Assembly (NCBI GenBank): GCA_947589345.1
Contig: CANQAC010000005.1
Location: forward strand, 1-64,000
Direction: 5' to 3'
Length of the DNA: 64,000 nucleotides
DNA from: an uncultured Akkermansia sp.
GTDB taxonomy: Bacteria > Verrucomicrobiota > Verrucomicrobiia > Verrucomicrobiales > Akkermansiaceae
The notes under the pieces: model-generated
Database searches by the model: none
Seen by the model: only the letters and a program-made list of their open reading frames with translations
Told to the model about the DNA's origin: nothing
In this document: in pieces, positions 1 to 64,000 of the stretch
Layout of the letters: every line of letters begins with the position of its first letter
How positions within the stretch are numbered: the first letter of the stretch is position 1
Program-made: the position numbers and the translations under genes

Positions 1-22
1 TACTCTAGCATGCTTTGAACTT

Positions 23-46
23 CTTGGCACCCTTTTTTGTGCCAAG
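23..46. repeat. 8-bp inverted repeat upstream of the nusA promoter
   Basis: CTTGGCAC (23-30) and GTGCCAAG (39-46) are perfect inverted arms around an 8-nt loop, CCTTTTTT. No U-tract follows on either strand, so it is a poor intrinsic terminator; it could be an operator or the end of an upstream transcript. The function is unknown. Confidence 0.4.
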
Positions 47-61
47 TACCTGTTGCATTTA

Positions 62-77
62 ATTTTGCGATCCACAA
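62..77 (+). promoter_or_regulatory. 16-bp box upstream of nusA -35, shared with lpxR
   Basis: The 16-mer ATTTTGCGATCCACAA lies 24 bp upstream of the nusA -35 hexamer. The identical sequence occurs at 37809-37824, 25 bp upstream of the lpxR -35. The matched placement suggests an activator or DnaA-like site (it contains CGATCCACA, 7/9 to a DnaA box), but two copies alone could be chance. Confidence 0.3.
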
Positions 78-101
78 ACGAAGAATTTATGAATTTGGGG
101 C

Positions 102-130
102 TTGACAAGAGAGCACAGGCCCCATAGAAT
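102..130 (+). promoter_or_regulatory. Sigma-70-type promoter of the nusA operon
   Basis: TTGACA (102-107), a 17-bp spacer and TAGAAT (125-130) make a near-consensus promoter. Transcription should start near 137, about 100 nt before nusA, leaving a leader that contains the hairpin at 167-192. Confidence 0.8.
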
Positions 131-166
131 GAAAGCGTACGAGTTCCGGTCTATTTTAAGATTGGG

Positions 167-192
167 GCGGGTCGAGGACCCGCTCTTTTTTT
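167..192 (+). terminator. Intrinsic terminator/attenuator in the nusA leader
   Basis: GCGGGTC (167-173), loop GAG and GACCCGC (177-183) form a 7-bp GC-rich stem followed by TCTTTTTTT. It sits about 30 nt after the predicted transcription start and 45 nt before nusA, so it should act as an attenuator. This resembles the short terminator-like leaders known before rimP-nusA operons. NusA itself stimulates such terminators, so autogenous control is a reasonable inference. Confidence 0.75.
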
Positions 193-237
193 GTAGATGG
201 TCCGGATAAGGACTGCATACCATCAATACCACGAGCT

Positions 238-1527
238 ATGGCTACCACAGATATCACCGCCCTGATCGATTTTTACGTACGCGAGAAAGACTTGACCCGC
301 GAAAGCGTCTTACGAGCCTTAGAAGCATCATTTCTGACGGCTTATTCAAAGATGGTACCGGGATCAGATAAGATTCGTCATCTGAAAGCCGTGGTGAATG
401 CGCAGCGCGGGACAGTGAAAATTAAGGCGGAAATGGTTGTTGTGGAGGATGAACAGATGAAGGATCCATTCAATGAAATAAAACTTTCTACGGCGATGAG
501 CATGTGCGCGCCGAAAGGGAGAGTTGTGAACCCCGGAGATACCTTAAGCGTGAATGTGACCCCGCGCGATTTCGGACGCATAGCGGTACAGACAGCGCGA
601 CAAACAATGCAGCAGCGGATTCGCAGAGCGGAACAGGAGATGCTGGCAGATGCGTTCAAGGATCGCGTGGGAGAGGTGGTGACTGGTACTGTGAAACGCT
701 ATGACAAAGGGGATGTCATTGTAGAAGTAGAAAAGTTTGAAGGAGTGTTGCCGTCGCGTCAGCGGATACCTGGAGAAGAGTACAACGCCGGCGATAAATT
801 AAGATTCTATGTTGTGGAAGTGAGGGATGGTGCGCGTGGACATGAACTGATACTGTCGCGTAGCCACCCGAATTTGGTGCGGAGATTATTTGAGAGTGAG
901 GTGATCGAGATAGCCGAACATTCGGTGGAAATAGTGATGGTGGTACGGGAGGCCGGGTACCGCAGCAAATTGGTGGTGCGTAGCCACGATGCCAATGTTG
1001 ATCCCATTGGAGCGTGTGTTGGTATACGCGGGTCGCGGGTAAAAAATGTGGTCAATGAACTCAACCACGAAAAAGTCGACATACTGGAGTATTCAGATGA
1101 CAAGCGGGTGATGGTACAGGAGTCTCTGGCTCCTATTGATGCAGTGAGCATCGAGTTAGATGAGGATCAGAAGTTGGTGACGGTATATGTTGAAGATGAT
1201 AAGGCTGCGGCCAAAGCTAAAGGGCGTAAGGGTCAAAACGTGCGACTGACAGCTCGCTTGATTTCAGAACCAAATGAGCGCTGGGATGTTCGAGTAGAGG
1301 CCCGCGGGGGAGAAGCAGGCGCGCATGAGCAAGTGCAGGAAGCGGCTGACGTCTTGGCAAAAGCACTGCAGATAAGTGATGATTTGGCCACGGCGATGGT
1401 GGAGGCTGGTTTCACGCGTGTGCAGGATCTTGTGACGTGGGATGTACAGAAAGAAGATTTGATGGAGACGTTGGGCATTACGGAAGAGCAGGCGGAGCAA
1501 ATACTCTCCACCGCAAAGAACGCATAA
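238..1527 (+). CDS. nusA: Transcription termination/antitermination factor NusA
   Basis: NusA binds RNA polymerase and nascent RNA and modulates pausing, termination and antitermination. The 429-aa protein shows the N-terminal polymerase-binding domain (about 1-130), an S1 domain (146-208), two KH domains (KH1 signature GACVGIRGSR at 258-267; KH2 signature KGRKGQNV near 329-336) and one C-terminal helix-hairpin-helix unit (about 365-429). It is shorter than proteobacterial NusA, which has two acidic repeats. It heads an operon with infB and rbfA. rimP, often first in this operon, is absent here. No clear Shine-Dalgarno precedes the ATG; the start is supported by the family N-terminus. Family assignment is certain. 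Confidence 0.97.
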   Translation: MATTDITALIDFYVREKDLTRESVLRALEASFLTAYSKMVPGSDKIRHLKAVVNAQRGTVKIKAEMVVVEDEQMKDPFNEIKLSTAMSMCAPKGRVVNPGDTLSVNVTPRDFGRIAVQTARQTMQQRIRRAEQEMLADAFKDRVGEVVTGTVKRYDKGDVIVEVEKFEGVLPSRQRIPGEEYNAGDKLRFYVVEVRDGARGHELILSRSHPNLVRRLFESEVIEIAEHSVEIVMVVREAGYRSKLVVRSHDANVDPIGACVGIRGSRVKNVVNELNHEKVDILEYSDDKRVMVQESLAPIDAVSIELDEDQKLVTVYVEDDKAAAKAKGRKGQNVRLTARLISEPNERWDVRVEARGGEAGAHEQVQEAADVLAKALQISDDLATAMVEAGFTRVQDLVTWDVQKEDLMETLGITEEQAEQILSTAKNA

Positions 1528-1549
1528 CTTAAACCCCTGAAACAGAAAC

Positions 1550-3589
1550 ATGCCTGGAGAGAAGCCAAAGAAAGAAGTATTGGACTTGCTGAGCGGGAAG
1601 AAGAAAAAAGACGGTCCTGCGCCGAAGGATACTGCACAACCTGCGCCGAAGAAAGTGGCGTTGGATTTGCTGACGCCGCAGCGAAAGAAAGCTGTCAAAC
1701 CGAATCCCCCTTCTCCGGAAACTCCCCCGGCTGAAAAGCCTGCTCCGAAACCGGCGGTGAGTACACCCCCGGTCGTTCAGGCGTCGTCAGTCCCACCGAA
1801 TGGCGGCATCATCAATGTGAAGGCGCCAGTACCGGTGGCGGAGCTTTCTGCGTTGATGGGAATGAAACCATTTAAGCTGATAGCGGAGCTGGTGCGCATG
1901 GGCGTATTTGCCAATCCGGATACACTTTTAGATAGTGACCAGGTCGCAGCCTTGTGTGAGAAACATGGTTTCGCGTATGAGCGAGTAAAGCGCGAAAAAG
2001 GCGCTGGCGTAAAGGCGCCGGTGGAGGTTTTGAAAGAACCGAAGGCCGTGGCTCCGGAAGAGGAACCGGAAGACGTACTCAAGGTGCGTACTCCAATCAT
2101 CACGGTGATGGGACATGTGGACCATGGAAAAACATCCTTGCTTGATTACATACGCCGCACTAAGGTCGTGGCGGGCGAGGCCGGCGGCATTACTCAGCAC
2201 ATAGGGGCCTACACGGTAAAGCATGGCGATCACACCATCACGTTTATTGATACGCCCGGACATGCCATTTTCACGGAGATGCGTGCCCGTGGCGCTGATG
2301 TGACGGATATTGTGGTGCTGGTTGTAGCCGCCAATGATGGCATCATGCCGCAGACCAAAGAGGCGATTATGCACGCCAAAGCGGCTGGGAAAACCATCAT
2401 CGTGGCGGTGAACAAATGTGATTTGCCAGCGGCAGATCCGGTGCGTGTTCGTACACAATTGATGGAAGAGGGGCTTGTACCCACCGATTTCGGAGGCGAA
2501 GTGGAGTGTGTAAACGTGTCTGCTGTGACGGGGGACGGGATAGATGACCTGCTGGAGTTGCTTTGTTTGCAAGCAGAGGTTCTTGAACTACGCGCCAACC
2601 CGCGAGCTAATTGCCGCGCCTCAATTATAGAGGCTCGTATGGAACAAGGGAAGGGGAGTTCGGCTACGGTGATTGTACAGAGTGGCACGTTAAAGGTAGG
2701 GATGCCGTTCATATGCGGACCGTATGCCGGCAAGGTGAAGACACTGATAAACGATCAGGGGGAGAGCATCAAAAAGGTGCTTCCGGGGATGCCTGCGGAG
2801 GTGTCAGGTTTCTTGGAAACGCCAAACGTGGGTGATGAGATGGTAGAGATGGATAATGAGCGAGCCGCGCGCAAGCTTTCTGAAGAGAGGCAAGAGGAAT
2901 TGAGGCGTGAACGATTAGCAACGCCGAAGCGCTCTCGTATGGAAGACGTGCTCGCGATGATTGGTGAGGGAAGCCACAAGGCTGTCTTGAAACTTTTCCT
3001 GAAAGGAGATGTTCAGGGTTCTGTGGAGGCTATCAAGAGTGCCATTATGGATATCAAGAGCGACAAGGTGGAGTGCCAATTTATCGGAGCTGCCGCAGGG
3101 CCGATATCAGAGAATGATGTGCTGTTGGCCTCTTCCTCGAATGCGGTGATATTAGGGTTCAACGTAAAAGTGGAGACGAACGCCGTCAAAGCAGTAAAGC
3201 GGGAGGGCGTTCAGGTCAAGATATTCTCTATCGTGTACGAATTGATTGATCAGGTCAAGGACGCGATGCTGGGTCTGTTGGAACCGGAGACACGAGAAAC
3301 GGTGTTGGGTCATGCCGAAATCAGGCAGATCTATAAATTGAACAAAGGAAAAGCTGCGGGGTCATACGTGACAGACGGTAAGATGTTGCGTACAGCCGAA
3401 GCTCGGGTGTTAAGAGAGGGACAGGTGGTGTTCGACGGTCGGATGTCCACCCTGAGGCGCTTCAAAGATGAAGTAGAGGAGGTGAAGAGTGGGCTGGAGT
3501 GTGGCATACGTCTGGCTGATTACGACGACTACGAGGAAGGCGACGTGATCGAATGCTATACCCTCGAAAAGATCAAACAAACACTGTAG
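1550..3589 (+). CDS. infB: Translation initiation factor IF-2
   Basis: IF-2 is the GTPase that delivers initiator fMet-tRNA to the 30S subunit and promotes subunit joining. The 679-aa protein has a short Pro/Lys/Ala-rich N-terminal region (1-90), an IF2_N helical domain (about 93-145), and the G domain with GHVDHGKT (188-195), DTPGH (234-238) and NKCD (288-291), followed by the beta-barrel, domain 3 and the C-terminal fMet-tRNA-binding domain. The N-terminus is shorter than in many bacteria. It starts 22 nt after the nusA stop, in the same operon, without an obvious Shine-Dalgarno. Confidence 0.97.
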   Translation: MPGEKPKKEVLDLLSGKKKKDGPAPKDTAQPAPKKVALDLLTPQRKKAVKPNPPSPETPPAEKPAPKPAVSTPPVVQASSVPPNGGIINVKAPVPVAELSALMGMKPFKLIAELVRMGVFANPDTLLDSDQVAALCEKHGFAYERVKREKGAGVKAPVEVLKEPKAVAPEEEPEDVLKVRTPIITVMGHVDHGKTSLLDYIRRTKVVAGEAGGITQHIGAYTVKHGDHTITFIDTPGHAIFTEMRARGADVTDIVVLVVAANDGIMPQTKEAIMHAKAAGKTIIVAVNKCDLPAADPVRVRTQLMEEGLVPTDFGGEVECVNVSAVTGDGIDDLLELLCLQAEVLELRANPRANCRASIIEARMEQGKGSSATVIVQSGTLKVGMPFICGPYAGKVKTLINDQGESIKKVLPGMPAEVSGFLETPNVGDEMVEMDNERAARKLSEERQEELRRERLATPKRSRMEDVLAMIGEGSHKAVLKLFLKGDVQGSVEAIKSAIMDIKSDKVECQFIGAAAGPISENDVLLASSSNAVILGFNVKVETNAVKAVKREGVQVKIFSIVYELIDQVKDAMLGLLEPETRETVLGHAEIRQIYKLNKGKAAGSYVTDGKMLRTAEARVLREGQVVFDGRMSTLRRFKDEVEEVKSGLECGIRLADYDDYEEGDVIECYTLEKIKQTL

Positions 3590-3596
3590 AATCCCG

Positions 3597-3983
3597 ATGG
3601 CGACACACCGCTTAGACAAAGTGAACGAACTGCTCAAGCGGGAGATTGGCACCTACGTGCAGCGCGAGTTTGAGTGGCCCGGTACCATCGTGTCCATTTT
3701 AGAAGTGGAAGTGACGGAGGATCTGCGGGAAGCTTGCGTGTGGGTGGGTGTTGTGGGCAAAATGAGCGCCGCGGCAGTAGTAGAGAAGTTGACCCGCGCG
3801 CGAGGGAGCATACAGGGAGCAGTGAGCCGCCGGGTGATACTGCGCAATACTCCTCGGTTGCGCTTTCGACATGATGACTCAGCTAGACGAGGAGTGGACA
3901 TGGTCAATTTATTGGATGATATAGAGAAGAACCTTCCGAAGGCGCCGCGTCTGCCGGAGGGAGAAGTTGACCCGAAGCTATGA
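3597..3983 (+). CDS. rbfA: Ribosome-binding factor A
   Basis: RbfA is a small KH-fold protein that binds the 30S subunit and assists late 16S rRNA 5'-end maturation, with a role in cold adaptation. The 128-aa sequence begins with the family pattern RLDKVNELLKREIG, continues with the ILEVEVTEDLREACVWVGV strand region, and reaches the conserved RNTPRLRFRHDDS near residue 85. It follows infB by 7 nt in the canonical nusA-infB-rbfA order, so co-transcription is clear. Confidence 0.93.
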   Translation: MATHRLDKVNELLKREIGTYVQREFEWPGTIVSILEVEVTEDLREACVWVGVVGKMSAAAVVEKLTRARGSIQGAVSRRVILRNTPRLRFRHDDSARRGVDMVNLLDDIEKNLPKAPRLPEGEVDPKL

Positions 3984-4005
3984 TACCTTAAAGTACGCAG
4001 GAGAT

Positions 4006-7000
4006 ATGGCGGGAAAGATCAACATACGCCGGGTTGGCTCCGTGTTGCCGACGGTTTGCTTGTTAGTCTTTCTCGCGTTGTGTGGCATGGTAGCTTGGCT
4101 GAGCAGTGCCGGCTTTCCTGATGGGGTTGTGCGCTACATTGAGGAAAAGGCGGCGGCGGAAGGTCTTTACCTGAGCATCGGAAAGATGCGTCTGGATCCT
4201 CTGCGCGGGATAGCAGTGCGTGTGGGGTCAGTGAGACTCTACGTGGATGCTGAAAAACAGCAGAAACTTGGGGATGTGCGCACTGCGGCGGTCGGATTAA
4301 GCATCGCCGGACTGGTATCCGGAGAACTGCGCCCGTCATTTATCCAAGTGATAGATGGAGATATAGCGCTTCCCGTGACAAAGTCTCCGGAGGAGAAGCT
4401 GCACGTTCGAGTAGATCGACTGGAGGCACGTGGAGGGAGGAACGGCGAGGTGCGCGTGACCAATGGAAAATTAAGTCTGCAGGGCATAGTTATCAGTTTA
4501 GCCGGGAATGTGGACCCAGCGATAATTCCGGAGGGAGGGGATCAAAAAGTGAATTTGGCGGCAATCATTGAAAAATACCGCGGAGTTATCGATCGGGTGT
4601 ACGATGGCATACAAAGTCAGGCGTGGGAGCGTGGGGAGCATCCGACGCTGGATGTGCACTTGGATGTGCGTGAAGAACCGCGAATTGCTTTGCGTCTCAA
4701 TGTGCCGCGCTACGATGTGTCACAATTTCACTTTCGTGAGTTGGTGGCAGATTTTTTGTACAACAAAGGCAATATCACCATCAATTCGCTGAGCGTTCAC
4801 ACGTCCGATCCCGATGCTTCTGCCAAGCTGCAAGGGGCTTATGATTTAACGACTCGGCACTTAGTGTTCAGCATGGACAGTACAGTCGCACTGGTGCGCA
4901 TGATTCGTTATGTGAGCCATCCTGAGACGCGAGCGTTTTTGGAAAAGTTTCGACATCCGGATGATAGCCCGCCGAGCGTCAAACTTGGAGGGGATGTCAT
5001 ATTTGAGGAGGACTATACGCTGGCGAGCGCGCGCCTCCGTGGACTCGTGACGCAGAAGGATATGATGGTGGGCAAGACCAAAGTGGAAGATCTTGAGTTG
5101 TCTTTCCTTTACGACAATGGCGACTTCAATGTTGACAAGCTTGAGCTGTATTTTTCAGACGGATCATTGCGGGCGTTAGCCAGCGCACAGCAGAATAAGG
5201 GGCAGGCGCAGATAGCAGCGGATCTGCCTGTGCAGAAAATACTGACTCTCATCAATGAATTAGCGCCCAAGGCTGTGGAGTTGCCTGAGGGGTTGGAGCT
5301 TGGAGAACGTGTTAATTTGCAGCTGCATGCACAATTGAATGCACCTACTTTCAAAGCCGGACAGGACACATGGCAGGATTTTGTTCCGTCATTCCACATG
5401 CTTGGTGCAGTCATGGAGACAGAAACGATTCGTTACGGAGGGTACGTGCTGAACAACCCGCGTGTGAAACTGAAACTTTCGGAGATCAAGCAGAATCACA
5501 ATTACATACCTGAATCAGTTCAACGAGCGGAGTTACAGTTGTATGCCGAGGAATCTGTTCTACCCGTGACGAAGGAAGAACAAACTTTGCATTTGACAGC
5601 ACCGGAGTTGGAGGTAGACCTTCACGATGTAGGATTTGCTGAAAACGGTTTACCAAATGAGTTAGGTGAGCTGAAAGTCGCTTTGAAGGCGAAGGAAGTT
5701 CGGCAGCCAGCCCCCATAGCAGAAAAGACAAAGCCAATATCGGATACCGATGAAGCGCCCCATGAACCCAAAGCTGAAGACGTACAACAAGTAAATGATG
5801 TTCAGGACATATCGAATCAGGGGCTCACCGTTACGAACCCGAGTATTCGTGCAGCGGCGCGCAACGTGAGGCTGGATTCCTGGTCGGCGGTAGAGACATT
5901 GAGTGCGGGACAAGCGCAAATGCAAGCTCAGGCAGACGCATTGCAACTGCGCGACGTGCAAGTGCGCGCTGGGGAAATCATGATCGATGACGTCAGGAAT
6001 TTCAGACCGTTCATGAAAACGGCGAGTCTTTTCTCTGATGGATGTGTGAAGGCGAATATGGCGGATGTGAAATTGGGAGGTCATGATGTAGGGCGAGTGA
6101 TGTTGAGCGCGGAATTGTACGAGTACACCAAAGGGCAAGTGGTTCTACAGATAGAGCAAAAGGAAGGAGACGTGCGTTGCACAGTGAGTGCAAAGTCGGA
6201 TTGGAGTGATGCACAACAAATTGAGTTCAAAGATGTGCAAGCGGATGTTCCGGGAGATGTCATTGCTCTACTAACCAACCTTGCGGGTGTGGAGATGGAA
6301 GAAATAGAGCAGCCGGAGTTGGTGAGCATAAGAGGGGATGTGCAGCTTGCCCCTAGTATGAAATTAAAGAGTGCAATGATGCATGTAGAGGTGCCTCAGT
6401 TGATACGCACACCACACCGCGTGAAAGTATTCCGCGAGAGACGAGTACCAGTAGGGCTGCAAGCAGATGTGGGATTGAAATGCGCACAGGACAAGGAGGA
6501 TTTGCTGTACGACGTTCGACTAGAAATCACGCACGAGACAGGAAAGCTGCGTGGTCATATTGCCGGTTCAACGGAGGGTCGCCTGCGGGTGACAGGGCAT
6601 AACACAATTCGTCCCGATATCGTGGATGAGCTTATAGATAATACTCGTGTTCACTCAATTATTCGAGATTTTCGTTTCAACGAGAATACAAAATCCACCA
6701 TTTCCGACATCCGGGTGCAGGTGGATTATTCAAATGGCGTGCAGGTAGATTCTTTCTGTCAGGTAGAGCTGCTCAATGCAGAGTATCAGATGTGTGTCTT
6801 GCTGGATAATGCCGATGGATCAGAGAGCGTGCGTACGGATATCGGCGATAATCCGTACACGTTGGTAAATCGCGCCACCTGCGGGGTGGCTGCTCATGTG
6901 CAGATGGATTGTAGGGATCCGCAGGGAGCTACTTTGCCGGATGAAATTGTGGTGACGGTCACAGAGCCTGCCCTGTACTACAATAATCAACCTTGGCTGA

Positions 7001-8181
7001 GCCGTAACAAGTGGGACACCGGAACGAGAGAAACAAAATTGAGCGGTGAGGCAGTGGTAATTGACGTGGAGCATAGTTTTGTAGAGTTGCGCCGTGTGGG
7101 CGGCAGCGTGTACCCAGCATATTCTTTGGGCATGTTCTACCCCGACTTGTATGGATACTTGGAGGACATTGTACTGCCGCAGCCGGCGTTGGTTCAGACG
7201 GATATGAGCGTGTTCCCAATCTATGATGATTGTGTGCGACCTATGAGTGGAGTAATTCGCGTGAAATCAAAGCAAGGCGCTGGATTTCGATTCATCGGAA
7301 CGACAATACCTTTGGATGATTTTTCCGGGTTCATAAGCTTGGCGGATGATTACGTGCTGCTGGATCGGATGAATGCGAAGAGCTGGGAAGGAGTTCTGGA
7401 TGCGGTTGTGCGTATCGGGTTTTCTGGAAAGAATACGGAATTTGACGGTATTGTGAAAGCAAGCTGCATGAATATGAAAAAAATTGCAGAGGCGTATGAT
7501 GCCAAACAGTCCCCGGCCTTATGCAATGGAGAGATTCGTTTTCGCTCTCCTGATACGGAGCTTGCGTCACTTACCGCTTACGGACGCGTGGATATTGAGG
7601 ATGGAGATCTGCTTGAGTTAAGTCTATTTCGCCCGGTCGGTGAAATGATCTCAGATTTGCCAAAGCATTTGGCGCATATGGAGAAGGAAGCCCAAAAAGA
7701 TAAGGGAGAAGAAAGTGGACCGAGCTTCTTGACGCGCGTGTTTTCCTCCATATTCCGCTCGTTGGGGCGACTGGTGGGACACACTGGTGGCAGCATCACC
7801 AACACTGCCAGCAACGTGCCTGGCATGAATCACCTCATTGCTTATGATTTGAAGGAGGCTCACGCAGACTTCAATATAGCCAATGGTCACCTGTATACAC
7901 GCAACATGGAGGCCATAGGCAGCAATCTCAATGTACAGCTCCACGCTGATATTGACTTGAATAATCTGAGACTGCGTGGAAATTTGTGGCCGAAAATTTC
8001 GAGTTTACCGACTATTCTGTTGTCTCCCCTGACCGTGCTGTCGGATTTCATGATGGATATTGTGCTATACGGTTCGTTAACAGATGTGAAATGGCGCATA
8101 GCGCTCGACAGACGCATGAAAAATAAGTCCCGCCAGAATACGGGAAAGAAAGTGACGCCCGCGGCAGCCTCGGCTCGGTGA
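4006..8181 (+). CDS. Giant AsmA/TamB-like envelope protein
   Basis: This 1391-aa protein has one N-terminal transmembrane segment (about residues 10-31) followed by a very long beta-rich periplasmic region, and ends with an AsmA_2-like segment (LWPKISSLPTILLSPLTVL then a basic tail). This architecture matches AsmA-like proteins, thought to bridge the inner and outer membranes and help lipid or protein transport. I cannot place it in a named subfamily. I chose the ATG at 4006, preceded by AGGAG, over an upstream in-frame TTG at 3967 that would overlap rbfA. It is 22 nt after rbfA, so probably the last gene of the nusA operon. A short acidic/Pro-rich linker lies near residues 570-610. Confidence 0.75.
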   Translation: MAGKINIRRVGSVLPTVCLLVFLALCGMVAWLSSAGFPDGVVRYIEEKAAAEGLYLSIGKMRLDPLRGIAVRVGSVRLYVDAEKQQKLGDVRTAAVGLSIAGLVSGELRPSFIQVIDGDIALPVTKSPEEKLHVRVDRLEARGGRNGEVRVTNGKLSLQGIVISLAGNVDPAIIPEGGDQKVNLAAIIEKYRGVIDRVYDGIQSQAWERGEHPTLDVHLDVREEPRIALRLNVPRYDVSQFHFRELVADFLYNKGNITINSLSVHTSDPDASAKLQGAYDLTTRHLVFSMDSTVALVRMIRYVSHPETRAFLEKFRHPDDSPPSVKLGGDVIFEEDYTLASARLRGLVTQKDMMVGKTKVEDLELSFLYDNGDFNVDKLELYFSDGSLRALASAQQNKGQAQIAADLPVQKILTLINELAPKAVELPEGLELGERVNLQLHAQLNAPTFKAGQDTWQDFVPSFHMLGAVMETETIRYGGYVLNNPRVKLKLSEIKQNHNYIPESVQRAELQLYAEESVLPVTKEEQTLHLTAPELEVDLHDVGFAENGLPNELGELKVALKAKEVRQPAPIAEKTKPISDTDEAPHEPKAEDVQQVNDVQDISNQGLTVTNPSIRAAARNVRLDSWSAVETLSAGQAQMQAQADALQLRDVQVRAGEIMIDDVRNFRPFMKTASLFSDGCVKANMADVKLGGHDVGRVMLSAELYEYTKGQVVLQIEQKEGDVRCTVSAKSDWSDAQQIEFKDVQADVPGDVIALLTNLAGVEMEEIEQPELVSIRGDVQLAPSMKLKSAMMHVEVPQLIRTPHRVKVFRERRVPVGLQADVGLKCAQDKEDLLYDVRLEITHETGKLRGHIAGSTEGRLRVTGHNTIRPDIVDELIDNTRVHSIIRDFRFNENTKSTISDIRVQVDYSNGVQVDSFCQVELLNAEYQMCVLLDNADGSESVRTDIGDNPYTLVNRATCGVAAHVQMDCRDPQGATLPDEIVVTVTEPALYYNNQPWLSRNKWDTGTRETKLSGEAVVIDVEHSFVELRRVGGSVYPAYSLGMFYPDLYGYLEDIVLPQPALVQTDMSVFPIYDDCVRPMSGVIRVKSKQGAGFRFIGTTIPLDDFSGFISLADDYVLLDRMNAKSWEGVLDAVVRIGFSGKNTEFDGIVKASCMNMKKIAEAYDAKQSPALCNGEIRFRSPDTELASLTAYGRVDIEDGDLLELSLFRPVGEMISDLPKHLAHMEKEAQKDKGEESGPSFLTRVFSSIFRSLGRLVGHTGGSITNTASNVPGMNHLIAYDLKEAHADFNIANGHLYTRNMEAIGSNLNVQLHADIDLNNLRLRGNLWPKISSLPTILLSPLTVLSDFMMDIVLYGSLTDVKWRIALDRRMKNKSRQNTGKKVTPAAASAR

Positions 8182-8182
8182 C

Positions 8183-8196
8183 ACGGGATATCCCGT
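8183..8196. repeat. 14-bp perfect palindrome between convergent genes
   Basis: ACGGGATATCCCGT is perfectly self-complementary and sits 1 nt after the AsmA-like stop, between convergent genes. It could form a small hairpin for either transcript, but neither strand has a U-tract, so terminator function is not supported. Confidence 0.35.
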
Positions 8197-8225
8197 AGAA
8201 GTCCGTTTAAGGTAGGTGAGAGCAT

Positions 8226-9716
8226 TCACACCTTGCGCCTAGCCCAAGTGAGATCATGAAGCATGAACTCAAGGATGGAATATTCAATGATGAGGTCAGC
8301 ACAAATGAGATACCAGATGCCCGTGAGGGAAAGAGACTCGGGCCAAAAAGTATCCCAAAGCATGAGGCAAACCACGCGAATGAATCCCATGCATGCGTAA
8401 GAGACGTACATGACCCGGCGCGTATCACCCGCGCCGCGCAGGCACATCTTGATCATCAGCATGCCGGCGTAGAAAGGTTCCGCGAGCAAAAAGATCTTGA
8501 CGACCGGTACCGCAACTGTCATCAATCCCGGTGAATCTGACGCAAATATGCGCACAAAAAATTCTGGGAACAAATAAAAAGCCAGCCCCATGGAACTGGT
8601 GAAGAGAATACTGTAGAGAATACACTTGCGAATGGTAGCCATGGCGAGACGGACACTGCCACTGCCGAGATATTGGCCGACGAGAGAGGCGCCAGCAACG
8701 CCAATGGCAAAACTGGGCAGGAAACTGAGCGATTCTATCCGAATGGCAATAGTGTGGGCGCCGATAGCGGCGTCTCCCAGACGAGAAATGACGTGCAGCA
8801 CATAGATTTGGATGAGCCAAATACCGCCTACTTCTAACGCCTGAGGTAATCCAATTTTAAGGATGCGAACCATCATGCTCCAATCCGGCAACATGGATCG
8901 TGGATCGAGGTAGAGCGGAGGCACGTAGGTGAGGCCCTGCGCTGCTGCGTGTGCATCGAGAGAGGTGCCGCGCAGCGTCTTGTGCATAGTTGACGTGTGA
9001 CGTGCCAATAAGTAGAGAAGAATAGCGGCGGAGATTGCCATGCCTGCCACCATACCAAGGGCCAGTCCTTCCACAAACATGCCGCACACATCCACCAAAA
9101 ATATGCTCAGTACAACATTAAGACCATCTACCGCGAGCATGATAAAAAACGGTGTTCTGGTATCTCCGCTACCGCGAAGTGCGGCGTTCAGAGCAAAAAC
9201 GATACCTGAAAAAACTGCCACCCAGCACCCAATGTACATGAAGCGCATGGCTACTTCGCGCGCAAAGTCAGAGAGATCCAGCAATTGAGAGACCAGAAAA
9301 TCGGTTGTAACATACATGAGTACAGCAGAAAGCAATCCTGCGATAAGTCCAAGTACAGCAACTTGATTAGTGGAGTAGTTGGCTTCTTCAAAACGACGAG
9401 CACCGGTCATGCGGCTCACGATAGCGGTGGCGCCTAAGCCGACAGCGCCCTGCATGAGAAATCCAAGCCAAAGGATGTAGCCGGTAACACCAATGCCGGA
9501 AGCAAGTTGCTCTTTGACGACGCCCTCGTCGCTCATGTTGGTGGCAAGTATGAGAGATGTCGCTGAGCAAATGAAACTCATAACCTGCTCCAGGAGAGGC
9601 CAAAGAGCGATTGTGACAATTTGGCGTGGAAGACTCAGACCAGCGAGCTTGCCTCCGAGCTGCCCTTTAGCCAAAGCGGCGCGTATCTTGCCCTCTCGTC
9701 CGTCACCTATACTCAT
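8226..9716 (-). CDS. MATE-family multidrug/cation antiporter
   Basis: The 496-aa protein has about 12 hydrophobic segments in two halves, each with the MATE hallmarks: an early GLGATAIVSRMTGA segment after TM2 and repeated NAALRGSGDTRTP and KMCLRGAGDTRR motifs in equivalent positions of the two halves. MATE proteins export drugs or metabolites from the cytoplasm using Na+ or H+ gradients; the substrate cannot be inferred. I chose the ATG at 9716, preceded by GAGGG at suitable spacing, rather than further upstream codons. It is convergent with the AsmA-like gene and divergent from ssb. Confidence 0.88.
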   Translation of the reverse strand: MSIGDGREGKIRAALAKGQLGGKLAGLSLPRQIVTIALWPLLEQVMSFICSATSLILATNMSDEGVVKEQLASGIGVTGYILWLGFLMQGAVGLGATAIVSRMTGARRFEEANYSTNQVAVLGLIAGLLSAVLMYVTTDFLVSQLLDLSDFAREVAMRFMYIGCWVAVFSGIVFALNAALRGSGDTRTPFFIMLAVDGLNVVLSIFLVDVCGMFVEGLALGMVAGMAISAAILLYLLARHTSTMHKTLRGTSLDAHAAAQGLTYVPPLYLDPRSMLPDWSMMVRILKIGLPQALEVGGIWLIQIYVLHVISRLGDAAIGAHTIAIRIESLSFLPSFAIGVAGASLVGQYLGSGSVRLAMATIRKCILYSILFTSSMGLAFYLFPEFFVRIFASDSPGLMTVAVPVVKIFLLAEPFYAGMLMIKMCLRGAGDTRRVMYVSYACMGFIRVVCLMLWDTFWPESLSLTGIWYLICADLIIEYSILEFMLHDLTWARRKV

Positions 9717-9809
9717 GTCGACCCTCATTAAATCATATTTCCGGCAGTTTGAACAGTCTTGAAAAGACGTGAGCGAGCTCAAAATCAAACTTTTTTGGGT
9801 GTTTTTTGC

Positions 9810-9838
9810 TTGCTTTGCGGTAGCGAGCCACGTAGAAT
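9810..9838 (+). promoter_or_regulatory. Promoter of ssb
   Basis: TTGCTT (9810-9815), a 17-bp spacer and TAGAAT (9833-9838). The predicted start near 9845 gives a leader of about 35 nt before the ssb ATG. Confidence 0.6.
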
Positions 9839-9879
9839 AACACCGTATCCAGCGTATACCATTCAACCCTCATTTGATT

Positions 9880-10374
9880 ATGGCCAATCTTAATAAAGTT
9901 ATGCTTATTGGTAACCTCACGGCAGATCCGGAGGTACGGACGACTCCACGCGGCACTTCTCTCACGGAGTTGCGGCTTGCGGTCAATCGTGTCTCTGGGG
10001 GACCGAACGAAGGAGAACGTCGCGAGGAAACGACGTTTTTAGACGTGACGTGTTGGGGCCGACTGGGGGAGATTGCGGCTCAATACCTTTCCAAAGGGAG
10101 ACCTGTATTTATAGAGGGGAGATTGCAGATGGACTCGTGGGAGGACAAGCAGAGTGGACAGAAAAGAAGCCGTATTCGCATTATAGCTGAAAACATGCAG
10201 CTGCTTTCCGGGGGGCGGGAAGGAGTAGCCGCTTCCCCGGCGCCTCCTCGCAGCAGCGCAAACAACTACTCCGGCGGGTATCATCAGGGGAATGGTTCCG
10301 CGATGGCTGAGGATGCGCCGACGCAGAGTGCGACCCCCATGCCGCTTGAGGACGATGATGACATCCCGTTCTAA
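9880..10374 (+). CDS. ssb: Single-stranded DNA-binding protein
   Basis: SSB coats single-stranded DNA during replication, repair and recombination and recruits partner proteins through its C-terminal tip. The 164-aa protein has an OB-fold domain (about 1-108: NKVMLIGNLTADPEVR, then FLDVTCWGRLGE and KGRPVFIEGRL), a flexible Gly/Ser/Pro-rich linker, and the acidic tip DDDDIPF. All parts needed for a functional SSB are present. The start is the ATG at 9880; an in-frame TTG two codons earlier is less likely. Confidence 0.96.
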   Translation: MANLNKVMLIGNLTADPEVRTTPRGTSLTELRLAVNRVSGGPNEGERREETTFLDVTCWGRLGEIAAQYLSKGRPVFIEGRLQMDSWEDKQSGQKRSRIRIIAENMQLLSGGREGVAASPAPPRSSANNYSGGYHQGNGSAMAEDAPTQSATPMPLEDDDDIPF

Positions 10375-10427
10375 AACGACTTTTTAGGAATTTTTTCACA
10401 GCAAGTGTAGAAAATCCGGGTCGGAAT

Positions 10428-10461
10428 ACGTCCCTCCAGCAGGGAGGCGACGGCGGGGCGT
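10428..10461 (+). other. Possible stem-loop in the macA leader
   Basis: ACGTCCC (10428-10434) can pair with GGGGCGT (10455-10461), with one G-U pair, and a smaller TCCCT/AGGGA hairpin fits inside. The U-tract needed for a terminator is missing. It lies between ssb and the efflux operon; a role is not established. Confidence 0.25.
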
Positions 10462-10492
10462 GTCCCTCTCTGAGATCACATAAGAAAAGGTC

Positions 10493-11914
10493 ATGGTGAA
10501 GAAGTTGGTCAAAGTCATCATATTGTTAGTTGTGATTGTGTCAAGTGTGGGAGTATGGACGATGTATTCCGCATCTGGCCGGGGAAGTAAACTACGCTAT
10601 GTGACTACATCGGTGATGCGGGGCGACTTTTTGAATAAAGTGCAAGCCACCGGAACACTCGAGCCGCAAGAACTGGTGGATGTGGGTGCACAAGTGACGG
10701 GTGAAATCAAAGAATTTGGCATCGACGTGGAGGGGAAACGCGTGGATTACGGTAGTGAAGTGAAAGCTGGCCAGCTTCTCGCTCGCATCGATGATACGTT
10801 GGTGGAATTGGATATTAAGAGGGCAGAAGCACAGGTAGCGCAGGCTCAGGCTCAGATACTGTCTGCGGCGGCTGCGGTGGCTCAAGCGAATGCATCAGTA
10901 GCTCAGGCCCAGGCCAATAAAAACAAGGCAGATCGCGATATGCAACGAGCCGAAAAATTAGGAGTGGGAGATGCTCTTTCGCAGATGGATTATGATCAGT
11001 TTGTGAATGCGGCGGAAAGTACGGCGGCGGCTCTGCAGAGCGCGCAAGCGCAGCAACAGACGAGCCGCGCCCAGCAAGCGAATGCGGAGGCTCAGCTGCA
11101 AAGTGCGCAGGCTCAGTTGACTCGCGAGCTTCGTAATCGAGATTATACACGCATTACTACACCGGTGGATGGCACTATTGTTGTTAGACAGGTAAATGTG
11201 GGCCAAACTGTGGTGAGCAGCATGAATGCGACAACTTTGTTTTTGGTGGCACGCGACCTGTCGCATATGCAGATATGGGCGAGTGTGAACGAGGCTGATA
11301 TAGCGAAAGTGCATGCGGGACAGGAGGTGCGCTATACGGTGGATGCTCTTCCCAATGAAATGTTTACCGGAAGGGTCAACAAGATCCGTCCGAACGCTAC
11401 TATGTCTTCCAATGTGGTCACCTACATCGTTGAAGTGGATGTAGAGAATCCGGAACGCAAGTTGCTGCCATACATGAGTGCAAATGTGAACTTCATCGTG
11501 GAAGAGTTTAAAGATTGTTTGATGGTAGCAGATGCAGCCTTTGAGTTTCACCCGCCCAAGGAAGCTATAGAGCCGGGTACACACCCTTTGCCACCCTCAA
11601 GCAACGCTGAAAATTGTGCACTGCTTTGGAAAAAGCACGGTGAATATGTGACGCCGGTGCGTGTTCTGAGAGGACGCGATGATGGGACGCGCAGTATAGT
11701 GACCCCGTTGGACGGGGAGAATCTGGAAGCCGGTGAAGAATTAGTGACCGGTGTTTTACAGGGCGAGAATGCAAAGTCTGTTTCTCCTCAGGAGGGAGAA
11801 AAAAATCTCTTTGGCATGAATCGTCCGAAACGCCGCGAACGTTCGTCCGGAGGAGCTGAGCCTCGGCCGGGGCAGGATGCAAAAAATAATCGGCCTGGAC
11901 CGCCGCCCATGTAA
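10493..11914 (+). CDS. MacA-like periplasmic adaptor (membrane-fusion protein)
   Basis: This 473-aa HlyD/RND-type adaptor links an inner-membrane MacB-type transporter to a TolC-like outer-membrane channel. It has an N-terminal TM anchor (about 6-24), a first barrel half (ATGTLEPQELVDVGAQVTGEI), a long Ala/Gln-rich coiled-coil hairpin (about 100-205), a lipoyl-like region and a beta-barrel (TPVDGTIVVRQVNVGQTV). It ends in a hydrophilic Arg/Pro-rich tail (about 440-473). A basic AAAAGG precedes the ATG. It is the first gene of a four-gene efflux operon (10493-15398); the exported substrate could be an antibiotic, peptide or lipid, which the sequence does not show. Confidence 0.88.
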   Translation: MVKKLVKVIILLVVIVSSVGVWTMYSASGRGSKLRYVTTSVMRGDFLNKVQATGTLEPQELVDVGAQVTGEIKEFGIDVEGKRVDYGSEVKAGQLLARIDDTLVELDIKRAEAQVAQAQAQILSAAAAVAQANASVAQAQANKNKADRDMQRAEKLGVGDALSQMDYDQFVNAAESTAAALQSAQAQQQTSRAQQANAEAQLQSAQAQLTRELRNRDYTRITTPVDGTIVVRQVNVGQTVVSSMNATTLFLVARDLSHMQIWASVNEADIAKVHAGQEVRYTVDALPNEMFTGRVNKIRPNATMSSNVVTYIVEVDVENPERKLLPYMSANVNFIVEEFKDCLMVADAAFEFHPPKEAIEPGTHPLPPSSNAENCALLWKKHGEYVTPVRVLRGRDDGTRSIVTPLDGENLEAGEELVTGVLQGENAKSVSPQEGEKNLFGMNRPKRRERSSGGAEPRPGQDAKNNRPGPPPM

Positions 11915-11932
11915 TACTTGCTGAGAATCGCT

Positions 11933-12640
11933 GTGATCGAGCTGCGCAACATTACCAAGGTTTATCACCTGGGAGAGATTGACTTACCTGTACTCAAGGG
12001 CATATCGCTGAGTATCGAGGATGGGGAGTTTGTGTCGCTCACCGGAGCTTCCGGCAGTGGGAAATCGACTCTCATGAATATCATGGGGTGTTTGGATCAT
12101 CCAAGTGGCGGAGAATATTTGCTGGATGGGAAAGATGTGGCAGGACTCGATGCCGATGATCGGGCGAGGTTGCGCAATGCTCGCATAGGGTTTGTTTTTC
12201 AAAACTTCAATTTATTGCCTCGTACGTCAGCGCTGGAGAATGTAATGATGCCGGCGTATTACCACCATCCCGTGGACGCTGCGGCGAAAATCCGCGAAAG
12301 AGCCTTAGAACTTATTCGTTTGGTAGGTTTGGAGGATCGCATGAATCACACCCCTGCGCAGTTGTCTGGTGGACAGCAGCAGCGCGTAGCCATTGCTCGC
12401 TCTCTCATCAATTCTCCTGGAATTTTGTTGGCAGACGAGCCTACTGGCAACCTGGATTCCACTACCTCTGTGGAGGTCATGAACATGTTCCGCGAACTGA
12501 ACAGACAAAAAGGGATCTCGGTGATTATTGTGACGCATGACCCAAAGACGGCCGCCTTTACAGACAGAGCCATTAACATGAGTGATGGTCTTATCATGGA
12601 GGGAGTATCGGATGAACTATCAGCCACGTTGGAAAAATGA
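11933..12640 (+). CDS. MacB/LolD-type ABC transporter ATPase
   Basis: This 235-aa nucleotide-binding subunit powers the MacB-like permease downstream. It shows Walker A GASGSGKST, the Q-loop (FVFQNFNLLPRTSALENVM), the signature LSGGQQQRVAIARSL, Walker B GILLADEPTGNLD and the H-loop VTHD. The spacing and the NLLPRTSALENV segment are typical of the MacB/LolD/FtsE group. I prefer the GTG at 11933, which gives the family N-terminus MIELRNITKVY, over the TTG at 11918. It overlaps the permease start by ATGA, so translation is coupled. Confidence 0.92.
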   Translation: MIELRNITKVYHLGEIDLPVLKGISLSIEDGEFVSLTGASGSGKSTLMNIMGCLDHPSGGEYLLDGKDVAGLDADDRARLRNARIGFVFQNFNLLPRTSALENVMMPAYYHHPVDAAAKIRERALELIRLVGLEDRMNHTPAQLSGGQQQRVAIARSLINSPGILLADEPTGNLDSTTSVEVMNMFRELNRQKGISVIIVTHDPKTAAFTDRAINMSDGLIMEGVSDELSATLEK

Positions 12641-14007
12641 AGTTCACTACTCTGTTATTGACATGCTTGCGGGGCTTGGTACGTAACCCGATGAGAGCGG
12701 CGCTTACGGTGTTGGGTATCGTGATTGGTATCGCAGCAGTGGTGGCTATCATGGAAATCGGGGAGGGATCCAAGCAACAGATAGCGGATAAATTTTCTAA
12801 CTTAGGTGCGGATGTGGTGAATATATTTGGCGCATCGGTGAGTACTGGTGGTGTGAATAGTGGTATGGGGGGAAGAGCTTCACTTTACCCATCTGATGCG
12901 GAGGCAATTATGGAGGAATGTCCCGGTACGGTGGTGTCGGCATCCCCATTTGTTCGGGCCTCCGGTCAGGTGATTGTCGGCAACACTAACTGGAGTCCCA
13001 ATTCTATTAAGGGAGGCAATGAGCATTATTTGGATATTGAAGGCTGGGAAATCGAGAAGGGCAGTGCCTTCACAAAAAAACAGGTGGATGAGGCGGCGCG
13101 CGTGTGCCTTATCGGAAAGACGATCGCCGAAAAGCTTTATCCGGGGCAAGATCCCATAGGCCAAGATATCCGCATCAAGGATGTGGCTTTCACGGTGATT
13201 GGGGTGCTGGCGGCTAAGGGGGCAGATGGCATGGGCAATGACCAGGATGATTGCCTTATTCTTCCATGGACAAGTATTCGCATGCGGTTGATGGGCGCAT
13301 CTGGAAGTGCCACAATTTCAAAGGGAGGAGCGGCCAATAACACGAACAAGGCTTCATCCACTTCCACATATTCTACGTCGGGGGTGAATTTTTATCCCGG
13401 GTGTGAATTGGAGCCGTATGCAAGCGCGCCGCATCCGTTGCGCACACGTACAGTGGACTCAATACTTGTAAAAATACGCAGCAAGGAAAGTGCGACGCCG
13501 GCTATGGATGATATGACGCCTGTTCTACGCCGCCAACACAAATTGGAACCTGGAGTGCTGGATGATTTTGAAATGCGCGATCGCTCGCAGTTCATTAAAA
13601 TGGTGACCGGGACAAGTGAGACGATGAGTCGACTACTCATTGCGGTGGCTATGATTTCACTAGTGGTAGGAGGCGTGGGTATCATGAACATCATGATGGT
13701 ATCGGTTACGGAACGCACGCGTGAGATAGGATTGCGCATGGCAGTGGGTGCGAGACCGCGCGACATTATGCAGCAATTTTTACTGGAGGCGGTACTACTG
13801 TGTCTTGCCGGAGGGTTCATAGGAATTATCGCAGGACGTATTGCATCGGAACTAGTGAGCAAGCACAATGGATGGCCGGTGGCAACGTCTCCGATGGCCA
13901 TGGTGTTAGCAGTGAGTGTGGCTGCCGTTATCGGTATTATCTTTGGTTGGTACCCGGCATTTAAGGCGTCGCGGTTGGATCCCATTGATGCCTTGCATCA
14001 CGAGTAA
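12637..14007 (+). CDS. MacB-type ABC transporter permease
   Basis: This 456-aa inner-membrane permease has one N-terminal TM segment (about 17-40, with LTVLGIVIGIAAVVAI), a large periplasmic MacB_PCD domain (about 50-320) and three C-terminal TM segments with the FtsX signature (GGVGIMNIMMVSVTERTREIG then RMAVGARPRDI). MacB-type pumps transmit ATP hydrolysis as a mechanical pulse to push substrates through the adaptor and outer-membrane channel rather than transporting across the inner membrane. The periplasmic loop carries a Ser/Thr/Asn-rich insertion near residues 225-250. It is fully contained in the efflux operon. Confidence 0.92.
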   Translation: MKFTTLLLTCLRGLVRNPMRAALTVLGIVIGIAAVVAIMEIGEGSKQQIADKFSNLGADVVNIFGASVSTGGVNSGMGGRASLYPSDAEAIMEECPGTVVSASPFVRASGQVIVGNTNWSPNSIKGGNEHYLDIEGWEIEKGSAFTKKQVDEAARVCLIGKTIAEKLYPGQDPIGQDIRIKDVAFTVIGVLAAKGADGMGNDQDDCLILPWTSIRMRLMGASGSATISKGGAANNTNKASSTSTYSTSGVNFYPGCELEPYASAPHPLRTRTVDSILVKIRSKESATPAMDDMTPVLRRQHKLEPGVLDDFEMRDRSQFIKMVTGTSETMSRLLIAVAMISLVVGGVGIMNIMMVSVTERTREIGLRMAVGARPRDIMQQFLLEAVLLCLAGGFIGIIAGRIASELVSKHNGWPVATSPMAMVLAVSVAAVIGIIFGWYPAFKASRLDPIDALHHE

Positions 14008-14015
14008 CTTCTTAT

Positions 14016-15398
14016 ATGAATGAGAGTATGAAGTATAAAGTTTTGTCGATGCTTACCACTCTGCCGTTATTTTTTTGCGGCTGCTTGCTTGGTCCCGACT
14101 TTCGAGGCGCACCGAGCGTGGATTTGCCCGCAACTTGGGTGAACCATATGCCGCCTGCCGCGGATGATAACGGCAGTAGCGCATGGTGGGAGCGCTTCGG
14201 AGATGAACAGCTCACAGCATTAATTCGACAAGGCCTTGCATCCAATCCGGATGTCATTTCAGCAGCCTTAGCTATTGCGCGCGCTGAAACACAGCTGCGT
14301 AGCACGAACGCGAGTTTATTCCCGAGCTTGAGTGGCAGCTTCGGTGGATCAAACGGTGGGAGTTTTCACAGTTCCACATCCCATGGGCAGTGGAATGGAG
14401 GCCTTTCGTCTGCTTGGTCACCAGATATATGGGGAGGTACGCGACGCGAGGTGGAGGCGGCTGTGGCGAACGTCGGTTCAGCGCGTGCCGCAGCAGCTGC
14501 TACAAATGTTGCGCTCGCTTCCAGCATAGCTACCACCTACTTTGAGTGGATTTCAGCTACAGAGAGTCTACGCTCCGCTCGCGAACAGCTTATTTATCAG
14601 CAGAAGACTTTTGACATTGTGGAAAAACGTGTAGTTGCAGGTTTCCAAAACAGGTTGGATTTGGAACAGGCCCGCGTGACCATAGCCAATACTCGTGCGC
14701 AGATTCCGACGTACGAGGCAAACATACAAACATGCCGCACAACGCTGGCTATCCTGTTGGGAACCACGCCGGATCGGGTGCAGCTGCGCATGCCCGAAGC
14801 GCGGATTTTCAACCGCATACCGCGTGTACCCACAGGATTACCCTCGGGATTGCTCCGACGCCGACCAGATATTGTAGCTGCAGAGTGCAACCTCCACCGT
14901 GCTACAGCTAGCATCGGCGTGCAGGTGGCTAATTTATTTCCGCGGATATCGCTTACCGGGAATGTCTCGGCCTCCGCTCCATCGGACTTTGCAGAATTTT
15001 TCCGTGATGCCGGGTGGAACTTATCAACTTCTGTTTCACAGACACTGTTTAACCGGGTGCAGCTGCGCTCCAATGTCAAGTTGGCTCGTATCGCTCAGCA
15101 GGAAAGCGCGCAAGCGTACCGAAAAACAATGCTGGCGGCCTTTGCAGAGGTGGAGGACTGCCTCATTGACTATGCGCGCCTCACCAATCAGCTTCCGCAA
15201 TATGAAAAAGCAGCTGAATCCAGCAAGGAGGCCGCAGAACTCTCCTTACGCCTGTATAACAGCGGGTATTCCGATTACTTGAACGTGGCCACGGCTGAGC
15301 GTTCCTGGCTAAATGCACGGCTGAGTGTTATTGCTGCACGCCAACAGATCCGCATGACACTAGCACGCCTTGTGACTGCTCTTGGTGGTGGTTATTGA
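14016..15398 (+). CDS. TolC/NodT-family outer-membrane efflux lipoprotein
   Basis: The 460-aa protein is the outer-membrane channel of the MacAB-like pump. An N-terminal lipoprotein signal (PLFFCGC; likely acylated Cys23) is followed by GPDFRGAPSVDLPATW, the typical NodT start, and two internally repeated OEP domains with long helices (for example ALAIARAETQLRSTNASLFPS and NLHRATASIGVQVANLFPRIS). LEQARVTIANTRAQIP and LRLYNSGYSDYLNV are family landmarks. An ATG at 14028 is an equally possible start. It follows the permease by 8 nt and closes the operon. Confidence 0.92.
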   Translation: MNESMKYKVLSMLTTLPLFFCGCLLGPDFRGAPSVDLPATWVNHMPPAADDNGSSAWWERFGDEQLTALIRQGLASNPDVISAALAIARAETQLRSTNASLFPSLSGSFGGSNGGSFHSSTSHGQWNGGLSSAWSPDIWGGTRREVEAAVANVGSARAAAAATNVALASSIATTYFEWISATESLRSAREQLIYQQKTFDIVEKRVVAGFQNRLDLEQARVTIANTRAQIPTYEANIQTCRTTLAILLGTTPDRVQLRMPEARIFNRIPRVPTGLPSGLLRRRPDIVAAECNLHRATASIGVQVANLFPRISLTGNVSASAPSDFAEFFRDAGWNLSTSVSQTLFNRVQLRSNVKLARIAQQESAQAYRKTMLAAFAEVEDCLIDYARLTNQLPQYEKAAESSKEAAELSLRLYNSGYSDYLNVATAERSWLNARLSVIAARQQIRMTLARLVTALGGGY

Positions 15399-15752
15399 TG
15401 ATGGCGGTTGTTGGGCGTGCATTGGAGAAGCATCGTTTTCTCTTCTCTGGGAAAAAGGAACAACATTAGAGGTGTGCGTCATTTTGCCAGTTCCCGGGGT
15501 TCTCCTCTCGTTATTTAACAAACACGTTTACCACTTGCTTTCAACTATTCAAAACATCAAATGGGTTGCTAAGAATGCCGGGGAGCAGGTAGTAAATTGC
15601 ATCTTTCTCCACCGGAAGATGATTTCGGCGTTTTCCTCAGGCGGCTGAGCAGACTGGTAACTTAGTGCTTGACATTTGGCAGCTGAAAAGCCAATCCATC
15701 CAGAGTGCTTTTGGACTTGCGCATGCCGCGGGCGTATGCTACGATGACTCTC
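15399..15752. other. 354-bp intergenic region before coaE-rho
   Basis: Apart from the coaE-rho promoter at its end, this stretch shows no convincing gene, RNA or terminator. An 88-codon open frame (15382-15648) overlaps the efflux gene, has no family resemblance and low-complexity character, and I do not call it. Confidence 0.5.
15717..15745 (+). promoter_or_regulatory. Promoter giving a leaderless coaE-rho mRNA
   Basis: TTGCGC (15717-15722), a 17-bp spacer and TACGAT (15740-15745). The -10 ends 7 nt before the GTG at 15753, so the transcript should begin at or within 1-2 nt of that codon. The earlier ATG at 15744 lies inside the -10 box and could not be translated from this start. Confidence 0.5.
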
Positions 15753-17651
15753 GTGAAGGTGATTGTTGTAACCGGCGGAATTGCGTCTGGCAAAAGCACG
15801 GTGGTGCAGATGCTGCAGGATTTGTGCGGACAAGGTGTGGCGTTGTTTGACTGCGATAAGGCCGTAGCGGAATTGTATGAAAGTGGACGACTCTCACGAG
15901 ATCTAGTAACTGCTTTTGGGCAAGAAGCGTTGGATGCGCAGGGCGCCGTAAACAGAGATTTCCTGCGCGGAATCGTTACCTCCGATCCAATGGGGCGCGC
16001 GAAGTTGGAGGAGCTGGTACACCCCAAGCTTGCCCAACTCTGTACGCAAGCGCAGGCTAATGCTCGCCAAAACGGCGACGTTCACACGTTCATCGCCGAT
16101 ATCCCACTGTACTTTGAAAGCAAGAGTGGTATTAATATCCCTGCGGATTTGGTCTGTGCGGTTGCGCTATCACCTGAGTCTCAGCTTATTCGCCTCATGA
16201 ATCGTAACGGCTTCTCTCGCGAAGTCGCTCAGGGCATGGTGAACGCCCAAGGATCCACGGACGACAAAATATCCCGGGCGGATTGTGTCTTTTGGAATGA
16301 AGGCTCCCTCGAACTATTGCACGCTCAGGTCGAATTGTTTTACCAGCGCGAACTCGAAAAGGATGCGAAGGCGCATATCGCACGCTCTGTGGATGTGGAC
16401 ATCAATCAACTTCAGGAACTCAGTTTCCCAGAGCTGCAAAAAAAAGCTGAAGGCCTTTCCGCTCGCTGGCTGACCGGAGATCATACCCGTCGACAGCTTG
16501 TCTCCGGCTTGGCTCGTACTTATTCAACTGAGGGTAATCAAGTTTTTGCTACAGGCATTATTGACCGCGGTCGCTTCGCCAAACAATTCATGTTGCGCTA
16601 TCCTGCCTGCAGCTTCCGCCCGGGAGAGGATGATGTGCTGGTTCCTCAGGAACTGATGGAACGTTATAATTTGCGTCTCGGCAACCGCGTCAAAGTTAAA
16701 GTCCGCGGCCAGCAGCGTTGGGAACACCCTCTTTCTGCCACGGAAATCGTCGAAATTGAAGGGGTGCCAGCGGCTGACTTTTCGCAAAAGCCTGACTTTG
16801 ACCAACTTACAGCTCTTATCCCCACTCGCAGACTCATCTTGGAGAATATCGACAATCCTTCTCCTGCCATGCGCCTGTTGGATTTGGTAGCTCCTCTTGG
16901 TATGGGGCAGCGCGCGCTCGTTGTTGCTCCCCCTCGCGGAGGTAAGACGATACTTCTCAAATCCATCGCCAAGTCCCTGCGAGCAAATTATCCGGAGGCT
17001 GAGCTACTTGTCCTGCTCCTTGATGAGCGCCCGGAAGAGGTGACCGATTTCGAAGAGACTGTCGATGCTCCGGTGTACGCTTCCACTTTTGACGAAAACT
17101 CTCACCGACACGAGCAGCTCAGTGATATGGTGCTTGAGCGCGCCCGTCGCCTTGTGGAGCAAGGCAAGGATGTGATTATTCTGTTGGATTCTCTCACCCG
17201 ACTTGCTCGCGGGTACAATGCACACGCCTCCGGTGGTCGCACGATGTCTGGCGGGTTGGATTCTCACGCTTTAGAGAAACCCCGTAAGTTCTTCGGCGCA
17301 GCCCGTAATGTGGAAGAAGGTGGTAGTCTTACCATCGTCGCTACCTGTCTCGTAGACACTGAATCTCGCATGGATGAGATTATCTTTGAGGAGTTCAAGG
17401 GTACCGGTAACATGGAAATTCGACTTGACCGCGAACTTGCCGAGCGCCGCATCTTTCCCGCCATTTCTCTGCCTCAAAGTGGTACTCGTAATGACGACCG
17501 CCTTTATCATCCGGATGAGATGTCCCGTGTCCTTCAATTACGTCGCCAGCTTGCCACACATCCCGGCTGGGAAGCGTTGGAACTGTTGCTTTCCAACATT
17601 CATAAGACTCAAAACAACGCCGAACTTCTCTTGCGCGGGCTCATCATCTGA
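15753..17651 (+). CDS. Dephospho-CoA kinase - Rho termination factor fusion
   Basis: One 632-aa frame joins two unrelated enzymes. Residues 1-about 205 are CoaE, which phosphorylates dephospho-CoA in the last step of CoA synthesis: P-loop GGIASGKST (8-16), [21 protein letters not shown] and [12 protein letters not shown] are all intact. Residues about 215-632 are Rho, the hexameric ATP-dependent RNA helicase that ends transcription: Rho_N helix, a primary-site RNA-binding fold (about 262-320) whose usual aromatic GFGFLR segment is not recognisable, Walker A PPRGGKT (about 393-399), [10 protein letters not shown], and the C-terminal translocase loops. No stop, frameshift or internal Shine-Dalgarno separates them. 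A separate internal start for Rho cannot be excluded. Confidence 0.9.
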
Positions 17652-17861
17652 CCCATTGCCGCTCCTCCACTTAAAGCGCTGGCTCTTCCCTTGTTTTGAC
17701 GTATTTGCCACCCTCCTTTCATGTGGTTGATACCACTCGTTTTGAGCACCCGAAACCGTGGCGACGATATGATCCACAATGAGGAAAGAGTGGACATCTC
17801 TCAAAAAGGAGCGTTTCAGGAAGAAGGCACGAAGTTTACCCAACTCCGACATATATTGAGC

Positions 17862-17890
17862 TTGACTTTCCCCGCTTGCGCCCCCATAAT
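17862..17890 (+). promoter_or_regulatory. Promoter of tRNA-Ser
   Basis: TTGACT (17862-17867), a 17-bp spacer and CATAAT (17885-17890), 26 bp before the tRNA 5' end. The interval from Rho (17652-17861) holds only a weak 5-bp hairpin (17723-17736) and no credible gene. Confidence 0.6.
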
Positions 17891-17916
17891 GCGGGCTCGT
17901 TGACTTGGTTTAGTAT

Positions 17917-18004
17917 GGAGAGATGGCTGAGTTGGTCTAAGGCACTCGACTCGAAATCGAGCGTGGCAGAAATGTCACCGTGGGTTCGAATCCCACTCTC
18001 TCCG
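17917..18004 (+). tRNA. tRNA-Ser (anticodon CGA)
   Basis: An 88-nt class II tRNA. The acceptor arm pairs GGAGAGA (17917-17923) with TCTCTCC (17997-18003) plus discriminator G. The anticodon stem CTCGA/TCGAG encloses loop CTCGAAA with anticodon CGA, reading UCG. A long variable arm (GTGGCAGAAATGTCAC) and the T-loop GTTCGAATC identify serine. The CCA tail is not encoded. Confidence 0.96.
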
Positions 18005-18014
18005 CTGCATTTTG

Positions 18015-18034
18015 GGATTCATAAGGATTCATAA
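18015..18034 (+). repeat. Tandem 10-bp duplication after tRNA-Ser
   Basis: GGATTCATAA occurs twice without a gap (18015-18024 and 18025-18034), 10 bp after the tRNA. It may be replication slippage or a trace of an element that used the tRNA as an attachment site. Confidence 0.5.
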
Positions 18035-18041
18035 AGTGCAT

Positions 18042-18069
18042 AAGTGCCTGACAGGCACTTTTTTATTTT
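18042..18069 (+). terminator. Intrinsic terminator of tRNA-Ser
   Basis: AAGTGCC (18042-18048), loop TGACA and GGCACTT (18054-18060) are followed by TTTTATTTT. A strong 7-bp stem with a U-rich tail, 38 nt downstream of the tRNA. Confidence 0.85.
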
Positions 18070-18098
18070 GAGAAGGGGCGAAGTGGCACTATGTAGTG

Positions 18099-18119
18099 GG
18101 GTCACATTTAGGGTCACAT
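18099..18119. repeat. Direct repeat GGGTCACAT
   Basis: GGGTCACAT at 18099-18107 and 18111-18119, separated by 3 bp. Short direct repeats of this kind can be recombinase arm sites; together with the nearby tRNA and tandem repeat they hint at an old integration scar, but no integrase is present. Confidence 0.3.
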
Positions 18120-18149
18120 AGCGGGGCCCCCTTTAGGTACGGTAAATTT

Positions 18150-18929
18150 TTAATTTCCCCTGCACCTTCCTTTCAGCCAAGGTTCAAGGAAAGCGGAAGG
18201 GGAAGCGCCGGATTGGATGTGCTGAAGGAGCGCTGTGCCAATGACAGCTGCATCCGGACGGGCATCGGAGGGCAGGGCGTCAAGTTGTTCCGGCACGCGC
18301 AGGCCGAAGCCGAGCGCGAGGGGGACGTCAAAGACGGAGCGTGCACGGCGAATGGTGTCGGCTACGGCTTCCACATGCTTATTCACGCCACCGGTGGTTC
18401 CGAGCACGGAAACCACATACACGTACTCCTGAGAAAAGGGAGCGTACTGCTTCATGCGCTCAGTGGTGGTATTGGGACCGACGAGCGTGATGAGTGTGAG
18501 ACCGTGTGGAGCAATTGCCTCACGGAACTCGGGCGTTTCTTCCAAGGGGAGATCCGGCACGATGAATCCGCTCACGCCCGCATCGGCGCAATCCGCAGCC
18601 AAACGTTCCAAACCGTACTGCACAAAGGGATTCATGTAGCCCATCAGCACCAGTTTCGCGTGGAACGAGCCGACGCGTGCACGCAATCCCTCAATCACCC
18701 AATCAAGCGTCATGCCCTGTGCGAGTACCTCGCGGCTGATCTCCTCGATCACGGGTCCATCGGCTACGGGATCAGAAAAAGGTATGCCGATTTCGATGAT
18801 GTCTGCACCGGAGGCATCCACTTGTGCCAGCGTATCCCAAAAAGAATCGCGAGAAGGGAAACCTGCCGTGATGAACGGGATAACGGCACAGCGGCCGCTC
18901 TTCTTAGCAGCTAAAATGGTCTCTTTCAT
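18150..18929 (-). CDS. trpA: Tryptophan synthase alpha subunit
   Basis: TrpA cleaves indole-3-glycerol phosphate to indole and glyceraldehyde-3-phosphate and passes indole to TrpB. The 259-aa TIM barrel shows the active-site segments VIPFITAGFPS, DIIEIGIPFSDPVADGP (catalytic Glu and Asp), LMGYMNP, GVSGFIVPDLPLEE, ALGFGLRVPEQ and AVIGTAL. I start it at the ATG at 18929 (MKETILAAKKSG); upstream in-frame codons fall within trpB. It lies 7 nt after trpB, in one transcript. No other trp genes are in the window. Confidence 0.96.
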   Translation of the reverse strand: MKETILAAKKSGRCAVIPFITAGFPSRDSFWDTLAQVDASGADIIEIGIPFSDPVADGPVIEEISREVLAQGMTLDWVIEGLRARVGSFHAKLVLMGYMNPFVQYGLERLAADCADAGVSGFIVPDLPLEETPEFREAIAPHGLTLITLVGPNTTTERMKQYAPFSQEYVYVVSVLGTTGGVNKHVEAVADTIRRARSVFDVPLALGFGLRVPEQLDALPSDARPDAAVIGTALLQHIQSGASPSAFLEPWLKGRCRGN

Positions 18930-18936
18930 GGGAAAA

Positions 18937-20130
18937 TCAGTCGAGTTGGATAAAATGCAGCGCGTGCGCCAAATCTTTGTCACCGCGACCGGAGAGGTTG
19001 ACGAGCACCTTGCTGCCCGCTGCAAAGTCATCGGCATGAGCAAAGACCCAGGCCAGCGCATGAGAGCTTTCCAGCGCCGGGATGATGCCCTCTGCCTCGG
19101 AGAGTCTGCGGAAGGCTGCAAGGGCTTCGTAGTCGTAGGCTACGACATAACGCACACGAGCGATCTGATGCAGGTACACATGTTCCGGCCCCACGCCGGG
19201 ATAATCCAACCCGGCGGAGATTGACGACGATTCGCAGATTTGCCCGTGGGCATCCTGCAAGAGGTTCATCCGCGCACCGTGCAGCACGCCAGGCGTGCCA
19301 AGATTGATGGCGGCGGAATTCTCACAGCCCGGCTCGCCGGTGCCACCAGCCTCCACTCCAATGAGGTTCACCGTTTCATCTTGCACAAAGGGGTGCAGCA
19401 TACCGATAGCGTTCGACCCACCGCCAACGCAAGCCACTACGGCATCCGGCAAGCCTCCCGTGCGGGCGATCATCTGCGCACGCGCCTCGGTGCCGATGAC
19501 TTTCTGCAACTCGCGCACCAGCGTGGGGAAAGGGTGCGGACCGGCAGCCGTGCCAAAAACATACATGGTGTCAGCCTGATGAGAGATCCAAAAACGTAGC
19601 GCTTCGTTGATAGCATCCTTGAGCGTACGCGAGCCGCTTTGCACGGCCACCACCCGAGCACCGAGCAGCTTCATGCGTTGCACATTGGGCGCTTGGCGCT
19701 CCACATCTTTTGCGCCCATGAATACTGTACACTTGAGCCCGAACTTTGCGGCGGCCGTGGCAGTCGCCACGCCATGCTGCCCCGCGCCGGTCTCGGCAAT
19801 CACATGCGTTTTGCCCATCATCCGTGCGAGTAGGGCTTGTCCCAGAGCGTTATTGATCTTGTGCGCGCCGGTGTGCAGCAAGTCCTCGCGTTTCAGAAAA
19901 AGATCGATGCCGAGTTCACGAGAAAGGCGATCGCAGTGCGTGATGGGCGTGGGGCGCCCGCAGTATTCGCCCAGCAAATCTTTGAGACGCGATTGAAAGT
20001 CGTTAGATGGCAAAATCTCCGCGAGAGCCTTTTCCACCTCCAGCAGCGGCGGCATGAGCGTCTCCGGCACGTAGCGTCCGCCGTATTCCCCAAAATAGCC
20101 CGGTCGATTCAGATGTGGTAGATTCTTCAT
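18937..20130 (-). CDS. trpB: Tryptophan synthase beta subunit
   Basis: TrpB is the PLP enzyme that condenses indole with serine to make tryptophan. The 397-aa protein begins RPGYFGEYGGRYVPETLMPP, has the PLP lysine in HTGAHKINNALGQ, the AETGAGQHGVATATAAA substrate loop and the phosphate-binding GGGSNAIGM. The ATG at 20130 gives the usual N-terminus; frames extending further upstream are not family-like and run through the promoter. It is the first gene of the trpBA unit, divergent from terC across a 91-bp region with two perfect palindromes. Confidence 0.97.
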   Translation of the reverse strand: MKNLPHLNRPGYFGEYGGRYVPETLMPPLLEVEKALAEILPSNDFQSRLKDLLGEYCGRPTPITHCDRLSRELGIDLFLKREDLLHTGAHKINNALGQALLARMMGKTHVIAETGAGQHGVATATAAAKFGLKCTVFMGAKDVERQAPNVQRMKLLGARVVAVQSGSRTLKDAINEALRFWISHQADTMYVFGTAAGPHPFPTLVRELQKVIGTEARAQMIARTGGLPDAVVACVGGGSNAIGMLHPFVQDETVNLIGVEAGGTGEPGCENSAAINLGTPGVLHGARMNLLQDAHGQICESSSISAGLDYPGVGPEHVYLHQIARVRYVVAYDYEALAAFRRLSEAEGIIPALESSHALAWVFAHADDFAAGSKVLVNLSGRGDKDLAHALHFIQLD

Positions 20131-20149
20131 GACTCGCGAAGTCGTGCGC

Positions 20150-20178
20150 ATTATAGCACAGCCTGTGCTAAGCCGCAA
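20150..20178 (-). promoter_or_regulatory. Promoter of trpBA
   Basis: Read on the minus strand: TTGCGG (20178-20173), a 17-bp spacer and TATAAT (20155-20150). The predicted leader is about 12 nt. The spacer contains the palindrome at 20154-20170. Confidence 0.75.
20154..20170. promoter_or_regulatory. Candidate operator: 8-bp palindrome in trpB promoter
   Basis: TAGCACAG-C-CTGTGCTA is a perfect inverted repeat lying between the -35 and -10 of trpB, where a bound repressor would block polymerase. It is unlike the E. coli TrpR operator, so the regulator is unknown. Confidence 0.5.
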
Positions 20179-20186
20179 GTGCGGCT
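20171..20186. promoter_or_regulatory. Candidate operator: 7-bp palindrome between trpB and terC promoters
   Basis: AGCCGCA-AG-TGCGGCT is a perfect inverted repeat that directly abuts the previous palindrome, contains the trpB -35 and touches the terC -35. It could coordinate both divergent promoters. Confidence 0.45.
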
Positions 20187-20214
20187 TGCAGATGATGCCA
20201 GGATATGCTACAAT
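20186..20214 (+). promoter_or_regulatory. Promoter of terC (leaderless)
   Basis: TTGCAG (20186-20191), a 17-bp spacer and TACAAT (20209-20214). The -10 ends 7 nt before the ATG at 20222, so transcription should start at the start codon. Confidence 0.7.
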
Positions 20215-20221
20215 GCGCGGC

Positions 20222-21079
20222 ATGCCGAGCATGGATATGCTAGTAACGTGGCTGGGGGTGGAGAACTTACCCGCTTTTCTGAACGCGAGTGGAAAAGTGA
20301 TCGTGGGACTGATATTGATTGAAGGGCTTCTTTCTGTAGATAATGCGCTTGGCATAGCGGCTATGGCTTCTCATTTGCCGAAGCACCAGCAGAAAGCCGC
20401 GCTGAGATGGGGGCTTCTGGGGGCCTATCTCTTTCGAGGAATCGCACTGGCCTTGGTGGCGTGGCTCATGCACAACGAGTGGGTGAAGTGGTTTGGCGCG
20501 CTTTATCTCATCTACCTGGCGGCGGAGCATCTTCAGCTTCACCCGGCGGAAAAGAGGAGCGGAGACCTCTCTGCGCGCACGGTGGGCAAGGGTTTCCTCG
20601 CCACGGTATGCAGTATTGAGTTGATGGACCTTTCGCTTTCGTTGGACAATGTGGTGGCGGCGGTCGGTATGGTGAACGGCGTTCGCGAAATCCCGGAGCA
20701 CCTGCACATCTGGGTGGTCTGCACAGGTGTGTTTATTGGCATAGCGGCGTTGCGGGTGGTGGCCGGCTGGTGCATAGGACTCATCGAACGCTTTCCCGTG
20801 CTCAAGTACACCGCCTTCCTATTGGTGGGGTTTGTGGGATTGGCGCTGTGTGCAGAGATGGGACTGGAACTCGCCAGTATTGAATGGCACATGGGAATCA
20901 ATCTCAAGTTTTATAGCATCGCAAGCATTGTCCTGCTCAGCTTGCTCTACGACCGCTGGGGCGCACTGCACCGCTTGCTGCACCCGCCGGTGCGTGTGTT
21001 CCGCGCTTGCTGCACCGGCTTTGTTTTTTTCGTGGAGAGCATCTTGATGCCTTGGAAACATTTTTCGCACCGCCCATAA
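20222..21079 (+). CDS. TerC-family integral membrane protein
   Basis: The 285-aa protein has about 7-8 TM segments with two acidic motifs typical of TerC: GLILIEGLLSVDNALGIAAMA and CSIELMDLSLSLDNVVAAVG. TerC-like proteins are linked to metal ion (notably Mn2+) export and tellurite resistance; the acidic residues in the two inverted halves probably bind the ion. The substrate here is inferred only. The promoter position favours the ATG at 20222; ATGs at 20231 and 20237 are alternatives. It is immediately followed by mrp (stop TAA then ATG), implying co-transcription. Confidence 0.85.
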   Translation: MPSMDMLVTWLGVENLPAFLNASGKVIVGLILIEGLLSVDNALGIAAMASHLPKHQQKAALRWGLLGAYLFRGIALALVAWLMHNEWVKWFGALYLIYLAAEHLQLHPAEKRSGDLSARTVGKGFLATVCSIELMDLSLSLDNVVAAVGMVNGVREIPEHLHIWVVCTGVFIGIAALRVVAGWCIGLIERFPVLKYTAFLLVGFVGLALCAEMGLELASIEWHMGINLKFYSIASIVLLSLLYDRWGALHRLLHPPVRVFRACCTGFVFFVESILMPWKHFSHRP

Positions 21080-22171
21080 ATGATGACTGACCTCAATGAA
21101 TCCCCGCAGCTTACTGTCGCCCTTGTACGCGCCGCACTCACCACGGTAAAGTATCCCGGATTTTCGCGCGACATTGTTTCCTTCGGACTGGTAAAGGATG
21201 TGCAGGTGACACCCACTGGCGAAGTTACGATCGACTTGGTGGTAGAAAGCGCCAACTCCGACGTCCCGCGCTACATCTACGAGAGCGTGGTGGGTACGGT
21301 GAAAGAATTGCCCGGCCTCAGCAAATTGGATGTCAATATCGAGCACCATGCTCCGCAACCCAAGAAAAATCCCGCGGCCAACGATGACCCCGCTGCTTGG
21401 AAGTCCTCGGTGCCGGGCGTCAAACACGTCATTGCCGTGGCTTCCGGCAAGGGTGGCGTGGGTAAGAGCACCGTGTCCGCCAATTTGGCCGTAGCGCTCG
21501 CTCGCCTCGGTTATCGCACGGGGCTGTTGGACCTCGATATATACGGCCCCTCCATGGCGCTGATGTTCGGCACCAAAGAGCGTCCCGGCTGCTCGGACAA
21601 GGAGCAATTCCTGCCGGTGGAGGTAGCGGGCATCAAACTGCTCTCCATGGGACTGTTGGTCGATGAAGATGCGCCGGTGGCTGTGCGCGGGCCGCTTGCC
21701 ACGCGCTACGTGCAGCAGTTCTTGCGCGATGTGGAGTGGGGCGGGTTGGACTTCCTTATTCTGGATCTGCCGCCCGGCACCGGCGATATTCAACTCACCA
21801 TCGTGCAAACGGTGGATCTGGCAGGCGCTGTCATCGTCACCACCCCGCAAGAGGTTGCACTGATCGATGCACGTAAGGCCGTTGGACTCTTCAACCGGGT
21901 GAATACGCCCATCCTTGGCATCATCGAGAACATGAGCTACTTCGTCTGTCCCAGCGATGGTCTGGTGTACCACATCTTCGGTGAAGGCGGCGGAGAGGCG
22001 GAAGCGCAAAAGCTCGGCGTGCCGCTGCTTGGCAAGATACCGTTGGACATTGACACGCGCGCTGCCGGAGATGCCGGGAAGCCCATAGCTCTGCAAGACC
22101 CGGGACAATCGCAGGTAGCCGCCGCGTTCAGCGCCGTGGCATCTGCCCTGGCATCGGTGTTGGGGGAATGA
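21080..22171 (+). CDS. mrp: Mrp/ApbC-type P-loop ATPase (Fe-S carrier family)
   Basis: Mrp/ApbC proteins bind and deliver Fe-S clusters. The 363-aa protein has an N-terminal MIP18-like domain (about 8-92) and a deviant-Walker ATPase domain: SGKGGVGKST near residue 120, LLDLDIYGPS, and DFLILDLPPGTGDIQL. Near residue 290, where most Mrp proteins have a CxxC pair for the bridging cluster, this one reads NMSYFVCPSDG, so only one cysteine remains. Whether it still carries a cluster is uncertain. It starts right after terC and converges on the repeat-protein gene. Confidence 0.9.
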   Translation: MMTDLNESPQLTVALVRAALTTVKYPGFSRDIVSFGLVKDVQVTPTGEVTIDLVVESANSDVPRYIYESVVGTVKELPGLSKLDVNIEHHAPQPKKNPAANDDPAAWKSSVPGVKHVIAVASGKGGVGKSTVSANLAVALARLGYRTGLLDLDIYGPSMALMFGTKERPGCSDKEQFLPVEVAGIKLLSMGLLVDEDAPVAVRGPLATRYVQQFLRDVEWGGLDFLILDLPPGTGDIQLTIVQTVDLAGAVIVTTPQEVALIDARKAVGLFNRVNTPILGIIENMSYFVCPSDGLVYHIFGEGGGEAEAQKLGVPLLGKIPLDIDTRAAGDAGKPIALQDPGQSQVAAAFSAVASALASVLGE

Positions 22172-22177
22172 CGCCGC

Positions 22178-23506
22178 TCAGCGCTCCCCTGCGCCATCCT
22201 CTTCATCATCATCGGTAGATTCGAGTGAGGGACGGACGTAGAGAATGCCGTTTCTCTCATCAAAATCAAGGAAGAACTTTGAGTCGGTCTCGGGTGCAGT
22301 GTAGGTAAAGGATTCTCCCTGCTTTTTCCAACCGGCGTCCAGCAGGTCACTTTCAAACCGCTCGGTTGGCTTCTTTGTCAAACAGAGCAGCAAGATGTCT
22401 TTTTGCGGACACTCGCGAGAGATCGAAACGTCCAGTGAGGACGTGGGGACGTGGTACGTCTCCTCCACCTGCTCCTCGTTGATTTCGTGGAGTTTGCCCA
22501 CGACGCACAGAGCACTGTTGTTGCAGAAAAACACAGCCATCTTATTCCCTGAGCCATACACAAACAACGCGTCCTTTCCGAGACGCCGCCATCCTGCCGC
22601 CTCCAGAGCACGATAAAAATCCTCCGTGGGCGCCGTCTTCAGCCGCAGGATAAGATTTTCGGTATCATCGCTCTCACCATGGCGCAGGCATAGCTCCACC
22701 TGTAATTTATCGCAAGGGATATGCAGATCCTTTTCCACGTCTTGAGCACTTACCACACGGCCGATGGGTACGATGAAAATCTCATGCTCCCAGTCAACAT
22801 AAGACAGCATCAGGAGCTTACTTCCTTCGACCCGTTCGTAAATGTGTTCTCCCTTGTGTTGCCACCCGGCGGCTTGCAGTGCCTCGAAAAAATCCTCTCC
22901 CGGCTCAGTGTTCAACTGTATATGGAAGAATCCATAATTCTCATCCCTACTACTGCGATTTTCAATGCACAGCGCTCCATGCAGCATCCGGAGCGGCACA
23001 TGCAATTTTTCCATGCGGTCCGGTCCCACGACTCGCCCACTCAAATACACCGAGAGCATATGATCTTTCTCGTAATAAAAAAGCTTCCACTCTTGGCGAT
23101 TTTCGACGCGGTTGAACATAGTGTCGCTGCCGTGGAATTGTTGCCATCCGGCAGCTTTCAAGTCGCTGTAGAATTGCCCTGAGGGCGCTTCCTTCAGCCA
23201 AATATGCGCATAGTCGTCACCATCCTCGCACCGGTCAATTTGCAGCGACCCGCACGGAACATGCCACTGCCGCTCCACTCTCGCCGTCGTCCACACATTC
23301 GCACCCTCATGTCCTGAAAATTGTACCAGCAATGACCTGTCGTTCTCATCCACGATCCAGCTTGTTGGTACACGACTTCCATGTCCTGCAATTCGTACCA
23401 ACAACGACACCATCACACTCAGCACGAAAACTCCCGCAATCAGCGCTCCCAACAGGTACACAGCTATGACCCATTCAGACGGCTTTTTACGTCGTTGCTC
23501 TTGCAT
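22178..23506 (-). CDS. Membrane-anchored protein with four ~82-aa repeats
   Basis: I do not recognise this 442-aa protein. It has a short charged N-terminus, one TM helix (about 12-38) and then four tandem repeats at about 77-158, 164-249, 257-338 and 347-427, ending in an acidic tail. Each repeat opens with VE-x(2-4)-HVP or HIPC, continues with an alternating strand, a T/EAPxxxFxxxL helix and the invariant AGW, then a strand pair ending near GRV or GKL. The pattern suggests a compact alpha/beta unit repeated like beads, exported to the periplasm or outer face. The neighbouring gene has the same layout with one repeat. Its -10 box ends 6 nt before the ATG. Confidence 0.8.
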   Translation of the reverse strand: MQEQRRKKPSEWVIAVYLLGALIAGVFVLSVMVSLLVRIAGHGSRVPTSWIVDENDRSLLVQFSGHEGANVWTTARVERQWHVPCGSLQIDRCEDGDDYAHIWLKEAPSGQFYSDLKAAGWQQFHGSDTMFNRVENRQEWKLFYYEKDHMLSVYLSGRVVGPDRMEKLHVPLRMLHGALCIENRSSRDENYGFFHIQLNTEPGEDFFEALQAAGWQHKGEHIYERVEGSKLLMLSYVDWEHEIFIVPIGRVVSAQDVEKDLHIPCDKLQVELCLRHGESDDTENLILRLKTAPTEDFYRALEAAGWRRLGKDALFVYGSGNKMAVFFCNNSALCVVGKLHEINEEQVEETYHVPTSSLDVSISRECPQKDILLLCLTKKPTERFESDLLDAGWKKQGESFTYTAPETDSKFFLDFDERNGILYVRPSLESTDDDEEDGAGER

Positions 23507-23512
23507 GCTTCC

Positions 23513-23541
23513 AATGTACCATGGCTAGACAACCGACACAA
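23513..23541 (-). promoter_or_regulatory. Promoter of the four-repeat gene (leaderless)
   Basis: Minus strand: TTGTGT (23541-23536), a 17-bp spacer and TACATT (23518-23513), ending 6 nt before the ATG at 23506. The -35 is weak, the -10 good. Confidence 0.5.
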
Positions 23542-23546
23542 GAAGA

Positions 23547-23969
23547 TTAGTTTTCTTGCAGGCGTCTTCTTGCCCTATGGTCGATGCAGAAGTACAGCGT
23601 TTGCTCTTCGGGGTGGTACTCCAGCCACAGCAAGATTTCCCGCCCATTCTCCTGTTGCTGTAGGACGTACCCGCGTCCACAGCGTTTCCAACCTGCTGAC
23701 CCCAACGCACGGTCGAATTGCTCCGAAGGCGAGGTCTCCAGTCGTACCTCCAGTTCGTTAGAGTCCATGTCAAAAATCGCCTCTTTCACCTGCAAAGATT
23801 CACAGGGGATGCGACAATTTTTCTCCACCCATTCCGGCGTTTCTTGCACGACCATCCCTACTGACGCAAAAAACATCACCACAAGCGCTAAAAGTCCCGC
23901 AGAAATGCCCCCAATCACATAGACAATCACGAGCCACGCGGAGGACTTGCTTTGGTTGCGCGTCTTCAT
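23547..23969 (-). CDS. Membrane-anchored protein with a single copy of the same repeat
   Basis: This 140-aa protein matches the organisation of the downstream 442-aa gene: a charged start (MKTRNQSKSSAW), one TM helix (about 11-38) and one repeat (about 46-128) with VEKNCRIPCESLQV, TSPSEQFDRALGSAGW and a closing strand pair. The N-termini also align (SAWLVIVYVIGG against SEWVIAVYLLGA), so the two genes are paralogues and the larger one probably arose by internal duplication of the repeat. I chose the ATG at 23969 because the promoter's -10 ends 7 nt before it. Function unknown. Confidence 0.75.
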   Translation of the reverse strand: MKTRNQSKSSAWLVIVYVIGGISAGLLALVVMFFASVGMVVQETPEWVEKNCRIPCESLQVKEAIFDMDSNELEVRLETSPSEQFDRALGSAGWKRCGRGYVLQQQENGREILLWLEYHPEEQTLYFCIDHRARRRLQEN

Positions 23970-23976
23970 ACACAGC

Positions 23977-24005
23977 ATTTTACATAACGAAAACATGCGC
24001 GACAA
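23977..24005 (-). promoter_or_regulatory. Promoter of the single-repeat gene (leaderless)
   Basis: Minus strand: TTGTCG (24005-24000), a 17-bp spacer and TAAAAT (23982-23977), 7 nt before the ATG at 23969. It is divergent from the pckG promoter. Confidence 0.6.
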
Positions 24006-24052
24006 GGGAAAAGCGGCAAAAGCTTAAGAAAAGCGAAAGGCAAAATTTCGTG

Positions 24053-24081
24053 TTGCTAGTTGCGCGCGGGCGTGATATCAT
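24053..24081 (+). promoter_or_regulatory. Promoter of pckG (near-leaderless)
   Basis: TTGCTA (24053-24058), a 17-bp spacer and TATCAT (24076-24081), ending 9 nt before the ATG at 24091, which leaves a leader of only about 3 nt. Confidence 0.65.
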
Positions 24082-24090
24082 GGCGGCACC

Positions 24091-25938
24091 ATGAAAATCA
24101 CTGGCACAACTCACAAAAAGGCCGCTGAGTGGGTGGAGAAAGTCCGCCAGCTCTGTAAGCCCGATTCCGTTTACTGGTGCGACGGATCGGAAGAGGAAAA
24201 CACCCAGCTATGCGACATGCTGGTCGAGAAAGGCACCTACATCCGCTTGAATCCTGAGAAACGCCCCGGTTGCTTCCTCGCCCGCTCCACTCCTTCCGAT
24301 GTGGCTCGCGTGGAGGAACGCACGTTCATCTGCTCTGAAAAACAGGAAGACGCCGGTCCTACCAACAACTGGAAAGCCCCGGACGAGATGCGCGCCATCC
24401 TCAACAAGTTCCTGGACGGCTGCATGAAGGGCCGCACCATGTACGTCATCCCCTTCTGCATGGGTCCTCTGGACTCCCCTCTGGCTAAGATCGGCATCGA
24501 AATCACCGACTCCGCCTACGTGGTGACCAATATGCGCATCATGACCATCATGGGCGCCGAGGTGCTCAAACGCCTCGAGGACGAGACGCAGGGCGGCGGC
24601 AATCCGAAGCGCGACGGCTACGGCGACTTCGTGCCCTGCCTGCACACCGTGGGTGCGCCGCTTGAGCCGGGTGAGCAGGACGTCACTTGGCCCTGCAACA
24701 ACGAGGAGAAATACATCTGCCACTTCCCTGAGACCGGCGAGATCATCTCCTACGGATCCGGTTACGGTGGCAATGCGCTGCTCGGCAAGAAGTGTCTGGC
24801 CCTGCGTATCGCTACCACCATTGCCCGCAAGAACGGCTGGATGGCGGAACACATGCTCATCCTTGGCGTCACCGACCCGAAGGGACGCAAATCCTACGTG
24901 ACAGGCGCATTCCCCTCTGCCTGCGGCAAGACGAACCTCGCCATGCTCGTTCCTCCGCCCGCTCTGCGCGAGAAGGGCTGGAAGACCAGCATCATCGGCG
25001 ACGACATCGCTTGGATCTGGCCGCATGAGGACGGCACCTTCCACGCCATCAACCCGGAGAACGGCTACTTCGGCGTGGCTCCCGGCACCTCCTACAAGAC
25101 CAACCCCATCGCCATGGATACCATCAAGAAGAACGTCATCTTCACCAACGTCGGTCTTACCGATGACGGTGATGTGTGGTGGGAAGGTATGGACGGCGAG
25201 CCGCCGGCACATGCCATCGACTGGCAGGGCAACGACTGGACGCCGGACTGCGGACGCAAGTGCGCTCACCCCAACAGCCGCTTCACCGCTCCCGCTTCCC
25301 AGTGCCCGACGCTGGATCCGGAGTACTACAACCCCGAGGGTGTCTCCATCAGCGCGTTCCTCTTCGGCGGACGCCGCGCCACCACCATGCCGCTCGTTTA
25401 CCAGTCCCGCGACTGGGATCACGGCGTGTACGTGGGCGCCACGATGGGCTCGGAGATGACCGCCGCCGCTTTCGGCAAGATCGGTCAGGTGCGCCGCGAC
25501 CCGATGGCCATGAAGCCCTTCATCGGCTACAACGTGGGCGACTACTGGCAGCACTGGTTGGATATGGGCAAGAAGACCTGCGCTTGCAAGCTTCCCAAGA
25601 TTTTCAACGTGAACTGGTTCCGCAAGGACGAGGAGGGACACTTCCTGTGGCCCGGCTACGGTGACAATATGCGCGTGCTCGATTGGGTGCTGCGCCGCTG
25701 CCATGGCGAAGTCGAGGGCGTTGAAACCAAGCTCGGCGTCTCCCCAGCCTACAACGAGCTGGACCTCGACGGTCTCACCGATTACTCCGAGGAGCAGTTC
25801 AACAAGAACATGGCGCTTACTCCTTCCGAGTGGCAGGCTGAGCTGGAAAGCCAGACCGAGCTCTTCGACTCCGTCGGCTCCAAGCTTCCCGCCGAGCTCG
25901 AAAGCCAGCGCAAGACGCTCATCGCCAAGTTCAGCTGA
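24091..25938 (+). CDS. pckG: Phosphoenolpyruvate carboxykinase (GTP)
   Basis: GTP-dependent PEPCK interconverts oxaloacetate and PEP, at the junction of glycolysis/gluconeogenesis and the C4 branch used in succinate or propionate fermentation. The 615-aa length is normal for the GTP class. The P-loop with the reactive cysteine, FPSACGKTN (274-282), GDDIAWI and the [11 protein letters not shown] segment are intact. Codon use is strikingly biased to C/G-ending codons compared with most neighbours, a mark of high expression. A strong promoter and terminator flank it, so it is a single-gene unit. Confidence 0.97.
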
Positions 25939-25962
25939 AGCTGATCAGCAACGCTGTTTTTC

Positions 25963-25997
25963 AACCTGCCGTTCTGAAAAAGAACGGCAGGTTTTTT
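25963..25997 (+). terminator. Strong intrinsic terminator of pckG
   Basis: AACCTGCCGTTCT (25963-25975), loop GAAAA and AGAACGGCAGGTT (25981-25993) give a perfect 13-bp stem running into a T-tract, 24 nt after the pckG stop. Confidence 0.95.
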
Positions 25998-26139
25998 GTG
26001 CCGCAGGTGAGGATGGGTGTGTTGCGACGTAGCCGCGCGGAATATGGAGGCGACAGCGTGCCCACAACCGGGCATCGTTGGGTGCATACGTTATTTTATC
26101 TGCTTGTCTACCGGGATGATAGAGGGCATGATGGGAGAC

Positions 26140-26877
26140 ATGAGAACTTCTCCTTTGCATCATCACCACATGACGCATGGCGCGCGGATGAAGGAAGTGG
26201 ATGGGTGGACGATTCCTCACTCGTTCCGCAGTTTGCTGGAGGAACACCAAGTGGCGCGCAGTGCGTGTGCGGTATTCGATATCTCTTACCTGAGCAAGTT
26301 CCATCTGCGAGGCAACGGGACTGTTGGCTGGCTTGAGCAGACGCTGCATCAGCCGCTGGCAGATGTGCGCGATGGTTCTTGTGTCCCGATTGAACTCACC
26401 AACAGCACAGGAAGCATCCTTGCAAACGCAACACTGCTTCGTGAGAGCGCCGGCAGTTTTTTTCTGATAGCGCCGGCAGGTAACGAAATCTCCATCCTTG
26501 AGCATTTGCAAACGCTGCAGCCGCATGGCGCCATCGAAATCCATCATGAAACAAACTCTCGCTGCGGATTGGCAATTATCGGCCCGCAGAGCGAGAACGT
26601 ACTGCGGCGCGTGTTGCCCGGAGAAACGGAGTTACCAGGGATGATGCGTTTCATTCGTTTTTATTTGCAAGGGGAACAGCTCATGCTAGGCAGACTGAGA
26701 CTACATCGCGAAAAGGAGGAAGAAAAAGCCTACGAATTTTTCTGTTCGGCAATATCTGGGATTCGGTGGTACGAGAAGTTTATCACCGCGGGTGCGCAGC
26801 CTTGTGGATTAGCTACACGCGAGTGTCTGAGGCTGGAACGAGATTGCTCAGCGTCTGACCATTGTCAGGGGCGATGA
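26140..26877 (+). pseudogene. Truncated GcvT-like (aminomethyltransferase-fold) gene
   Basis: The 245-aa frame resembles the N-terminal two thirds of GcvT, the folate-dependent glycine-cleavage T protein: PLHHHHMTHGARMKEVDGWTIP, then VFDISYLSKFHLRGNG, LTNSTGSILANATLL, and the landmark PCGLATRECLRLERD. Complete GcvT continues for about 100 more residues with a C-terminal barrel; here the frame stops 11 residues after this landmark. The end overlaps the convergent MBL gene by 65 bp. The folate-site Asp region is poorly conserved. It may be a decayed gene or a short paralogue with a changed role. The start is uncertain (26128, 26131 and 26140 are possible). Confidence 0.6.
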
Positions 26878-27985
26878 ATCGCTGGAGCGGAACACCTCGT
26901 CGGTTCAGCGCTTTCTTCAAATCTGCAAGCGTTTCCTCGTAGCCATCATTCGCGAGTTGCCAAGTGCCGAAATGACAGGCGATGCCTTGTTCCGCTCGCA
27001 ACTCCAGAAGCGCGTCCACCGCATCTGCCGGACCGGTATGGTGAGCGCGGATCCAATCCGGTTTGTAGGCGCCGATGGGCAGCAGCGCAACATCCGGCGC
27101 ACCCAAACGCTCCCGGATACGGGTAAACCAGCGTGTGCGTGCGCTGTCGCCGGCAAAATAGAGACGAACCCCACTGTGTCCCACCAGGTAGAACCCGCAC
27201 CAAAGCGAACGATTGGCTGTTTCTGCGGTGCGGTAGCGTTTGCTCCAGTGTCGTGCCGGAGTGAGATGTACGGTGAGCCGGGGCAGTTGCACACGCTCCC
27301 ACCAATCTTTCTCCGCTACGCGTACATTGCTGCCCGTGTGGTACTCCAGCAGACTGCGTAAACCGAGCGGTAAGATGAAAAGGGGGTGATCGCGTTGTTC
27401 CAGCAGACGCAACGTATCTGCATCAAAGTGGTCGTAATGATCGTGCGAGAGCAGGCAGATATCAATGTGCGGCAGGTTTTCCCACGCGATACCGGGCGGT
27501 CGTGTGCGGCGTGGGCCAATGCCTTGGATGGGGCTGGTGTAGTCACTCCACACGGGGTCGGTGAGAATGGTGTAATCCTCAAGTCTCACAAGCATGGTGG
27601 AGTGATTGACCATGGTGACTTCCCAATGACGCGCTGTTACACGCTCCGAGAGCTGTGGTGTGTGCGCGTTGCGTTCAATTTTCGGATATTCACCACGGTG
27701 CAGGCGGTCTTTCAGCCAGCGCAGGATGGGAGCGGAGCCGTAGTCGGCAGATGGTGCGGGTTCCGCCACATTGTGGAAATACATGCCATCGAAGTGGTCT
27801 GTACGCGGACCATGCCACTCTCCCGGCCGGCAGATGGTGCGAGGCAGCAGGTAGTCTACCCCCTTGCCTGCGGCTGCCAGTGTCCCCAGACCCAACAGAG
27901 AACGCAAAAACCAGCGTCGTGTGCGCTTTGGTGGCCGAGGAACTGGCGTTTCCGGTGCAGAGTCTTCCGGTATGAGCGCACTCAT
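26813..27985 (-). CDS. Tat-exported metallo-beta-lactamase hydrolase (NAPE-PLD/UlaG-like)
   Basis: The 390-aa protein has a twin-arginine signal (RTRRWFLRSLLGLGTLAAAG, about 21-41) and an MBL fold: VNHSTMLVRLEDYTILTDPVWS, the metal site SHDHYDHFD, TPARHWSKR, YFAGDSART and the closing CHFGTW. This arrangement is typical of the N-acyl-phosphatidylethanolamine phospholipase D-like group, which hydrolyses lipid or phosphodiester substrates in the periplasm; the actual substrate is unknown. The ATG at 27985 is 1 nt after the preceding stop, so it is translated from the nagA operon. Its 3' end overlaps the truncated gcvT. Confidence 0.85.
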   Translation of the reverse strand: MSALIPEDSAPETPVPRPPKRTRRWFLRSLLGLGTLAAAGKGVDYLLPRTICRPGEWHGPRTDHFDGMYFHNVAEPAPSADYGSAPILRWLKDRLHRGEYPKIERNAHTPQLSERVTARHWEVTMVNHSTMLVRLEDYTILTDPVWSDYTSPIQGIGPRRTRPPGIAWENLPHIDICLLSHDHYDHFDADTLRLLEQRDHPLFILPLGLRSLLEYHTGSNVRVAEKDWWERVQLPRLTVHLTPARHWSKRYRTAETANRSLWCGFYLVGHSGVRLYFAGDSARTRWFTRIRERLGAPDVALLPIGAYKPDWIRAHHTGPADAVDALLELRAEQGIACHFGTWQLANDGYEETLADLKKALNRRGVPLQRFIAPDNGQTLSNLVPASDTRV

Positions 27986-27986
27986 A

Positions 27987-28763
27987 TCAGTGCAACAATA
28001 GCAGACGCACCGGGTTAAAGAGGAGAGAATGCAGTTCAGCTGCAATGTAGTTGGCTGCTGACGCACTCACTCCGCTCTGCGCCGCGGCGTAGAAGGTGTA
28101 GGAAAGCGTATGACTTTGTAACGCGGTGCGCCCGGCACGAATGCCTACCTTCGGGGTATGTCCGCGCACTACCATGGCAAAGATGGGACGTGTGTCGACG
28201 TTCAATTTTTCTGCAACTTGAGTTCGGGTGGTGTGAGCATCGCAGATGACGATGTCGGGGCGAAAATCCTGTGGCATGGGCGGCTTTTGGGCGCTTTCGC
28301 GGGCAATGCGGTAAATGTTCATATTCGCCGCATTCGGCAGGGCAGTCGTCTGTTCCCCTTGCCGTTCGAAAAGCAGGATATCCACCCTCTCCGGCTTCCA
28401 CTCTTCTGTACTCATACAAGCTTTTACTACCGCGCGTATAATGTAATCGAAGAGAGAATAACGCTCCTCCAGCAGCTTCTCGCATTGCACGGCAATGGGA
28501 AAGCTGATGCTTGCCAGTGCACTCATATCTACTTCGGCATCGTACACATAATAGCCATCTTTCAATTCACGGGTAGGAGGCGTGGCGGGATTAGCCAGCA
28601 GCGTGCCACGGCGGAGACTTGGCGCGACTTCGACCGTGTTTTTTGCCGACCCGTGTTGCACATCCGCTGCCATGATACGTCCACGCGGACCACTGCCGCG
28701 CAGCTCGGCAGGATTCTTCCCCTGTGCTGCGCAGAGCTTACGTGCTAGTGGCGAGATGAGCAT
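27987..28763 (-). CDS. E2-like protein with peripheral-subunit-binding domain
   Basis: The 258-aa protein begins with an E1/E3-binding domain of 2-oxoacid dehydrogenase complexes (SPLARKLCAAQG...LRGSGPRGRI, about 4-35). A linker and a CAT-like acyltransferase fold follow (YYVYDAEVDMSALASI, then LFDYIIRAVVKA). There is no lipoyl domain. The C-terminal catalytic segment, normally DHRxxDG, is replaced by YTFYAAAQSGVSAS, so His and Asp are lost. It therefore cannot be a normal E2. It may be a structural subunit or a decayed paralogue. It sits between nagA and the MBL gene with short gaps (18 nt and 1 nt). Confidence 0.65.
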   Translation of the reverse strand: MLISPLARKLCAAQGKNPAELRGSGPRGRIMAADVQHGSAKNTVEVAPSLRRGTLLANPATPPTRELKDGYYVYDAEVDMSALASISFPIAVQCEKLLEERYSLFDYIIRAVVKACMSTEEWKPERVDILLFERQGEQTTALPNAANMNIYRIARESAQKPPMPQDFRPDIVICDAHTTRTQVAEKLNVDTRPIFAMVVRGHTPKVGIRAGRTALQSHTLSYTFYAAAQSGVSASAANYIAAELHSLLFNPVRLLLLH

Positions 28764-28781
28764 AGGCGCGTTACCCTTGAA

Positions 28782-29924
28782 TCAAGCCTCGTAACGCAGT
28801 TCGCCGTCAATGTATGTCTTGAGAACGTTGAACTCCCCATCCAACAGCACCATATCCGCGGTGTACCCAGGCGATATCTTACCCAATCCATGCAGCCCGA
28901 GGCTTTCCGCCTGGTTGAGAGAAGTTGCTTTCACAAGCTGGCTGAGCGGTTTGCCGGTGATTTTCCACACATTGTACAGCCCCTTGGCGTAGCGCAAGGT
29001 CGATCCCGCCAAGTTTCCGCTTTCCAAGCGAGCCACGCCGTTTTTCACCACGATTGGAAGACCGCCCAATTGCCCGGGACCGTCCGGCATCCATGAACAA
29101 GCCAGCGAATCCGTGATCATAATCATCTGATCAATAGACTTGTTGCTGAAGGTAAGGTTGAGCATATCTGCACATAAGTGAATCGTGTCGCAGATGATTT
29201 CGATGCGGATATCGTTGTCCAGCATTCCGGACCCGACAAGTCCAATTTCTCGGTGATGTTGAGGACTCATCTGATTGCAAAAATGCGTGAGACGCCGCAA
29301 GCCAGCAGCCTTTGCTTTCATGAAATCGGCATGAGTGGCGGCAGAGTGCCCAGCGGAACACGTAATGCCCGCCGCCGTTGCTTGGGCGATGAAATCAATT
29401 GCTCCCGGCATTTCTGGCGCCAATGTAATGTTAAGAACCGGGTAAATGGCATGCAGCATCATCAATTCCTCAATGTCTGCCGAGCGTACAAAAGCAGGAT
29501 TTTGCGCGCCGCACTGCTTGGGGTTAATGTAAGGGCCCTCCAGATGAACACCAGGAGTTTTGGAGCCATTCGGAGAGGCAGCATACTCCTTAACACAGCG
29601 ACACACATCCGCTAGGGTGTTGGTGCCCAGGGTGAGCGTCGTGGGCAGCCAAGTGGTTACACCCTCCTTCATTTTGCAGTCGGCAATGGTGCGAATACTC
29701 TCCACCTTGCAATCGCAAGTGTCGCAACCACCCGCCCCATGTGAGTGGATATCAATGAACCCTGGCATCAATATATGTCCCCTTGCATCATGGGAGGCAT
29801 CCGCTTCCGCCGTATCACCCGGTTGCAACACCGCCACAACCCTGCTCCCCTCAATCAATACGCTTCCGCCGGCAATATCGACTCCTGGAGAAATGATGTG
29901 TGCATTCTTGATTAGCGTCTTCAT
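28782..29924 (-). CDS. nagA: N-acetylglucosamine-6-phosphate deacetylase
   Basis: NagA removes the acetyl group from GlcNAc-6-P, feeding amino sugars from cell-wall recycling or host glycans into metabolism. The 380-aa amidohydrolase shows GFIDIHSHGAGG, HLEGPYINP (metal Glu), SAGHSAATHADF, HFCNQMSP, and MITDSLAC with the catalytic Asp. I start at the ATG at 29924 (MKTLIKNAHIISPG); a TATATT -10-like box ends 8 nt upstream but its -35 is poor. It leads a three-gene unit with the E2-like and MBL genes; no nagB is nearby. Confidence 0.93.
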   Translation of the reverse strand: MKTLIKNAHIISPGVDIAGGSVLIEGSRVVAVLQPGDTAEADASHDARGHILMPGFIDIHSHGAGGCDTCDCKVESIRTIADCKMKEGVTTWLPTTLTLGTNTLADVCRCVKEYAASPNGSKTPGVHLEGPYINPKQCGAQNPAFVRSADIEELMMLHAIYPVLNITLAPEMPGAIDFIAQATAAGITCSAGHSAATHADFMKAKAAGLRRLTHFCNQMSPQHHREIGLVGSGMLDNDIRIEIICDTIHLCADMLNLTFSNKSIDQMIMITDSLACSWMPDGPGQLGGLPIVVKNGVARLESGNLAGSTLRYAKGLYNVWKITGKPLSQLVKATSLNQAESLGLHGLGKISPGYTADMVLLDGEFNVLKTYIDGELRYEA

Positions 29925-30136
29925 AGCAGGTAAATATAATATGCCAACGCATTCATTGCGTCGTGTTCCCATCTTACTCATTCAGAAGCCTGGTTTCAAG
30001 TCTAATCCACGAGACATGTGAATTTTCGTCTCAGTAGCGCCGGAGAATTGACAGAACAAAGCAAGCCGCTCCCGTGCAACGAGAAAAAGGGACAGGAGAC
30101 TTTGGTGTCATCGTGTGCAATTACACTTGATTTCCC

Positions 30137-30164
30137 TTGCAAGTTGAATCAGTGCGGCTATAAT
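30137..30164 (+). promoter_or_regulatory. Promoter of malic enzyme gene
   Basis: TTGCAA (30137-30142), a 16-bp spacer and consensus TATAAT (30159-30164). The leader is about 8 nt and has no Shine-Dalgarno. Confidence 0.7.
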
Positions 30165-30178
30165 TGGGGCGCCGAACT

Positions 30179-31492
30179 ATGAACGACTCCCTTGAACAAC
30201 AGGCGCTGCATTACCACAGACACCCCCGCCCCGGAAAATTGGAAGTGCTTCCTTGCAAGTCCTGCTTTACCACAGATGATCTGACGCTTGCATATTCCCC
30301 CGGTGTAGCTGCACCATGCCGCGCGATTGCGTCCGATCCATCCGCCACATCCTTGTATACCGGTCGCAGCAATTTGGTGGGCGTCATTTCCAACGGCACA
30401 GCTGTGCTGGGTTTGGGGAACATAGGAGCGAGGGCCGCCAAGCCAGTGATGGAAGGAAAGGGTTTGCTTTTTAAAATATATGCAGATATAGATGTATTTG
30501 ATATTGAGCTAGATGTCACCAAACCTGAGGCCATCATTGAAGTTATCAAAGCTATGGAGCCAACCTTTGGAGCTATCAATCTGGAGGACATCAAAGCGCC
30601 GGAATGTTTCTACGTAGAGCAACGTCTGCGAGAGGAGATGAATATACCCGTATTTCACGACGACCAACACGGCACTGCGGTCATCTCTGGTGCGGCTCTT
30701 CTCAATGCGGCTCATCTGACCGGACGCCTGCTGCAGGACATGAAATGCGTGGTGTGCGGAGCGGGTGCAGCAGGCATTGCGTGTGCAAAATTTTACATGG
30801 CTCTTGGCATACGGCGTGAGAATATATATATGTTTGATTCTAAGGGTCTTATCCATACAGGACGGCTGGACTTGCACCCCACCAAAGCCATGTTCGCCCA
30901 AAGTGATGATTGTACTTTGGAGGTGGCGTTGCAAGGTGCGGATATTTTCCTTGGACTATCTCGCAAAGGGCTTTTAAAGCCCGAAATGGTAGCCAGCATG
31001 GCGCCTCATCCCATCATCTTTGCTTGCGCCAACCCTGATCCGGAAATTACTTGTCAGGAGGCCAAAGCAGTGCGCCCGGACTGTATCATGGGGTCTGGCC
31101 GCAGCGATTGGCCTAACCAGGTGAACAATGTGAGCTGTTTTCCGTACATCTTCCGCGCTGCACTGGATATGCAGGCTACCAGCATCAATGAAGCCATGAA
31201 GATTGCCGCTTCGCGCGCGCTGGCGGATCTCGCTCGCTGCCTGGTGCCGCCGGAAGTCGTGGAAGCCAACGGCGGAGTGCCCTTGGAGTTTGGGCAGGAT
31301 TACGTCATTCCTAAACCTTTCGATCCGCGCATGATCACCTACCTCTGCCCGGCTATTGCTCAAGCGGCCGTTATTTCCGGCGTGGCGCAGCGAAAACTGC
31401 CGAATCTGGAGCAATACAAGTTGGAACTGCAGGAACGTGTAACCCGTGTCCGCGAGCGTACACGCTCACTTGTGCAGAGTTTCCGGGCGTGA
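30179..31492 (+). CDS. Malic enzyme (NAD(P)-dependent, short form)
   Basis: Malic enzyme oxidatively decarboxylates malate to pyruvate. The 437-aa protein carries the N-terminal domain with LAYSPGVAAPCRAI and the Tyr/Lys catalytic region, the metal-binding LEDIKAPECF and FHDDQHGTA, and the nucleotide fold CVVCGAGAAGIACAKF. It lacks the C-terminal phosphotransacetylase domain found in E. coli MaeB, so it is the compact form. Cofactor preference is not readable. The ATG at 30179 fits the promoter; an upstream TTG would lie in the -10 box. With pckG it links C4 acids to pyruvate and PEP. Confidence 0.93.
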   Translation: MNDSLEQQALHYHRHPRPGKLEVLPCKSCFTTDDLTLAYSPGVAAPCRAIASDPSATSLYTGRSNLVGVISNGTAVLGLGNIGARAAKPVMEGKGLLFKIYADIDVFDIELDVTKPEAIIEVIKAMEPTFGAINLEDIKAPECFYVEQRLREEMNIPVFHDDQHGTAVISGAALLNAAHLTGRLLQDMKCVVCGAGAAGIACAKFYMALGIRRENIYMFDSKGLIHTGRLDLHPTKAMFAQSDDCTLEVALQGADIFLGLSRKGLLKPEMVASMAPHPIIFACANPDPEITCQEAKAVRPDCIMGSGRSDWPNQVNNVSCFPYIFRAALDMQATSINEAMKIAASRALADLARCLVPPEVVEANGGVPLEFGQDYVIPKPFDPRMITYLCPAIAQAAVISGVAQRKLPNLEQYKLELQERVTRVRERTRSLVQSFRA

Positions 31493-31583
31493 TTGAACGG
31501 CGCCTCACCTTCAAGCTTCAAAAAAGCAGAAGCAGCCGCTGCTCCGGAGCCTTGTGCCGAATTGGGAGTCTTTACTCAGCAAT

Positions 31584-32354
31584 TCATAGTTCTAGCTCCA
31601 GCCCATCATGGGCGGGCTGCATAAAGTCAGGTAAATACGACTCTAACGCATGATGCTCCACGCGGTGTCCTATGTGTGTTACGATGCCGCGTGTTGGGAC
31701 TAATTCACGCATAAGAGCGATGTTCTCGTCAATGCATAGATGGGTTCTGTGGGGCGGGAAACAAAGACCATCCATAGCCAAAATATCCAGTCCGTGCAGC
31801 AACTTGCGGGAAGTAACTGACATTTGCTTTACATCGGGGACATAACCAAAGCTTGCTCCACCCGCGCGCACCACATAGCCATAGGTCTCTACGCTTGAGT
31901 GTTCCACCAATACTGGCTGCACTTCGACATCACCCACGCAAAAGGTCCGACCGGCGTGACAAATTCCTCGCGCACGCACGTACCCCCGGTAACCTCCGGA
32001 GACAAAGGCCCATGGATACATAGCCTTAAGTCGATCAATACATTGAGCGCCGGCATACAGGGGGAGGCGATGCTCACGTTCCCAGCAAAAAGCGCGCAAA
32101 TCATCGAAACCAGCCACATGGTCAAGATGTTCGTGGGTACAGAGGACGGCATCGACGGTAACAACATTGTGCCGCAAAGCCTGTACACGTAAATCAGGGC
32201 CGAAATCGATGAGCAAAGTAGTTGATTTTGTGGTCACAAGCACAGCGGATCGCGTGCGCTTGTTGTGAGGATCAGGGGATTGGCAGACTTCGCAATGGCA
32301 GCCAATAACCGGCACACCCACACTGGTACCACTACCGAGAAAAAGTACCTTCAT
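31584..32354 (-). CDS. MBL-fold hydrolase, PhnP-like
   Basis: The 256-aa protein starts MKVLFLGSGTSVGVPVIGCHCEVC, followed by RTRSAVLV, LLIDFGPDLRVQ, the metal site CTHEHLDHVAGFDDLR, and later EHSSVETYGYV and VTHIGH. The early Cys pair and this order match the PhnP/cyclic-phosphodiesterase branch of the RNase Z-like MBL family, in which substrates are cyclic phosphates. There is no C-P lyase cluster nearby, so the role is probably housekeeping repair or nucleotide turnover; this is inference. The ATG at 32354 is chosen; it is divergent from recN. Confidence 0.85.
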   Translation of the reverse strand: MKVLFLGSGTSVGVPVIGCHCEVCQSPDPHNKRTRSAVLVTTKSTTLLIDFGPDLRVQALRHNVVTVDAVLCTHEHLDHVAGFDDLRAFCWEREHRLPLYAGAQCIDRLKAMYPWAFVSGGYRGYVRARGICHAGRTFCVGDVEVQPVLVEHSSVETYGYVVRAGGASFGYVPDVKQMSVTSRKLLHGLDILAMDGLCFPPHRTHLCIDENIALMRELVPTRGIVTHIGHRVEHHALESYLPDFMQPAHDGLELEL

Positions 32355-32369
32355 CACCGAGATTGAGGA

Positions 32370-32397
32370 TTGATTTCCGACGGCATTATGCCATAAT
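32370..32397 (+). promoter_or_regulatory. Probable recN promoter
   Basis: TTGATT (32370-32375), a 16-bp spacer and CATAAT (32392-32397). It includes the small palindrome GGCAT-T-ATGCC (32382-32392). I see no clear LexA box. Confidence 0.4.
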
Positions 32398-32420
32398 ATG
32401 CGAGCGACGAAAAGCAAATT

Positions 32421-34109
32421 ATGCTGGCTCTCCTCAAGATACGTAATCTTGCGTTGGTTGATGATCTCGTGTGGGAACCCTCTGCAGGGTTCTTGAGTGT
32501 CACTGGCGAGACGGGAGCCGGCAAATCAGTCATCATTGGTGGCATCTCGCTTGCCCTTGGAGAGAGAGCTGATAAATCAATTATTCGCGCCGGGGCCGAC
32601 CAGTGTTCTTTAGAAGCTCTCTTTATATTGCCGGACCCCGGAGAAATAAACCAGCGTTTGGAGGAAGCTGGTGTTCCGATCTGTGAGCAAGGAGAATTGA
32701 TCATTCGCCGTGTTATCACGCCTTCCTCCAATCGCCAATTCATTAACAACACTCCAGTGACCCTGAGTCTTCTGCGCCGTGTGAGTAGTGGCCTCGTGGA
32801 CATGCACCACCCGGATTCCCCTCGTTCACTTACTTCGCGTGAGCGGCAACTCGCTTTGCTGGATGTCTTCGCCGGTGCCGGGACAGTCACTGTTTCATAC
32901 AATACGGCATACCGCGCATGGTTGCAAGCTCACCATGCACGCGAACAATTTGAACAAGGAGAGGCCGCAAGCGAACGGGAATTGGATTTTCTGCGCCATC
33001 AGGTTCATGAAATAGAGCAGGCTGGTTTTTCACATGAAGAAGTTGCCGCGCTGGAGGAACGATGGCAACGCGCTCGAAATGCGTCTCGTTTGCGAGAAAC
33101 GGTAGCGCCCGTTCATGCCTTACTGGATGAAGATGAACAGGCTGTACTGCCTCGGCTGAGGCAAGCGGTGCGTCGCGCAAGAGATCTGGAGAGGTTGGAT
33201 CCCTCTTGTTCCGCATGGCTTGCACCGATGGAGGGAGCTGTGAAAAACCTGGATGACGTATGCCAGGCTTTGGTAGCCTACATGGAAGAACTCGACTGTG
33301 ACCCGGCTGCGTTTGCTCAGCTTGAGTCACGTATTTCTCTGCTGGATTCTTTGCGCCGAAAATATGGAGCAGATTTCTCTGCTATTTCGGATCATTTGAG
33401 GATTTGCCGAGAGAAACTCAGTAGTTTTGAAAACCGAGGAGAACATCTCGCGGAACTCCAAAAAGCCGAACAAGATGCTCATATCAAACTCCTGCAGGTA
33501 GCGAACGACTTACGTACTTTGCGTACACAAGCCCTGCCTAAACTGGAAAAAAGCTTCCTGCAGCACGCTGCCCATCTCGGTTTTCAGCGCGCTCTATTTC
33601 GCGTCAAACTCGACCCCTTAAGTGCACCGGGACCACGCGGGACGGAGGAAGTAGAGTTCCTTTTCGGTCCCAACCCGGGAGAACCGCTCAAACCTCTCCG
33701 ACAAATTGCCTCCGGTGGTGAACTGGCTCGCGTGATGCTCGCGCTCAAAAGCGCCTTAGCCAAGCAGGATGACACCCCTCTCCTGCTTTTTGATGAAATT
33801 GATGCAAATGTGGGCGGAGAAATCGCACGAGCGGTTGGCATGGAAATGCTTGAACTGGGGAAAGACCACCAAGTCATTGCTATCACCCATTTTCCTCAGG
33901 TGGCCTCTCTGGCTTCCCATCACTTTTTGATTTCTAAGGATTTGGTGGATGGACGCAGTGTTTCGCACATTACCGAGGTTACTGGCCGCGCCCGCGTAGC
34001 AGAAATTATGCGCATGCTCGGTTCCTCCGGCGGGACGGCTGAAGCTCATGCCCGCGAACTGTTGCAACTTTCGCAAACCGGAAAGGCCCGACTTGCGTCC
34101 TCCAAGTAA
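32421..34109 (+). CDS. recN: DNA repair protein RecN
   Basis: RecN is an SMC-like ATPase that acts early in double-strand break repair, binding DNA ends and promoting RecA-dependent pairing. The 562-aa protein has Walker A GETGAGKS near residue 33, an extended central coiled coil (about 160-380), the ABC signature SGGELARVMLALK, Walker B LLLFDEIDANVGG and a terminal HFPQVASLASHHF. Domain order and length are normal. It overlaps nothing and is transcribed divergently from the PhnP-like gene. Confidence 0.95.
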   Translation: MLALLKIRNLALVDDLVWEPSAGFLSVTGETGAGKSVIIGGISLALGERADKSIIRAGADQCSLEALFILPDPGEINQRLEEAGVPICEQGELIIRRVITPSSNRQFINNTPVTLSLLRRVSSGLVDMHHPDSPRSLTSRERQLALLDVFAGAGTVTVSYNTAYRAWLQAHHAREQFEQGEAASERELDFLRHQVHEIEQAGFSHEEVAALEERWQRARNASRLRETVAPVHALLDEDEQAVLPRLRQAVRRARDLERLDPSCSAWLAPMEGAVKNLDDVCQALVAYMEELDCDPAAFAQLESRISLLDSLRRKYGADFSAISDHLRICREKLSSFENRGEHLAELQKAEQDAHIKLLQVANDLRTLRTQALPKLEKSFLQHAAHLGFQRALFRVKLDPLSAPGPRGTEEVEFLFGPNPGEPLKPLRQIASGGELARVMLALKSALAKQDDTPLLLFDEIDANVGGEIARAVGMEMLELGKDHQVIAITHFPQVASLASHHFLISKDLVDGRSVSHITEVTGRARVAEIMRMLGSSGGTAEAHARELLQLSQTGKARLASSK

Positions 34110-34127
34110 GTGCCATTCTGGTCGTCC

Positions 34128-36317
34128 TTACATCGGCTCACCGTTGGCTGAGCCGAAGAGTGCCTCATTTGCCAAGTCGCGGCAGCGTTGCAGATCCTGC
34201 TTCCCACTTGCCAGAACCGGTATGGCCGACACCGCCACCAAATAACGGGGCGCCCACAAATTAGGCAATCCGCGTTTCGCCAACTCGGCGCGTACCGTAC
34301 CCAATACCTCACGTTCCTTGTTCGGGTCAGCGTGCTCAGGTATGGCTGAGAGCAGCACAAGCGTCTCCCCCTTTTGCTCGTCCATCACGCCAGTAACTGA
34401 TATTTTCAGTTCATCTCCAGTGCTGAGTTTGAAAATATCAATGATGGCATTTTCCACACCCTCATGCGGTACCATTTCGCCACCTATCTTGGAAAATCGG
34501 GAAAGCCTCCCTGCCAGAGTGACGAAGCCGTTGAGATCTACCTGCCCGATATCTCCTGTCTTGAACCAACCATCGCGGAAAACTGAATCGTTGAACTCCG
34601 GCTTATTCACGTAGCCGCGGAATATATTCGGTCCCTTTAGCCAAATCATGCCGCGCTGCGTAATGGGGATCACCTTATCGTCATCGTCCATATCGGTAAC
34701 GCGTATCGCTATACCCGGCAGCAGCTGCCCGATCGTTCGAGGCATGATACTTGGGATAAAAAAGGCCGATCCCGGTACGCGTGGCTCATCCGGTAGATTT
34801 ACAGAACACACCGGAGCCGCCTCCGTGAGTCCATATCCTTCCAAAAGTTGCACGCCGCAGCGTGTCATGAATTCCTTTTCCAGATCTGCTTGCAGGCATT
34901 CCGCTCCTACGATAAAGTAGCGTACCGTGGCAAACGTATAAGCTGCAGCGCGTCTCAACATGGCACGCGCAAAGGCTGGGGTCGCACATAGCATGGTGAG
35001 CTTATACTTTTCAATAAGTTCGCATAACGTTCGCGCTTCCGTCGGGTTAGGGTAAGTGCAGATCGGTCTCCCTTTGATCAATGGCAGAAGCAGGGCAATG
35101 GTAAGCCCGAAACTATGGAAAAGCGGCAGACTGCCCAATATGCGTTCCTTGTCCAGCGATAAGCGGCAGCAACTCTGCGCAATGTTCGCCATAATCATGC
35201 GGTGCGTAAGCGCGACGCCCTTTGGCTCACCGGTGGAGCCGGCTGTGAAAAGCATCACGGCTTCATCCTCCCCATGGCGAGCAGATGTGCCATGCATCTT
35301 GCACAGCAGCCTCGCCGGCATGAATCGAGCCATCATAACGTTGGTGATCAGTGCAAGTTTGGGCAACGATTTCAGGATGTTCTCTACGAGAATCAGCCGC
35401 TCCTTTGGTGGCCACGCGAAATTGGGCAATTTTTCCATGAAACGGTGCGCCGTAATGAAATACTTTAACTCTGCTTGTCTCACGGTGCTTTCAAATGATG
35501 CACGAGAGGTAGCGTAGTTGATCATCACTGGGGTAATGCCGGCTAGCATGCAGGCCAACAAGCATATCGTGCCTCCCGGTCCCGGTGGTAAAATTATGCC
35601 TATTCGCTTTTCTCCGCGTCTGCGCAGGTGCTTTGACACAGTCATTGCCACGCCGAGTATCTTGTAGTACGGTACGGTGGCACCGGTCATTCCGTCGATC
35701 ATTTCCTCCCGACCGTATTTGTGTAACGAATGAACCAAATGCGAAGTGAGGGATTCTTGAAGCAGAGGCTGATCCGAGAGCACTTCCATCCCTTTCTCGA
35801 GCCATACCATCAGCAAACGTGCTCCCATTCCCTGCGTCATGGCTGACAGCCTCGGCAATACGTAAAATTCCTCATGGCTGTCACTTTCCGGCATATCCCG
35901 GTACAGCGTATCAAATGTCGTGCCGTAATACCCCGAAAACAGAGGTACAACCGGTATATTCATCGCATCCGCATATTCCAAAAACAACGAGGGTACCTCT
36001 GTGACAGATCCTCGTACCCGTGAGAGCTGGCCGGGCAAGAAGATAACGCTCCGCCCACTCCGCATAAGCGCATGTACATGTTCCCGCGCCGCTAGTGGCG
36101 TGGAGTGCTGGAAATCAAATCGATCGATAAATACCTTTTTGCTGAGTAAATATTCCTCCACCTTTGGTTGCGGTGGAAAAGCCTTATCCGTGATATAGCA
36201 AAGTCTTCCCTGAAGCAGGTAATTAAGTGCTTTGCACGCCTGCACACTCAGCCGGTTTGGCATATAAAATCCCGGCGCAATCACGTTCTCTTGTCCGTGT
36301 ACACTGATGGCTGACAT
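34128..36317 (-). CDS. Aas-like protein: degenerate acyltransferase plus acyl-ACP/CoA synthetase
   Basis: The 729-aa protein has the layout of E. coli Aas, the inner-membrane lysophospholipid acyltransferase/acyl-ACP synthetase. The C-terminal AMP-forming synthetase (about 220-729) is intact: AVMLFTAGSTGEPKGVALTH, LLEGYGLTE, GWFKTGDIG and the SGKQDL catalytic lysine. The N-terminal PlsC-like domain is degenerate: at the position of NHxSFxD it has NRLSVQA, and FPEGR is replaced by FLPGQLS, so catalytic His, Asp and Glu are gone. It probably activates fatty acids or acyl-ACP without transferring them itself. A functional PlsC paralogue exists at 41580. Confidence 0.82.
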   Translation of the reverse strand: MSAISVHGQENVIAPGFYMPNRLSVQACKALNYLLQGRLCYITDKAFPPQPKVEEYLLSKKVFIDRFDFQHSTPLAAREHVHALMRSGRSVIFLPGQLSRVRGSVTEVPSLFLEYADAMNIPVVPLFSGYYGTTFDTLYRDMPESDSHEEFYVLPRLSAMTQGMGARLLMVWLEKGMEVLSDQPLLQESLTSHLVHSLHKYGREEMIDGMTGATVPYYKILGVAMTVSKHLRRRGEKRIGIILPPGPGGTICLLACMLAGITPVMINYATSRASFESTVRQAELKYFITAHRFMEKLPNFAWPPKERLILVENILKSLPKLALITNVMMARFMPARLLCKMHGTSARHGEDEAVMLFTAGSTGEPKGVALTHRMIMANIAQSCCRLSLDKERILGSLPLFHSFGLTIALLLPLIKGRPICTYPNPTEARTLCELIEKYKLTMLCATPAFARAMLRRAAAYTFATVRYFIVGAECLQADLEKEFMTRCGVQLLEGYGLTEAAPVCSVNLPDEPRVPGSAFFIPSIMPRTIGQLLPGIAIRVTDMDDDDKVIPITQRGMIWLKGPNIFRGYVNKPEFNDSVFRDGWFKTGDIGQVDLNGFVTLAGRLSRFSKIGGEMVPHEGVENAIIDIFKLSTGDELKISVTGVMDEQKGETLVLLSAIPEHADPNKEREVLGTVRAELAKRGLPNLWAPRYLVAVSAIPVLASGKQDLQRCRDLANEALFGSANGEPM

Positions 36318-36410
36318 ACGTTGGTCTGTCTGTTGAAATGGTCGGGAAAAGCGATGTGGAAAGCAAGGGGCTTTCTCAGAATGTAGTTTGTTATTTTATT
36401 ACCTCTGTAC

Positions 36411-36445
36411 AAAATAAGGCGGACCTGCCTGCGGGCAGGCCCGCC
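36411..36445 (-). terminator. Terminator of the beta-barrel gene
   Basis: On the minus strand a stem GGCGG-G-CCTGCC / GGCAGG-T-CCGCC (one mismatch, loop CGCA; arms 36445-36434 and 36429-36418) is followed by TTATTTTG. It lies 34 bp beyond the barrel gene stop. Confidence 0.6.
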
Positions 36446-36478
36446 CCTGATTGCAAATCCTGTATATTTATCCTTCGA

Positions 36479-37432
36479 TCAGAACAGGTATGTACACGTT
36501 ACACTGCCCACCACACCAAAGTTGCGGTATGGCACCAGCGTGCTGTCCCCCGTGTAGTAACGAAGCAGCGAGGTCCGTGCTGCTTTCTGAGCACCTGCTC
36601 CAAGCCAGTTGAAACTCACTGCCGGAGTGATGATGAAGCGTTTGGTGGCAAAGTACGGTGTAGCAAGCTTGATCCAGAAAGCCTGCGCACCGTTTGCATT
36701 GGCGTGGTGTCCTTCATCGAAATAGTTTGCTGTAGCGCTCATTGCAAATGTGACAACGCCAGCCAGCTTCATATGCTCCGGATCCCCGATAATCGGTGCC
36801 TTGAAGGTCACATACGGCTCAAACCACCAGCCCTGCACACCTTGGAGACTCAAACGTAATGTGTGACCTACTTCCGCCCACTTGGTCGGTGTCCATACTG
36901 TCTCCAGATAGACTTCATTCACGCAGGACGCGCTCTGCTGACGGAAGTGCTTGGCAAAGGCGCCTAATAAGCCGCCGTGGACAAACTCATGCCCCAAGGA
37001 CACACGTCCTTTCTTACCGCTGTACTTCACAGCGGTCAACACGGCAAACTCGTTTTCCACATTTCGCGGGCGTACGTAGACAGGGGACGAGCTATTGATT
37101 GCCGCGTATGTGGCCGACCCATACATGGTATGCCCGGAACTCACCGCCCGGTATGAAATTGTGCTATCAATGCTCCACTGTTGCTGCTTATGACCAACGT
37201 CATAGTTCAACTTTAAGGCCGCGAGTTCGGAGCTGTCACCCTCTGCTACGGAGTGAGAAATTACCAGACCCCGTCCCACGTAGTTGGTGTCGTACCCCAC
37301 CGTGAAGGAACCCGTAAGGCGCTTTGCGGAGAACCCTGGAAGCTTGGCGAATTCCTCAGCTGAAATCTGCTCAGCAGCCATCAACGGCGTTAACATTGCC
37401 GCCATTGCTAGTAATGCGTATCGAACTTTCAT
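36479..37432 (-). CDS. Putative outer-membrane beta-barrel protein
   Basis: A 317-aa protein with a signal peptide (MKVRYALLAMAAMLTPLMAA, cleaved after about residue 20) and a body of alternating hydrophobic residues (for example GSFTVGYDTNYVGRGLV and AGVVTFAMSATANYF), ending in an aromatic residue (TCTYLF) as barrels require for BAM recognition. I do not recognise a named family; the opening G(Y/F)xTNYVxRG resembles uncharacterised proteins of the TorF/DUF-type barrel families. I start at the ATG at 37432; frames upstream are not signal-like. Monocistronic, with its own terminator. Confidence 0.65.
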   Translation of the reverse strand: MKVRYALLAMAAMLTPLMAAEQISAEEFAKLPGFSAKRLTGSFTVGYDTNYVGRGLVISHSVAEGDSSELAALKLNYDVGHKQQQWSIDSTISYRAVSSGHTMYGSATYAAINSSSPVYVRPRNVENEFAVLTAVKYSGKKGRVSLGHEFVHGGLLGAFAKHFRQQSASCVNEVYLETVWTPTKWAEVGHTLRLSLQGVQGWWFEPYVTFKAPIIGDPEHMKLAGVVTFAMSATANYFDEGHHANANGAQAFWIKLATPYFATKRFIITPAVSFNWLGAGAQKAARTSLLRYYTGDSTLVPYRNFGVVGSVTCTYLF

Positions 37433-37808
37433 ATTACGTAGTATTGGTTGTTGAGAACCGTTTCGTTGTCTCACACCATACCCGGCGCTCAACATTTGGA
37501 AACGGCACCAGGAGAATTCTATCTTTTCCCTTGCACATGTCAATGAAAATCTCCCACTTGGCATTGTTATATGCCTTTCAAAATTAAACGTGCCACAAAT
37601 CATGGCATAAAAAGGGGCTGGGTTGTTCGTTGCAGGGCATATCAATTCCGGAAAGGGTTTTCGTGATAACAAGTCCGCAAGTGGGATTGCCAATCTTTTG
37701 GCTTGTCACTCCGTCATTATCTGCCGTGAAATCAGGCGTGGAACGTCCGTGCAGCTTAAACTCGAATTCTCCACAGGAATTTGTTTTCTTTGGTCTTTTT
37801 CGTACTTG

Positions 37809-37824
37809 ATTTTGCGATCCACAA
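37809..37824 (+). promoter_or_regulatory. 16-bp box upstream of lpxR -35, shared with nusA
   Basis: ATTTTGCGATCCACAA, identical to 62-77, ends 25 bp before the lpxR -35 (24 bp in nusA). Confidence 0.3.
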
Positions 37825-37849
37825 TAGATTTCAGTCCGGCACTTTCAGC

Positions 37850-37878
37850 TTGACGCTGGAGGATTATTGGAATAGATT
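37850..37878 (+). promoter_or_regulatory. Promoter of lpxR (leaderless)
   Basis: TTGACG (37850-37855), a 17-bp spacer and TAGATT (37873-37878), ending 7 nt before the ATG at 37886. Confidence 0.65.
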
Positions 37879-37885
37879 AAGGGGC

Positions 37886-38851
37886 ATGGGACTTTTACCT
37901 GCCGTAGTCTATGCAGCGTTAGCTGGTGTAGCAGGATATACGAATCCGATACAACAACAACAGCAAACTGTTTGCACGGACATGCCGAAGAATCATCTTC
38001 GTGGAGTATTCCAGAATGATTCCATTTCTGGGGAGGATAGTAACTTTTCGCACGGTACGCGCATTGACTACACGCGTGAGGTTTCGGAAAAACATGCATG
38101 GGCGCTGACATTGACCCAGAATATGTACACTCCTGAGGAACATACTTTCGGGAATGTTTCCGAGCAGCATCCCTATTGCGGTTATCTGGCGCTTGGTGGC
38201 GGCTACCTGTACCGAGGTGCGAAGTTCGGCTGCGGCACAGAGATGCAGGTGGGCACTACGGGCAAGGCATCGCTTGCAGGAAAAACCCAAAATGCGGTGC
38301 ATGATTTGCTTGGTATGGAAAAATGGCGCGGGTGGGATGACCAAGTAAAGTCAGAAGTAACGGTACAACTGACATCTCGCCAAGAATGGTTGGTGAAGGA
38401 GCGTACGTTACGCCATGGGTGGGAGAGTGAGACGCGTGTGTACATCCGGGAGTCGTTGGGAACCTTTAATATTTCCGGAGGCGCGGGTATACTTTACCGT
38501 CTCGGATATAATCTACCACCGAGCATGACAACAAACGAGATTGATACTGGTAATTTTAGTGTCAGTTTGTTGCGCAAGCCCGGCTATGACCGCAACAAAA
38601 TATCTTATTTTCTGCTGGCCGGCGTGTATAGCGAGTACGTAGCACGTGACATGACAATTGATGGCGGAGTATTTCACCACTTTGACCGCACCTGTGGGCG
38701 GACGCCGTGGCAGGTGCAAGGTCAGTTAGGCGTGGGTGTTTCTTGCAGAGGGATTGATTATTATGTCGGAATGCTTTTACACAGTCGCTCTTACCGCACG
38801 CAAGACAAAAATTCATTGATGGGTGTCTTTGCCCTTACATGGAACTGGTGA
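37886..38851 (+). CDS. LpxR-like lipid A 3'-O-deacylase (DUF2219)
   Basis: LpxR is an outer-membrane barrel that removes the 3'-acyloxyacyl chain of lipid A, altering endotoxin recognition. The 321-aa protein has a signal peptide, then the family opening FQNDSISGEDSNFSHGTRIDY (Asn/Asp/Ser/His active-site region; the family has END..DxxYTNG), strands such as CGYLALGGGYLYRG, and a terminal aromatic strand GVFALTWNW. The match to DUF2219 is by motif only and the Ca2+ ligands are partly altered, so activity is uncertain. The ATG at 37886 follows the promoter by 7 nt. It is 4 nt from resB. Confidence 0.7.
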   Translation: MGLLPAVVYAALAGVAGYTNPIQQQQQTVCTDMPKNHLRGVFQNDSISGEDSNFSHGTRIDYTREVSEKHAWALTLTQNMYTPEEHTFGNVSEQHPYCGYLALGGGYLYRGAKFGCGTEMQVGTTGKASLAGKTQNAVHDLLGMEKWRGWDDQVKSEVTVQLTSRQEWLVKERTLRHGWESETRVYIRESLGTFNISGGAGILYRLGYNLPPSMTTNEIDTGNFSVSLLRKPGYDRNKISYFLLAGVYSEYVARDMTIDGGVFHHFDRTCGRTPWQVQGQLGVGVSCRGIDYYVGMLLHSRSYRTQDKNSLMGVFALTWNW

Positions 38852-38855
38852 TGAG

Positions 38856-39908
38856 ATGAGCGGAGGAAGACTCATGCTGCACGCGAGTGTGATGCTACTT
38901 GGCGCGGTATGTGTATTGCTTCTGGCAGGGGGATTGCCATGGGGTGGGGTGGAGGAAGTGTACCGAGGGGGACTCATGTGCGTGTTGGGGGGCGTGTCCG
39001 GGTTGTTGAGCTTTTGGATGGCGTGGAAAAATTCATTGGGATACAGACTCCGCATGGGGATGGGTGTTATCTCTCTATTTTTTGTGGCTGCCGGACTAAG
39101 AGTGCTGGTGTACTGCGGGCAGGAGGTGTTGCGCTGTGCAGGTATGGGCGGAGGCATGTGGTTTGGGGCGGTAGGCATGGGATGTTTTTCAGTGATGGGG
39201 CTGCTGTTTTCGGCGATATTTGGCTACTTGGCATATCTGAGTTTGCGCGTGGAAAAATTGTGGCTTGCCGTGGCACACTTGAGTATCGCTTTGTTGGTGG
39301 CTGGTGCTTTCGTGGACATTTGCTCTGAGCAGCGTTATATGGTTACACGTCGTGTGGGAGAGAGACCCACGGGTCATTGTCAGGAAGCCGACCAGAGGCT
39401 TCCCTTTGCGGTAGGCGTAGAAAACTTGCAGGTGTCACACTATGAGAATGCGGAATTGTACAGATTGATAGTACACCAAGGCGGACACTGGATGCCAGTC
39501 GCAATAGCCACCCGACGGGGTACGCGCATCCGTTGTGGACAGGAAGAATGGGACGCAGGTCAATTACGTGCATTACCGGGTTCTGATGAGCGGTATCTGG
39601 CACTTCCAGGGAAGCCCCTACGTATACTGGTACAGCAGCCAGGTCCGGTGAAGGAGTACCGGGCCGTGTGCCGTCTCGCCCCCGCGGGAGGTGGAGGAGA
39701 AGCACGAGAGGTCACTCTGCGTGTGAATGAACCAGCGAGCTGGGATGGTTGGCAGATTTACTTGATGAATTGCAGTGCAGACGGAAGTCAGGTGCAGCTT
39801 TTGCTTCGCCGTGCTCCGGGGCGCCCTTTGGTGTTTGCCGGACTGTTGGGCGTTCTCCTCTGCTGTTTTGCGTGGGCTTTTGGGTACAAGCGATCCATAC
39901 GGGTATGA
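38856..39908 (+). CDS. ResB/Ccs1-like cytochrome c biogenesis protein
   Basis: The 350-aa protein has four N-terminal TM segments, a periplasmic domain (about 150-320, with NLQVSHYENAELYRLIV and VNEPASWDGWQIYLM) and one C-terminal TM. This is the ResB arrangement of System II cytochrome c maturation, where ResB and CcsA pass haem across the membrane and attach it to apocytochromes. Sequence divergence is large, so the call relies on topology and the ATGA-coupled ccsA neighbour. The start at 38856 avoids overlap with lpxR. Confidence 0.72.
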   Translation: MSGGRLMLHASVMLLGAVCVLLLAGGLPWGGVEEVYRGGLMCVLGGVSGLLSFWMAWKNSLGYRLRMGMGVISLFFVAAGLRVLVYCGQEVLRCAGMGGGMWFGAVGMGCFSVMGLLFSAIFGYLAYLSLRVEKLWLAVAHLSIALLVAGAFVDICSEQRYMVTRRVGERPTGHCQEADQRLPFAVGVENLQVSHYENAELYRLIVHQGGHWMPVAIATRRGTRIRCGQEEWDAGQLRALPGSDERYLALPGKPLRILVQQPGPVKEYRAVCRLAPAGGGGEAREVTLRVNEPASWDGWQIYLMNCSADGSQVQLLLRRAPGRPLVFAGLLGVLLCCFAWAFGYKRSIRV

Positions 39909-40660
39909 ACACTCTCCTCACGATACTCACTGCTCTGTCGGCGTCGCTTTTCGCAGCGGCAGGTACGCTGCTGCTCGTGCGACGTGGCTCTTTTTTGGGG
40001 GAACGTGTGCTGGGTGTGGGTCTGGTGAACTGTGTGCTACTTCTTGCGGTCAATACTTGGGTAGCTCAGGCTCCGCCATTGGGCAATATGCGCCACGTAC
40101 TCTGTGTTCTACCTCTTATGCTCGCGCCGGTGTGGTTGTACCTGAAACGCAGAGGAGTTCAGGTGGGCTCAGGTATGGCCGGGGTGGCAACAGTGGCGCT
40201 CATCGGGGCGCTGTGTATGCCGCTGCAGGCTGGGTGGCGACAGGTTCCGGCACTGCAATCTGCGTGGTTTGTGCCACATGTTACCAGCTACGTGGCGGCG
40301 TATGCGATGCTGGCACTCTCGGCACTCTACGCGGTGGGAGCTTGGGGAGAGCACCGGCTGGACCGGCTTGCGGCAGCCCATATGTTGGCGCGCTTGGCTT
40401 TTCCTTTCCTAACTTTGGGACTGTGCAGCGGCGCGCTGTGGGCGGATGCAGCGTGGGGACGCTATTGGGCGTGGGACATCAAAGAAGTGTGGTCACTCAT
40501 CACTTGGCTGACCTATCTCATTTATTTTCACACGCTAGAGTCAAGCGCAGGCAAACAACGCGCTCTGCTTCTCCTCGGTTTTGCCGCAGTGCTGGTCACC
40601 TTTCTCATCGTTAATATGGCCCCATTGGCCGTTGATTCGCTACACAGCTACGCGCGGTAA
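39905..40660 (+). CDS. ccsA: CcsA/ResC-type haem handling protein
   Basis: CcsA exports haem and presents it for attachment to c-type cytochromes. The 251-aa protein has about 7-8 TM segments, a conserved His in FVPHVTSYVAAYAML, and the WWD haem-binding loop WGRYWAWDIKEVWSLITW near residues 187-204. It overlaps resB by ATGA. No cytochrome gene is in the window. Confidence 0.92.
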   Translation: MNTLLTILTALSASLFAAAGTLLLVRRGSFLGERVLGVGLVNCVLLLAVNTWVAQAPPLGNMRHVLCVLPLMLAPVWLYLKRRGVQVGSGMAGVATVALIGALCMPLQAGWRQVPALQSAWFVPHVTSYVAAYAMLALSALYAVGAWGEHRLDRLAAAHMLARLAFPFLTLGLCSGALWADAAWGRYWAWDIKEVWSLITWLTYLIYFHTLESSAGKQRALLLLGFAAVLVTFLIVNMAPLAVDSLHSYAR

Positions 40661-40897
40661 TGTATCGACAGAAAACCCGAGCCAAGAGCATCAGAAAATA
40701 CAGTTGACGTCTACAACACAGGAAATTTAGCAGCGTGACCATATTCAGCATGGATATTTCCTCCGCTTTTTAACGACATCTCCACACGGTTTTCAAAGTT
40801 TACACTCTGCTTTAACTCAGCCGGTCCAAGCAAAGCATTAAATTTAAACAAAAGGTGTATCGCAGATTGTGAATAGCAGTTGTTTGATTGCTCCGCC

Positions 40898-40926
40898 TTG
40901 ACAGGTGAGCATCTGCGAACTATACT
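40898..40926 (+). promoter_or_regulatory. Promoter of cmk operon (near-leaderless)
   Basis: TTGACA (40898-40903), a 17-bp spacer and TATACT (40921-40926), 9 nt before the ATG at 40936. The rest of the 275-bp gap from ccsA shows nothing recognisable. Confidence 0.8.
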
Positions 40927-40935
40927 GGTGAGCGT

Positions 40936-41583
40936 ATGAAACCACCGGCAATAGCTATAGACGGACCGGCGGCGTCCGGTAAATCGACAGTAGCCAAACT
41001 TGTGGCTCAAGAGTTGGGGTATACCTTCATCAACACCGGGGCTATGTACCGAGCCATAGCATGGTATTTGGCTCAGCAGGGTGTGTCGCCCGCTCAACGT
41101 GAAGAAATAACTGAAATGTTGCCGAACATGCCGCTGGATTTCGGAAAGGATGGGGCAAGTTCTGCTGTACTCTGCGACGGGAAACGCCTGAGGAGCGAGC
41201 TTACCGAGCCGGTGGTGAACGACAGTGTATCGCTGATTGCTGCTATCCCGGAGGTGCGCGCTTTCCTGCTGCATAAGCAGCGCGAGTACAACGAGAGCGA
41301 GGCGGTAGTGATGGAAGGCCGTGACATCGGCACCGTGGTTTTCCCGGACACACCGTTCAAGTATTTTGTGACGGCGTCGGAAGAAGTGCGCGCGGCTCGT
41401 CGTGCGGCGCAAGGATTGACAGATTCCATCAGCGAGCGCGATAAGAACGACCGCGAGCGAGCGTGCGCCCCACTTGCTCGAGCAACTGATGCGCGTGTGA
41501 TCGATACCTCAGACATGACCATTGAACAGGTCGTGGCTGAAATTGTGGATGATATCAAAGACAAAACGCAGGTCCAGGTATGA
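40936..41583 (+). CDS. cmk: Cytidylate kinase
   Basis: CMK phosphorylates CMP and dCMP for RNA, DNA and lipid synthesis. The 215-aa protein shows P-loop DGPAASGKSTVAK, NTGAMYRAIAW, VVMEGRDIGTVVFP and ASEEVRAARR, all family landmarks. It is normal in length. It heads a translationally coupled trio cmk-plsC-recF (4-nt and 1-nt overlaps), with a near-consensus promoter leaving about a 3-nt leader. Confidence 0.96.
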   Translation: MKPPAIAIDGPAASGKSTVAKLVAQELGYTFINTGAMYRAIAWYLAQQGVSPAQREEITEMLPNMPLDFGKDGASSAVLCDGKRLRSELTEPVVNDSVSLIAAIPEVRAFLLHKQREYNESEAVVMEGRDIGTVVFPDTPFKYFVTASEEVRAARRAAQGLTDSISERDKNDRERACAPLARATDARVIDTSDMTIEQVVAEIVDDIKDKTQVQV

Positions 41584-42203
41584 ATCCGGTCTATTTTTTA
41601 GGACATTCGCTGCTGCGCGGGATATTTGGAAGCTTCTTTCAGCTCCGCATTATCGGGTATGATAAGCTCATCCAACGCGGGGCGTGCATCTATGTGGCCA
41701 ATCACGAGAGCTTTATTGACCCGCCATTGCTCGGGCAAATGTTTGAGAGTCCCGTGCATTTCTTAGCGCGTAAAACCTTGTTTGATCCGCCTGTGATGAA
41801 GCAGATGCTCCCTCTTCTCTGCGCGCTGCCGATTGACCAGGATAGGCCGGATCCCGGGAGCATCTTGAAGGTGATGCGGCTGTTGCGCGGTGGGGGACGT
41901 ATCGTCATATTTCCGGAGGGTTCGCGCAGTCCGGATGGCGAGATTCATGAGGCCATGCCAGGTATCGGCCTCATCATCAGTAAGTTGGCAACTGTCCCCG
42001 TGCAGCCGTTGCGCATTGAGGGAGCTTTTGAGAGCCTGCCCATCCACAGTAAAAGACTGAGGTTCTTTCCCCTCACGGTGAGTGTGGGCGACCCTATTCA
42101 CTTCAGCGCGGAAGAGCTGCGCGCCAAAGGAAGGCAAGCCCAGTTGCGCTTGGGGCAGAAGATTATGGATGCCATTCGCGCTTTGCCTTCGGAGATTGAG
42201 TGA
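41580..42203 (+). CDS. plsC: 1-acyl-sn-glycerol-3-phosphate acyltransferase
   Basis: PlsC acylates lysophosphatidate to phosphatidate at the inner membrane. The 207-aa protein has all blocks intact: NHESFID (HX4D), an LARKTLF region, FPEGSRS and VPVQPLRIEG. It overlaps cmk by 4 nt, an arrangement seen in other phyla. It is the functional counterpart of the degenerate acyltransferase domain at 34128. Confidence 0.93.
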   Translation: MNPVYFLGHSLLRGIFGSFFQLRIIGYDKLIQRGACIYVANHESFIDPPLLGQMFESPVHFLARKTLFDPPVMKQMLPLLCALPIDQDRPDPGSILKVMRLLRGGGRIVIFPEGSRSPDGEIHEAMPGIGLIISKLATVPVQPLRIEGAFESLPIHSKRLRFFPLTVSVGDPIHFSAEELRAKGRQAQLRLGQKIMDAIRALPSEIE

Positions 42204-43255
42204 TGCTACAGGCACTGCGAGTGAGAGATTTTCGATGCTACGGGCAACTCGACTGGGATATCCCGGAACGGGGCGCCCTGCTGCTTGGGGATAATGCGCA
42301 GGGGAAGACAAGTTTAATCGAGGCTATCTGCGTGTGCCTTACGTTGCACAGCCCGCGCACGGGCAGGCTATCCCGCCTCGTGCGGCACGGGTGCGTGCAG
42401 TTCGGGGTGTCCATGGATACACAGCGTGACCGGCGTCGCGTGGTGTGGCAAGAACACCGTCTCGAAATGCAAGTGGATGGCAATGAAGTGCGTGATTACG
42501 CGCAATATTTGAATGCCGCGCCGCCGGTGGCATGGCTCGGCAACCGCGATTTGGGACTGGTGAGCGGCGCCGCCGAGTTGCGTCGTGATTATTTGGACTT
42601 TCTTGGTACTCAGTGGCATCCAGAGTACCGCGAGGAGCTTCTTAACTACAAACGCGCTCTCAAATCGCGCAATCTATTGCTACGACACGCTAAACCGGAT
42701 ATTCGGACGCTTCGAAGCTATGCGGAGGTTCTTGCACGGCATGGGGAGCGACTTATGGTTCTGCGCGAGGAGCTAGTACGCTTGTTGGAGCCACACGTTG
42801 CCGATTACCACGTGCGCATCAGCGGACACTCGCGCGAATTGGTCTCGTTGCATTACGATTTCTCAGCGCGTCCTCCGCTTCTGCAGGGCATCGTGCAGGC
42901 GTTGGGAGCAGATTTGCGCGCGGGATTTACCACCGTTGGACCACATCGTGACGACGTGCAGCTGAGCATTGATGGCAAACCTGCGGCAGCTTACGCATCC
43001 GAGGGGCAACAACGCACCTTAGCTGTGGCCCTCATGCTGGCGCAGGCAAGTTTGTTGCAAACGGAGACGGGCTGTGCCCCAGTACTGCTCATAGACGATA
43101 TATTCGGCGAACTCGACCCACAGCGGCGCAAAGCTCTGCTCGAGGCTTTACCTCCTGATGGTCAGGTATTCATCACTACCACACATCTCAATTGGTTGGA
43201 GGGCAACCGACCTCCCCTACAGGTGCAAAAAATTCACCAAGCAGCTTTGGTTTGA
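42203..43255 (+). CDS. recF: DNA replication/repair protein RecF
   Basis: RecF loads RecA onto gapped DNA with RecOR. The 350-aa ABC-type ATPase has LRVRDFRCYGQLDW, Walker A GDNAQGKTS, the arm region, TVGPHRDDVQLSIDG, the signature ASEGQQRTLAVAL and Walker B VLLIDDIFGELD. The start ATG at 42203 overlaps the plsC stop by one base (TGATG). RecF is not here beside dnaA/dnaN, its usual place, but after a lipid gene. Confidence 0.95.
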   Translation: MLQALRVRDFRCYGQLDWDIPERGALLLGDNAQGKTSLIEAICVCLTLHSPRTGRLSRLVRHGCVQFGVSMDTQRDRRRVVWQEHRLEMQVDGNEVRDYAQYLNAAPPVAWLGNRDLGLVSGAAELRRDYLDFLGTQWHPEYREELLNYKRALKSRNLLLRHAKPDIRTLRSYAEVLARHGERLMVLREELVRLLEPHVADYHVRISGHSRELVSLHYDFSARPPLLQGIVQALGADLRAGFTTVGPHRDDVQLSIDGKPAAAYASEGQQRTLAVALMLAQASLLQTETGCAPVLLIDDIFGELDPQRRKALLEALPPDGQVFITTTHLNWLEGNRPPLQVQKIHQAALV

Positions 43256-43262
43256 CGGCGGC

Positions 43263-44330
43263 TCACATGTGCTGTACGGGGGAGGAAGCAATGGGGACAA
43301 CAGGTTCCGGGATGCGGGAACAGAAAGCCTGCAGATCACGCGTAAAGTCACGATGAGCAAGGAAAGTCATAGGGGGTAGGGCATTTGGGATGAGCATGCG
43401 GAAGCGCTCCAATCGTTCTTCCGCGTGCTGTAAAATCTGCGGAGGAACATCGCGTAGCGCCTCTGCGGTTGCTTCCAGCAGGTCGCTGGCGTGGTGGCAG
43501 ATGAGGGGGGCATCACATCCGGCCAGTAGAGCGAGGCGCGCTGCCTGGTCCGGGGGGTAAAGAGAGGTGATGGCCCCCATGCACAGGTCATCAGTAAACA
43601 CCACGCCCTCGTACCCCAGCTGGTTGCGCAAAAAATCCCCCACTACAACGGGCGAGAGAGAGGATGGTAGTTGGGCATCCAGTCCGGTGGCTTTCACATG
43701 CGCTACCATGATGGAGGGAAGTTCCGGCATGAGCGCGGTGAAGGGTGTGGCGGCGCCGTCATCTAGGAAGGCAGCGCGCGAAGTTGCGATGGTGGGTAGA
43801 GTGAAATGAGGATCGCACTGAGCTGCACCCATGCCCGGGAAATGTTTGCCACAAGTCATGATGCCCCGGCGAGAGAGTACCCGATTCCACAACCCGGCGT
43901 AAGAGATGACGTCCTGAGTGTCGGCCCCCCAACAGCGTCCGTTTAAGGCATTGGTACGGGGCGAGGAGAGGTCAAGCACTGGTGCCAGATCTGTATTGAT
44001 GCCCAAGGAAAACAGGCAGCGCGCGATGAGGAGCGCCGCTTGTTCGATGAGATGAGTGTCGTGGGAGGCGGCAAGGGCGGCGGCAGAGGGAAAGAAAAGG
44101 CCAAGCGCCGCCGTGCGAATGACGCGCCCGCCCTCCTGGTCCACTGCGATGATGGGATCGTGCAACCCATTTGAAATACGGCGTAGGGAATCAGTAAGTT
44201 CCCGCGTTTCCTCGGGATCCTGCATGTTGCGAGAGAAGAGGATATAACCGGCAGGCTGCAGACGGGAAAATAGGGCGTGCTCTCGATCCGAGAGCGCCGT
44301 GCCTTCAATCCCTGCGAGCAGTGGAAGCAT
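43263..44330 (-). CDS. nagZ: Beta-N-acetylhexosaminidase (GH3, NagZ-like)
   Basis: NagZ removes GlcNAc from peptidoglycan muropeptides during cell-wall recycling. The 355-aa GH3 enzyme has AVDQEGGRVIR, LGINTDLAPVLDL, CGKHFPGMG (with the acid/base His loop), MVAHVKATGLD and the nucleophile Asp in FTDDLCMGAI. The ATG at 44330 is 4 nt after pyrE, implying co-transcription. Together with nagA it supports amino-sugar recycling. Confidence 0.92.
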   Translation of the reverse strand: MLPLLAGIEGTALSDREHALFSRLQPAGYILFSRNMQDPEETRELTDSLRRISNGLHDPIIAVDQEGGRVIRTAALGLFFPSAAALAASHDTHLIEQAALLIARCLFSLGINTDLAPVLDLSSPRTNALNGRCWGADTQDVISYAGLWNRVLSRRGIMTCGKHFPGMGAAQCDPHFTLPTIATSRAAFLDDGAATPFTALMPELPSIMVAHVKATGLDAQLPSSLSPVVVGDFLRNQLGYEGVVFTDDLCMGAITSLYPPDQAARLALLAGCDAPLICHHASDLLEATAEALRDVPPQILQHAEERLERFRMLIPNALPPMTFLAHRDFTRDLQAFCSRIPEPVVPIASSPVQHM

Positions 44331-44334
44331 GGAG

Positions 44335-44901
44335 TTATTGATCACCGAAGATGCTACGGCGCGTGAAGAGTGAATAGACCGGTACTCCGCGGTTTTCAAT
44401 CGTTTCACGTCCACCCTCCTCACGATCCACCAGCACAAAAGCGGCCAGAACTTTGCCTCCCTCTGCCTCAATGGCATCAATGGCCTTGATGGTAGAGCCG
44501 CCGGTGGTGATCACATCATCCACCACGATAACGGAATCGCCGGCAGAAAAATTTCCCTCGATACGCTTGCCGCGGCCGTGATCTTTCGGTTCCTTGCGGA
44601 CGGTGAACACACTGAGGGGAGAAGGAGCAGAAGCGGAATACATGCCGATGGCCAGAGAAATGGGGTCGGCGCCCATGGTCATACCGCCGATGGCAGAGAT
44701 GGAAGGGAAACGGGGGAGAATGACATCTCGCACAAGTTGCCAGCCGAGCTCACCAATGAGGTTGGCGCCGTGGGCATCCAGCGTCGTGACTCGGCAATCG
44801 CAGTACAAGTCGCTTTCTTTGCCGGAAGCGAGGATGAAGTGCCCGGTCTTGATGGATTTTTTTAGCAGGATTTGTAACAGCTCGTTCTTCTTGTCGTCCA
44901 T
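44335..44901 (-). CDS. pyrE: Orotate phosphoribosyltransferase
   Basis: PyrE joins orotate to PRPP to give OMP in pyrimidine synthesis. The 188-aa protein shows FILASGKESDLYCDCR, IGGMTMGADPIS, RKEPKDHGRG (flexible loop) and the PRPP motif VIVVDDVITTGGST. Its promoter sits across the end of the next minus-strand gene and leaves a leader of about 2-3 nt. Confidence 0.95.
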   Translation of the reverse strand: MDDKKNELLQILLKKSIKTGHFILASGKESDLYCDCRVTTLDAHGANLIGELGWQLVRDVILPRFPSISAIGGMTMGADPISLAIGMYSASAPSPLSVFTVRKEPKDHGRGKRIEGNFSAGDSVIVVDDVITTGGSTIKAIDAIEAEGGKVLAAFVLVDREEGGRETIENRGVPVYSLFTRRSIFGDQ

Positions 44902-44910
44902 AACAGGTCC

Positions 44911-44938
44911 ATTATAACCCGAACTCGTGAAAAATCAA
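44911..44938 (-). promoter_or_regulatory. Promoter of pyrE-nagZ (near-leaderless)
   Basis: Minus strand: TTGATT (44938-44933), a 16-bp spacer and TATAAT (44916-44911), 9 nt before the pyrE ATG. It overlaps the stop codon region of the RluA-like gene. Confidence 0.75.
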
Positions 44939-45717
44939 GCAACTTCAACTGACAAAAGAGCCGTTAAATCAGACGGCAATTCAGCGTGCACGCGGATGGT
45001 TTGCCCGTGAAGGGGGAACTCCAGATCGCAGGCATGGAGGGCTTGGCGTGGCAGAAGCAAACGCGCAGCGAGTTGGGGAGTCCAGCCATCACGTATGAAG
45101 TCGAGGTAGCAGGATTCATCCGGGCCGTATATTTTGTCGCCGAGGATGGGAAAGCCGAGGAAGGAAAGATGAGCACGGATTTGGTGCATGCGGCCAGTGA
45201 TGGGAAGGCACTCAATAAGTGCGAGATCTGGCAGCTTTCCATGTGCCGTGATGCGCCTCATAATGTGGAACAATGTACGGCATGGGCGACCGTTGGGGTG
45301 ACAGCCTTGGCGTACCCGAACGCGCGTGGCGGTGAAAGTGTGCATGGGAGCCAGAGGCTCGGCGCAGCAAGCCGAATCCCAAACAGGCCACCCACGTACG
45401 ATAGCTAGGTAGCGCTTTCGGATGAGATGACGTTGCATAGCACAGCCGAGCTCGTGAGCAGTGGCAGCATTTTTGGCGATTAGCACGAGACCGCTTGTTT
45501 CGCGATCCAGGCGGTTGATAAGTGACACGCAGCCACCACAGGCCAGTTCATAGGCAAGAAGCTGAGATACACCACCAAGCAGGGTAGGCTCATAACGGCG
45601 CACGCAACCGGTGGGGTGCATGATGAGCGGTGCTGCTTTGTCCACGACCAGCGCGTCCTCATCCTCGTAGACTACGGAAAAGTCTGGGTGTACGGCAATA
45701 GGAAAGTCACGGAACAC
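44935..45717 (-). CDS. RluA-family pseudouridine synthase
   Basis: The 260-aa enzyme isomerises uridine in rRNA or tRNA. It has the RluA catalytic motif SLINRLDRETSGLVLIAK with the nucleophilic Asp, then KRYLAIVRGWP, and ITGRMHQIRAHLSFLGFPILGDKIYG. It lacks an N-terminal S4 domain, as in RluA/TruC types. I start at a GTG at 45717, overlapping the preceding gene by 11 nt, because a longer frame would run through that gene; no Shine-Dalgarno helps. Target site unknown. Confidence 0.85.
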   Translation of the reverse strand: MFRDFPIAVHPDFSVVYEDEDALVVDKAAPLIMHPTGCVRRYEPTLLGGVSQLLAYELACGGCVSLINRLDRETSGLVLIAKNAATAHELGCAMQRHLIRKRYLAIVRGWPVWDSACCAEPLAPMHTFTATRVRVRQGCHPNGRPCRTLFHIMRRITAHGKLPDLALIECLPITGRMHQIRAHLSFLGFPILGDKIYGPDESCYLDFIRDGWTPQLAARLLLPRQALHACDLEFPLHGQTIRVHAELPSDLTALLSVEVA

Positions 45718-46423
45718 TGGTGAAAAGTTTTGGGTTAACGGAAATCCACTCGCCGGGACGTAAAGAGAGGGAAGAGAGCTGCAGCGGACCAATGGCCACG
45801 CGGGTGAGTTTCTCAACCGGGGCGCCCACGGCAGCGAGCATCCGGCGCACTTGGTGGTAGCGGCCCTCATGCAAGTGTAAAAGACCGTGATAGGGGTCGG
45901 TGGCATCTGGCTCCAGTGTGGCGGGCAGGCAAGGGGTCTTTTCTCCGTTCAAAGTGAAGCTGCCGGAGGCGAAGAGGGCAGTGGCTTTTGGCGGAACCGG
46001 TGAGACCGTGCGGTATTCGTACACTTTCTGGATGTGGCGCCGTGGGGATGTGAGAGCATGCACAAGACCTCCGTCATCGCTGAGCAGCAACAGCCCGGAT
46101 GTCTCTTTATCCAGGCGACCGACAGATTGTACGCTTGGCGAGCGTGCTATCCAGCTCGGCGGCAGAAGTTCAAAAATCGTAGGGGAGTCGTCCTCACGAG
46201 AGTGGGAACATATATATCCGACAGGTTTATGAAGAGCAACAAAAAGGCCGTTGGGGAAAGGGACAGGGACACCGTCTACTAAGACTTGTTCGGGAGAGAG
46301 ACGCTCAGCTGGATTAGAGACTTTAGAGCCACGATGGGATACCCGACCGTCACGCAGCCAATTCGCGGCTTCCCGCCGAGAACAATAACCGAATCGGCTC
46401 AGAAGGGCATCAGCACGCATCAT
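45707..46423 (-). CDS. RsuA/RluB/E/F-family pseudouridine synthase
   Basis: The 238-aa protein has an N-terminal S4 RNA-binding domain (about 3-50, DALLSRFGYCSRREAANWLR) and the catalytic core with HKPVGYICSH, VGRLDKETSGLLLLSDDG (catalytic Asp) and GRYHQVRRMLAAVG. This is the RsuA-type small-subunit or 23S single-site synthase; the substrate uridine is not evident. Its -10 ends 6 nt before the ATG and it is divergent from the TPR gene. Confidence 0.9.
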   Translation of the reverse strand: MMRADALLSRFGYCSRREAANWLRDGRVSHRGSKVSNPAERLSPEQVLVDGVPVPFPNGLFVALHKPVGYICSHSREDDSPTIFELLPPSWIARSPSVQSVGRLDKETSGLLLLSDDGGLVHALTSPRRHIQKVYEYRTVSPVPPKATALFASGSFTLNGEKTPCLPATLEPDATDPYHGLLHLHEGRYHQVRRMLAAVGAPVEKLTRVAIGPLQLSSLSLRPGEWISVNPKLFTSVP

Positions 46424-46429
46424 GAAATC

Positions 46430-46457
46430 ACTTTATCATCATTTTTTTGAAAAACAA
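46430..46457 (-). promoter_or_regulatory. Promoter of the rsuA-like gene (leaderless)
   Basis: Minus strand: TTGTTT (46457-46452), a 16-bp spacer and TAAAGT (46435-46430), 6 nt before the ATG at 46423. Confidence 0.5.
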
Positions 46458-46459
46458 GA

Positions 46460-46488
46460 TTGAAATCTTATTCCGATTGTGGTAGATA
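46460..46488 (+). promoter_or_regulatory. Promoter of the TPR gene
   Basis: TTGAAA (46460-46465), a 17-bp spacer and TAGATA (46483-46488); predicted start near 46495. Confidence 0.5.
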
Positions 46489-46538
46489 GGAAGAAGCATT
46501 TTCTCCGAAAACGCCGATGGCCTGTCATGCACAGGTTA

Positions 46539-47930
46539 ATGGCAACCGCCTCTTTCCCTATGATTACCATCATCACCGATAAGGAACTCCCTGCTGCCGA
46601 AGTGGGACTTTGGATCAAAGCACAGCAGGCTGTGGAAGCCAAAAATTACAAGTATGCGGTCAGTATCCTGAGAACGCTGATCAAGCGCGCACCAGGTTTC
46701 CTGAAAGGGCGCCAAGTGTTGCGGGCATGCGAAGTGAAGGTGACGCCGGATGCCGGGCGTAAGTCTTCCATCCTAACCGGAGTGAGGTTGACAACAACAC
46801 GCCGCGATCCGGAGACGACTATCACGACGATAGAAGACGAGCTGGAGAAAGATCCTTATTCCATACCAGCCAATGAAAGCCTCTTTGCTGCCGCTACAGA
46901 TTTGAACCTGCCGGAATTGGCCGCTTTTGCGCTGGAGACGATATGCCAAGGGCAACCAAACCCGAAAAAGCATTTGCACCTGTTGGCGAGCCATTATATC
47001 AAGCACGAGCAGTTTTCTGAGGCCGCTGAGACATATCGTCGCATCCTCAAAATTGACCACACCGATCCGGTGGCACAGCGGGGTGAGAAAGACTGTGCAG
47101 CGCGTGCATCAATGCGCCAAGGCAACTGGGAAGGCAGTGGCGACTTCCGCACCAAGATGAAGAACCAGAACGCGACGGCAGATTTGGAGAGTGCGGATAA
47201 AGTGGGGCTGACGCGAGCCGAGATGGAGGCGCGTCTTGCTCAACTCTCCCAGGAATACGCAGCGGATAACACAAATCTTCAAGTGGTGAAAGGTATAGCA
47301 GCCGTCTACGAGCAGATGGAAGACTTTTCCAATGCGTACTCTTTTTACGCCTACGCTTTCCAACTGAGTGGTTCAGCAGATCTGTCGATCAATGACAAAG
47401 CGATGGAAATGCATGAGAAGGTGATGCAGGCTGAGCTTGAGTACTACCAAGGAGTGCTGGACAAGGATCCAAACAACGAGGAGGCTAAGGCTCATTTGGC
47501 TCAACGTAAGAAAGAGATAGCGCAGGCTGTGGTGACAGACGCCAAGTCACGTGTGGACGCCAATCCAACCGATGCCCAACTGCAGTTCAAGTATGGGCAG
47601 GCTCTCTACGATGCTGAGCAATATTCTGAAGCGATTCCTGCTCTGCAGCGCGCCCGCACCAACCCCAACTTGCGCGTGAAAGCTATGCTCATGCTGGGCA
47701 AGTGCTACGCTGCCAAAAATATGACAGATATGGCTATTCGACAACTCGAGGAAGCCAACACCGAGTATGTGAACATGGATGACACCAAGAAAGAACTGCT
47801 TTACACAATTGCTTCGCTGTATGACACGGCAGGTAATAAAGAGAAGGCTCTGGAGAGCTATAAAGTCATCTACGAGGTTGATTACGGGTACAGGGATGTG
47901 GCTCAGAAGGTAGAGTCTGCTTACAGTTGA
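46539..47930 (+). CDS. TPR-repeat protein of unknown role
   Basis: The 463-aa cytoplasmic-looking protein is almost entirely helical, with tetratricopeptide-type repeats: near 20-60 (AQQAVEAKNYKYAVSILRTL), around 140-190 (YIKHEQFSEAAETYRRILKID), 255-290 and 340-455 (QLQFKYGQALYDAEQYSEAI; KALESYKVIYEVDYG). There is no signal peptide or TM. TPR proteins are scaffolds for complexes; the partner is unknown. The start is uncertain (ATGs at 46539 and 46560; both lie after the predicted transcription start). Confidence 0.75.
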   Translation: MATASFPMITIITDKELPAAEVGLWIKAQQAVEAKNYKYAVSILRTLIKRAPGFLKGRQVLRACEVKVTPDAGRKSSILTGVRLTTTRRDPETTITTIEDELEKDPYSIPANESLFAAATDLNLPELAAFALETICQGQPNPKKHLHLLASHYIKHEQFSEAAETYRRILKIDHTDPVAQRGEKDCAARASMRQGNWEGSGDFRTKMKNQNATADLESADKVGLTRAEMEARLAQLSQEYAADNTNLQVVKGIAAVYEQMEDFSNAYSFYAYAFQLSGSADLSINDKAMEMHEKVMQAELEYYQGVLDKDPNNEEAKAHLAQRKKEIAQAVVTDAKSRVDANPTDAQLQFKYGQALYDAEQYSEAIPALQRARTNPNLRVKAMLMLGKCYAAKNMTDMAIRQLEEANTEYVNMDDTKKELLYTIASLYDTAGNKEKALESYKVIYEVDYGYRDVAQKVESAYS

Positions 47931-48028
47931 TGACTTCCTACCTTGGTTTCAGTTGATCGTGGGCGTGTGATTGAACATGTTCGCGCGGGGGTGTCGCGTG
48001 AGTAAATGAACCGTGAGTGAGAGAAAGG

Positions 48029-48865
48029 ATGACGACAATAAGCGATCAAACTTATGACGAGGAGCGCGCTCTGTATGGCAGTCGTGATTTAATCGTGCAA
48101 AGGTGCCGCTTTGAAGGGCCTGCCGATGGTGAAAGTGTACTTAAAGAAAGTAGCAATATCACAACGAAAGATTGCCGCTTTGATTTGCGTTACCCTTGTT
48201 GGCACGTGGATGGTTTGAGGATGGAGCGATGCGAGTTAACGCCCAATTGCCGGGCGGCTATGTGGTATGTCCGACATGCTCATGTGCTGGATTCTCAGTT
48301 GCATGGCATCAAGGCGTTTCGTGAATGTAGCGGTGTACGAGTGGAACGCAGCGACATCAAATCACCCGAGTTTGGATGGTTTCTTAATCGTGTGCGTATT
48401 GAAGAGTGTGAAGTCGAGAGTGAATACTTCATGCTTCGCTCTCGGGAGTTAGTGTTTCGCCGTGTCATTTTGCACGGCAAATACTCCTTTCAATATGCGC
48501 AGAATGCTTTGCTGGAACATTGTGAGCTTCGTACCAAGGATGCTCTGTGGCACTGTCGTCATGTGGTTGTACGCGATAGTGTGCTTGACGGTGAGTATCT
48601 GGGGTGGTATGCAGAAGACCTTACCCTGGAGCGTTGCAAGATCATAGGTACACAACCGCTTTGCTACTGTCGCCATTTGGTGCTGCACGACTGCGAGATG
48701 GTAGAAACAGATCTCGCTTTTGAAAAATCCGATGTGCAGGCCACTATTGTTACACCCGTTGTGAGCGTCAAAAATCCTTCCTCTGGCACCATTCGCTTAC
48801 CTGCCGTGGGCGAGGTTATTATGGACGACTCTTCTGCTGCAGGTTGTGTCATTTGCATGGGATAG
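48029..48865 (+). CDS. DUF3737-like right-handed beta-helix protein
   Basis: The 278-aa protein consists of short degenerate coils repeating a pattern such as LIVQRCRFEGP, GLRMERCELTP and LTLERCKIIGT, with Cys or Ser at a fixed inward position, which predicts a right-handed parallel beta-helix. The opening TYDEERALYGSRD matches my memory of the DUF3737 family from gut bacteria. There is no signal peptide, unlike pectate-lyase-type helices, so it probably acts in the cytoplasm. No catalytic residues are evident. GAGAAAGG lies just before the ATG at 48029. Confidence 0.7.
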   Translation: MTTISDQTYDEERALYGSRDLIVQRCRFEGPADGESVLKESSNITTKDCRFDLRYPCWHVDGLRMERCELTPNCRAAMWYVRHAHVLDSQLHGIKAFRECSGVRVERSDIKSPEFGWFLNRVRIEECEVESEYFMLRSRELVFRRVILHGKYSFQYAQNALLEHCELRTKDALWHCRHVVVRDSVLDGEYLGWYAEDLTLERCKIIGTQPLCYCRHLVLHDCEMVETDLAFEKSDVQATIVTPVVSVKNPSSGTIRLPAVGEVIMDDSSAAGCVICMG

Positions 48866-48973
48866 GGACTCCAACCTCGTCTTAGTAATTTAGGTCGGAT
48901 GGGCACTTTCTTACCCTGATTTGTGTACCTTAAGCGAAGCGATGCCCCTGCAAACAAAACCGTGTTTTTTCGC

Positions 48974-49002
48974 TTCACAAAAGGGGCAAGAAGGAGTACA
49001 AT
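48974..49002 (+). promoter_or_regulatory. Promoter of lpxC-fabZ (near-leaderless)
   Basis: TTCACA (48974-48979), a 17-bp spacer and TACAAT (48997-49002); the ATG at 49014 is 11 nt further, a leader of about 5 nt. GGAG lies upstream of the -10 and so cannot serve as a Shine-Dalgarno. Confidence 0.65.
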
Positions 49003-49013
49003 ACACCCGTATT

Positions 49014-50330
49014 ATGGTCATTGAGAAACAAAAGACACTCGCCAAGGCTGCTTCAATACAGGGCACTTCCCTGCACACAGGACACCCGGTGAAGCTCACT
49101 CTTAAACCGGCTTCTCCTGACACCGGACTGAAGTTTCGCCGCGTCGATTTGCCGGACAAGCCCTTCATCGATGCGTCTGTTGCCAATGTGCAGACCGTGG
49201 AGCGCGCGACGACGCTTGCGGAAGGATCCGTGAATGTGCATACGGTGGAACATGTGCTTTCTGCGCTTACGGGTATGGGGGTGGACAACGCCATTGTGGA
49301 GATGGACGCGAATGAGCCGCCCATTTGCGACGGGTCGGCAGCACCTTTTGTGAAACTTATTAAGCAGGCAGGGGTTGTAGAGCAAGAAGCCTCTCTGAAC
49401 GTGTGGGAAATCCGCGAACCAGTAAGCGTGGAGACTAAGAACGGATCTCAGATTGTTATATTGCCGGACAAAAAGTTTCGCGTGTCGCTCACAGCCGTCG
49501 GTCCGAATGGTCGTGTGACGCAGTATTTCAACTCTGAAATTACGCCGGAGATTTACGAAAAGGAATTGGCAGACGCGCGCACATTTTGCTTTTACGAGGA
49601 TATACAACCATTGCTTGACAAGGGGCTCATTCAAGGAGGTACGCTTGACAATGCTATCGTCATTAAGGGTGACCAGTACATCTGTGCGGGTGGCTTGCGT
49701 CATCATAACGAATGCGCGCGCCATAAAGCCATGGATCTCATCGGTGATCTTATTCTTAATGGACATCGGGTGCTTGGGCACGTGATTGCCATTATGCCGG
49801 GACATGGTATAAATACGCAGATGGCTGCCAAGCTCCAGAAAACATACGAGAGCATGGAGGCCATGCGGCCTAAACCCGTCATTCTTCCGGCGGGCGATGC
49901 TGTGCTGGATACAGCGGAGGTGCTTAAGCTCTTGCCGCATCGTTACCCATTTTTGTTGGTGGATCGAATTTTGGGTTTTGAGGGGGACACCAAGTGTGTG
50001 GGGCAAAAGAATCTCACCATGAATGAGCTTTTTTTCCAAGGACATTTTCCGGGGCATCCGGTGATGCCGGGGGTGTTGCAGGTGGAGGCCATGGCGCAAG
50101 TTGCCTCGATCCTTATGCTGCGTATCCCTGAGAATCAGGGGAAGATCGGCTACTTTATGAGCTGTGACAAGGTTAAGTGGCGTCGTCCAGTAGTTCCGGG
50201 AGATGTTCTTATCATTGAAACGGAGCTCACTAAAATGCGCGGTGCCATTGGTGTGGCCACCGGTCGTTGCAAAGTGAATGGCGAAGTCACTTGCGAGGCC
50301 GAGCTTAAGTTCATGGTGCAGGAACCCTGA
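49014..50330 (+). CDS. lpxC: Bifunctional LpxC-FabZ (UDP-3-acyl-GlcNAc deacetylase / 3-hydroxyacyl-ACP dehydratase)
   Basis: LpxC (about 1-290) performs the committed step of lipid A synthesis; FabZ (about 300-438) dehydrates 3-hydroxyacyl-ACP for fatty-acid elongation. They compete for the same hydroxyacyl pool, so fusion may balance the pathways. LpxC shows VHTVEHVLSAL (zinc His), DGSAAPFVK, ARTFCFYED and LRHHNECARHKAMDLIGDL. FabZ shows LLPHRYPFLLVDRI, FQGHFPGHPVMPGVLQVEAMAQ with catalytic His and Glu, and MSCDKVKWRRPVVPGD. Both halves look active. The fusion is known in Bacteroidetes and PVC bacteria. Confidence 0.96.
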   Translation: MVIEKQKTLAKAASIQGTSLHTGHPVKLTLKPASPDTGLKFRRVDLPDKPFIDASVANVQTVERATTLAEGSVNVHTVEHVLSALTGMGVDNAIVEMDANEPPICDGSAAPFVKLIKQAGVVEQEASLNVWEIREPVSVETKNGSQIVILPDKKFRVSLTAVGPNGRVTQYFNSEITPEIYEKELADARTFCFYEDIQPLLDKGLIQGGTLDNAIVIKGDQYICAGGLRHHNECARHKAMDLIGDLILNGHRVLGHVIAIMPGHGINTQMAAKLQKTYESMEAMRPKPVILPAGDAVLDTAEVLKLLPHRYPFLLVDRILGFEGDTKCVGQKNLTMNELFFQGHFPGHPVMPGVLQVEAMAQVASILMLRIPENQGKIGYFMSCDKVKWRRPVVPGDVLIIETELTKMRGAIGVATGRCKVNGEVTCEAELKFMVQEP

Positions 50331-50658
50331 GCTGCTGCGAGAGTGTCGCTGTGGGTTAGGTGGGTCGGTGCCCAGGGCGGCGGGATCAATTCTGGCGACA
50401 CCGGGCGTGGGCGTTTATCCATCATTTTAAGAATACGGCGTGGTGCGGAGGGAGAGTACAGTACATGGAGAATTGCTGCGCACAAATTTGCCGAAATCTC
50501 GAGATGTTTAGGTTTGTTGCCAGAGGAAAATATGCACGTATATTGCCAACGCAAATTTTTGATTATGGCGGCAAAATTGTACTTGACATGTCCTGATAAT
50601 AGGGTACCATAGGCGCTCGCGTGCTGAACGCGGAAACTTTCAATCACCCGTAAAAACT
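50331..50658. other. 328-bp intergenic region between lpxC-fabZ and rpmH
   Basis: Holds the rpmH promoter and, at 50343-50401, a potential RNA structure: GTGTCGC (50343-50349) pairs with GCGACAC (50395-50401) around a smaller TGGG-TCGGTG-CCCA hairpin (50361-50374). It is not SRP RNA and I cannot name it. No protein gene is convincing. Confidence 0.4.
50583..50610 (+). promoter_or_regulatory. Promoter of rpmH-rnpA-yidDC
   Basis: TTGACA (50583-50588), a 16-bp spacer and TACCAT (50605-50610), preceded by an A/T-rich stretch. The leader is about 42 nt. No Shine-Dalgarno precedes rpmH. Confidence 0.65.
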
Positions 50659-50844
50659 ATGAGCAAGAGAACTTATCAGCCTTCCAAACGCTGTCGTAAG
50701 CGTCAGTTTGGCTTCCGCGCACGCATGGCTTCTAAGAATGGACGTGCCCTGCTGGCTCGCCGTCGTGCCAAAGGGCGTAAGCGTTTGCTCCCGAAAGGAG
50801 CAGAAGTGCATTATAAGCGCCATACCGTACAGCACGGCGTGTGA
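50659..50844 (+). CDS. rpmH: Ribosomal protein bL34
   Basis: A 61-aa very basic protein with the bL34 signature [35 protein letters not shown]. It is slightly longer than the typical 44-46 residues because of a C-terminal tail ([18 protein letters not shown]). First gene of the classic rpmH-rnpA-yidD-yidC cluster. Confidence 0.95.
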
Positions 50845-50900
50845 AATCCCCGGTAAGGGCGGGGTGATCTGCGTAGCCGGGAAACTCAATCCCACCGGAG

Positions 50901-51266
50901 ATGCAACTGCGACGTCAGCACACAATAAAGCGAGCAGGGGAGTTCGCGCGTGTGCGCCTGCGGGGGCGCTCTTGCACAGGGCGCTACTTCGTCGTGGGCT
51001 TGTCTCCCTTGCCTCCTGGTAAGCAGAAAGGGCATTCGCGTTTCGGCATCATAACGACCAAACGGCTGGGGCATGCGGTGGTGCGCAACAGGTTGAGGCG
51101 GCAGATACGAGAACTCTTGCGTGAGCAAGGGGACGTACTAGAGGAAGGTCAGTATGTTGTTGTGGTCGTGAGGCAGGGTGCTACCGGAGCGGGTTACGAG
51201 GAGTTACAGCAGGAGATGAGACGGTTGATAGAACGGCACAGAAAAATGATAGGAGAGACATGTTGA
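50901..51266 (+). CDS. rnpA: Ribonuclease P protein component
   Basis: RnpA assists the RNase P ribozyme in tRNA 5' processing. The 121-aa basic protein shows [13 protein letters not shown], the hallmark RNR helix [16 protein letters not shown] and [12 protein letters not shown]. It follows rpmH by 56 nt and overlaps yidD by 7 nt. Confidence 0.93.
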
Positions 51267-51511
51267 GAAGAGCGCTTATACTGCCAGTTTTATTTTATCA
51301 ACGCTATTTAAGCAGACCGATGCATGTGTTATGCGGACCGATGTCGGGTTGCCGCTTCAGACCGAGCTGTTCGGCATATTTCATTGAGGCGGTGAAAGTA
51401 CATGGGGTCCTCAAAGGCGTAGCGTTGGGGATATGGCGCATATTGCGTTGTAATCCGTGGGGTGGATTTGGGTATGACCCAGTACCCCCAAAGCATCAAT
51501 GTAAACACTGA
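51260..51511 (+). CDS. yidD: Membrane protein insertion efficiency factor YidD
   Basis: The 83-aa protein shows [34 protein letters not shown], and [17 protein letters not shown], the complete YidD pattern with conserved cysteines. YidD is thought to bind the inner membrane near YidC and aid insertion. It overlaps rnpA by 7 nt. Confidence 0.95.
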
Positions 51512-51517
51512 AATATT

Positions 51518-53404
51518 ATGGACAAGACAGGTTGGTTTGTAGTGACGATATGTGCAATTTTGCTTGGGGTTAACTGGTATTACTCCACGCCCTCTTCTTC
51601 TCCCGCAGCACAATCAATGCCCACGGCTGCGACTCCTGCTGCGCAAGCGCCGGGTTCTGCTACGCAGACCGAACCAACCCCAGCAGTGGAATCTTCGGAG
51701 CCGGAGTTGGCTGCCAAGAAGGAACCGAAGGTAGTAGCGACCCTCAGCTCTCGCAATTCGCGGGGACAAGAAGTGGCCAAGTTTGATTTTCAGGACATTG
51801 GAGGCTCTATTCGCAGCGTGGAGATGGTTGGAAAGGCCATTAACAGTACTAGGGAAGATTTGCGAGATGCTGTGAAGCTCAACTCACAGGCGCCTCAGGG
51901 GATAGGAACATTCATGTTTGAGGTAGGTGCGGATAAGACCCCGATTTTTGATCACACAGACTACCACGTGGTGCCGGGGGAGACAAATGATCACCAAGTA
52001 ACACTGGAAGGGCGGTTGAATGACCTGCGTATTGTGAAAGTGTACGTGCTTAAACCTTTGCAGGTAGAGAAGGACACAGTGGAAGGGAATGCGTATTGTC
52101 TGCAGCTCAATGTGCAGATACAGAATTTGGGGACTAAAACCCGACGTGCCAAAAATTGGGGCTTATACGCAGGAGGAGCTGGTCCGATTTCTCCGACGGA
52201 GTGGACGCAGTTTACTTATTACATTCGCAATGAAGATAAGGCATTTCACAAAGAGAGTACAAGCAGCTTCCGACCGTGGTTTGGTAGTGCAAAAGAGCGC
52301 CTTACGGAAACCGTGAGCGATCCGATTGCTTGGGTGGGCGTCATGAATCAGTATTATGCTACACTGGTTCAACCCTTGGGTGGTCAGACAGTGAGTACCT
52401 ATTATGCGGCTCCTTTGAAGGGGATAACACTACCAGGTAAAGAACACAAGAGTGCGGAAGGGGTTGAAAGTGCAATAGGAGTGCCAGAATTTACATTGGC
52501 AGCTGCAACGACTGATGCCGCTGGGGGCACGCAAACTCTCTCCTACAACATTTTTGCCGGACCGAAGCTCAACCTTATGCTCAATGATATGGTTCAGGAG
52601 ATCCCCAAGATAGATCATATCATGGATTATGGGATATTTCATATCATCAGCTATCCCATGAACTGGCTCATCAATGTTTTCTACAATTGGTTCGGCAACT
52701 GGGGGTGGGCAATTGTAGCCATGACGTTTGTGGTGCGACTTATCATATGGCCGCTCTATCGTAAGAGCTACATGAGTATGAAGAGCATGAGCCTCTTGCA
52801 GCCCAAAGTAAAGGAAATCCGAGAAAAGTATGCTAATGACCAGCAGAAGGCCAGCTTGGAGATGATGAACTTATACCGCGAGTACGGCATCTCCCCCATG
52901 GGAGGTTGTTTGCCCATGTTCCTACAAATCCCCATTTTTTTCTCTTTCTTCTACGTTTTGCAGACAGCAGCAGAGTTTCGTGGCGCTCCTTTCATTGGCT
53001 GGGTGCATGATCTTTCGCAAATGGATACTGTGTGCACGCTTCCCATCTTTGGATATGACCTGCCAGTCAATGTGCTACCAGTGGTGATGGCTATCACAAT
53101 GCTCTTGCAGATGCGCATGACTCCGCAGGTTGGGGGGGACCCCATGCAGCAGCGCATTATGCGACTCATGCCACTCTTTTTCTTTGCTTTCTGCTACTAT
53201 TACCCAAGTGCATTGGCCCTCTATTGGACTACCACGAACATCATCTCCATCATCCAAACATGGATTATCCGTCGGTTGCCTCAACCGGAGTTGCGTAAGG
53301 TCCCCAAACAGGCCGGGCAAAGGAGGAAAAGTATGATGGAACGCATGATGGATGCCCAGAAAGCAGCCATGGCTGAGCAACAAGCTCGCCGGCATCGCAG
53401 GTGA
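51518..53404 (+). CDS. yidC: Membrane protein insertase YidC
   Basis: YidC inserts and folds inner-membrane proteins alone or with Sec. The 628-aa protein has an N-terminal TM (about 6-22), a Pro/Ala-rich linker, a large periplasmic beta-sandwich (about 75-360) as in Gram-negative YidC, and the conserved Oxa1 core from about 385: NWLINVFYNWFGNWGWAIV, RLIIWPLYRKSY with the hydrophilic-groove Arg, YGISPMGGCLPMFLQIPIFF and the final TM. It ends with a basic tail. It starts 6 nt after yidD. Confidence 0.96.
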   Translation: MDKTGWFVVTICAILLGVNWYYSTPSSSPAAQSMPTAATPAAQAPGSATQTEPTPAVESSEPELAAKKEPKVVATLSSRNSRGQEVAKFDFQDIGGSIRSVEMVGKAINSTREDLRDAVKLNSQAPQGIGTFMFEVGADKTPIFDHTDYHVVPGETNDHQVTLEGRLNDLRIVKVYVLKPLQVEKDTVEGNAYCLQLNVQIQNLGTKTRRAKNWGLYAGGAGPISPTEWTQFTYYIRNEDKAFHKESTSSFRPWFGSAKERLTETVSDPIAWVGVMNQYYATLVQPLGGQTVSTYYAAPLKGITLPGKEHKSAEGVESAIGVPEFTLAAATTDAAGGTQTLSYNIFAGPKLNLMLNDMVQEIPKIDHIMDYGIFHIISYPMNWLINVFYNWFGNWGWAIVAMTFVVRLIIWPLYRKSYMSMKSMSLLQPKVKEIREKYANDQQKASLEMMNLYREYGISPMGGCLPMFLQIPIFFSFFYVLQTAAEFRGAPFIGWVHDLSQMDTVCTLPIFGYDLPVNVLPVVMAITMLLQMRMTPQVGGDPMQQRIMRLMPLFFFAFCYYYPSALALYWTTTNIISIIQTWIIRRLPQPELRKVPKQAGQRRKSMMERMMDAQKAAMAEQQARRHRR

Positions 53405-53484
53405 GGAGAGCGTTTTGACTGGGTACGTGGCAGGACTGGAATTGCATCTCGTGAGATTGGTCGCAACTTTGCTGCAAATCAGAG

Positions 53485-53514
53485 TTGACAATAACACGTT
53501 GAATAGGTTAGCAT
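53485..53514 (+). promoter_or_regulatory. Promoter of the thioredoxin-like lipoprotein gene (leaderless)
   Basis: TTGACA (53485-53490), an 18-bp spacer and TAGCAT (53509-53514), ending 6 nt before the ATG at 53521. Confidence 0.6.
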
Positions 53515-53520
53515 AGCCTC

Positions 53521-54522
53521 ATGGCACACAAAAAAGACAGATGGGCGTGGGTACTGGTATTGGCCGCGGTACTCACGGGGTGTGAGCGTAAGGCAGAGTG
53601 GAGCGAAGATTATGCGGGAGTGATGATGGAGATTGCAGTCCAGAATAATTTAGCACTGGTATTGATAGATGGACCAGGGTGGAACAAACCAAGTGAGCAG
53701 CTGAGACGAACACTCTTCTCTACCGCCGAATTCAACCACTTTGTGCGACAAAACAACCTCCGTCTTATTGAGGCAGCCATTCCGAACCCTCGAGGTAAAG
53801 GAGTGAGTCCGAAGCGAGCCGATGAGCTCGAAAAGGTGATTGTACAGTACGGAGTGGAGGAGTTACCAACGGTGGCGTTGTCAGACAGTGCCGGATTCGC
53901 TTACGCGGTGGCAAAGGGAGCTGATTCGGAAAAGGTCATGAAAACATTGCGCGAAGGGTTGAAGTTCCGTAAGGAATTTGCAGATCAACTGGCAAAAGCT
54001 GACAAAGAACAGGGGTATGAGCGTGCGCAATTGCTCATGCATGCGCGCGAGATGTTGCCGACGAATTGGCAAGACAAGTATCCTGGATTGAATGATGCTA
54101 TTATCAAGAGCGATCCGGAAGACAAGACGGGATTGCAACAGTTGCTCAATAATCGCCGTATGGTGAGAGAACAAGTGGAAGAAGTGGAAAAGGAGACGAG
54201 TAAACGCTTGGGTGATTTGAAAGGTGTTACTCGACTGGAGGCTTTACATCGCTTGAGGGACGTTATGATCCAACTCTCGGGGGAAAAAACATGGCTGCCA
54301 GAGGTGCAGTGCTACATCTACAAAGTGACCGCTGCGTGCTTTCTGCGCGAGCGACGCATCAGTGAAGGCATAACATACCTCCAAAAAGCAGAGGAAATCT
54401 ACCCTGATTCTCCGGAGGTGGAGACCCTGCGCCGAGAAATTGAACGTTGGGAAAAGGCCATGCGTGAGCTCGAAAAGTCAGAAAAACAAACCAATTCGAT
54501 CGAGCAGCCATCGCATCAGTAA
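53521..54522 (+). CDS. Lipoprotein with thioredoxin-like fold lacking CxxC
   Basis: The 333-aa protein has a lipoprotein signal (VLVLAAVLTGC; lipidated Cys21). Residues about 35-145 resemble a thioredoxin-like domain: strand LALVLIDGPGWN, then TLFSTAEFNHFVRQNNLRLIEAAIP and YGVEELPTVALSDSAG (the usual cis-Pro segment). The WCxxC catalytic site is replaced by GPGWNKPS, so redox activity is not expected. The C-terminal half (about 150-333) is helical, with TPR-like periodicity. Exact function unknown; a periplasmic chaperone or scaffold is possible. It follows yidC but has its own promoter. Confidence 0.65.
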   Translation: MAHKKDRWAWVLVLAAVLTGCERKAEWSEDYAGVMMEIAVQNNLALVLIDGPGWNKPSEQLRRTLFSTAEFNHFVRQNNLRLIEAAIPNPRGKGVSPKRADELEKVIVQYGVEELPTVALSDSAGFAYAVAKGADSEKVMKTLREGLKFRKEFADQLAKADKEQGYERAQLLMHAREMLPTNWQDKYPGLNDAIIKSDPEDKTGLQQLLNNRRMVREQVEEVEKETSKRLGDLKGVTRLEALHRLRDVMIQLSGEKTWLPEVQCYIYKVTAACFLRERRISEGITYLQKAEEIYPDSPEVETLRREIERWEKAMRELEKSEKQTNSIEQPSHQ

Positions 54523-54575
54523 CCAGTCTGTCTCGTTTGGGAACGTTACGATGTGTGATTGGGTACGTTTTAGCT

Positions 54576-55979
54576 CTACCCGATAAGAGAAGGCAAATTT
54601 TTTCGTAATTTACCTTGACTCACGGCACTGTGCAGGTGAGGATATGTTTCGCGTGCCAATTTCCAACACGTGGCAAAGGACTCTGCGAAGTCGCCTGGCC
54701 GGCGCGCCAGCCACTCATCAATAAGAGCAGGAGGAAACGGAATAACGGCAGAAATTTCTGCGGCGGGGAAGCGGACCTTGCCATCGAAGCGCACGGCGTA
54801 GAGCTGCACATGTTCCATACCGGTGGAGGGGGAAGGGGAAAGCTTGGCGATGGGGATAAGTAGAACATCCGGCGGAATAGATAATTCTTCAGTTAGCTCA
54901 CGGTGTGCAGCTTGGTCATAATCTTCTCCGGCATCCAAATGACCAGCCGCAGAGGAATCCCACACGCCTGGGTGACGATCCTTGAGCGTGGAGCGTTTTT
55001 GCAACAGGCAATCTCCATGTTTGTTAAATACGAGTACATGGACTGCTCTGTGGATAAGTCCCAAGTTATGGACTTGTAGCCGAGTTGCTTGGTGTAGAAC
55101 GTTATCCTGTTTATCGACCACATCAAAAAGTTCCGAATCGTTCTGAGGGATAGCAGCAAGAGGATTGGGATCGTACGCGCGAGTGAGGTCAATCCATTGC
55201 AGCAAGTTCAACTCCTCTGCGCGCGCGGTGAAGGGGATGCCCAGTTGCTCCGATACGACTGTCCACGGTGGCTCAGTGGGCAGTTGTTTGCGCATTTGCT
55301 TGCGCCGGCAAGCAAAGCAGCGCCTCATCAATTCGTCCATGAGCCGATGATCGTACACTGGTAAACTTCGTGCATCCCGCGGAGTGAGCAGCATCACGGC
55401 GGAGTCGATTTTCGGTTGCGGTCGGAATGCTGAGGGAGGCACGATACGCACGAGTCGTCCTTCCCAATTCATTTGCATGCGCAGCGAGAGCAGACCGTAC
55501 GCCTCATCCCCCGGTTGAGCAAGTATGCGTTCTATTAATTCTTTTTGCAGCATGATGACCGCACGGCTGCAGGGGCTTTCTCCGTGCAAAAAATTAGCGA
55601 GAATAGCTCCGCCGGCAGAATAGGGCAAATTACCCAAAAATTTAATCGGTTGTTCGACGAATAGAGGACGTGGATCCCACTTGGCAGCATCAGCACGATG
55701 TACCTCCACATGGGGATCGCTTGCCCAGCGTTTTTTTTGGTAATCTGCCAAGCGCGCATCGAACTCCACGAGGATAAGTTTGCGGCACAGCGGAGCCACA
55801 TGCTCTGTAAGAGATCCCGCGCCGGGACCAATCTCCACCACGCAATCCTGCGGCTCGACTTCCAGCAATTCCACGATAAACTTGGCTATGTTCTCATCTA
55901 CTAAAAAATTTTGGCCGAGAGCTTTGGAGGGGGAGACGCCGTATTGCTCCAGCACGTTGCGGATCTGAGATGCGTTCAT
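54576..55979 (-). CDS. RsmA (16S rRNA dimethyltransferase) - Nudix hydrolase fusion
   Basis: A single 467-aa frame. Residues 1-about 272 are RsmA/KsgA, which dimethylates A1518/A1519 of 16S rRNA: KALGQNFLVDENI, VVEIGPGAGSLTEHV (50-61), the catalytic NLPY (117-120) and FRPQPKIDSAV. Residues about 280-440 are a Nudix domain related to YfcD/Idi-like proteins, with a complete Nudix box (G346, E352, R360, E361, E364, E365). The fusion is uncommon to my knowledge; the Nudix part may clean up a nucleotide or be a partner. It overlaps thiL by ATGA, so it is the last gene of the minus-strand operon. Confidence 0.9.
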   Translation of the reverse strand: MNASQIRNVLEQYGVSPSKALGQNFLVDENIAKFIVELLEVEPQDCVVEIGPGAGSLTEHVAPLCRKLILVEFDARLADYQKKRWASDPHVEVHRADAAKWDPRPLFVEQPIKFLGNLPYSAGGAILANFLHGESPCSRAVIMLQKELIERILAQPGDEAYGLLSLRMQMNWEGRLVRIVPPSAFRPQPKIDSAVMLLTPRDARSLPVYDHRLMDELMRRCFACRRKQMRKQLPTEPPWTVVSEQLGIPFTARAEELNLLQWIDLTRAYDPNPLAAIPQNDSELFDVVDKQDNVLHQATRLQVHNLGLIHRAVHVLVFNKHGDCLLQKRSTLKDRHPGVWDSSAAGHLDAGEDYDQAAHRELTEELSIPPDVLLIPIAKLSPSPSTGMEHVQLYAVRFDGKVRFPAAEISAVIPFPPALIDEWLARRPGDFAESFATCWKLARETYPHLHSAVSQGKLRKNLPSLIG

Positions 55980-56878
55980 GCGTGCGGGGAGGAGGTGAAA
56001 TGTTGCCAACCGCCGGAGAGCTTGCCCTGTGTTCTTTTCGTCAGACGTCCGATGGGAAAGAGTCCGAACTGCGTGCATACCTGAGGAGCCGTTTCTGGCG
56101 CCAAGGCGCAGAGAAGCTCGTAGTCTTCGCCATCGTTTAACGCCTCCGAAACCGTGCAACCTGTATTGAGAGGCAGTTTCGTTTCATCGATTTCATAGCC
56201 GCAACGGCTCGCTTCAGCCAGACGTGGCAGATCTGCTGCCAGACCATCAGAAAGATCCATCATGGCGTGCGGGCGTGGCTGCGCTGCCTGGAGCGCTTTG
56301 CCTAGTTCGATACGTGGAGAGAAAGAGAGATGCCGTCCGCTCGCAAAAGATCCACCAAGGGGACCAGAGACGCAGAGAATATCGCCTATTTGTCCGCCAT
56401 TGCGCAAAATGGCGTGACCGCGTTCCACCCGGCCGATGAGTGTCACATTGATAATCAATCCCGGTTGCGGAAGTGAAGAGGTTTCACCACCGGCGATGGA
56501 CACGCCATAGGAGACCGCCAAGTCAGACAGTCCCTCATAAAGTTCTTCCACAAACTCCATAGTGCGGTGCGGGTGTATGAGTAGGGTAATAAGTGCATGC
56601 TCCGGGATGCCGCCCATGGCTGCAATATCGGAAAGAGCCCGCGCCAGCGCTTTGCGACCAATGAGTCGAGGCTCAGTGTCCACGCTAAAATGGACTCCCT
56701 CTACCACGACATCGGTTTTGAGCAGGGTATCCCATTGCATGTCTCTTCGAGTCACTGCACAGTCGTCTCCCGGACCAAGGATAAGTCCGGATTGTGTGGT
56801 GTTTGGCAGGCAATCAAGCAGGCGGTGCAGCATCGCCTGTTCTCCAAGCATGCAGATGGGTGTTGGGGTCGTGCTCAT
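55976..56878 (-). CDS. thiL: Thiamine-monophosphate kinase
   Basis: ThiL phosphorylates TMP to thiamine diphosphate. The 300-aa protein has GPGDDCAV, TLLKTDVVVEGVHF, GRKALARALSDIAAMGG, GGETSS and DLSDGLAADL, all typical. Lengths and motifs are complete. It overlaps both neighbours by 4 nt (ATGA), so translation is coupled. Confidence 0.94.
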   Translation of the reverse strand: MSTTPTPICMLGEQAMLHRLLDCLPNTTQSGLILGPGDDCAVTRRDMQWDTLLKTDVVVEGVHFSVDTEPRLIGRKALARALSDIAAMGGIPEHALITLLIHPHRTMEFVEELYEGLSDLAVSYGVSIAGGETSSLPQPGLIINVTLIGRVERGHAILRNGGQIGDILCVSGPLGGSFASGRHLSFSPRIELGKALQAAQPRPHAMMDLSDGLAADLPRLAEASRCGYEIDETKLPLNTGCTVSEALNDGEDYELLCALAPETAPQVCTQFGLFPIGRLTKRTQGKLSGGWQHFTSSPHA

Positions 56879-57723
56879 GCAGAGGCCGGTGCTAGGGAAA
56901 GAAGGATGGCTACTACCACAGAAATAGCATTGAAGATGAAGTGAACCAAGATGGGGGCTACGAGTGTGCGCGTTTTTACGTAGAGTCTGCATTGCAGGAG
57001 CGCAAGTACGAAGAGAGGAATGAACTGCGGCAGGGAAGAGTGGATGGAGGCGAATACTAGCGAGGAGATGGCTGTGCCGGCGATGATTCCCCATTTGTTA
57101 CGGATGATATTGAAGAGGAATCCGCGGAACAAGCATTCCTCACCAATGGGTGCAATGATAAGGGCCTGGATGATCACATAGCTGCGTGTCGTCCAATCGC
57201 CCTTCATGACCATTTTCACGGAATCTTGAAGAAGGTTGCTGTCGGTTGCCTCGGCAATGGCTTTCAAGCATCCGGATTCTTCAAAAAAAACATTGAACGC
57301 GATGGTCAGGAAAACTACAGGTACCACCGGCAGGAGCTTGCTGCGCATAGGGAATGGGCGGTGCAGTCCCATCCCGTCCGTGCGGCTAGTTACATAGATC
57401 AAGCGTACCATGAATGGCAGGTACAAGAGCAGCATTCCGAGGCATGAAATCACCAGACTGCTCAGAGAGACGTTGGAGGTCTCGTCTCCGCCGTCAGTGA
57501 AAAGACAAGAACACGCCATGAGCATGAGTACGAAAAGAGCGCCGACTGCGTCAAAGATATTGGGAAAAGAGGAACCGGGGAAAAGAGGGATACGTGGCAG
57601 CTTTGGCTCGGCATCATTGCAGCGTTGCAGGATTTGCTTCAAACCGCTAAGCACAACCGGCAGCCAGCAGAGAAGCACGGCTACAGTGATGATAGAGACA
57701 TTCAAGACGTAGTGTATGGGCAT
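56875..57723 (-). CDS. CPBP-family (CAAX-like) intramembrane metalloprotease
   Basis: The 282-aa protein has about 7 TM segments and the CPBP motifs: PIGEECLFRGFLF (EExxxR), FASIHSSLPQF and HFIFNAIS. These glutamate/histidine metalloproteases cleave within membranes or process prenylated or bacteriocin-type substrates. The substrate is unknown. Starts at the ATG at 57723, after the L,D-transpeptidase, in the same operon. Confidence 0.85.
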   Translation of the reverse strand: MPIHYVLNVSIITVAVLLCWLPVVLSGLKQILQRCNDAEPKLPRIPLFPGSSFPNIFDAVGALFVLMLMACSCLFTDGGDETSNVSLSSLVISCLGMLLLYLPFMVRLIYVTSRTDGMGLHRPFPMRSKLLPVVPVVFLTIAFNVFFEESGCLKAIAEATDSNLLQDSVKMVMKGDWTTRSYVIIQALIIAPIGEECLFRGFLFNIIRNKWGIIAGTAISSLVFASIHSSLPQFIPLFVLALLQCRLYVKTRTLVAPILVHFIFNAISVVVAILLSLAPASA

Positions 57724-57742
57724 GGTGCAAGGAAGAGGAGAG

Positions 57743-58489
57743 CTAAGGAAGCCGCCAAGAACTGTGTAGGCGGGCGTATTCTGCACGCGGTAGCAGAATA
57801 TACACCGGGTTACGCGCAGGTTCGAGTTTCGCGATGAGGGAACGTAGATTTGACTCGGCCATTGATGTGCAGCCCGCTGTGGGCGCAGCGCCGTCGTGTC
57901 GCCAAATGTGAAAGAAAATGGAAGATCCTGCACCCACGACAGGGCGTCCCGGGGTCTCCTGCGTGTTGTGGCAAATGAGCAATTTTATACTGTGTGCGTA
58001 GTCGGTTTGCCGCATCTGCTCCTTGAGTTCCCAAGGAGTGGAGGCAGGGTGGTTCAGGCGGATGTGGCGATTATACATGTGCGGTTGGGATGGGTCGGAG
58101 ACCCAGAGGTCGCGTGGGTCGACTCTTACCTCGGGGATACGACGGTTGTGTTTCACCGGGGTCTTATGGGTGGTCCACAGACCTCCGATGCGGAAGATGC
58201 CGGCTGGGGAGCGTCCGTCGCCCTCGCGTTTGGTGATGGCTCCACGAGGGTTGGTATGCAAACCAAGGCCCCATACCAAACCGGCACGCCCGAGACGCCC
58301 CTGCACAGGACCGAGTATGCGCATCCAGTGCCCATTTGCTTGCTTTTCTACCACAGAAAGGGAGACCACGGAGGAGTCCCATCCATCTGCTATGCCGATA
58401 ACGGCCTGTGAGCAGTCGGCAGGTAGTTGTGCGAAAGATACGCGGCTACATAACACGAGGGCAATGAGAAAGAAAAGCTTTTTTTTCAT
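57743..58489 (-). CDS. L,D-transpeptidase (YkuD-fold) family protein
   Basis: The 248-aa secreted protein (signal peptide MKKKLFFLIALVLCSRVSFA) has the YkuD catalytic signature: SSIFFHIWRHDGAAPTAGCTSM, with catalytic His and Cys in the order HxxxDGxxPTxGCT. L,D-transpeptidases form 3-3 peptidoglycan crosslinks or anchor lipoproteins. This variant belongs to the less-studied branch. It starts 4 nt after the beta-CASP gene. Confidence 0.85.
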   Translation of the reverse strand: MKKKLFFLIALVLCSRVSFAQLPADCSQAVIGIADGWDSSVVSLSVVEKQANGHWMRILGPVQGRLGRAGLVWGLGLHTNPRGAITKREGDGRSPAGIFRIGGLWTTHKTPVKHNRRIPEVRVDPRDLWVSDPSQPHMYNRHIRLNHPASTPWELKEQMRQTDYAHSIKLLICHNTQETPGRPVVGAGSSIFFHIWRHDGAAPTAGCTSMAESNLRSLIAKLEPARNPVYILLPRAEYARLHSSWRLP

Positions 58490-58493
58490 GATA

Positions 58494-59900
58494 TCAGCAG
58501 TTCACAACTTCGTCTTTGGATGCAATATGCACGCCAACCGTCCCCTCACTTTCCAAAGCAGTTTGCAGGGCTTGAGCGCATTCAGGTTCTCCATGCACAA
58601 GAAACACGTTCGTCTTTTTCCCTTTTGTGTTACGGAAATATTGCAGGAGTTCGCCGTGATCGGCATGACCTGAAAAAGAATCCAGACTGCGAATTTGTGC
58701 CCGTACCGGGTAATGACCGCCCAAGATAGGCACCTCCTTTGCGCCGTCCATAATGCGGCGGCCCAAGGTATTGGCGGCGCAGAAACCGACGAAGAGAACG
58801 GTATTTTTCGTGTTGCCAATGCCGAGCTTGAGATGGTGAAGGATACGCCCGGCCTCACACATGCCGGAGGCGGAGATGATGATGAGCGATTTTTTGATGT
58901 CGTTGAGGGCTTGGGATTCTGACACGGTGCGGCACATGTGCAGGTTGGCGAATGAGAATGGGTCTTTGCTAGCGAAGAGGGAAGCATAGACATCTGGGTT
59001 CAGACACTCGGAGTGAGTCCGGAAAAGCTCCGTGGCGCTGATGGCCATTGGACTGTCCACATACACCTGTGTCTTGCCCAGCATCCCTTCCTCAAAGGCT
59101 CGGTTGAGCAGGAAGAGAAGCTGCTGGGTGCGCTCCACCGCAAAAGCAGGAATATATATTTTCCCTTCTCGCGCCAAGGCTTCTCGAATTTCACGATAAA
59201 AGCTCTCGTCATCCCGACTGGGCGCTTCGTGATGTCGTCCGCCGTACGTGCTTTCCATAATCATGATATCTACGCCGTCCACTGACGCCGGGTCGCGCAG
59301 CAGTTCATTGTTTCCCCTGCCAACATCTCCGGAGAAAAGGAGGCGCTTATGTTGTCCGTCCTCGTGGTCGTCAATATCCAACACTACTTGAGCCGAGCCG
59401 AGGATATGTCCGGCGTCGTAAAATGTGAGGGCGATGCCATCGTCAATGAGCATGCGGCGTTCGTAGCTGGTAGCTACGAAGGAATCCAGGCATTTACGGG
59501 CATCTTCCTCGGTGTAGATGACTTCTGCCACGGTGCCGGTGCCGCCGGCGCGTTTGTGCATTTTGGTGAGAAACGCGCAGTCGTGTTCCTGAATCCGCGC
59601 GGCATCAACCAACATGATGGCGCATAGCGAGCGCGTAGCATGCGTGCAGTAAACATTGCCCTTGAAACCACGCTTCACGAGGTTGGGGATGTTGCCCGAG
59701 TGGTCAATGTGTGCATGGGAGAGAATGACGTGGTCGATTTCTGAAGGATTAAAGAGAGGAAAGTCGCGATTGATGCGTAGCTCATCAGCCCGATGCCCCT
59801 GATAGAGCCCGCAGTCCAACAGGACTCTCTTACCGTTAATTTCCAAAAGGTGCTGAGAGCCGGTCGTGGTGCCAGCAGCACCGCAAAAGTGTATTTTCAT
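58494..59900 (-). CDS. MBL-fold beta-CASP RNase-like protein
   Basis: The 468-aa protein combines an MBL core (LSHAHIDHSGNIPNL zinc site, DAGHILGSAQV, SGDVGRGNN) with a beta-CASP insert (SPMAISATELFRTHSE, IIISASGMCEAGRILHHLK, DSFSGHADHGELLQYF) and the C-terminal VHGEPECAQALQ. This is the CPSF73/YSH1-like bacterial group of RNA endo/exonucleases. The RNA targets are unknown. ATGA overlap with the glycosyltransferase upstream. Confidence 0.9.
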   Translation of the reverse strand: MKIHFCGAAGTTTGSQHLLEINGKRVLLDCGLYQGHRADELRINRDFPLFNPSEIDHVILSHAHIDHSGNIPNLVKRGFKGNVYCTHATRSLCAIMLVDAARIQEHDCAFLTKMHKRAGGTGTVAEVIYTEEDARKCLDSFVATSYERRMLIDDGIALTFYDAGHILGSAQVVLDIDDHEDGQHKRLLFSGDVGRGNNELLRDPASVDGVDIMIMESTYGGRHHEAPSRDDESFYREIREALAREGKIYIPAFAVERTQQLLFLLNRAFEEGMLGKTQVYVDSPMAISATELFRTHSECLNPDVYASLFASKDPFSFANLHMCRTVSESQALNDIKKSLIIISASGMCEAGRILHHLKLGIGNTKNTVLFVGFCAANTLGRRIMDGAKEVPILGGHYPVRAQIRSLDSFSGHADHGELLQYFRNTKGKKTNVFLVHGEPECAQALQTALESEGTVGVHIASKDEVVNC

Positions 59901-61006
59901 GATGTTTGAATAAGGTTAGTGTAGAGTTCGTGGTATTTTTTAGCCGTATCGCTCAGTTTGTACGGGTAAGGGATTTCTTTCGGAGGGTCAGGAGGTACGC
60001 TGTGCCATTGCGAGAGCACATCTGCCGCACTGTCAGGATCGCCGACAGGAAGTACTCCCATCGGCTGCATTGCCTCCAAATAATCCTGCACAGCGCCGTG
60101 CCCATAGCCCACTGTAGGCCGACCAAGTGCCAGCGCTTGCAGCGCCGAAGCGCTGTAGGTAGTGGGCTTTGCAGTGAGACACACTACCGCATCTGCCGCG
60201 CAGAGCAACACTCGCAAATCTTCTGGTGGATTCACGTGGGTGATGTGCTGCTCCAGCCCGGCAGCGCGTATTTCGCGGCGCAGAGATGTGAGGTAACCCG
60301 ACTTAGCAAAATGGGTGGAGCCCACCAGCAAGGCGTATGCGGGGACATCCCTGCTTCGCAGGATGCTCAGGATGGGGATAATGTCTCGTGTACACCACGG
60401 CTCGCCGATGGGAGCGGGCAGGCAGATGACAAAACGCCCCTCAAGTTGCGGATGAAGAGTGCGCAGTTGGTTGATCTTACCAGTGTCGGGTATGTAACCG
60501 GGGTAATATTGCACCTCGTTCACACCGTGCGGTATAATCCAAGATTTAATGAGTGAGGGTTGGATGTTTTTAAGGAAGTTGCGCAAGTTTGTATGGAGGA
60601 TGCTGATGGCATCACAGCTCAGCAGATGGGTATGATTGATGGAATCTATCTGTTGAGGGTAGGTACTTAGTGAGCCCACTAATTTGGGGCGTTGTTCATT
60701 TGGTAAACCGGAACAAGCGCGCGCAGCAATATCCACAGCCTCGTACCCGTATGACTGCACAATATCCACACGCTGTGCGCGAATAATTGAACGCAAGCGC
60801 ATCACCTCCCCCCACAGTCTAGGCAAATGCCCCTTGCTGAAACGCACAAACCTGAATTTTTCGTTGATGATAGGGGTGAACAACTCCCGATTTGGCGCCG
60901 CCACAACACTCGTCTCGCCGAAAGCCTGCAGTGCAAAGGCTAGCTCTACCGCTAGTGCGTTCGGGCTGTCGGCACTCAATCGAGGTACAAAATGCAGTAC
61001 TTTCAT
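59897..61006 (-). CDS. Glycosyltransferase, GT4 family (1)
   Basis: The 369-aa protein has the GT-B fold: N-terminal VLHFVPRLSADSPNALAVEL, linker, and a C-terminal part with GRFVICLPAPIG and ALALGRPTVGYGHGAVQDYL. The EX7E motif typical of retaining GT4 enzymes is degraded (PTTYSASALQALALG), so catalysis is less certain. It is a diverged paralogue of the next gene; both overlap by 4 nt. It probably acts on an LPS core or capsule sugar. Confidence 0.8.
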   Translation of the reverse strand: MKVLHFVPRLSADSPNALAVELAFALQAFGETSVVAAPNRELFTPIINEKFRFVRFSKGHLPRLWGEVMRLRSIIRAQRVDIVQSYGYEAVDIAARACSGLPNEQRPKLVGSLSTYPQQIDSINHTHLLSCDAISILHTNLRNFLKNIQPSLIKSWIIPHGVNEVQYYPGYIPDTGKINQLRTLHPQLEGRFVICLPAPIGEPWCTRDIIPILSILRSRDVPAYALLVGSTHFAKSGYLTSLRREIRAAGLEQHITHVNPPEDLRVLLCAADAVVCLTAKPTTYSASALQALALGRPTVGYGHGAVQDYLEAMQPMGVLPVGDPDSAADVLSQWHSVPPDPPKEIPYPYKLSDTAKKYHELYTNLIQTS

Positions 61007-62106
61007 AGCAGGGAATGGTAGAGGTCGAGGTGAGCACGTATCATATCCTCGCGTAGGTAGGGGCTTGCGACGGGCTCGCGCAGCTGCGGCGGGTTACAGT
61101 ACCAATTTGCCAGACGTTCAGCTGCAGCTTGAGGGTTACCGACAGGAACCAACCCCTCTGGTAGAAATTGGCGGAGCTGCTCGCTTACGCCACCGTGGTC
61201 GTAGCCCACTACTGGACGACCGAGTGCGAGCGCTTCCAGAGTCACTTTACCGAAACTCTCCGGTTGCAAGGAGAGGTTGAGTACAACGTCGCTCACGGAC
61301 ATAATCTCGCGCAGGTCATTGCGATGGTTGAGGCGGGATACGTGGTTTTGAATTCCGGCGGCGCATATCTGCTCATCTAGTTCTGCCGCTAGTTTTTCTT
61401 TACCACGTTTGGTTTCACCAATGATAAGAACATGAGCAGGTATCTTGGCAGAGAGCAGGTGGTTGAGCAGCGGCACTACATGGTTCTGTCCCTTGATGCG
61501 TGAGATGCGTCCCGGCAGACAGAGTACGTAGCGCCCCGTCAGCTCTGGATGCTCGGTACGCCACTGCTGCAGCCACTCTTTGCTCGGGCAAAAGGTCGGG
61601 GAAAAAAGGGAAGTATCCACGCTATTTGGGATTACGTGGATGCGTTCGCGCGGCGTGTTCGGGTAATTTTTGAGGATATGCTCGCGAATACACTGCGAGA
61701 CCGCCACTACCGCATCCCCATGTGTCATGATACGCGAGTACGCATTTACCGAATGAAATCCGTGAAAACTTGAGACTAGCACAGGCCGTCGTTGTGCCGG
61801 GAGTAGTTTGTATGCAAAATGGAGTACCCATGCGGGAACGCGCGAATGGACGTGCACGACCTGTGGCGCTTCCTTCTTGAGCAATTTAGCCATGCGCCAC
61901 ACCTCCACCAGTAGGCGTGGGTTCTTTTTTTCAATTGGGCAGTGAATGTGTTCAGCGCCGACTGCTCGCACCTGCTCCACCATACGCCCTCCAGCCGACA
62001 CCACCGTACACTCCTCTCCACATTGCACCATGCCGCGGCAGAGTTCCAGAACAACTTGCTCCACCCCGCCGGAGGAGAGAGCTGGTAGCAGGTGCATGAT
62101 TTTCAT
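61003..62106 (-). CDS. Glycosyltransferase, GT4 family (2)
   Basis: The 367-aa enzyme shows the classic GT4 features: SSGGVEQVVLELCRGM at the N-terminus, VHVHSRVPAW, ALCLPGRISRIKGQ-type donor-side region (GRYVLCLPGRISRIKGQN), and QPESFGKVTLEALALGRPVVGYDHGG with the EX7E pair. Donor and acceptor sugars are unknown. The order with ELM1-like gene and GT4 (1) suggests LPS core assembly. Confidence 0.9.
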   Translation of the reverse strand: MKIMHLLPALSSGGVEQVVLELCRGMVQCGEECTVVSAGGRMVEQVRAVGAEHIHCPIEKKNPRLLVEVWRMAKLLKKEAPQVVHVHSRVPAWVLHFAYKLLPAQRRPVLVSSFHGFHSVNAYSRIMTHGDAVVAVSQCIREHILKNYPNTPRERIHVIPNSVDTSLFSPTFCPSKEWLQQWRTEHPELTGRYVLCLPGRISRIKGQNHVVPLLNHLLSAKIPAHVLIIGETKRGKEKLAAELDEQICAAGIQNHVSRLNHRNDLREIMSVSDVVLNLSLQPESFGKVTLEALALGRPVVGYDHGGVSEQLRQFLPEGLVPVGNPQAAAERLANWYCNPPQLREPVASPYLREDMIRAHLDLYHSLL

Positions 62107-63041
62107 GAGATAATCTTTGGGAATCGTTTGAGAATGAAGGATGCAGCTCGATCTGCCTCACGCAGTGGAGGTGAAAGCTTCAGTTGATGGGTGGTGAGCC
62201 ACTGGGTAAAGGTAGTCACACATTCTTCATTCACAAGCTGAGACAACCCGCGAGTTACACGTCCGGGAGCCTTACCAACGCGTTTAGGGTGTACAGGCAT
62301 CTCCAAAATACCTACCGGGGCACCGCTGGTGAGCGCTTCATACACCATGGATACACTATCCTGCGTGACCCATACATCTTTGGCCGTAGATAAATGCTCA
62401 GCTACCCAATCCTGACCGGTGGTGTCCACGGGAACTACGCGGATACTGGGGCAGGAGGTATGCAGCATGTCCACAAAGTCCGACGGCGTGCGACGCGAGG
62501 TTGTGAGGGTGATCTGCCCGTTGTTGTAGCGCACCAAGGTAGAGAGCTGGGTAATAAGGTGATCTTCATCCCACCCAAAGTCCTTGCTGGGACCGCCAAT
62601 GAGTACTAATGTATCTCGTTTTTCAGTATTTGGGGAGGCGACGATACTGTTGACAGCCCCGCGGGTGAGCAGCACATTATCGGGTGCATGGCCCTCATTG
62701 GTATAATCGTGGCGAGGCGTGATGCAAAGGTCGAACCAAGAGACCGGCAGGCTGGGCTTCATGCACACGATGCATGGGCAGTGTTTACTGTGGGCCAAGC
62801 TTAGAGCTGCCAGATGGGTGCCGTGCCCGGCGCAGAGTACCAGATTGGGTTTTGGCAGTTCCGTCCCTTTGGCCGTGTAACGCATTTTTTCGAGTAAACT
62901 CAGGTGCGCCACATCCACCTCGTGAACGCTGTGCTTGCTGCCGGGGTGCAATTCGGAGGCATGGCGGATCAGAGCATTGGCCAGACCGCGCGTTTGTGAA
63001 AGGTGTCCTTTCTTACCATCGCTGACGATGCAGATGACCAT
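62103..63041 (-). CDS. ELM1/DUF1022-type putative glycosyltransferase
   Basis: The 312-aa protein begins VICIVSDGKKGHLSQTRGLANAL, followed by VLCAGHGTHLAALSLAH, LIGGPSKDFGWD and VTQDSVSMVYEALTSGAPVG, the landmarks of the family named after the plant mitochondrial-fission protein ELM1. Bacterial members are linked to LPS/OM glycan genes and are predicted GT-B enzymes. It sits directly before the two GT4 genes (ATGA overlap). Confidence 0.85.
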   Translation of the reverse strand: MVICIVSDGKKGHLSQTRGLANALIRHASELHPGSKHSVHEVDVAHLSLLEKMRYTAKGTELPKPNLVLCAGHGTHLAALSLAHSKHCPCIVCMKPSLPVSWFDLCITPRHDYTNEGHAPDNVLLTRGAVNSIVASPNTEKRDTLVLIGGPSKDFGWDEDHLITQLSTLVRYNNGQITLTTSRRTPSDFVDMLHTSCPSIRVVPVDTTGQDWVAEHLSTAKDVWVTQDSVSMVYEALTSGAPVGILEMPVHPKRVGKAPGRVTRGLSQLVNEECVTTFTQWLTTHQLKLSPPLREADRAASFILKRFPKIIS

Positions 63042-63049
63042 GGAATGAG

Positions 63050-64000
63050 TTAGCGGAGGGGCAGGGTGACCGCGCCGTGCAGCTCCTGTCCAAGGAAGGG
63101 GGTATTCAGGGTGCCGCAGGTAAGCGTTTCTTCAGTTACTATATTGCTGACTTGTGGGTCAAAAAGGAGAAGCGGAGCCATGTGCGGCGAGTCTTCATCT
63201 TGTCCCTGTGGGTTGGCAATTTCTACCGGTTTCAGACAACATGCGCGTATCAGTTCTTCCCAGCTGAGAAGTCCCGGCTTTACCAGTTTGGTGTAGAGTG
63301 CCGGCAGCATGGTATCCAGCATGACCATGCCCGCAGGTGCGCTGATAAAGTCCTGTTTCTTGGAGAAGGGACTGCATGGGGCATGCGCACTTACAATGCA
63401 ATCGATTGTGCCGTCTTTTACCCCTTTCAGCAGGGCATCGCAGTCGGACTGATCGCGCAGAGGCGGGGTTGTTTTGAAAACAGTGTTATAGTCGCCAATT
63501 TGCGCATGGGTGAAGAGAAGATGATGCAGGGCAACTTCGGCCGTGACATGAACCCCTCGTTCCTTGGCACGGCGAATAATGCGCACAGATTCTGCTGTAC
63601 TCACCAGTTGCAGATGCAGGCGGGCACCGGTGGCTTCCGCCAGACGGATGAGGGTTTCCGTGCCGATTTCTTCAGCACAGGGCGGGCAGGGGTGTAGCCC
63701 CAAGTTGTAGGCGGTAGTACTTGGATGAGCATAGGTGTGTTTGGTGAGTGCCGGCACGTCGGCGCGCACAGCAAAGATGAGTCCTAAATCCTCCGCATAC
63801 TGCATGGCTCGGTAAAGCATGAGGACATTGGAGGGGAAGTTTTCTCCATCACTCAAAATGCGTACACCACGCATAGTGGCTAGCGTGTTATAAGGTGCCT
63901 GCTCCAGCCCCTGCATGCCCAGCGATATACAGCCTGCGGGTGTCATATCAGCTACGGATCGTACCGAGGCAGCCTCGCGGAAACTATCGAGCGTGGCACC
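63050..64000 (-). CDS. Dihydroorotase-like protein (partial; cut by the window end)
   Basis: The frame is open through the window edge; 317 or more residues of the C-terminal part are visible (start TLDSFREAASVRS...). It matches class I dihydroorotase in order: LSDGENFPSN, the HAYxNLGL-like segment, LIRRAKERGVHVTAEV, HHLLFT, FKTTPPLR and VSAHAPC. Three metal positions of active enzymes are changed: His in HxED becomes Arg (AVRADV), the second His of HIxHVST becomes Leu (HLQLVST), and Asp of TDHAPH becomes Ala. It is therefore probably the non-catalytic PyrC-type partner of aspartate transcarbamoylase, which would be upstream. First visible gene of the operon. Confidence 0.8.
   Translation of the reverse strand, partial: GATLDSFREAASVRSVADMTPAGCISLGMQGLEQAPYNTLATMRGVRILSDGENFPSNVLMLYRAMQYAEDLGLIFAVRADVPALTKHTYAHPSTTAYNLGLHPCPPCAEEIGTETLIRLAEATGARLHLQLVSTAESVRIIRRAKERGVHVTAEVALHHLLFTHAQIGDYNTVFKTTPPLRDQSDCDALLKGVKDGTIDCIVSAHAPCSPFSKKQDFISAPAGMVMLDTMLPALYTKLVKPGLLSWEELIRACCLKPVEIANPQGQDEDSPHMAPLLLFDPQVSNIVTEETLTCGTLNTPFLGQELHGAVTLPLR

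Follow-up and report, generated by a model that had tools for sequence, protein, structure and literature searches.

A membrane-anchored Akkermansia domain family, expanded fourfold in one protein, with a possible role in immunity to neighbouring bacteria

The window, a stretch of 64,000 nucleotides, belongs to an uncultured Akkermansia sp. whose genome (G000) comprises 2.25 Mb in 102 contigs. Two genes, termed A and B, are both located on the minus strand between mrp (21080 to 22171) and pckG (24091 to 25938) and are separated from each other by 40 nt. The original prediction described them as adjacent genes carrying one and four copies, respectively, of a related unit, and the open reading frames, pairwise alignments and a sequence profile all agreed with this description. 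The features of the locus are as follows:

23977 to 24005, minus strand: promoter-like site of gene A, TTGTCG-17-TAAAAT, ending 7 nt before the ATG; TAAAAT is present in 6 of 6 orthologues
23547 to 23969, minus strand: gene A, anchored protein of 140 aa with one unit
23862 to 23936, minus strand: membrane anchor of A, approximately residues 12 to 36; hydropathy of 2.63, homologous to the B anchor
23565 to 23834, minus strand: unit of A; profile E of 6.4e-31, AlphaFold2 pLDDT of 90.3
23513 to 23518, minus strand: TACATT box of gene B, ending 6 nt before the ATG; weak, conserved in 4 of 5 orthologues
22178 to 23506, minus strand: gene B, anchored protein of 442 aa (442 codons plus stop) with four units
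23387 to 23476, minus strand: membrane anchor of B, residues 11 to 40, preceded by RRKK (N-in); hydropathy of 2.66, low-confidence helix at 11 to 40 in the model
23024 to 23284, minus strand: B unit 1; profile E of 3.7e-33, full-length B model
22742 to 23017, minus strand: B unit 2; profile E of 2.9e-29, full-length B model
22481 to 22744, minus strand: B unit 3; profile E of 1.2e-28, full-length B model
22223 to 22474, minus strand: B unit 4, followed by an acidic tail; profile E of 5.3e-29, full-length B model

Both proteins begin with a positively charged end followed by a single long hydrophobic segment, and the segments of A and B are homologous (score of 70 versus a shuffle maximum of 40), as anticipated from the prediction of a common N-terminal membrane segment. 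Four AGW-centred units are present in B (W121, W215, W306 and W393) and one in A, with a unit length of about 90 residues in both proteins. In pairwise alignments, 10 of 10 unit pairs scored above every shuffle (z of 7 to 19), and a 10-row profile recovered all five units (E of 1e-28 to 4e-33). The spacing of the repeats in B was measured as 94, 91 and 87 residues rather than the predicted 80 to 82, and the AGW motif, previously described as invariant, is not so in the wider family, where the invariant residues of 'P...F...L...GW' are limited to P, L, G and W. The unit shared by A and B is a real, unnamed, Akkermansia-restricted domain that has been expanded fourfold within B; the proposed internal duplication was upheld by the unit homology, the profile and the unit tree described below.

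The −10-like boxes that had been placed 6 to 7 nt before the start codons were present at those positions in both genes. In most A orthologues, TTGTC is found 17 nt upstream of TAAAAT, and its position is conserved. Neither of the in-frame ATG codons of A is present in all orthologues, and the start codon of this gene is, hence, uncertain. Upstream of gene B there is a separate short conserved stretch, which is present also in genomes where B is not preceded by A; the TACATT box itself may be due to chance.

Searches with the unit domain produced no match above the curated cut-off in Pfam, NCBIfam, PHROGs or PADLOC and only chance-level matches in a sequence search of the PDB; the absence of a named domain was, in this respect, as originally stated, and no profile match to a known domain was credible. 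The ATE_N family (PF04376) was considered and rejected. A 24-residue match at 'F...L..aGWrr.G' of B unit 3 (residues 288 to 311 of B only) scored 20.8 bits against a cut-off of 27, and the short match was present in 2 of 14 units. Of 76 Akkermansia species genomes, 15 contained the domain according to the unit profile. A phylum-wide sample (387 genomes, 197 genera) yielded no member outside Akkermansia, and none was found in plasmids or phages. Possible relatives elsewhere in the order, from a sample of 190 genomes, were discarded as weak, short chance matches (E of 1e-3 to 1e-2) in unrelated or antisense frames. Within the libraries and genomes that were searched, the family has no name and does not extend beyond Akkermansia.

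The architecture of the family differs between species. A and B occur together in G000, G064 and G065, and also in G066 up to the contig end; A occurs without B in G067, G069 and G070, while G073 has A and a distant member, and G071 has B without A. G068 and G072 have an A-C-B arrangement; the additional gene C encodes another protein of four units, with approximately 41% identity to B. The distant members are single-unit lipoproteins with a lipobox (two in G003 and one each in G029 and G073) or single-unit anchored proteins (G021 and G042). The nearest named relatives of the window's genome are the 'Lapin' assemblies of uncultured Akkermansia sp., for which the name suggests a rabbit source. 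In the unit tree, B2 paired with C2, B3 with C3 and B4 with C4 (94 to 99% support), with B1 and C1 unresolved, indicating that the four-unit form is older than the B/C duplication, while long branches leave the root open. The ancestral form was likely a single unit, anchored or lipidated; the four-unit protein would have arisen in the clade known from rabbit-gut assemblies and then been duplicated once to give gene C of G068 and G072. Repeat expansion is in itself common among lineage-specific envelope domains. Around the G029 lipoprotein member, near-identical signal-peptide-like leaders occur at or near several genes (L110:181-239, 730-788, 4110-4169 and 5960-6007), a pattern that suggests gene capture or recombination.

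Structure prediction with AlphaFold2 was performed on the A unit and on full-length B. The A unit, with 27 related rows, was modelled with a pLDDT of 90.3 as a helix, two strands, a helix, three to four strands and a helix. The B model, with six rows only, had a pLDDT of 75 and repeated this pattern in all four units, with the membrane segment as one low-confidence helix. The units share the same secondary structure in the models, and the four B units probably fold alike, as judged from this predicted secondary structure and their homology. The sequence profile, the confident model and the lipoprotein relatives establish A and B as members of an Akkermansia-specific envelope family based on an alpha+beta domain of approximately 90 residues.

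Comparison of the A unit with known structures by VIA-align ranked DcrB first (6e8a; Z of 5.7, rmsd of 3.5, 90 of 100 residues aligned), followed by BamC (6v05; Z of 4.8, rmsd of 3.5, 77 aligned) and EagT6 (6xrf; Z of 4.7, rmsd of 3.5, 71 aligned); BamC also headed the ranking when the complete B model was compared (Z of 4.7, rmsd of 3.1, 75 aligned). None of the matches listed passed a Z of 8, and all were below the level separating true relatives from common arrangements; the likeness of the modelled unit to these folds is a weak lead only. Foldseek searches with the models gave no credible match. Both BamC (PF06804) and DcrB, of the Mog1-PsbP-like type, were rejected as sequence relatives, there being no Pfam match to either and hhalign probabilities of only 0.4% with E. 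coli BamC and 0.1% with E. coli DcrB.

These matches raise the possibility that A and B are periplasmic adaptors or scaffolds, in which a membrane tether carries tandem helix-grip or Mog1/PsbP-like domains that bind an envelope partner in the manner of BamC or DcrB. BamC is a lipoprotein with two helix-grip domains (PMC3359395), and B resembles it in having tandem alpha+beta domains on a periplasmic membrane tether; the family also includes lipoproteins. BamC, which is known from proteobacteria of the beta and gamma classes, differs in having two domains rather than four. DcrB and EagT6, both grouped with the Mog1-PsbP-like domains, match weakly across most of the unit, and DcrB is also an envelope protein, but one with a single domain. 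Against an adaptor function are the low Z values, the lack of sequence support and the presence of the domain in only 15 of the 76 species, which argues against a core envelope role; it is the main alternative but probably not the correct one.

An orientation of the domain towards the envelope follows from the distant members, each of which is a single unit with either a lipobox or an anchor. For A and B, the long, uncleaved-looking N-terminal anchor suggests, at the level of sequence, an inner membrane protein exposed to the periplasm, and the periplasmic side is the likely location of the domain. The earlier proposal of a periplasmic or surface-facing module was, hence, retained with respect to anchoring and orientation towards the envelope but not with respect to the surface. 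A surface or host-facing binding protein composed of repeated binding domains, for mucin or the host for example, would be consistent with the repeat architecture and the variation among gut species, and some of the lipoprotein relatives could reach the outer surface. However, the A and B anchors have no obvious cleavage site and would hold these proteins in the inner membrane, and neither protein has an outer-membrane, LPXTG-like or autotransporter part, such that a binding function of this type is improbable.

The position next to pckG had been pointed out, but in relatives the four genes mrp, pckG, A and B lie apart or in other arrangements. In most A-bearing genomes with that side assembled, A adjoins pckG, while B adjoins mrp, and all four genes are found together in some species only. 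Beyond A are ankyrin genes in G067, what we take to be a phosphofructokinase-like gene in G070 and other genes elsewhere; in G071, A is absent and an ankyrin gene adjoins pckG. The large ankyrin-repeat proteins that are located beside A or take its place next to pckG in G067 and G071 are encoded at L098:1816-5193 and L160:5062-7551. As the neighbours vary among relatives, pckG and mrp provide no functional clue, and a functional tie of A and B to either gene was rejected.

For the same genome pairs, dN/dS was approximately 0.2 to 0.5 for A and B versus approximately 0.02 to 0.1 for mrp, terC, pckG and trpB. Selection on A and B is purifying but relaxed, as expected for accessory envelope or conflict proteins. 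The dS of B (0.11 to 0.38) mostly did not exceed that of the housekeeping genes on either side, though its dN was higher, and this low dS could reflect recombination of B between species. The patchy presence of the family, its rearranged neighbourhood and the report of a stop codon in A of G066 might indicate a lineage-specific family that has expanded by chance and has little or dispensable function. Such an explanation is very improbable given that dN/dS is well below 1 and that the reading frame, the anchor and the unit cores are conserved across species.

One family member was found within an RHS array. The G073 lipoprotein (L113:2285-2686), which has an LSSC lipobox, ends approximately 10 nt before the next RHS cassette junction and occupies the slot directly ahead of a new cassette in a decayed array. 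In this junction, an RHS-core fragment ('HKxKRDLLTKM') comes after a degenerate GTGAATTGCAAGAACAAATGCAAC repeat, and a second RHS fragment and further repeats are present on the same 3.2-kb contig. RHS fragments in G000 and G069 begin with the same junction, which is shared by the RHS arrays of these two genomes and G073, and some of the genes just ahead of it have signal peptides or lipoboxes. Identification of the arrays as RHS was based on intact relatives matching PF05593, namely open frames in G069 (E of 2.5e-8) and G000 (E of 1.5e-8). Such slots in known RHS arrays hold immunity genes, including orphan ones. As RHS genes are widespread in Akkermansia (64 of 76 genomes) and only one case was observed, the association may be due to chance. 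The window genome also has an RHS cassette array on contig C52 (L188:1100-6498), with a 698-aa RHS open frame; between repeat copies on the same strand are small genes for secreted, lipoprotein and cytoplasmic products.

The G073 member, together with the tandem paralogues, the patchy distribution and the fast protein evolution, leads us to favour, tentatively and at somewhat below an even chance, an immunity function in the periplasm for the family, B being a homogeneous polyimmunity protein. The domain would bind and neutralise toxins that reach the cell from neighbouring bacteria (RHS toxin tips, for example), and the four diverged binding units of B on one tether might meet several toxin variants. 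Polyimmunity proteins, and small same-strand loci lacking toxin genes, have been described for polymorphic toxin systems, as have tandem immunity copies in one polypeptide (e.g., tandem SUKH) and one immunity family with a signal peptide and lipobox (PMC3482391). The A-B cluster of the window and the A-C-B clusters of G068 and G072 match these loci and proteins in consisting of two to three same-strand genes with no intervening toxin gene, in the several tandem domains of B, which are putative immunity domains, and in their rapid divergence, and this likeness supports an immunity role. Further support comes from the unit tree, in which the units are diverged and the duplication that gave B and C came after the four-unit form. 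Orphan immunity is discussed in PMC10539506.

Several observations count against an immunity role. Only a single member is located by RHS remnants, A and B are not, and the members in G021, G042 and G003 contig C85 are found among housekeeping genes. Many known immunity proteins, above all those against nucleases, are cytoplasmic, and envelope proteins often have a high dN/dS. Known immunity families gave no match to the domain, which has no sequence relationship with the library families that were searched, and A and B also differ from described polyimmunity proteins in being membrane-anchored and periplasmic, with putative neutralisation. The fuller version, in which B is a tethered periplasmic polyimmunity protein whose four diverged immunity-domain copies were captured from RHS arrays and amplified in gut Akkermansia, is rather unlikely as a whole. 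If the immunity function is correct, the family would provide a first handle on how RHS-rich Akkermansia species resist each other in the gut, and B would represent a tethered multivalent form of immunity protein; if not, this is an ordinary lineage-specific envelope family.

A dispersed sequence of approximately 24 bp, GTGNATTGCAANRNNAAATGCAAC, was also observed, with 26 copies in G000, 33 in G073 and 46 in G069 but none in G001. Sites include positions 52 to 75 of the window (minus strand), L113:79, 460, 1675 and 2973, and, on contig C52 of G000 (L188), 636, 1636, 2638, 5676 and 6506. Copies beside A in G065, G070 and G073 were considered as a cassette border, but these fit insertion-element ends and, hence, are not evidence with respect to A. 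Many copies are situated approximately 52 to 75 bp from contig ends and look like the ends of insertion elements, while in cassette-like arrays, RHS fragments begin exactly with other copies.
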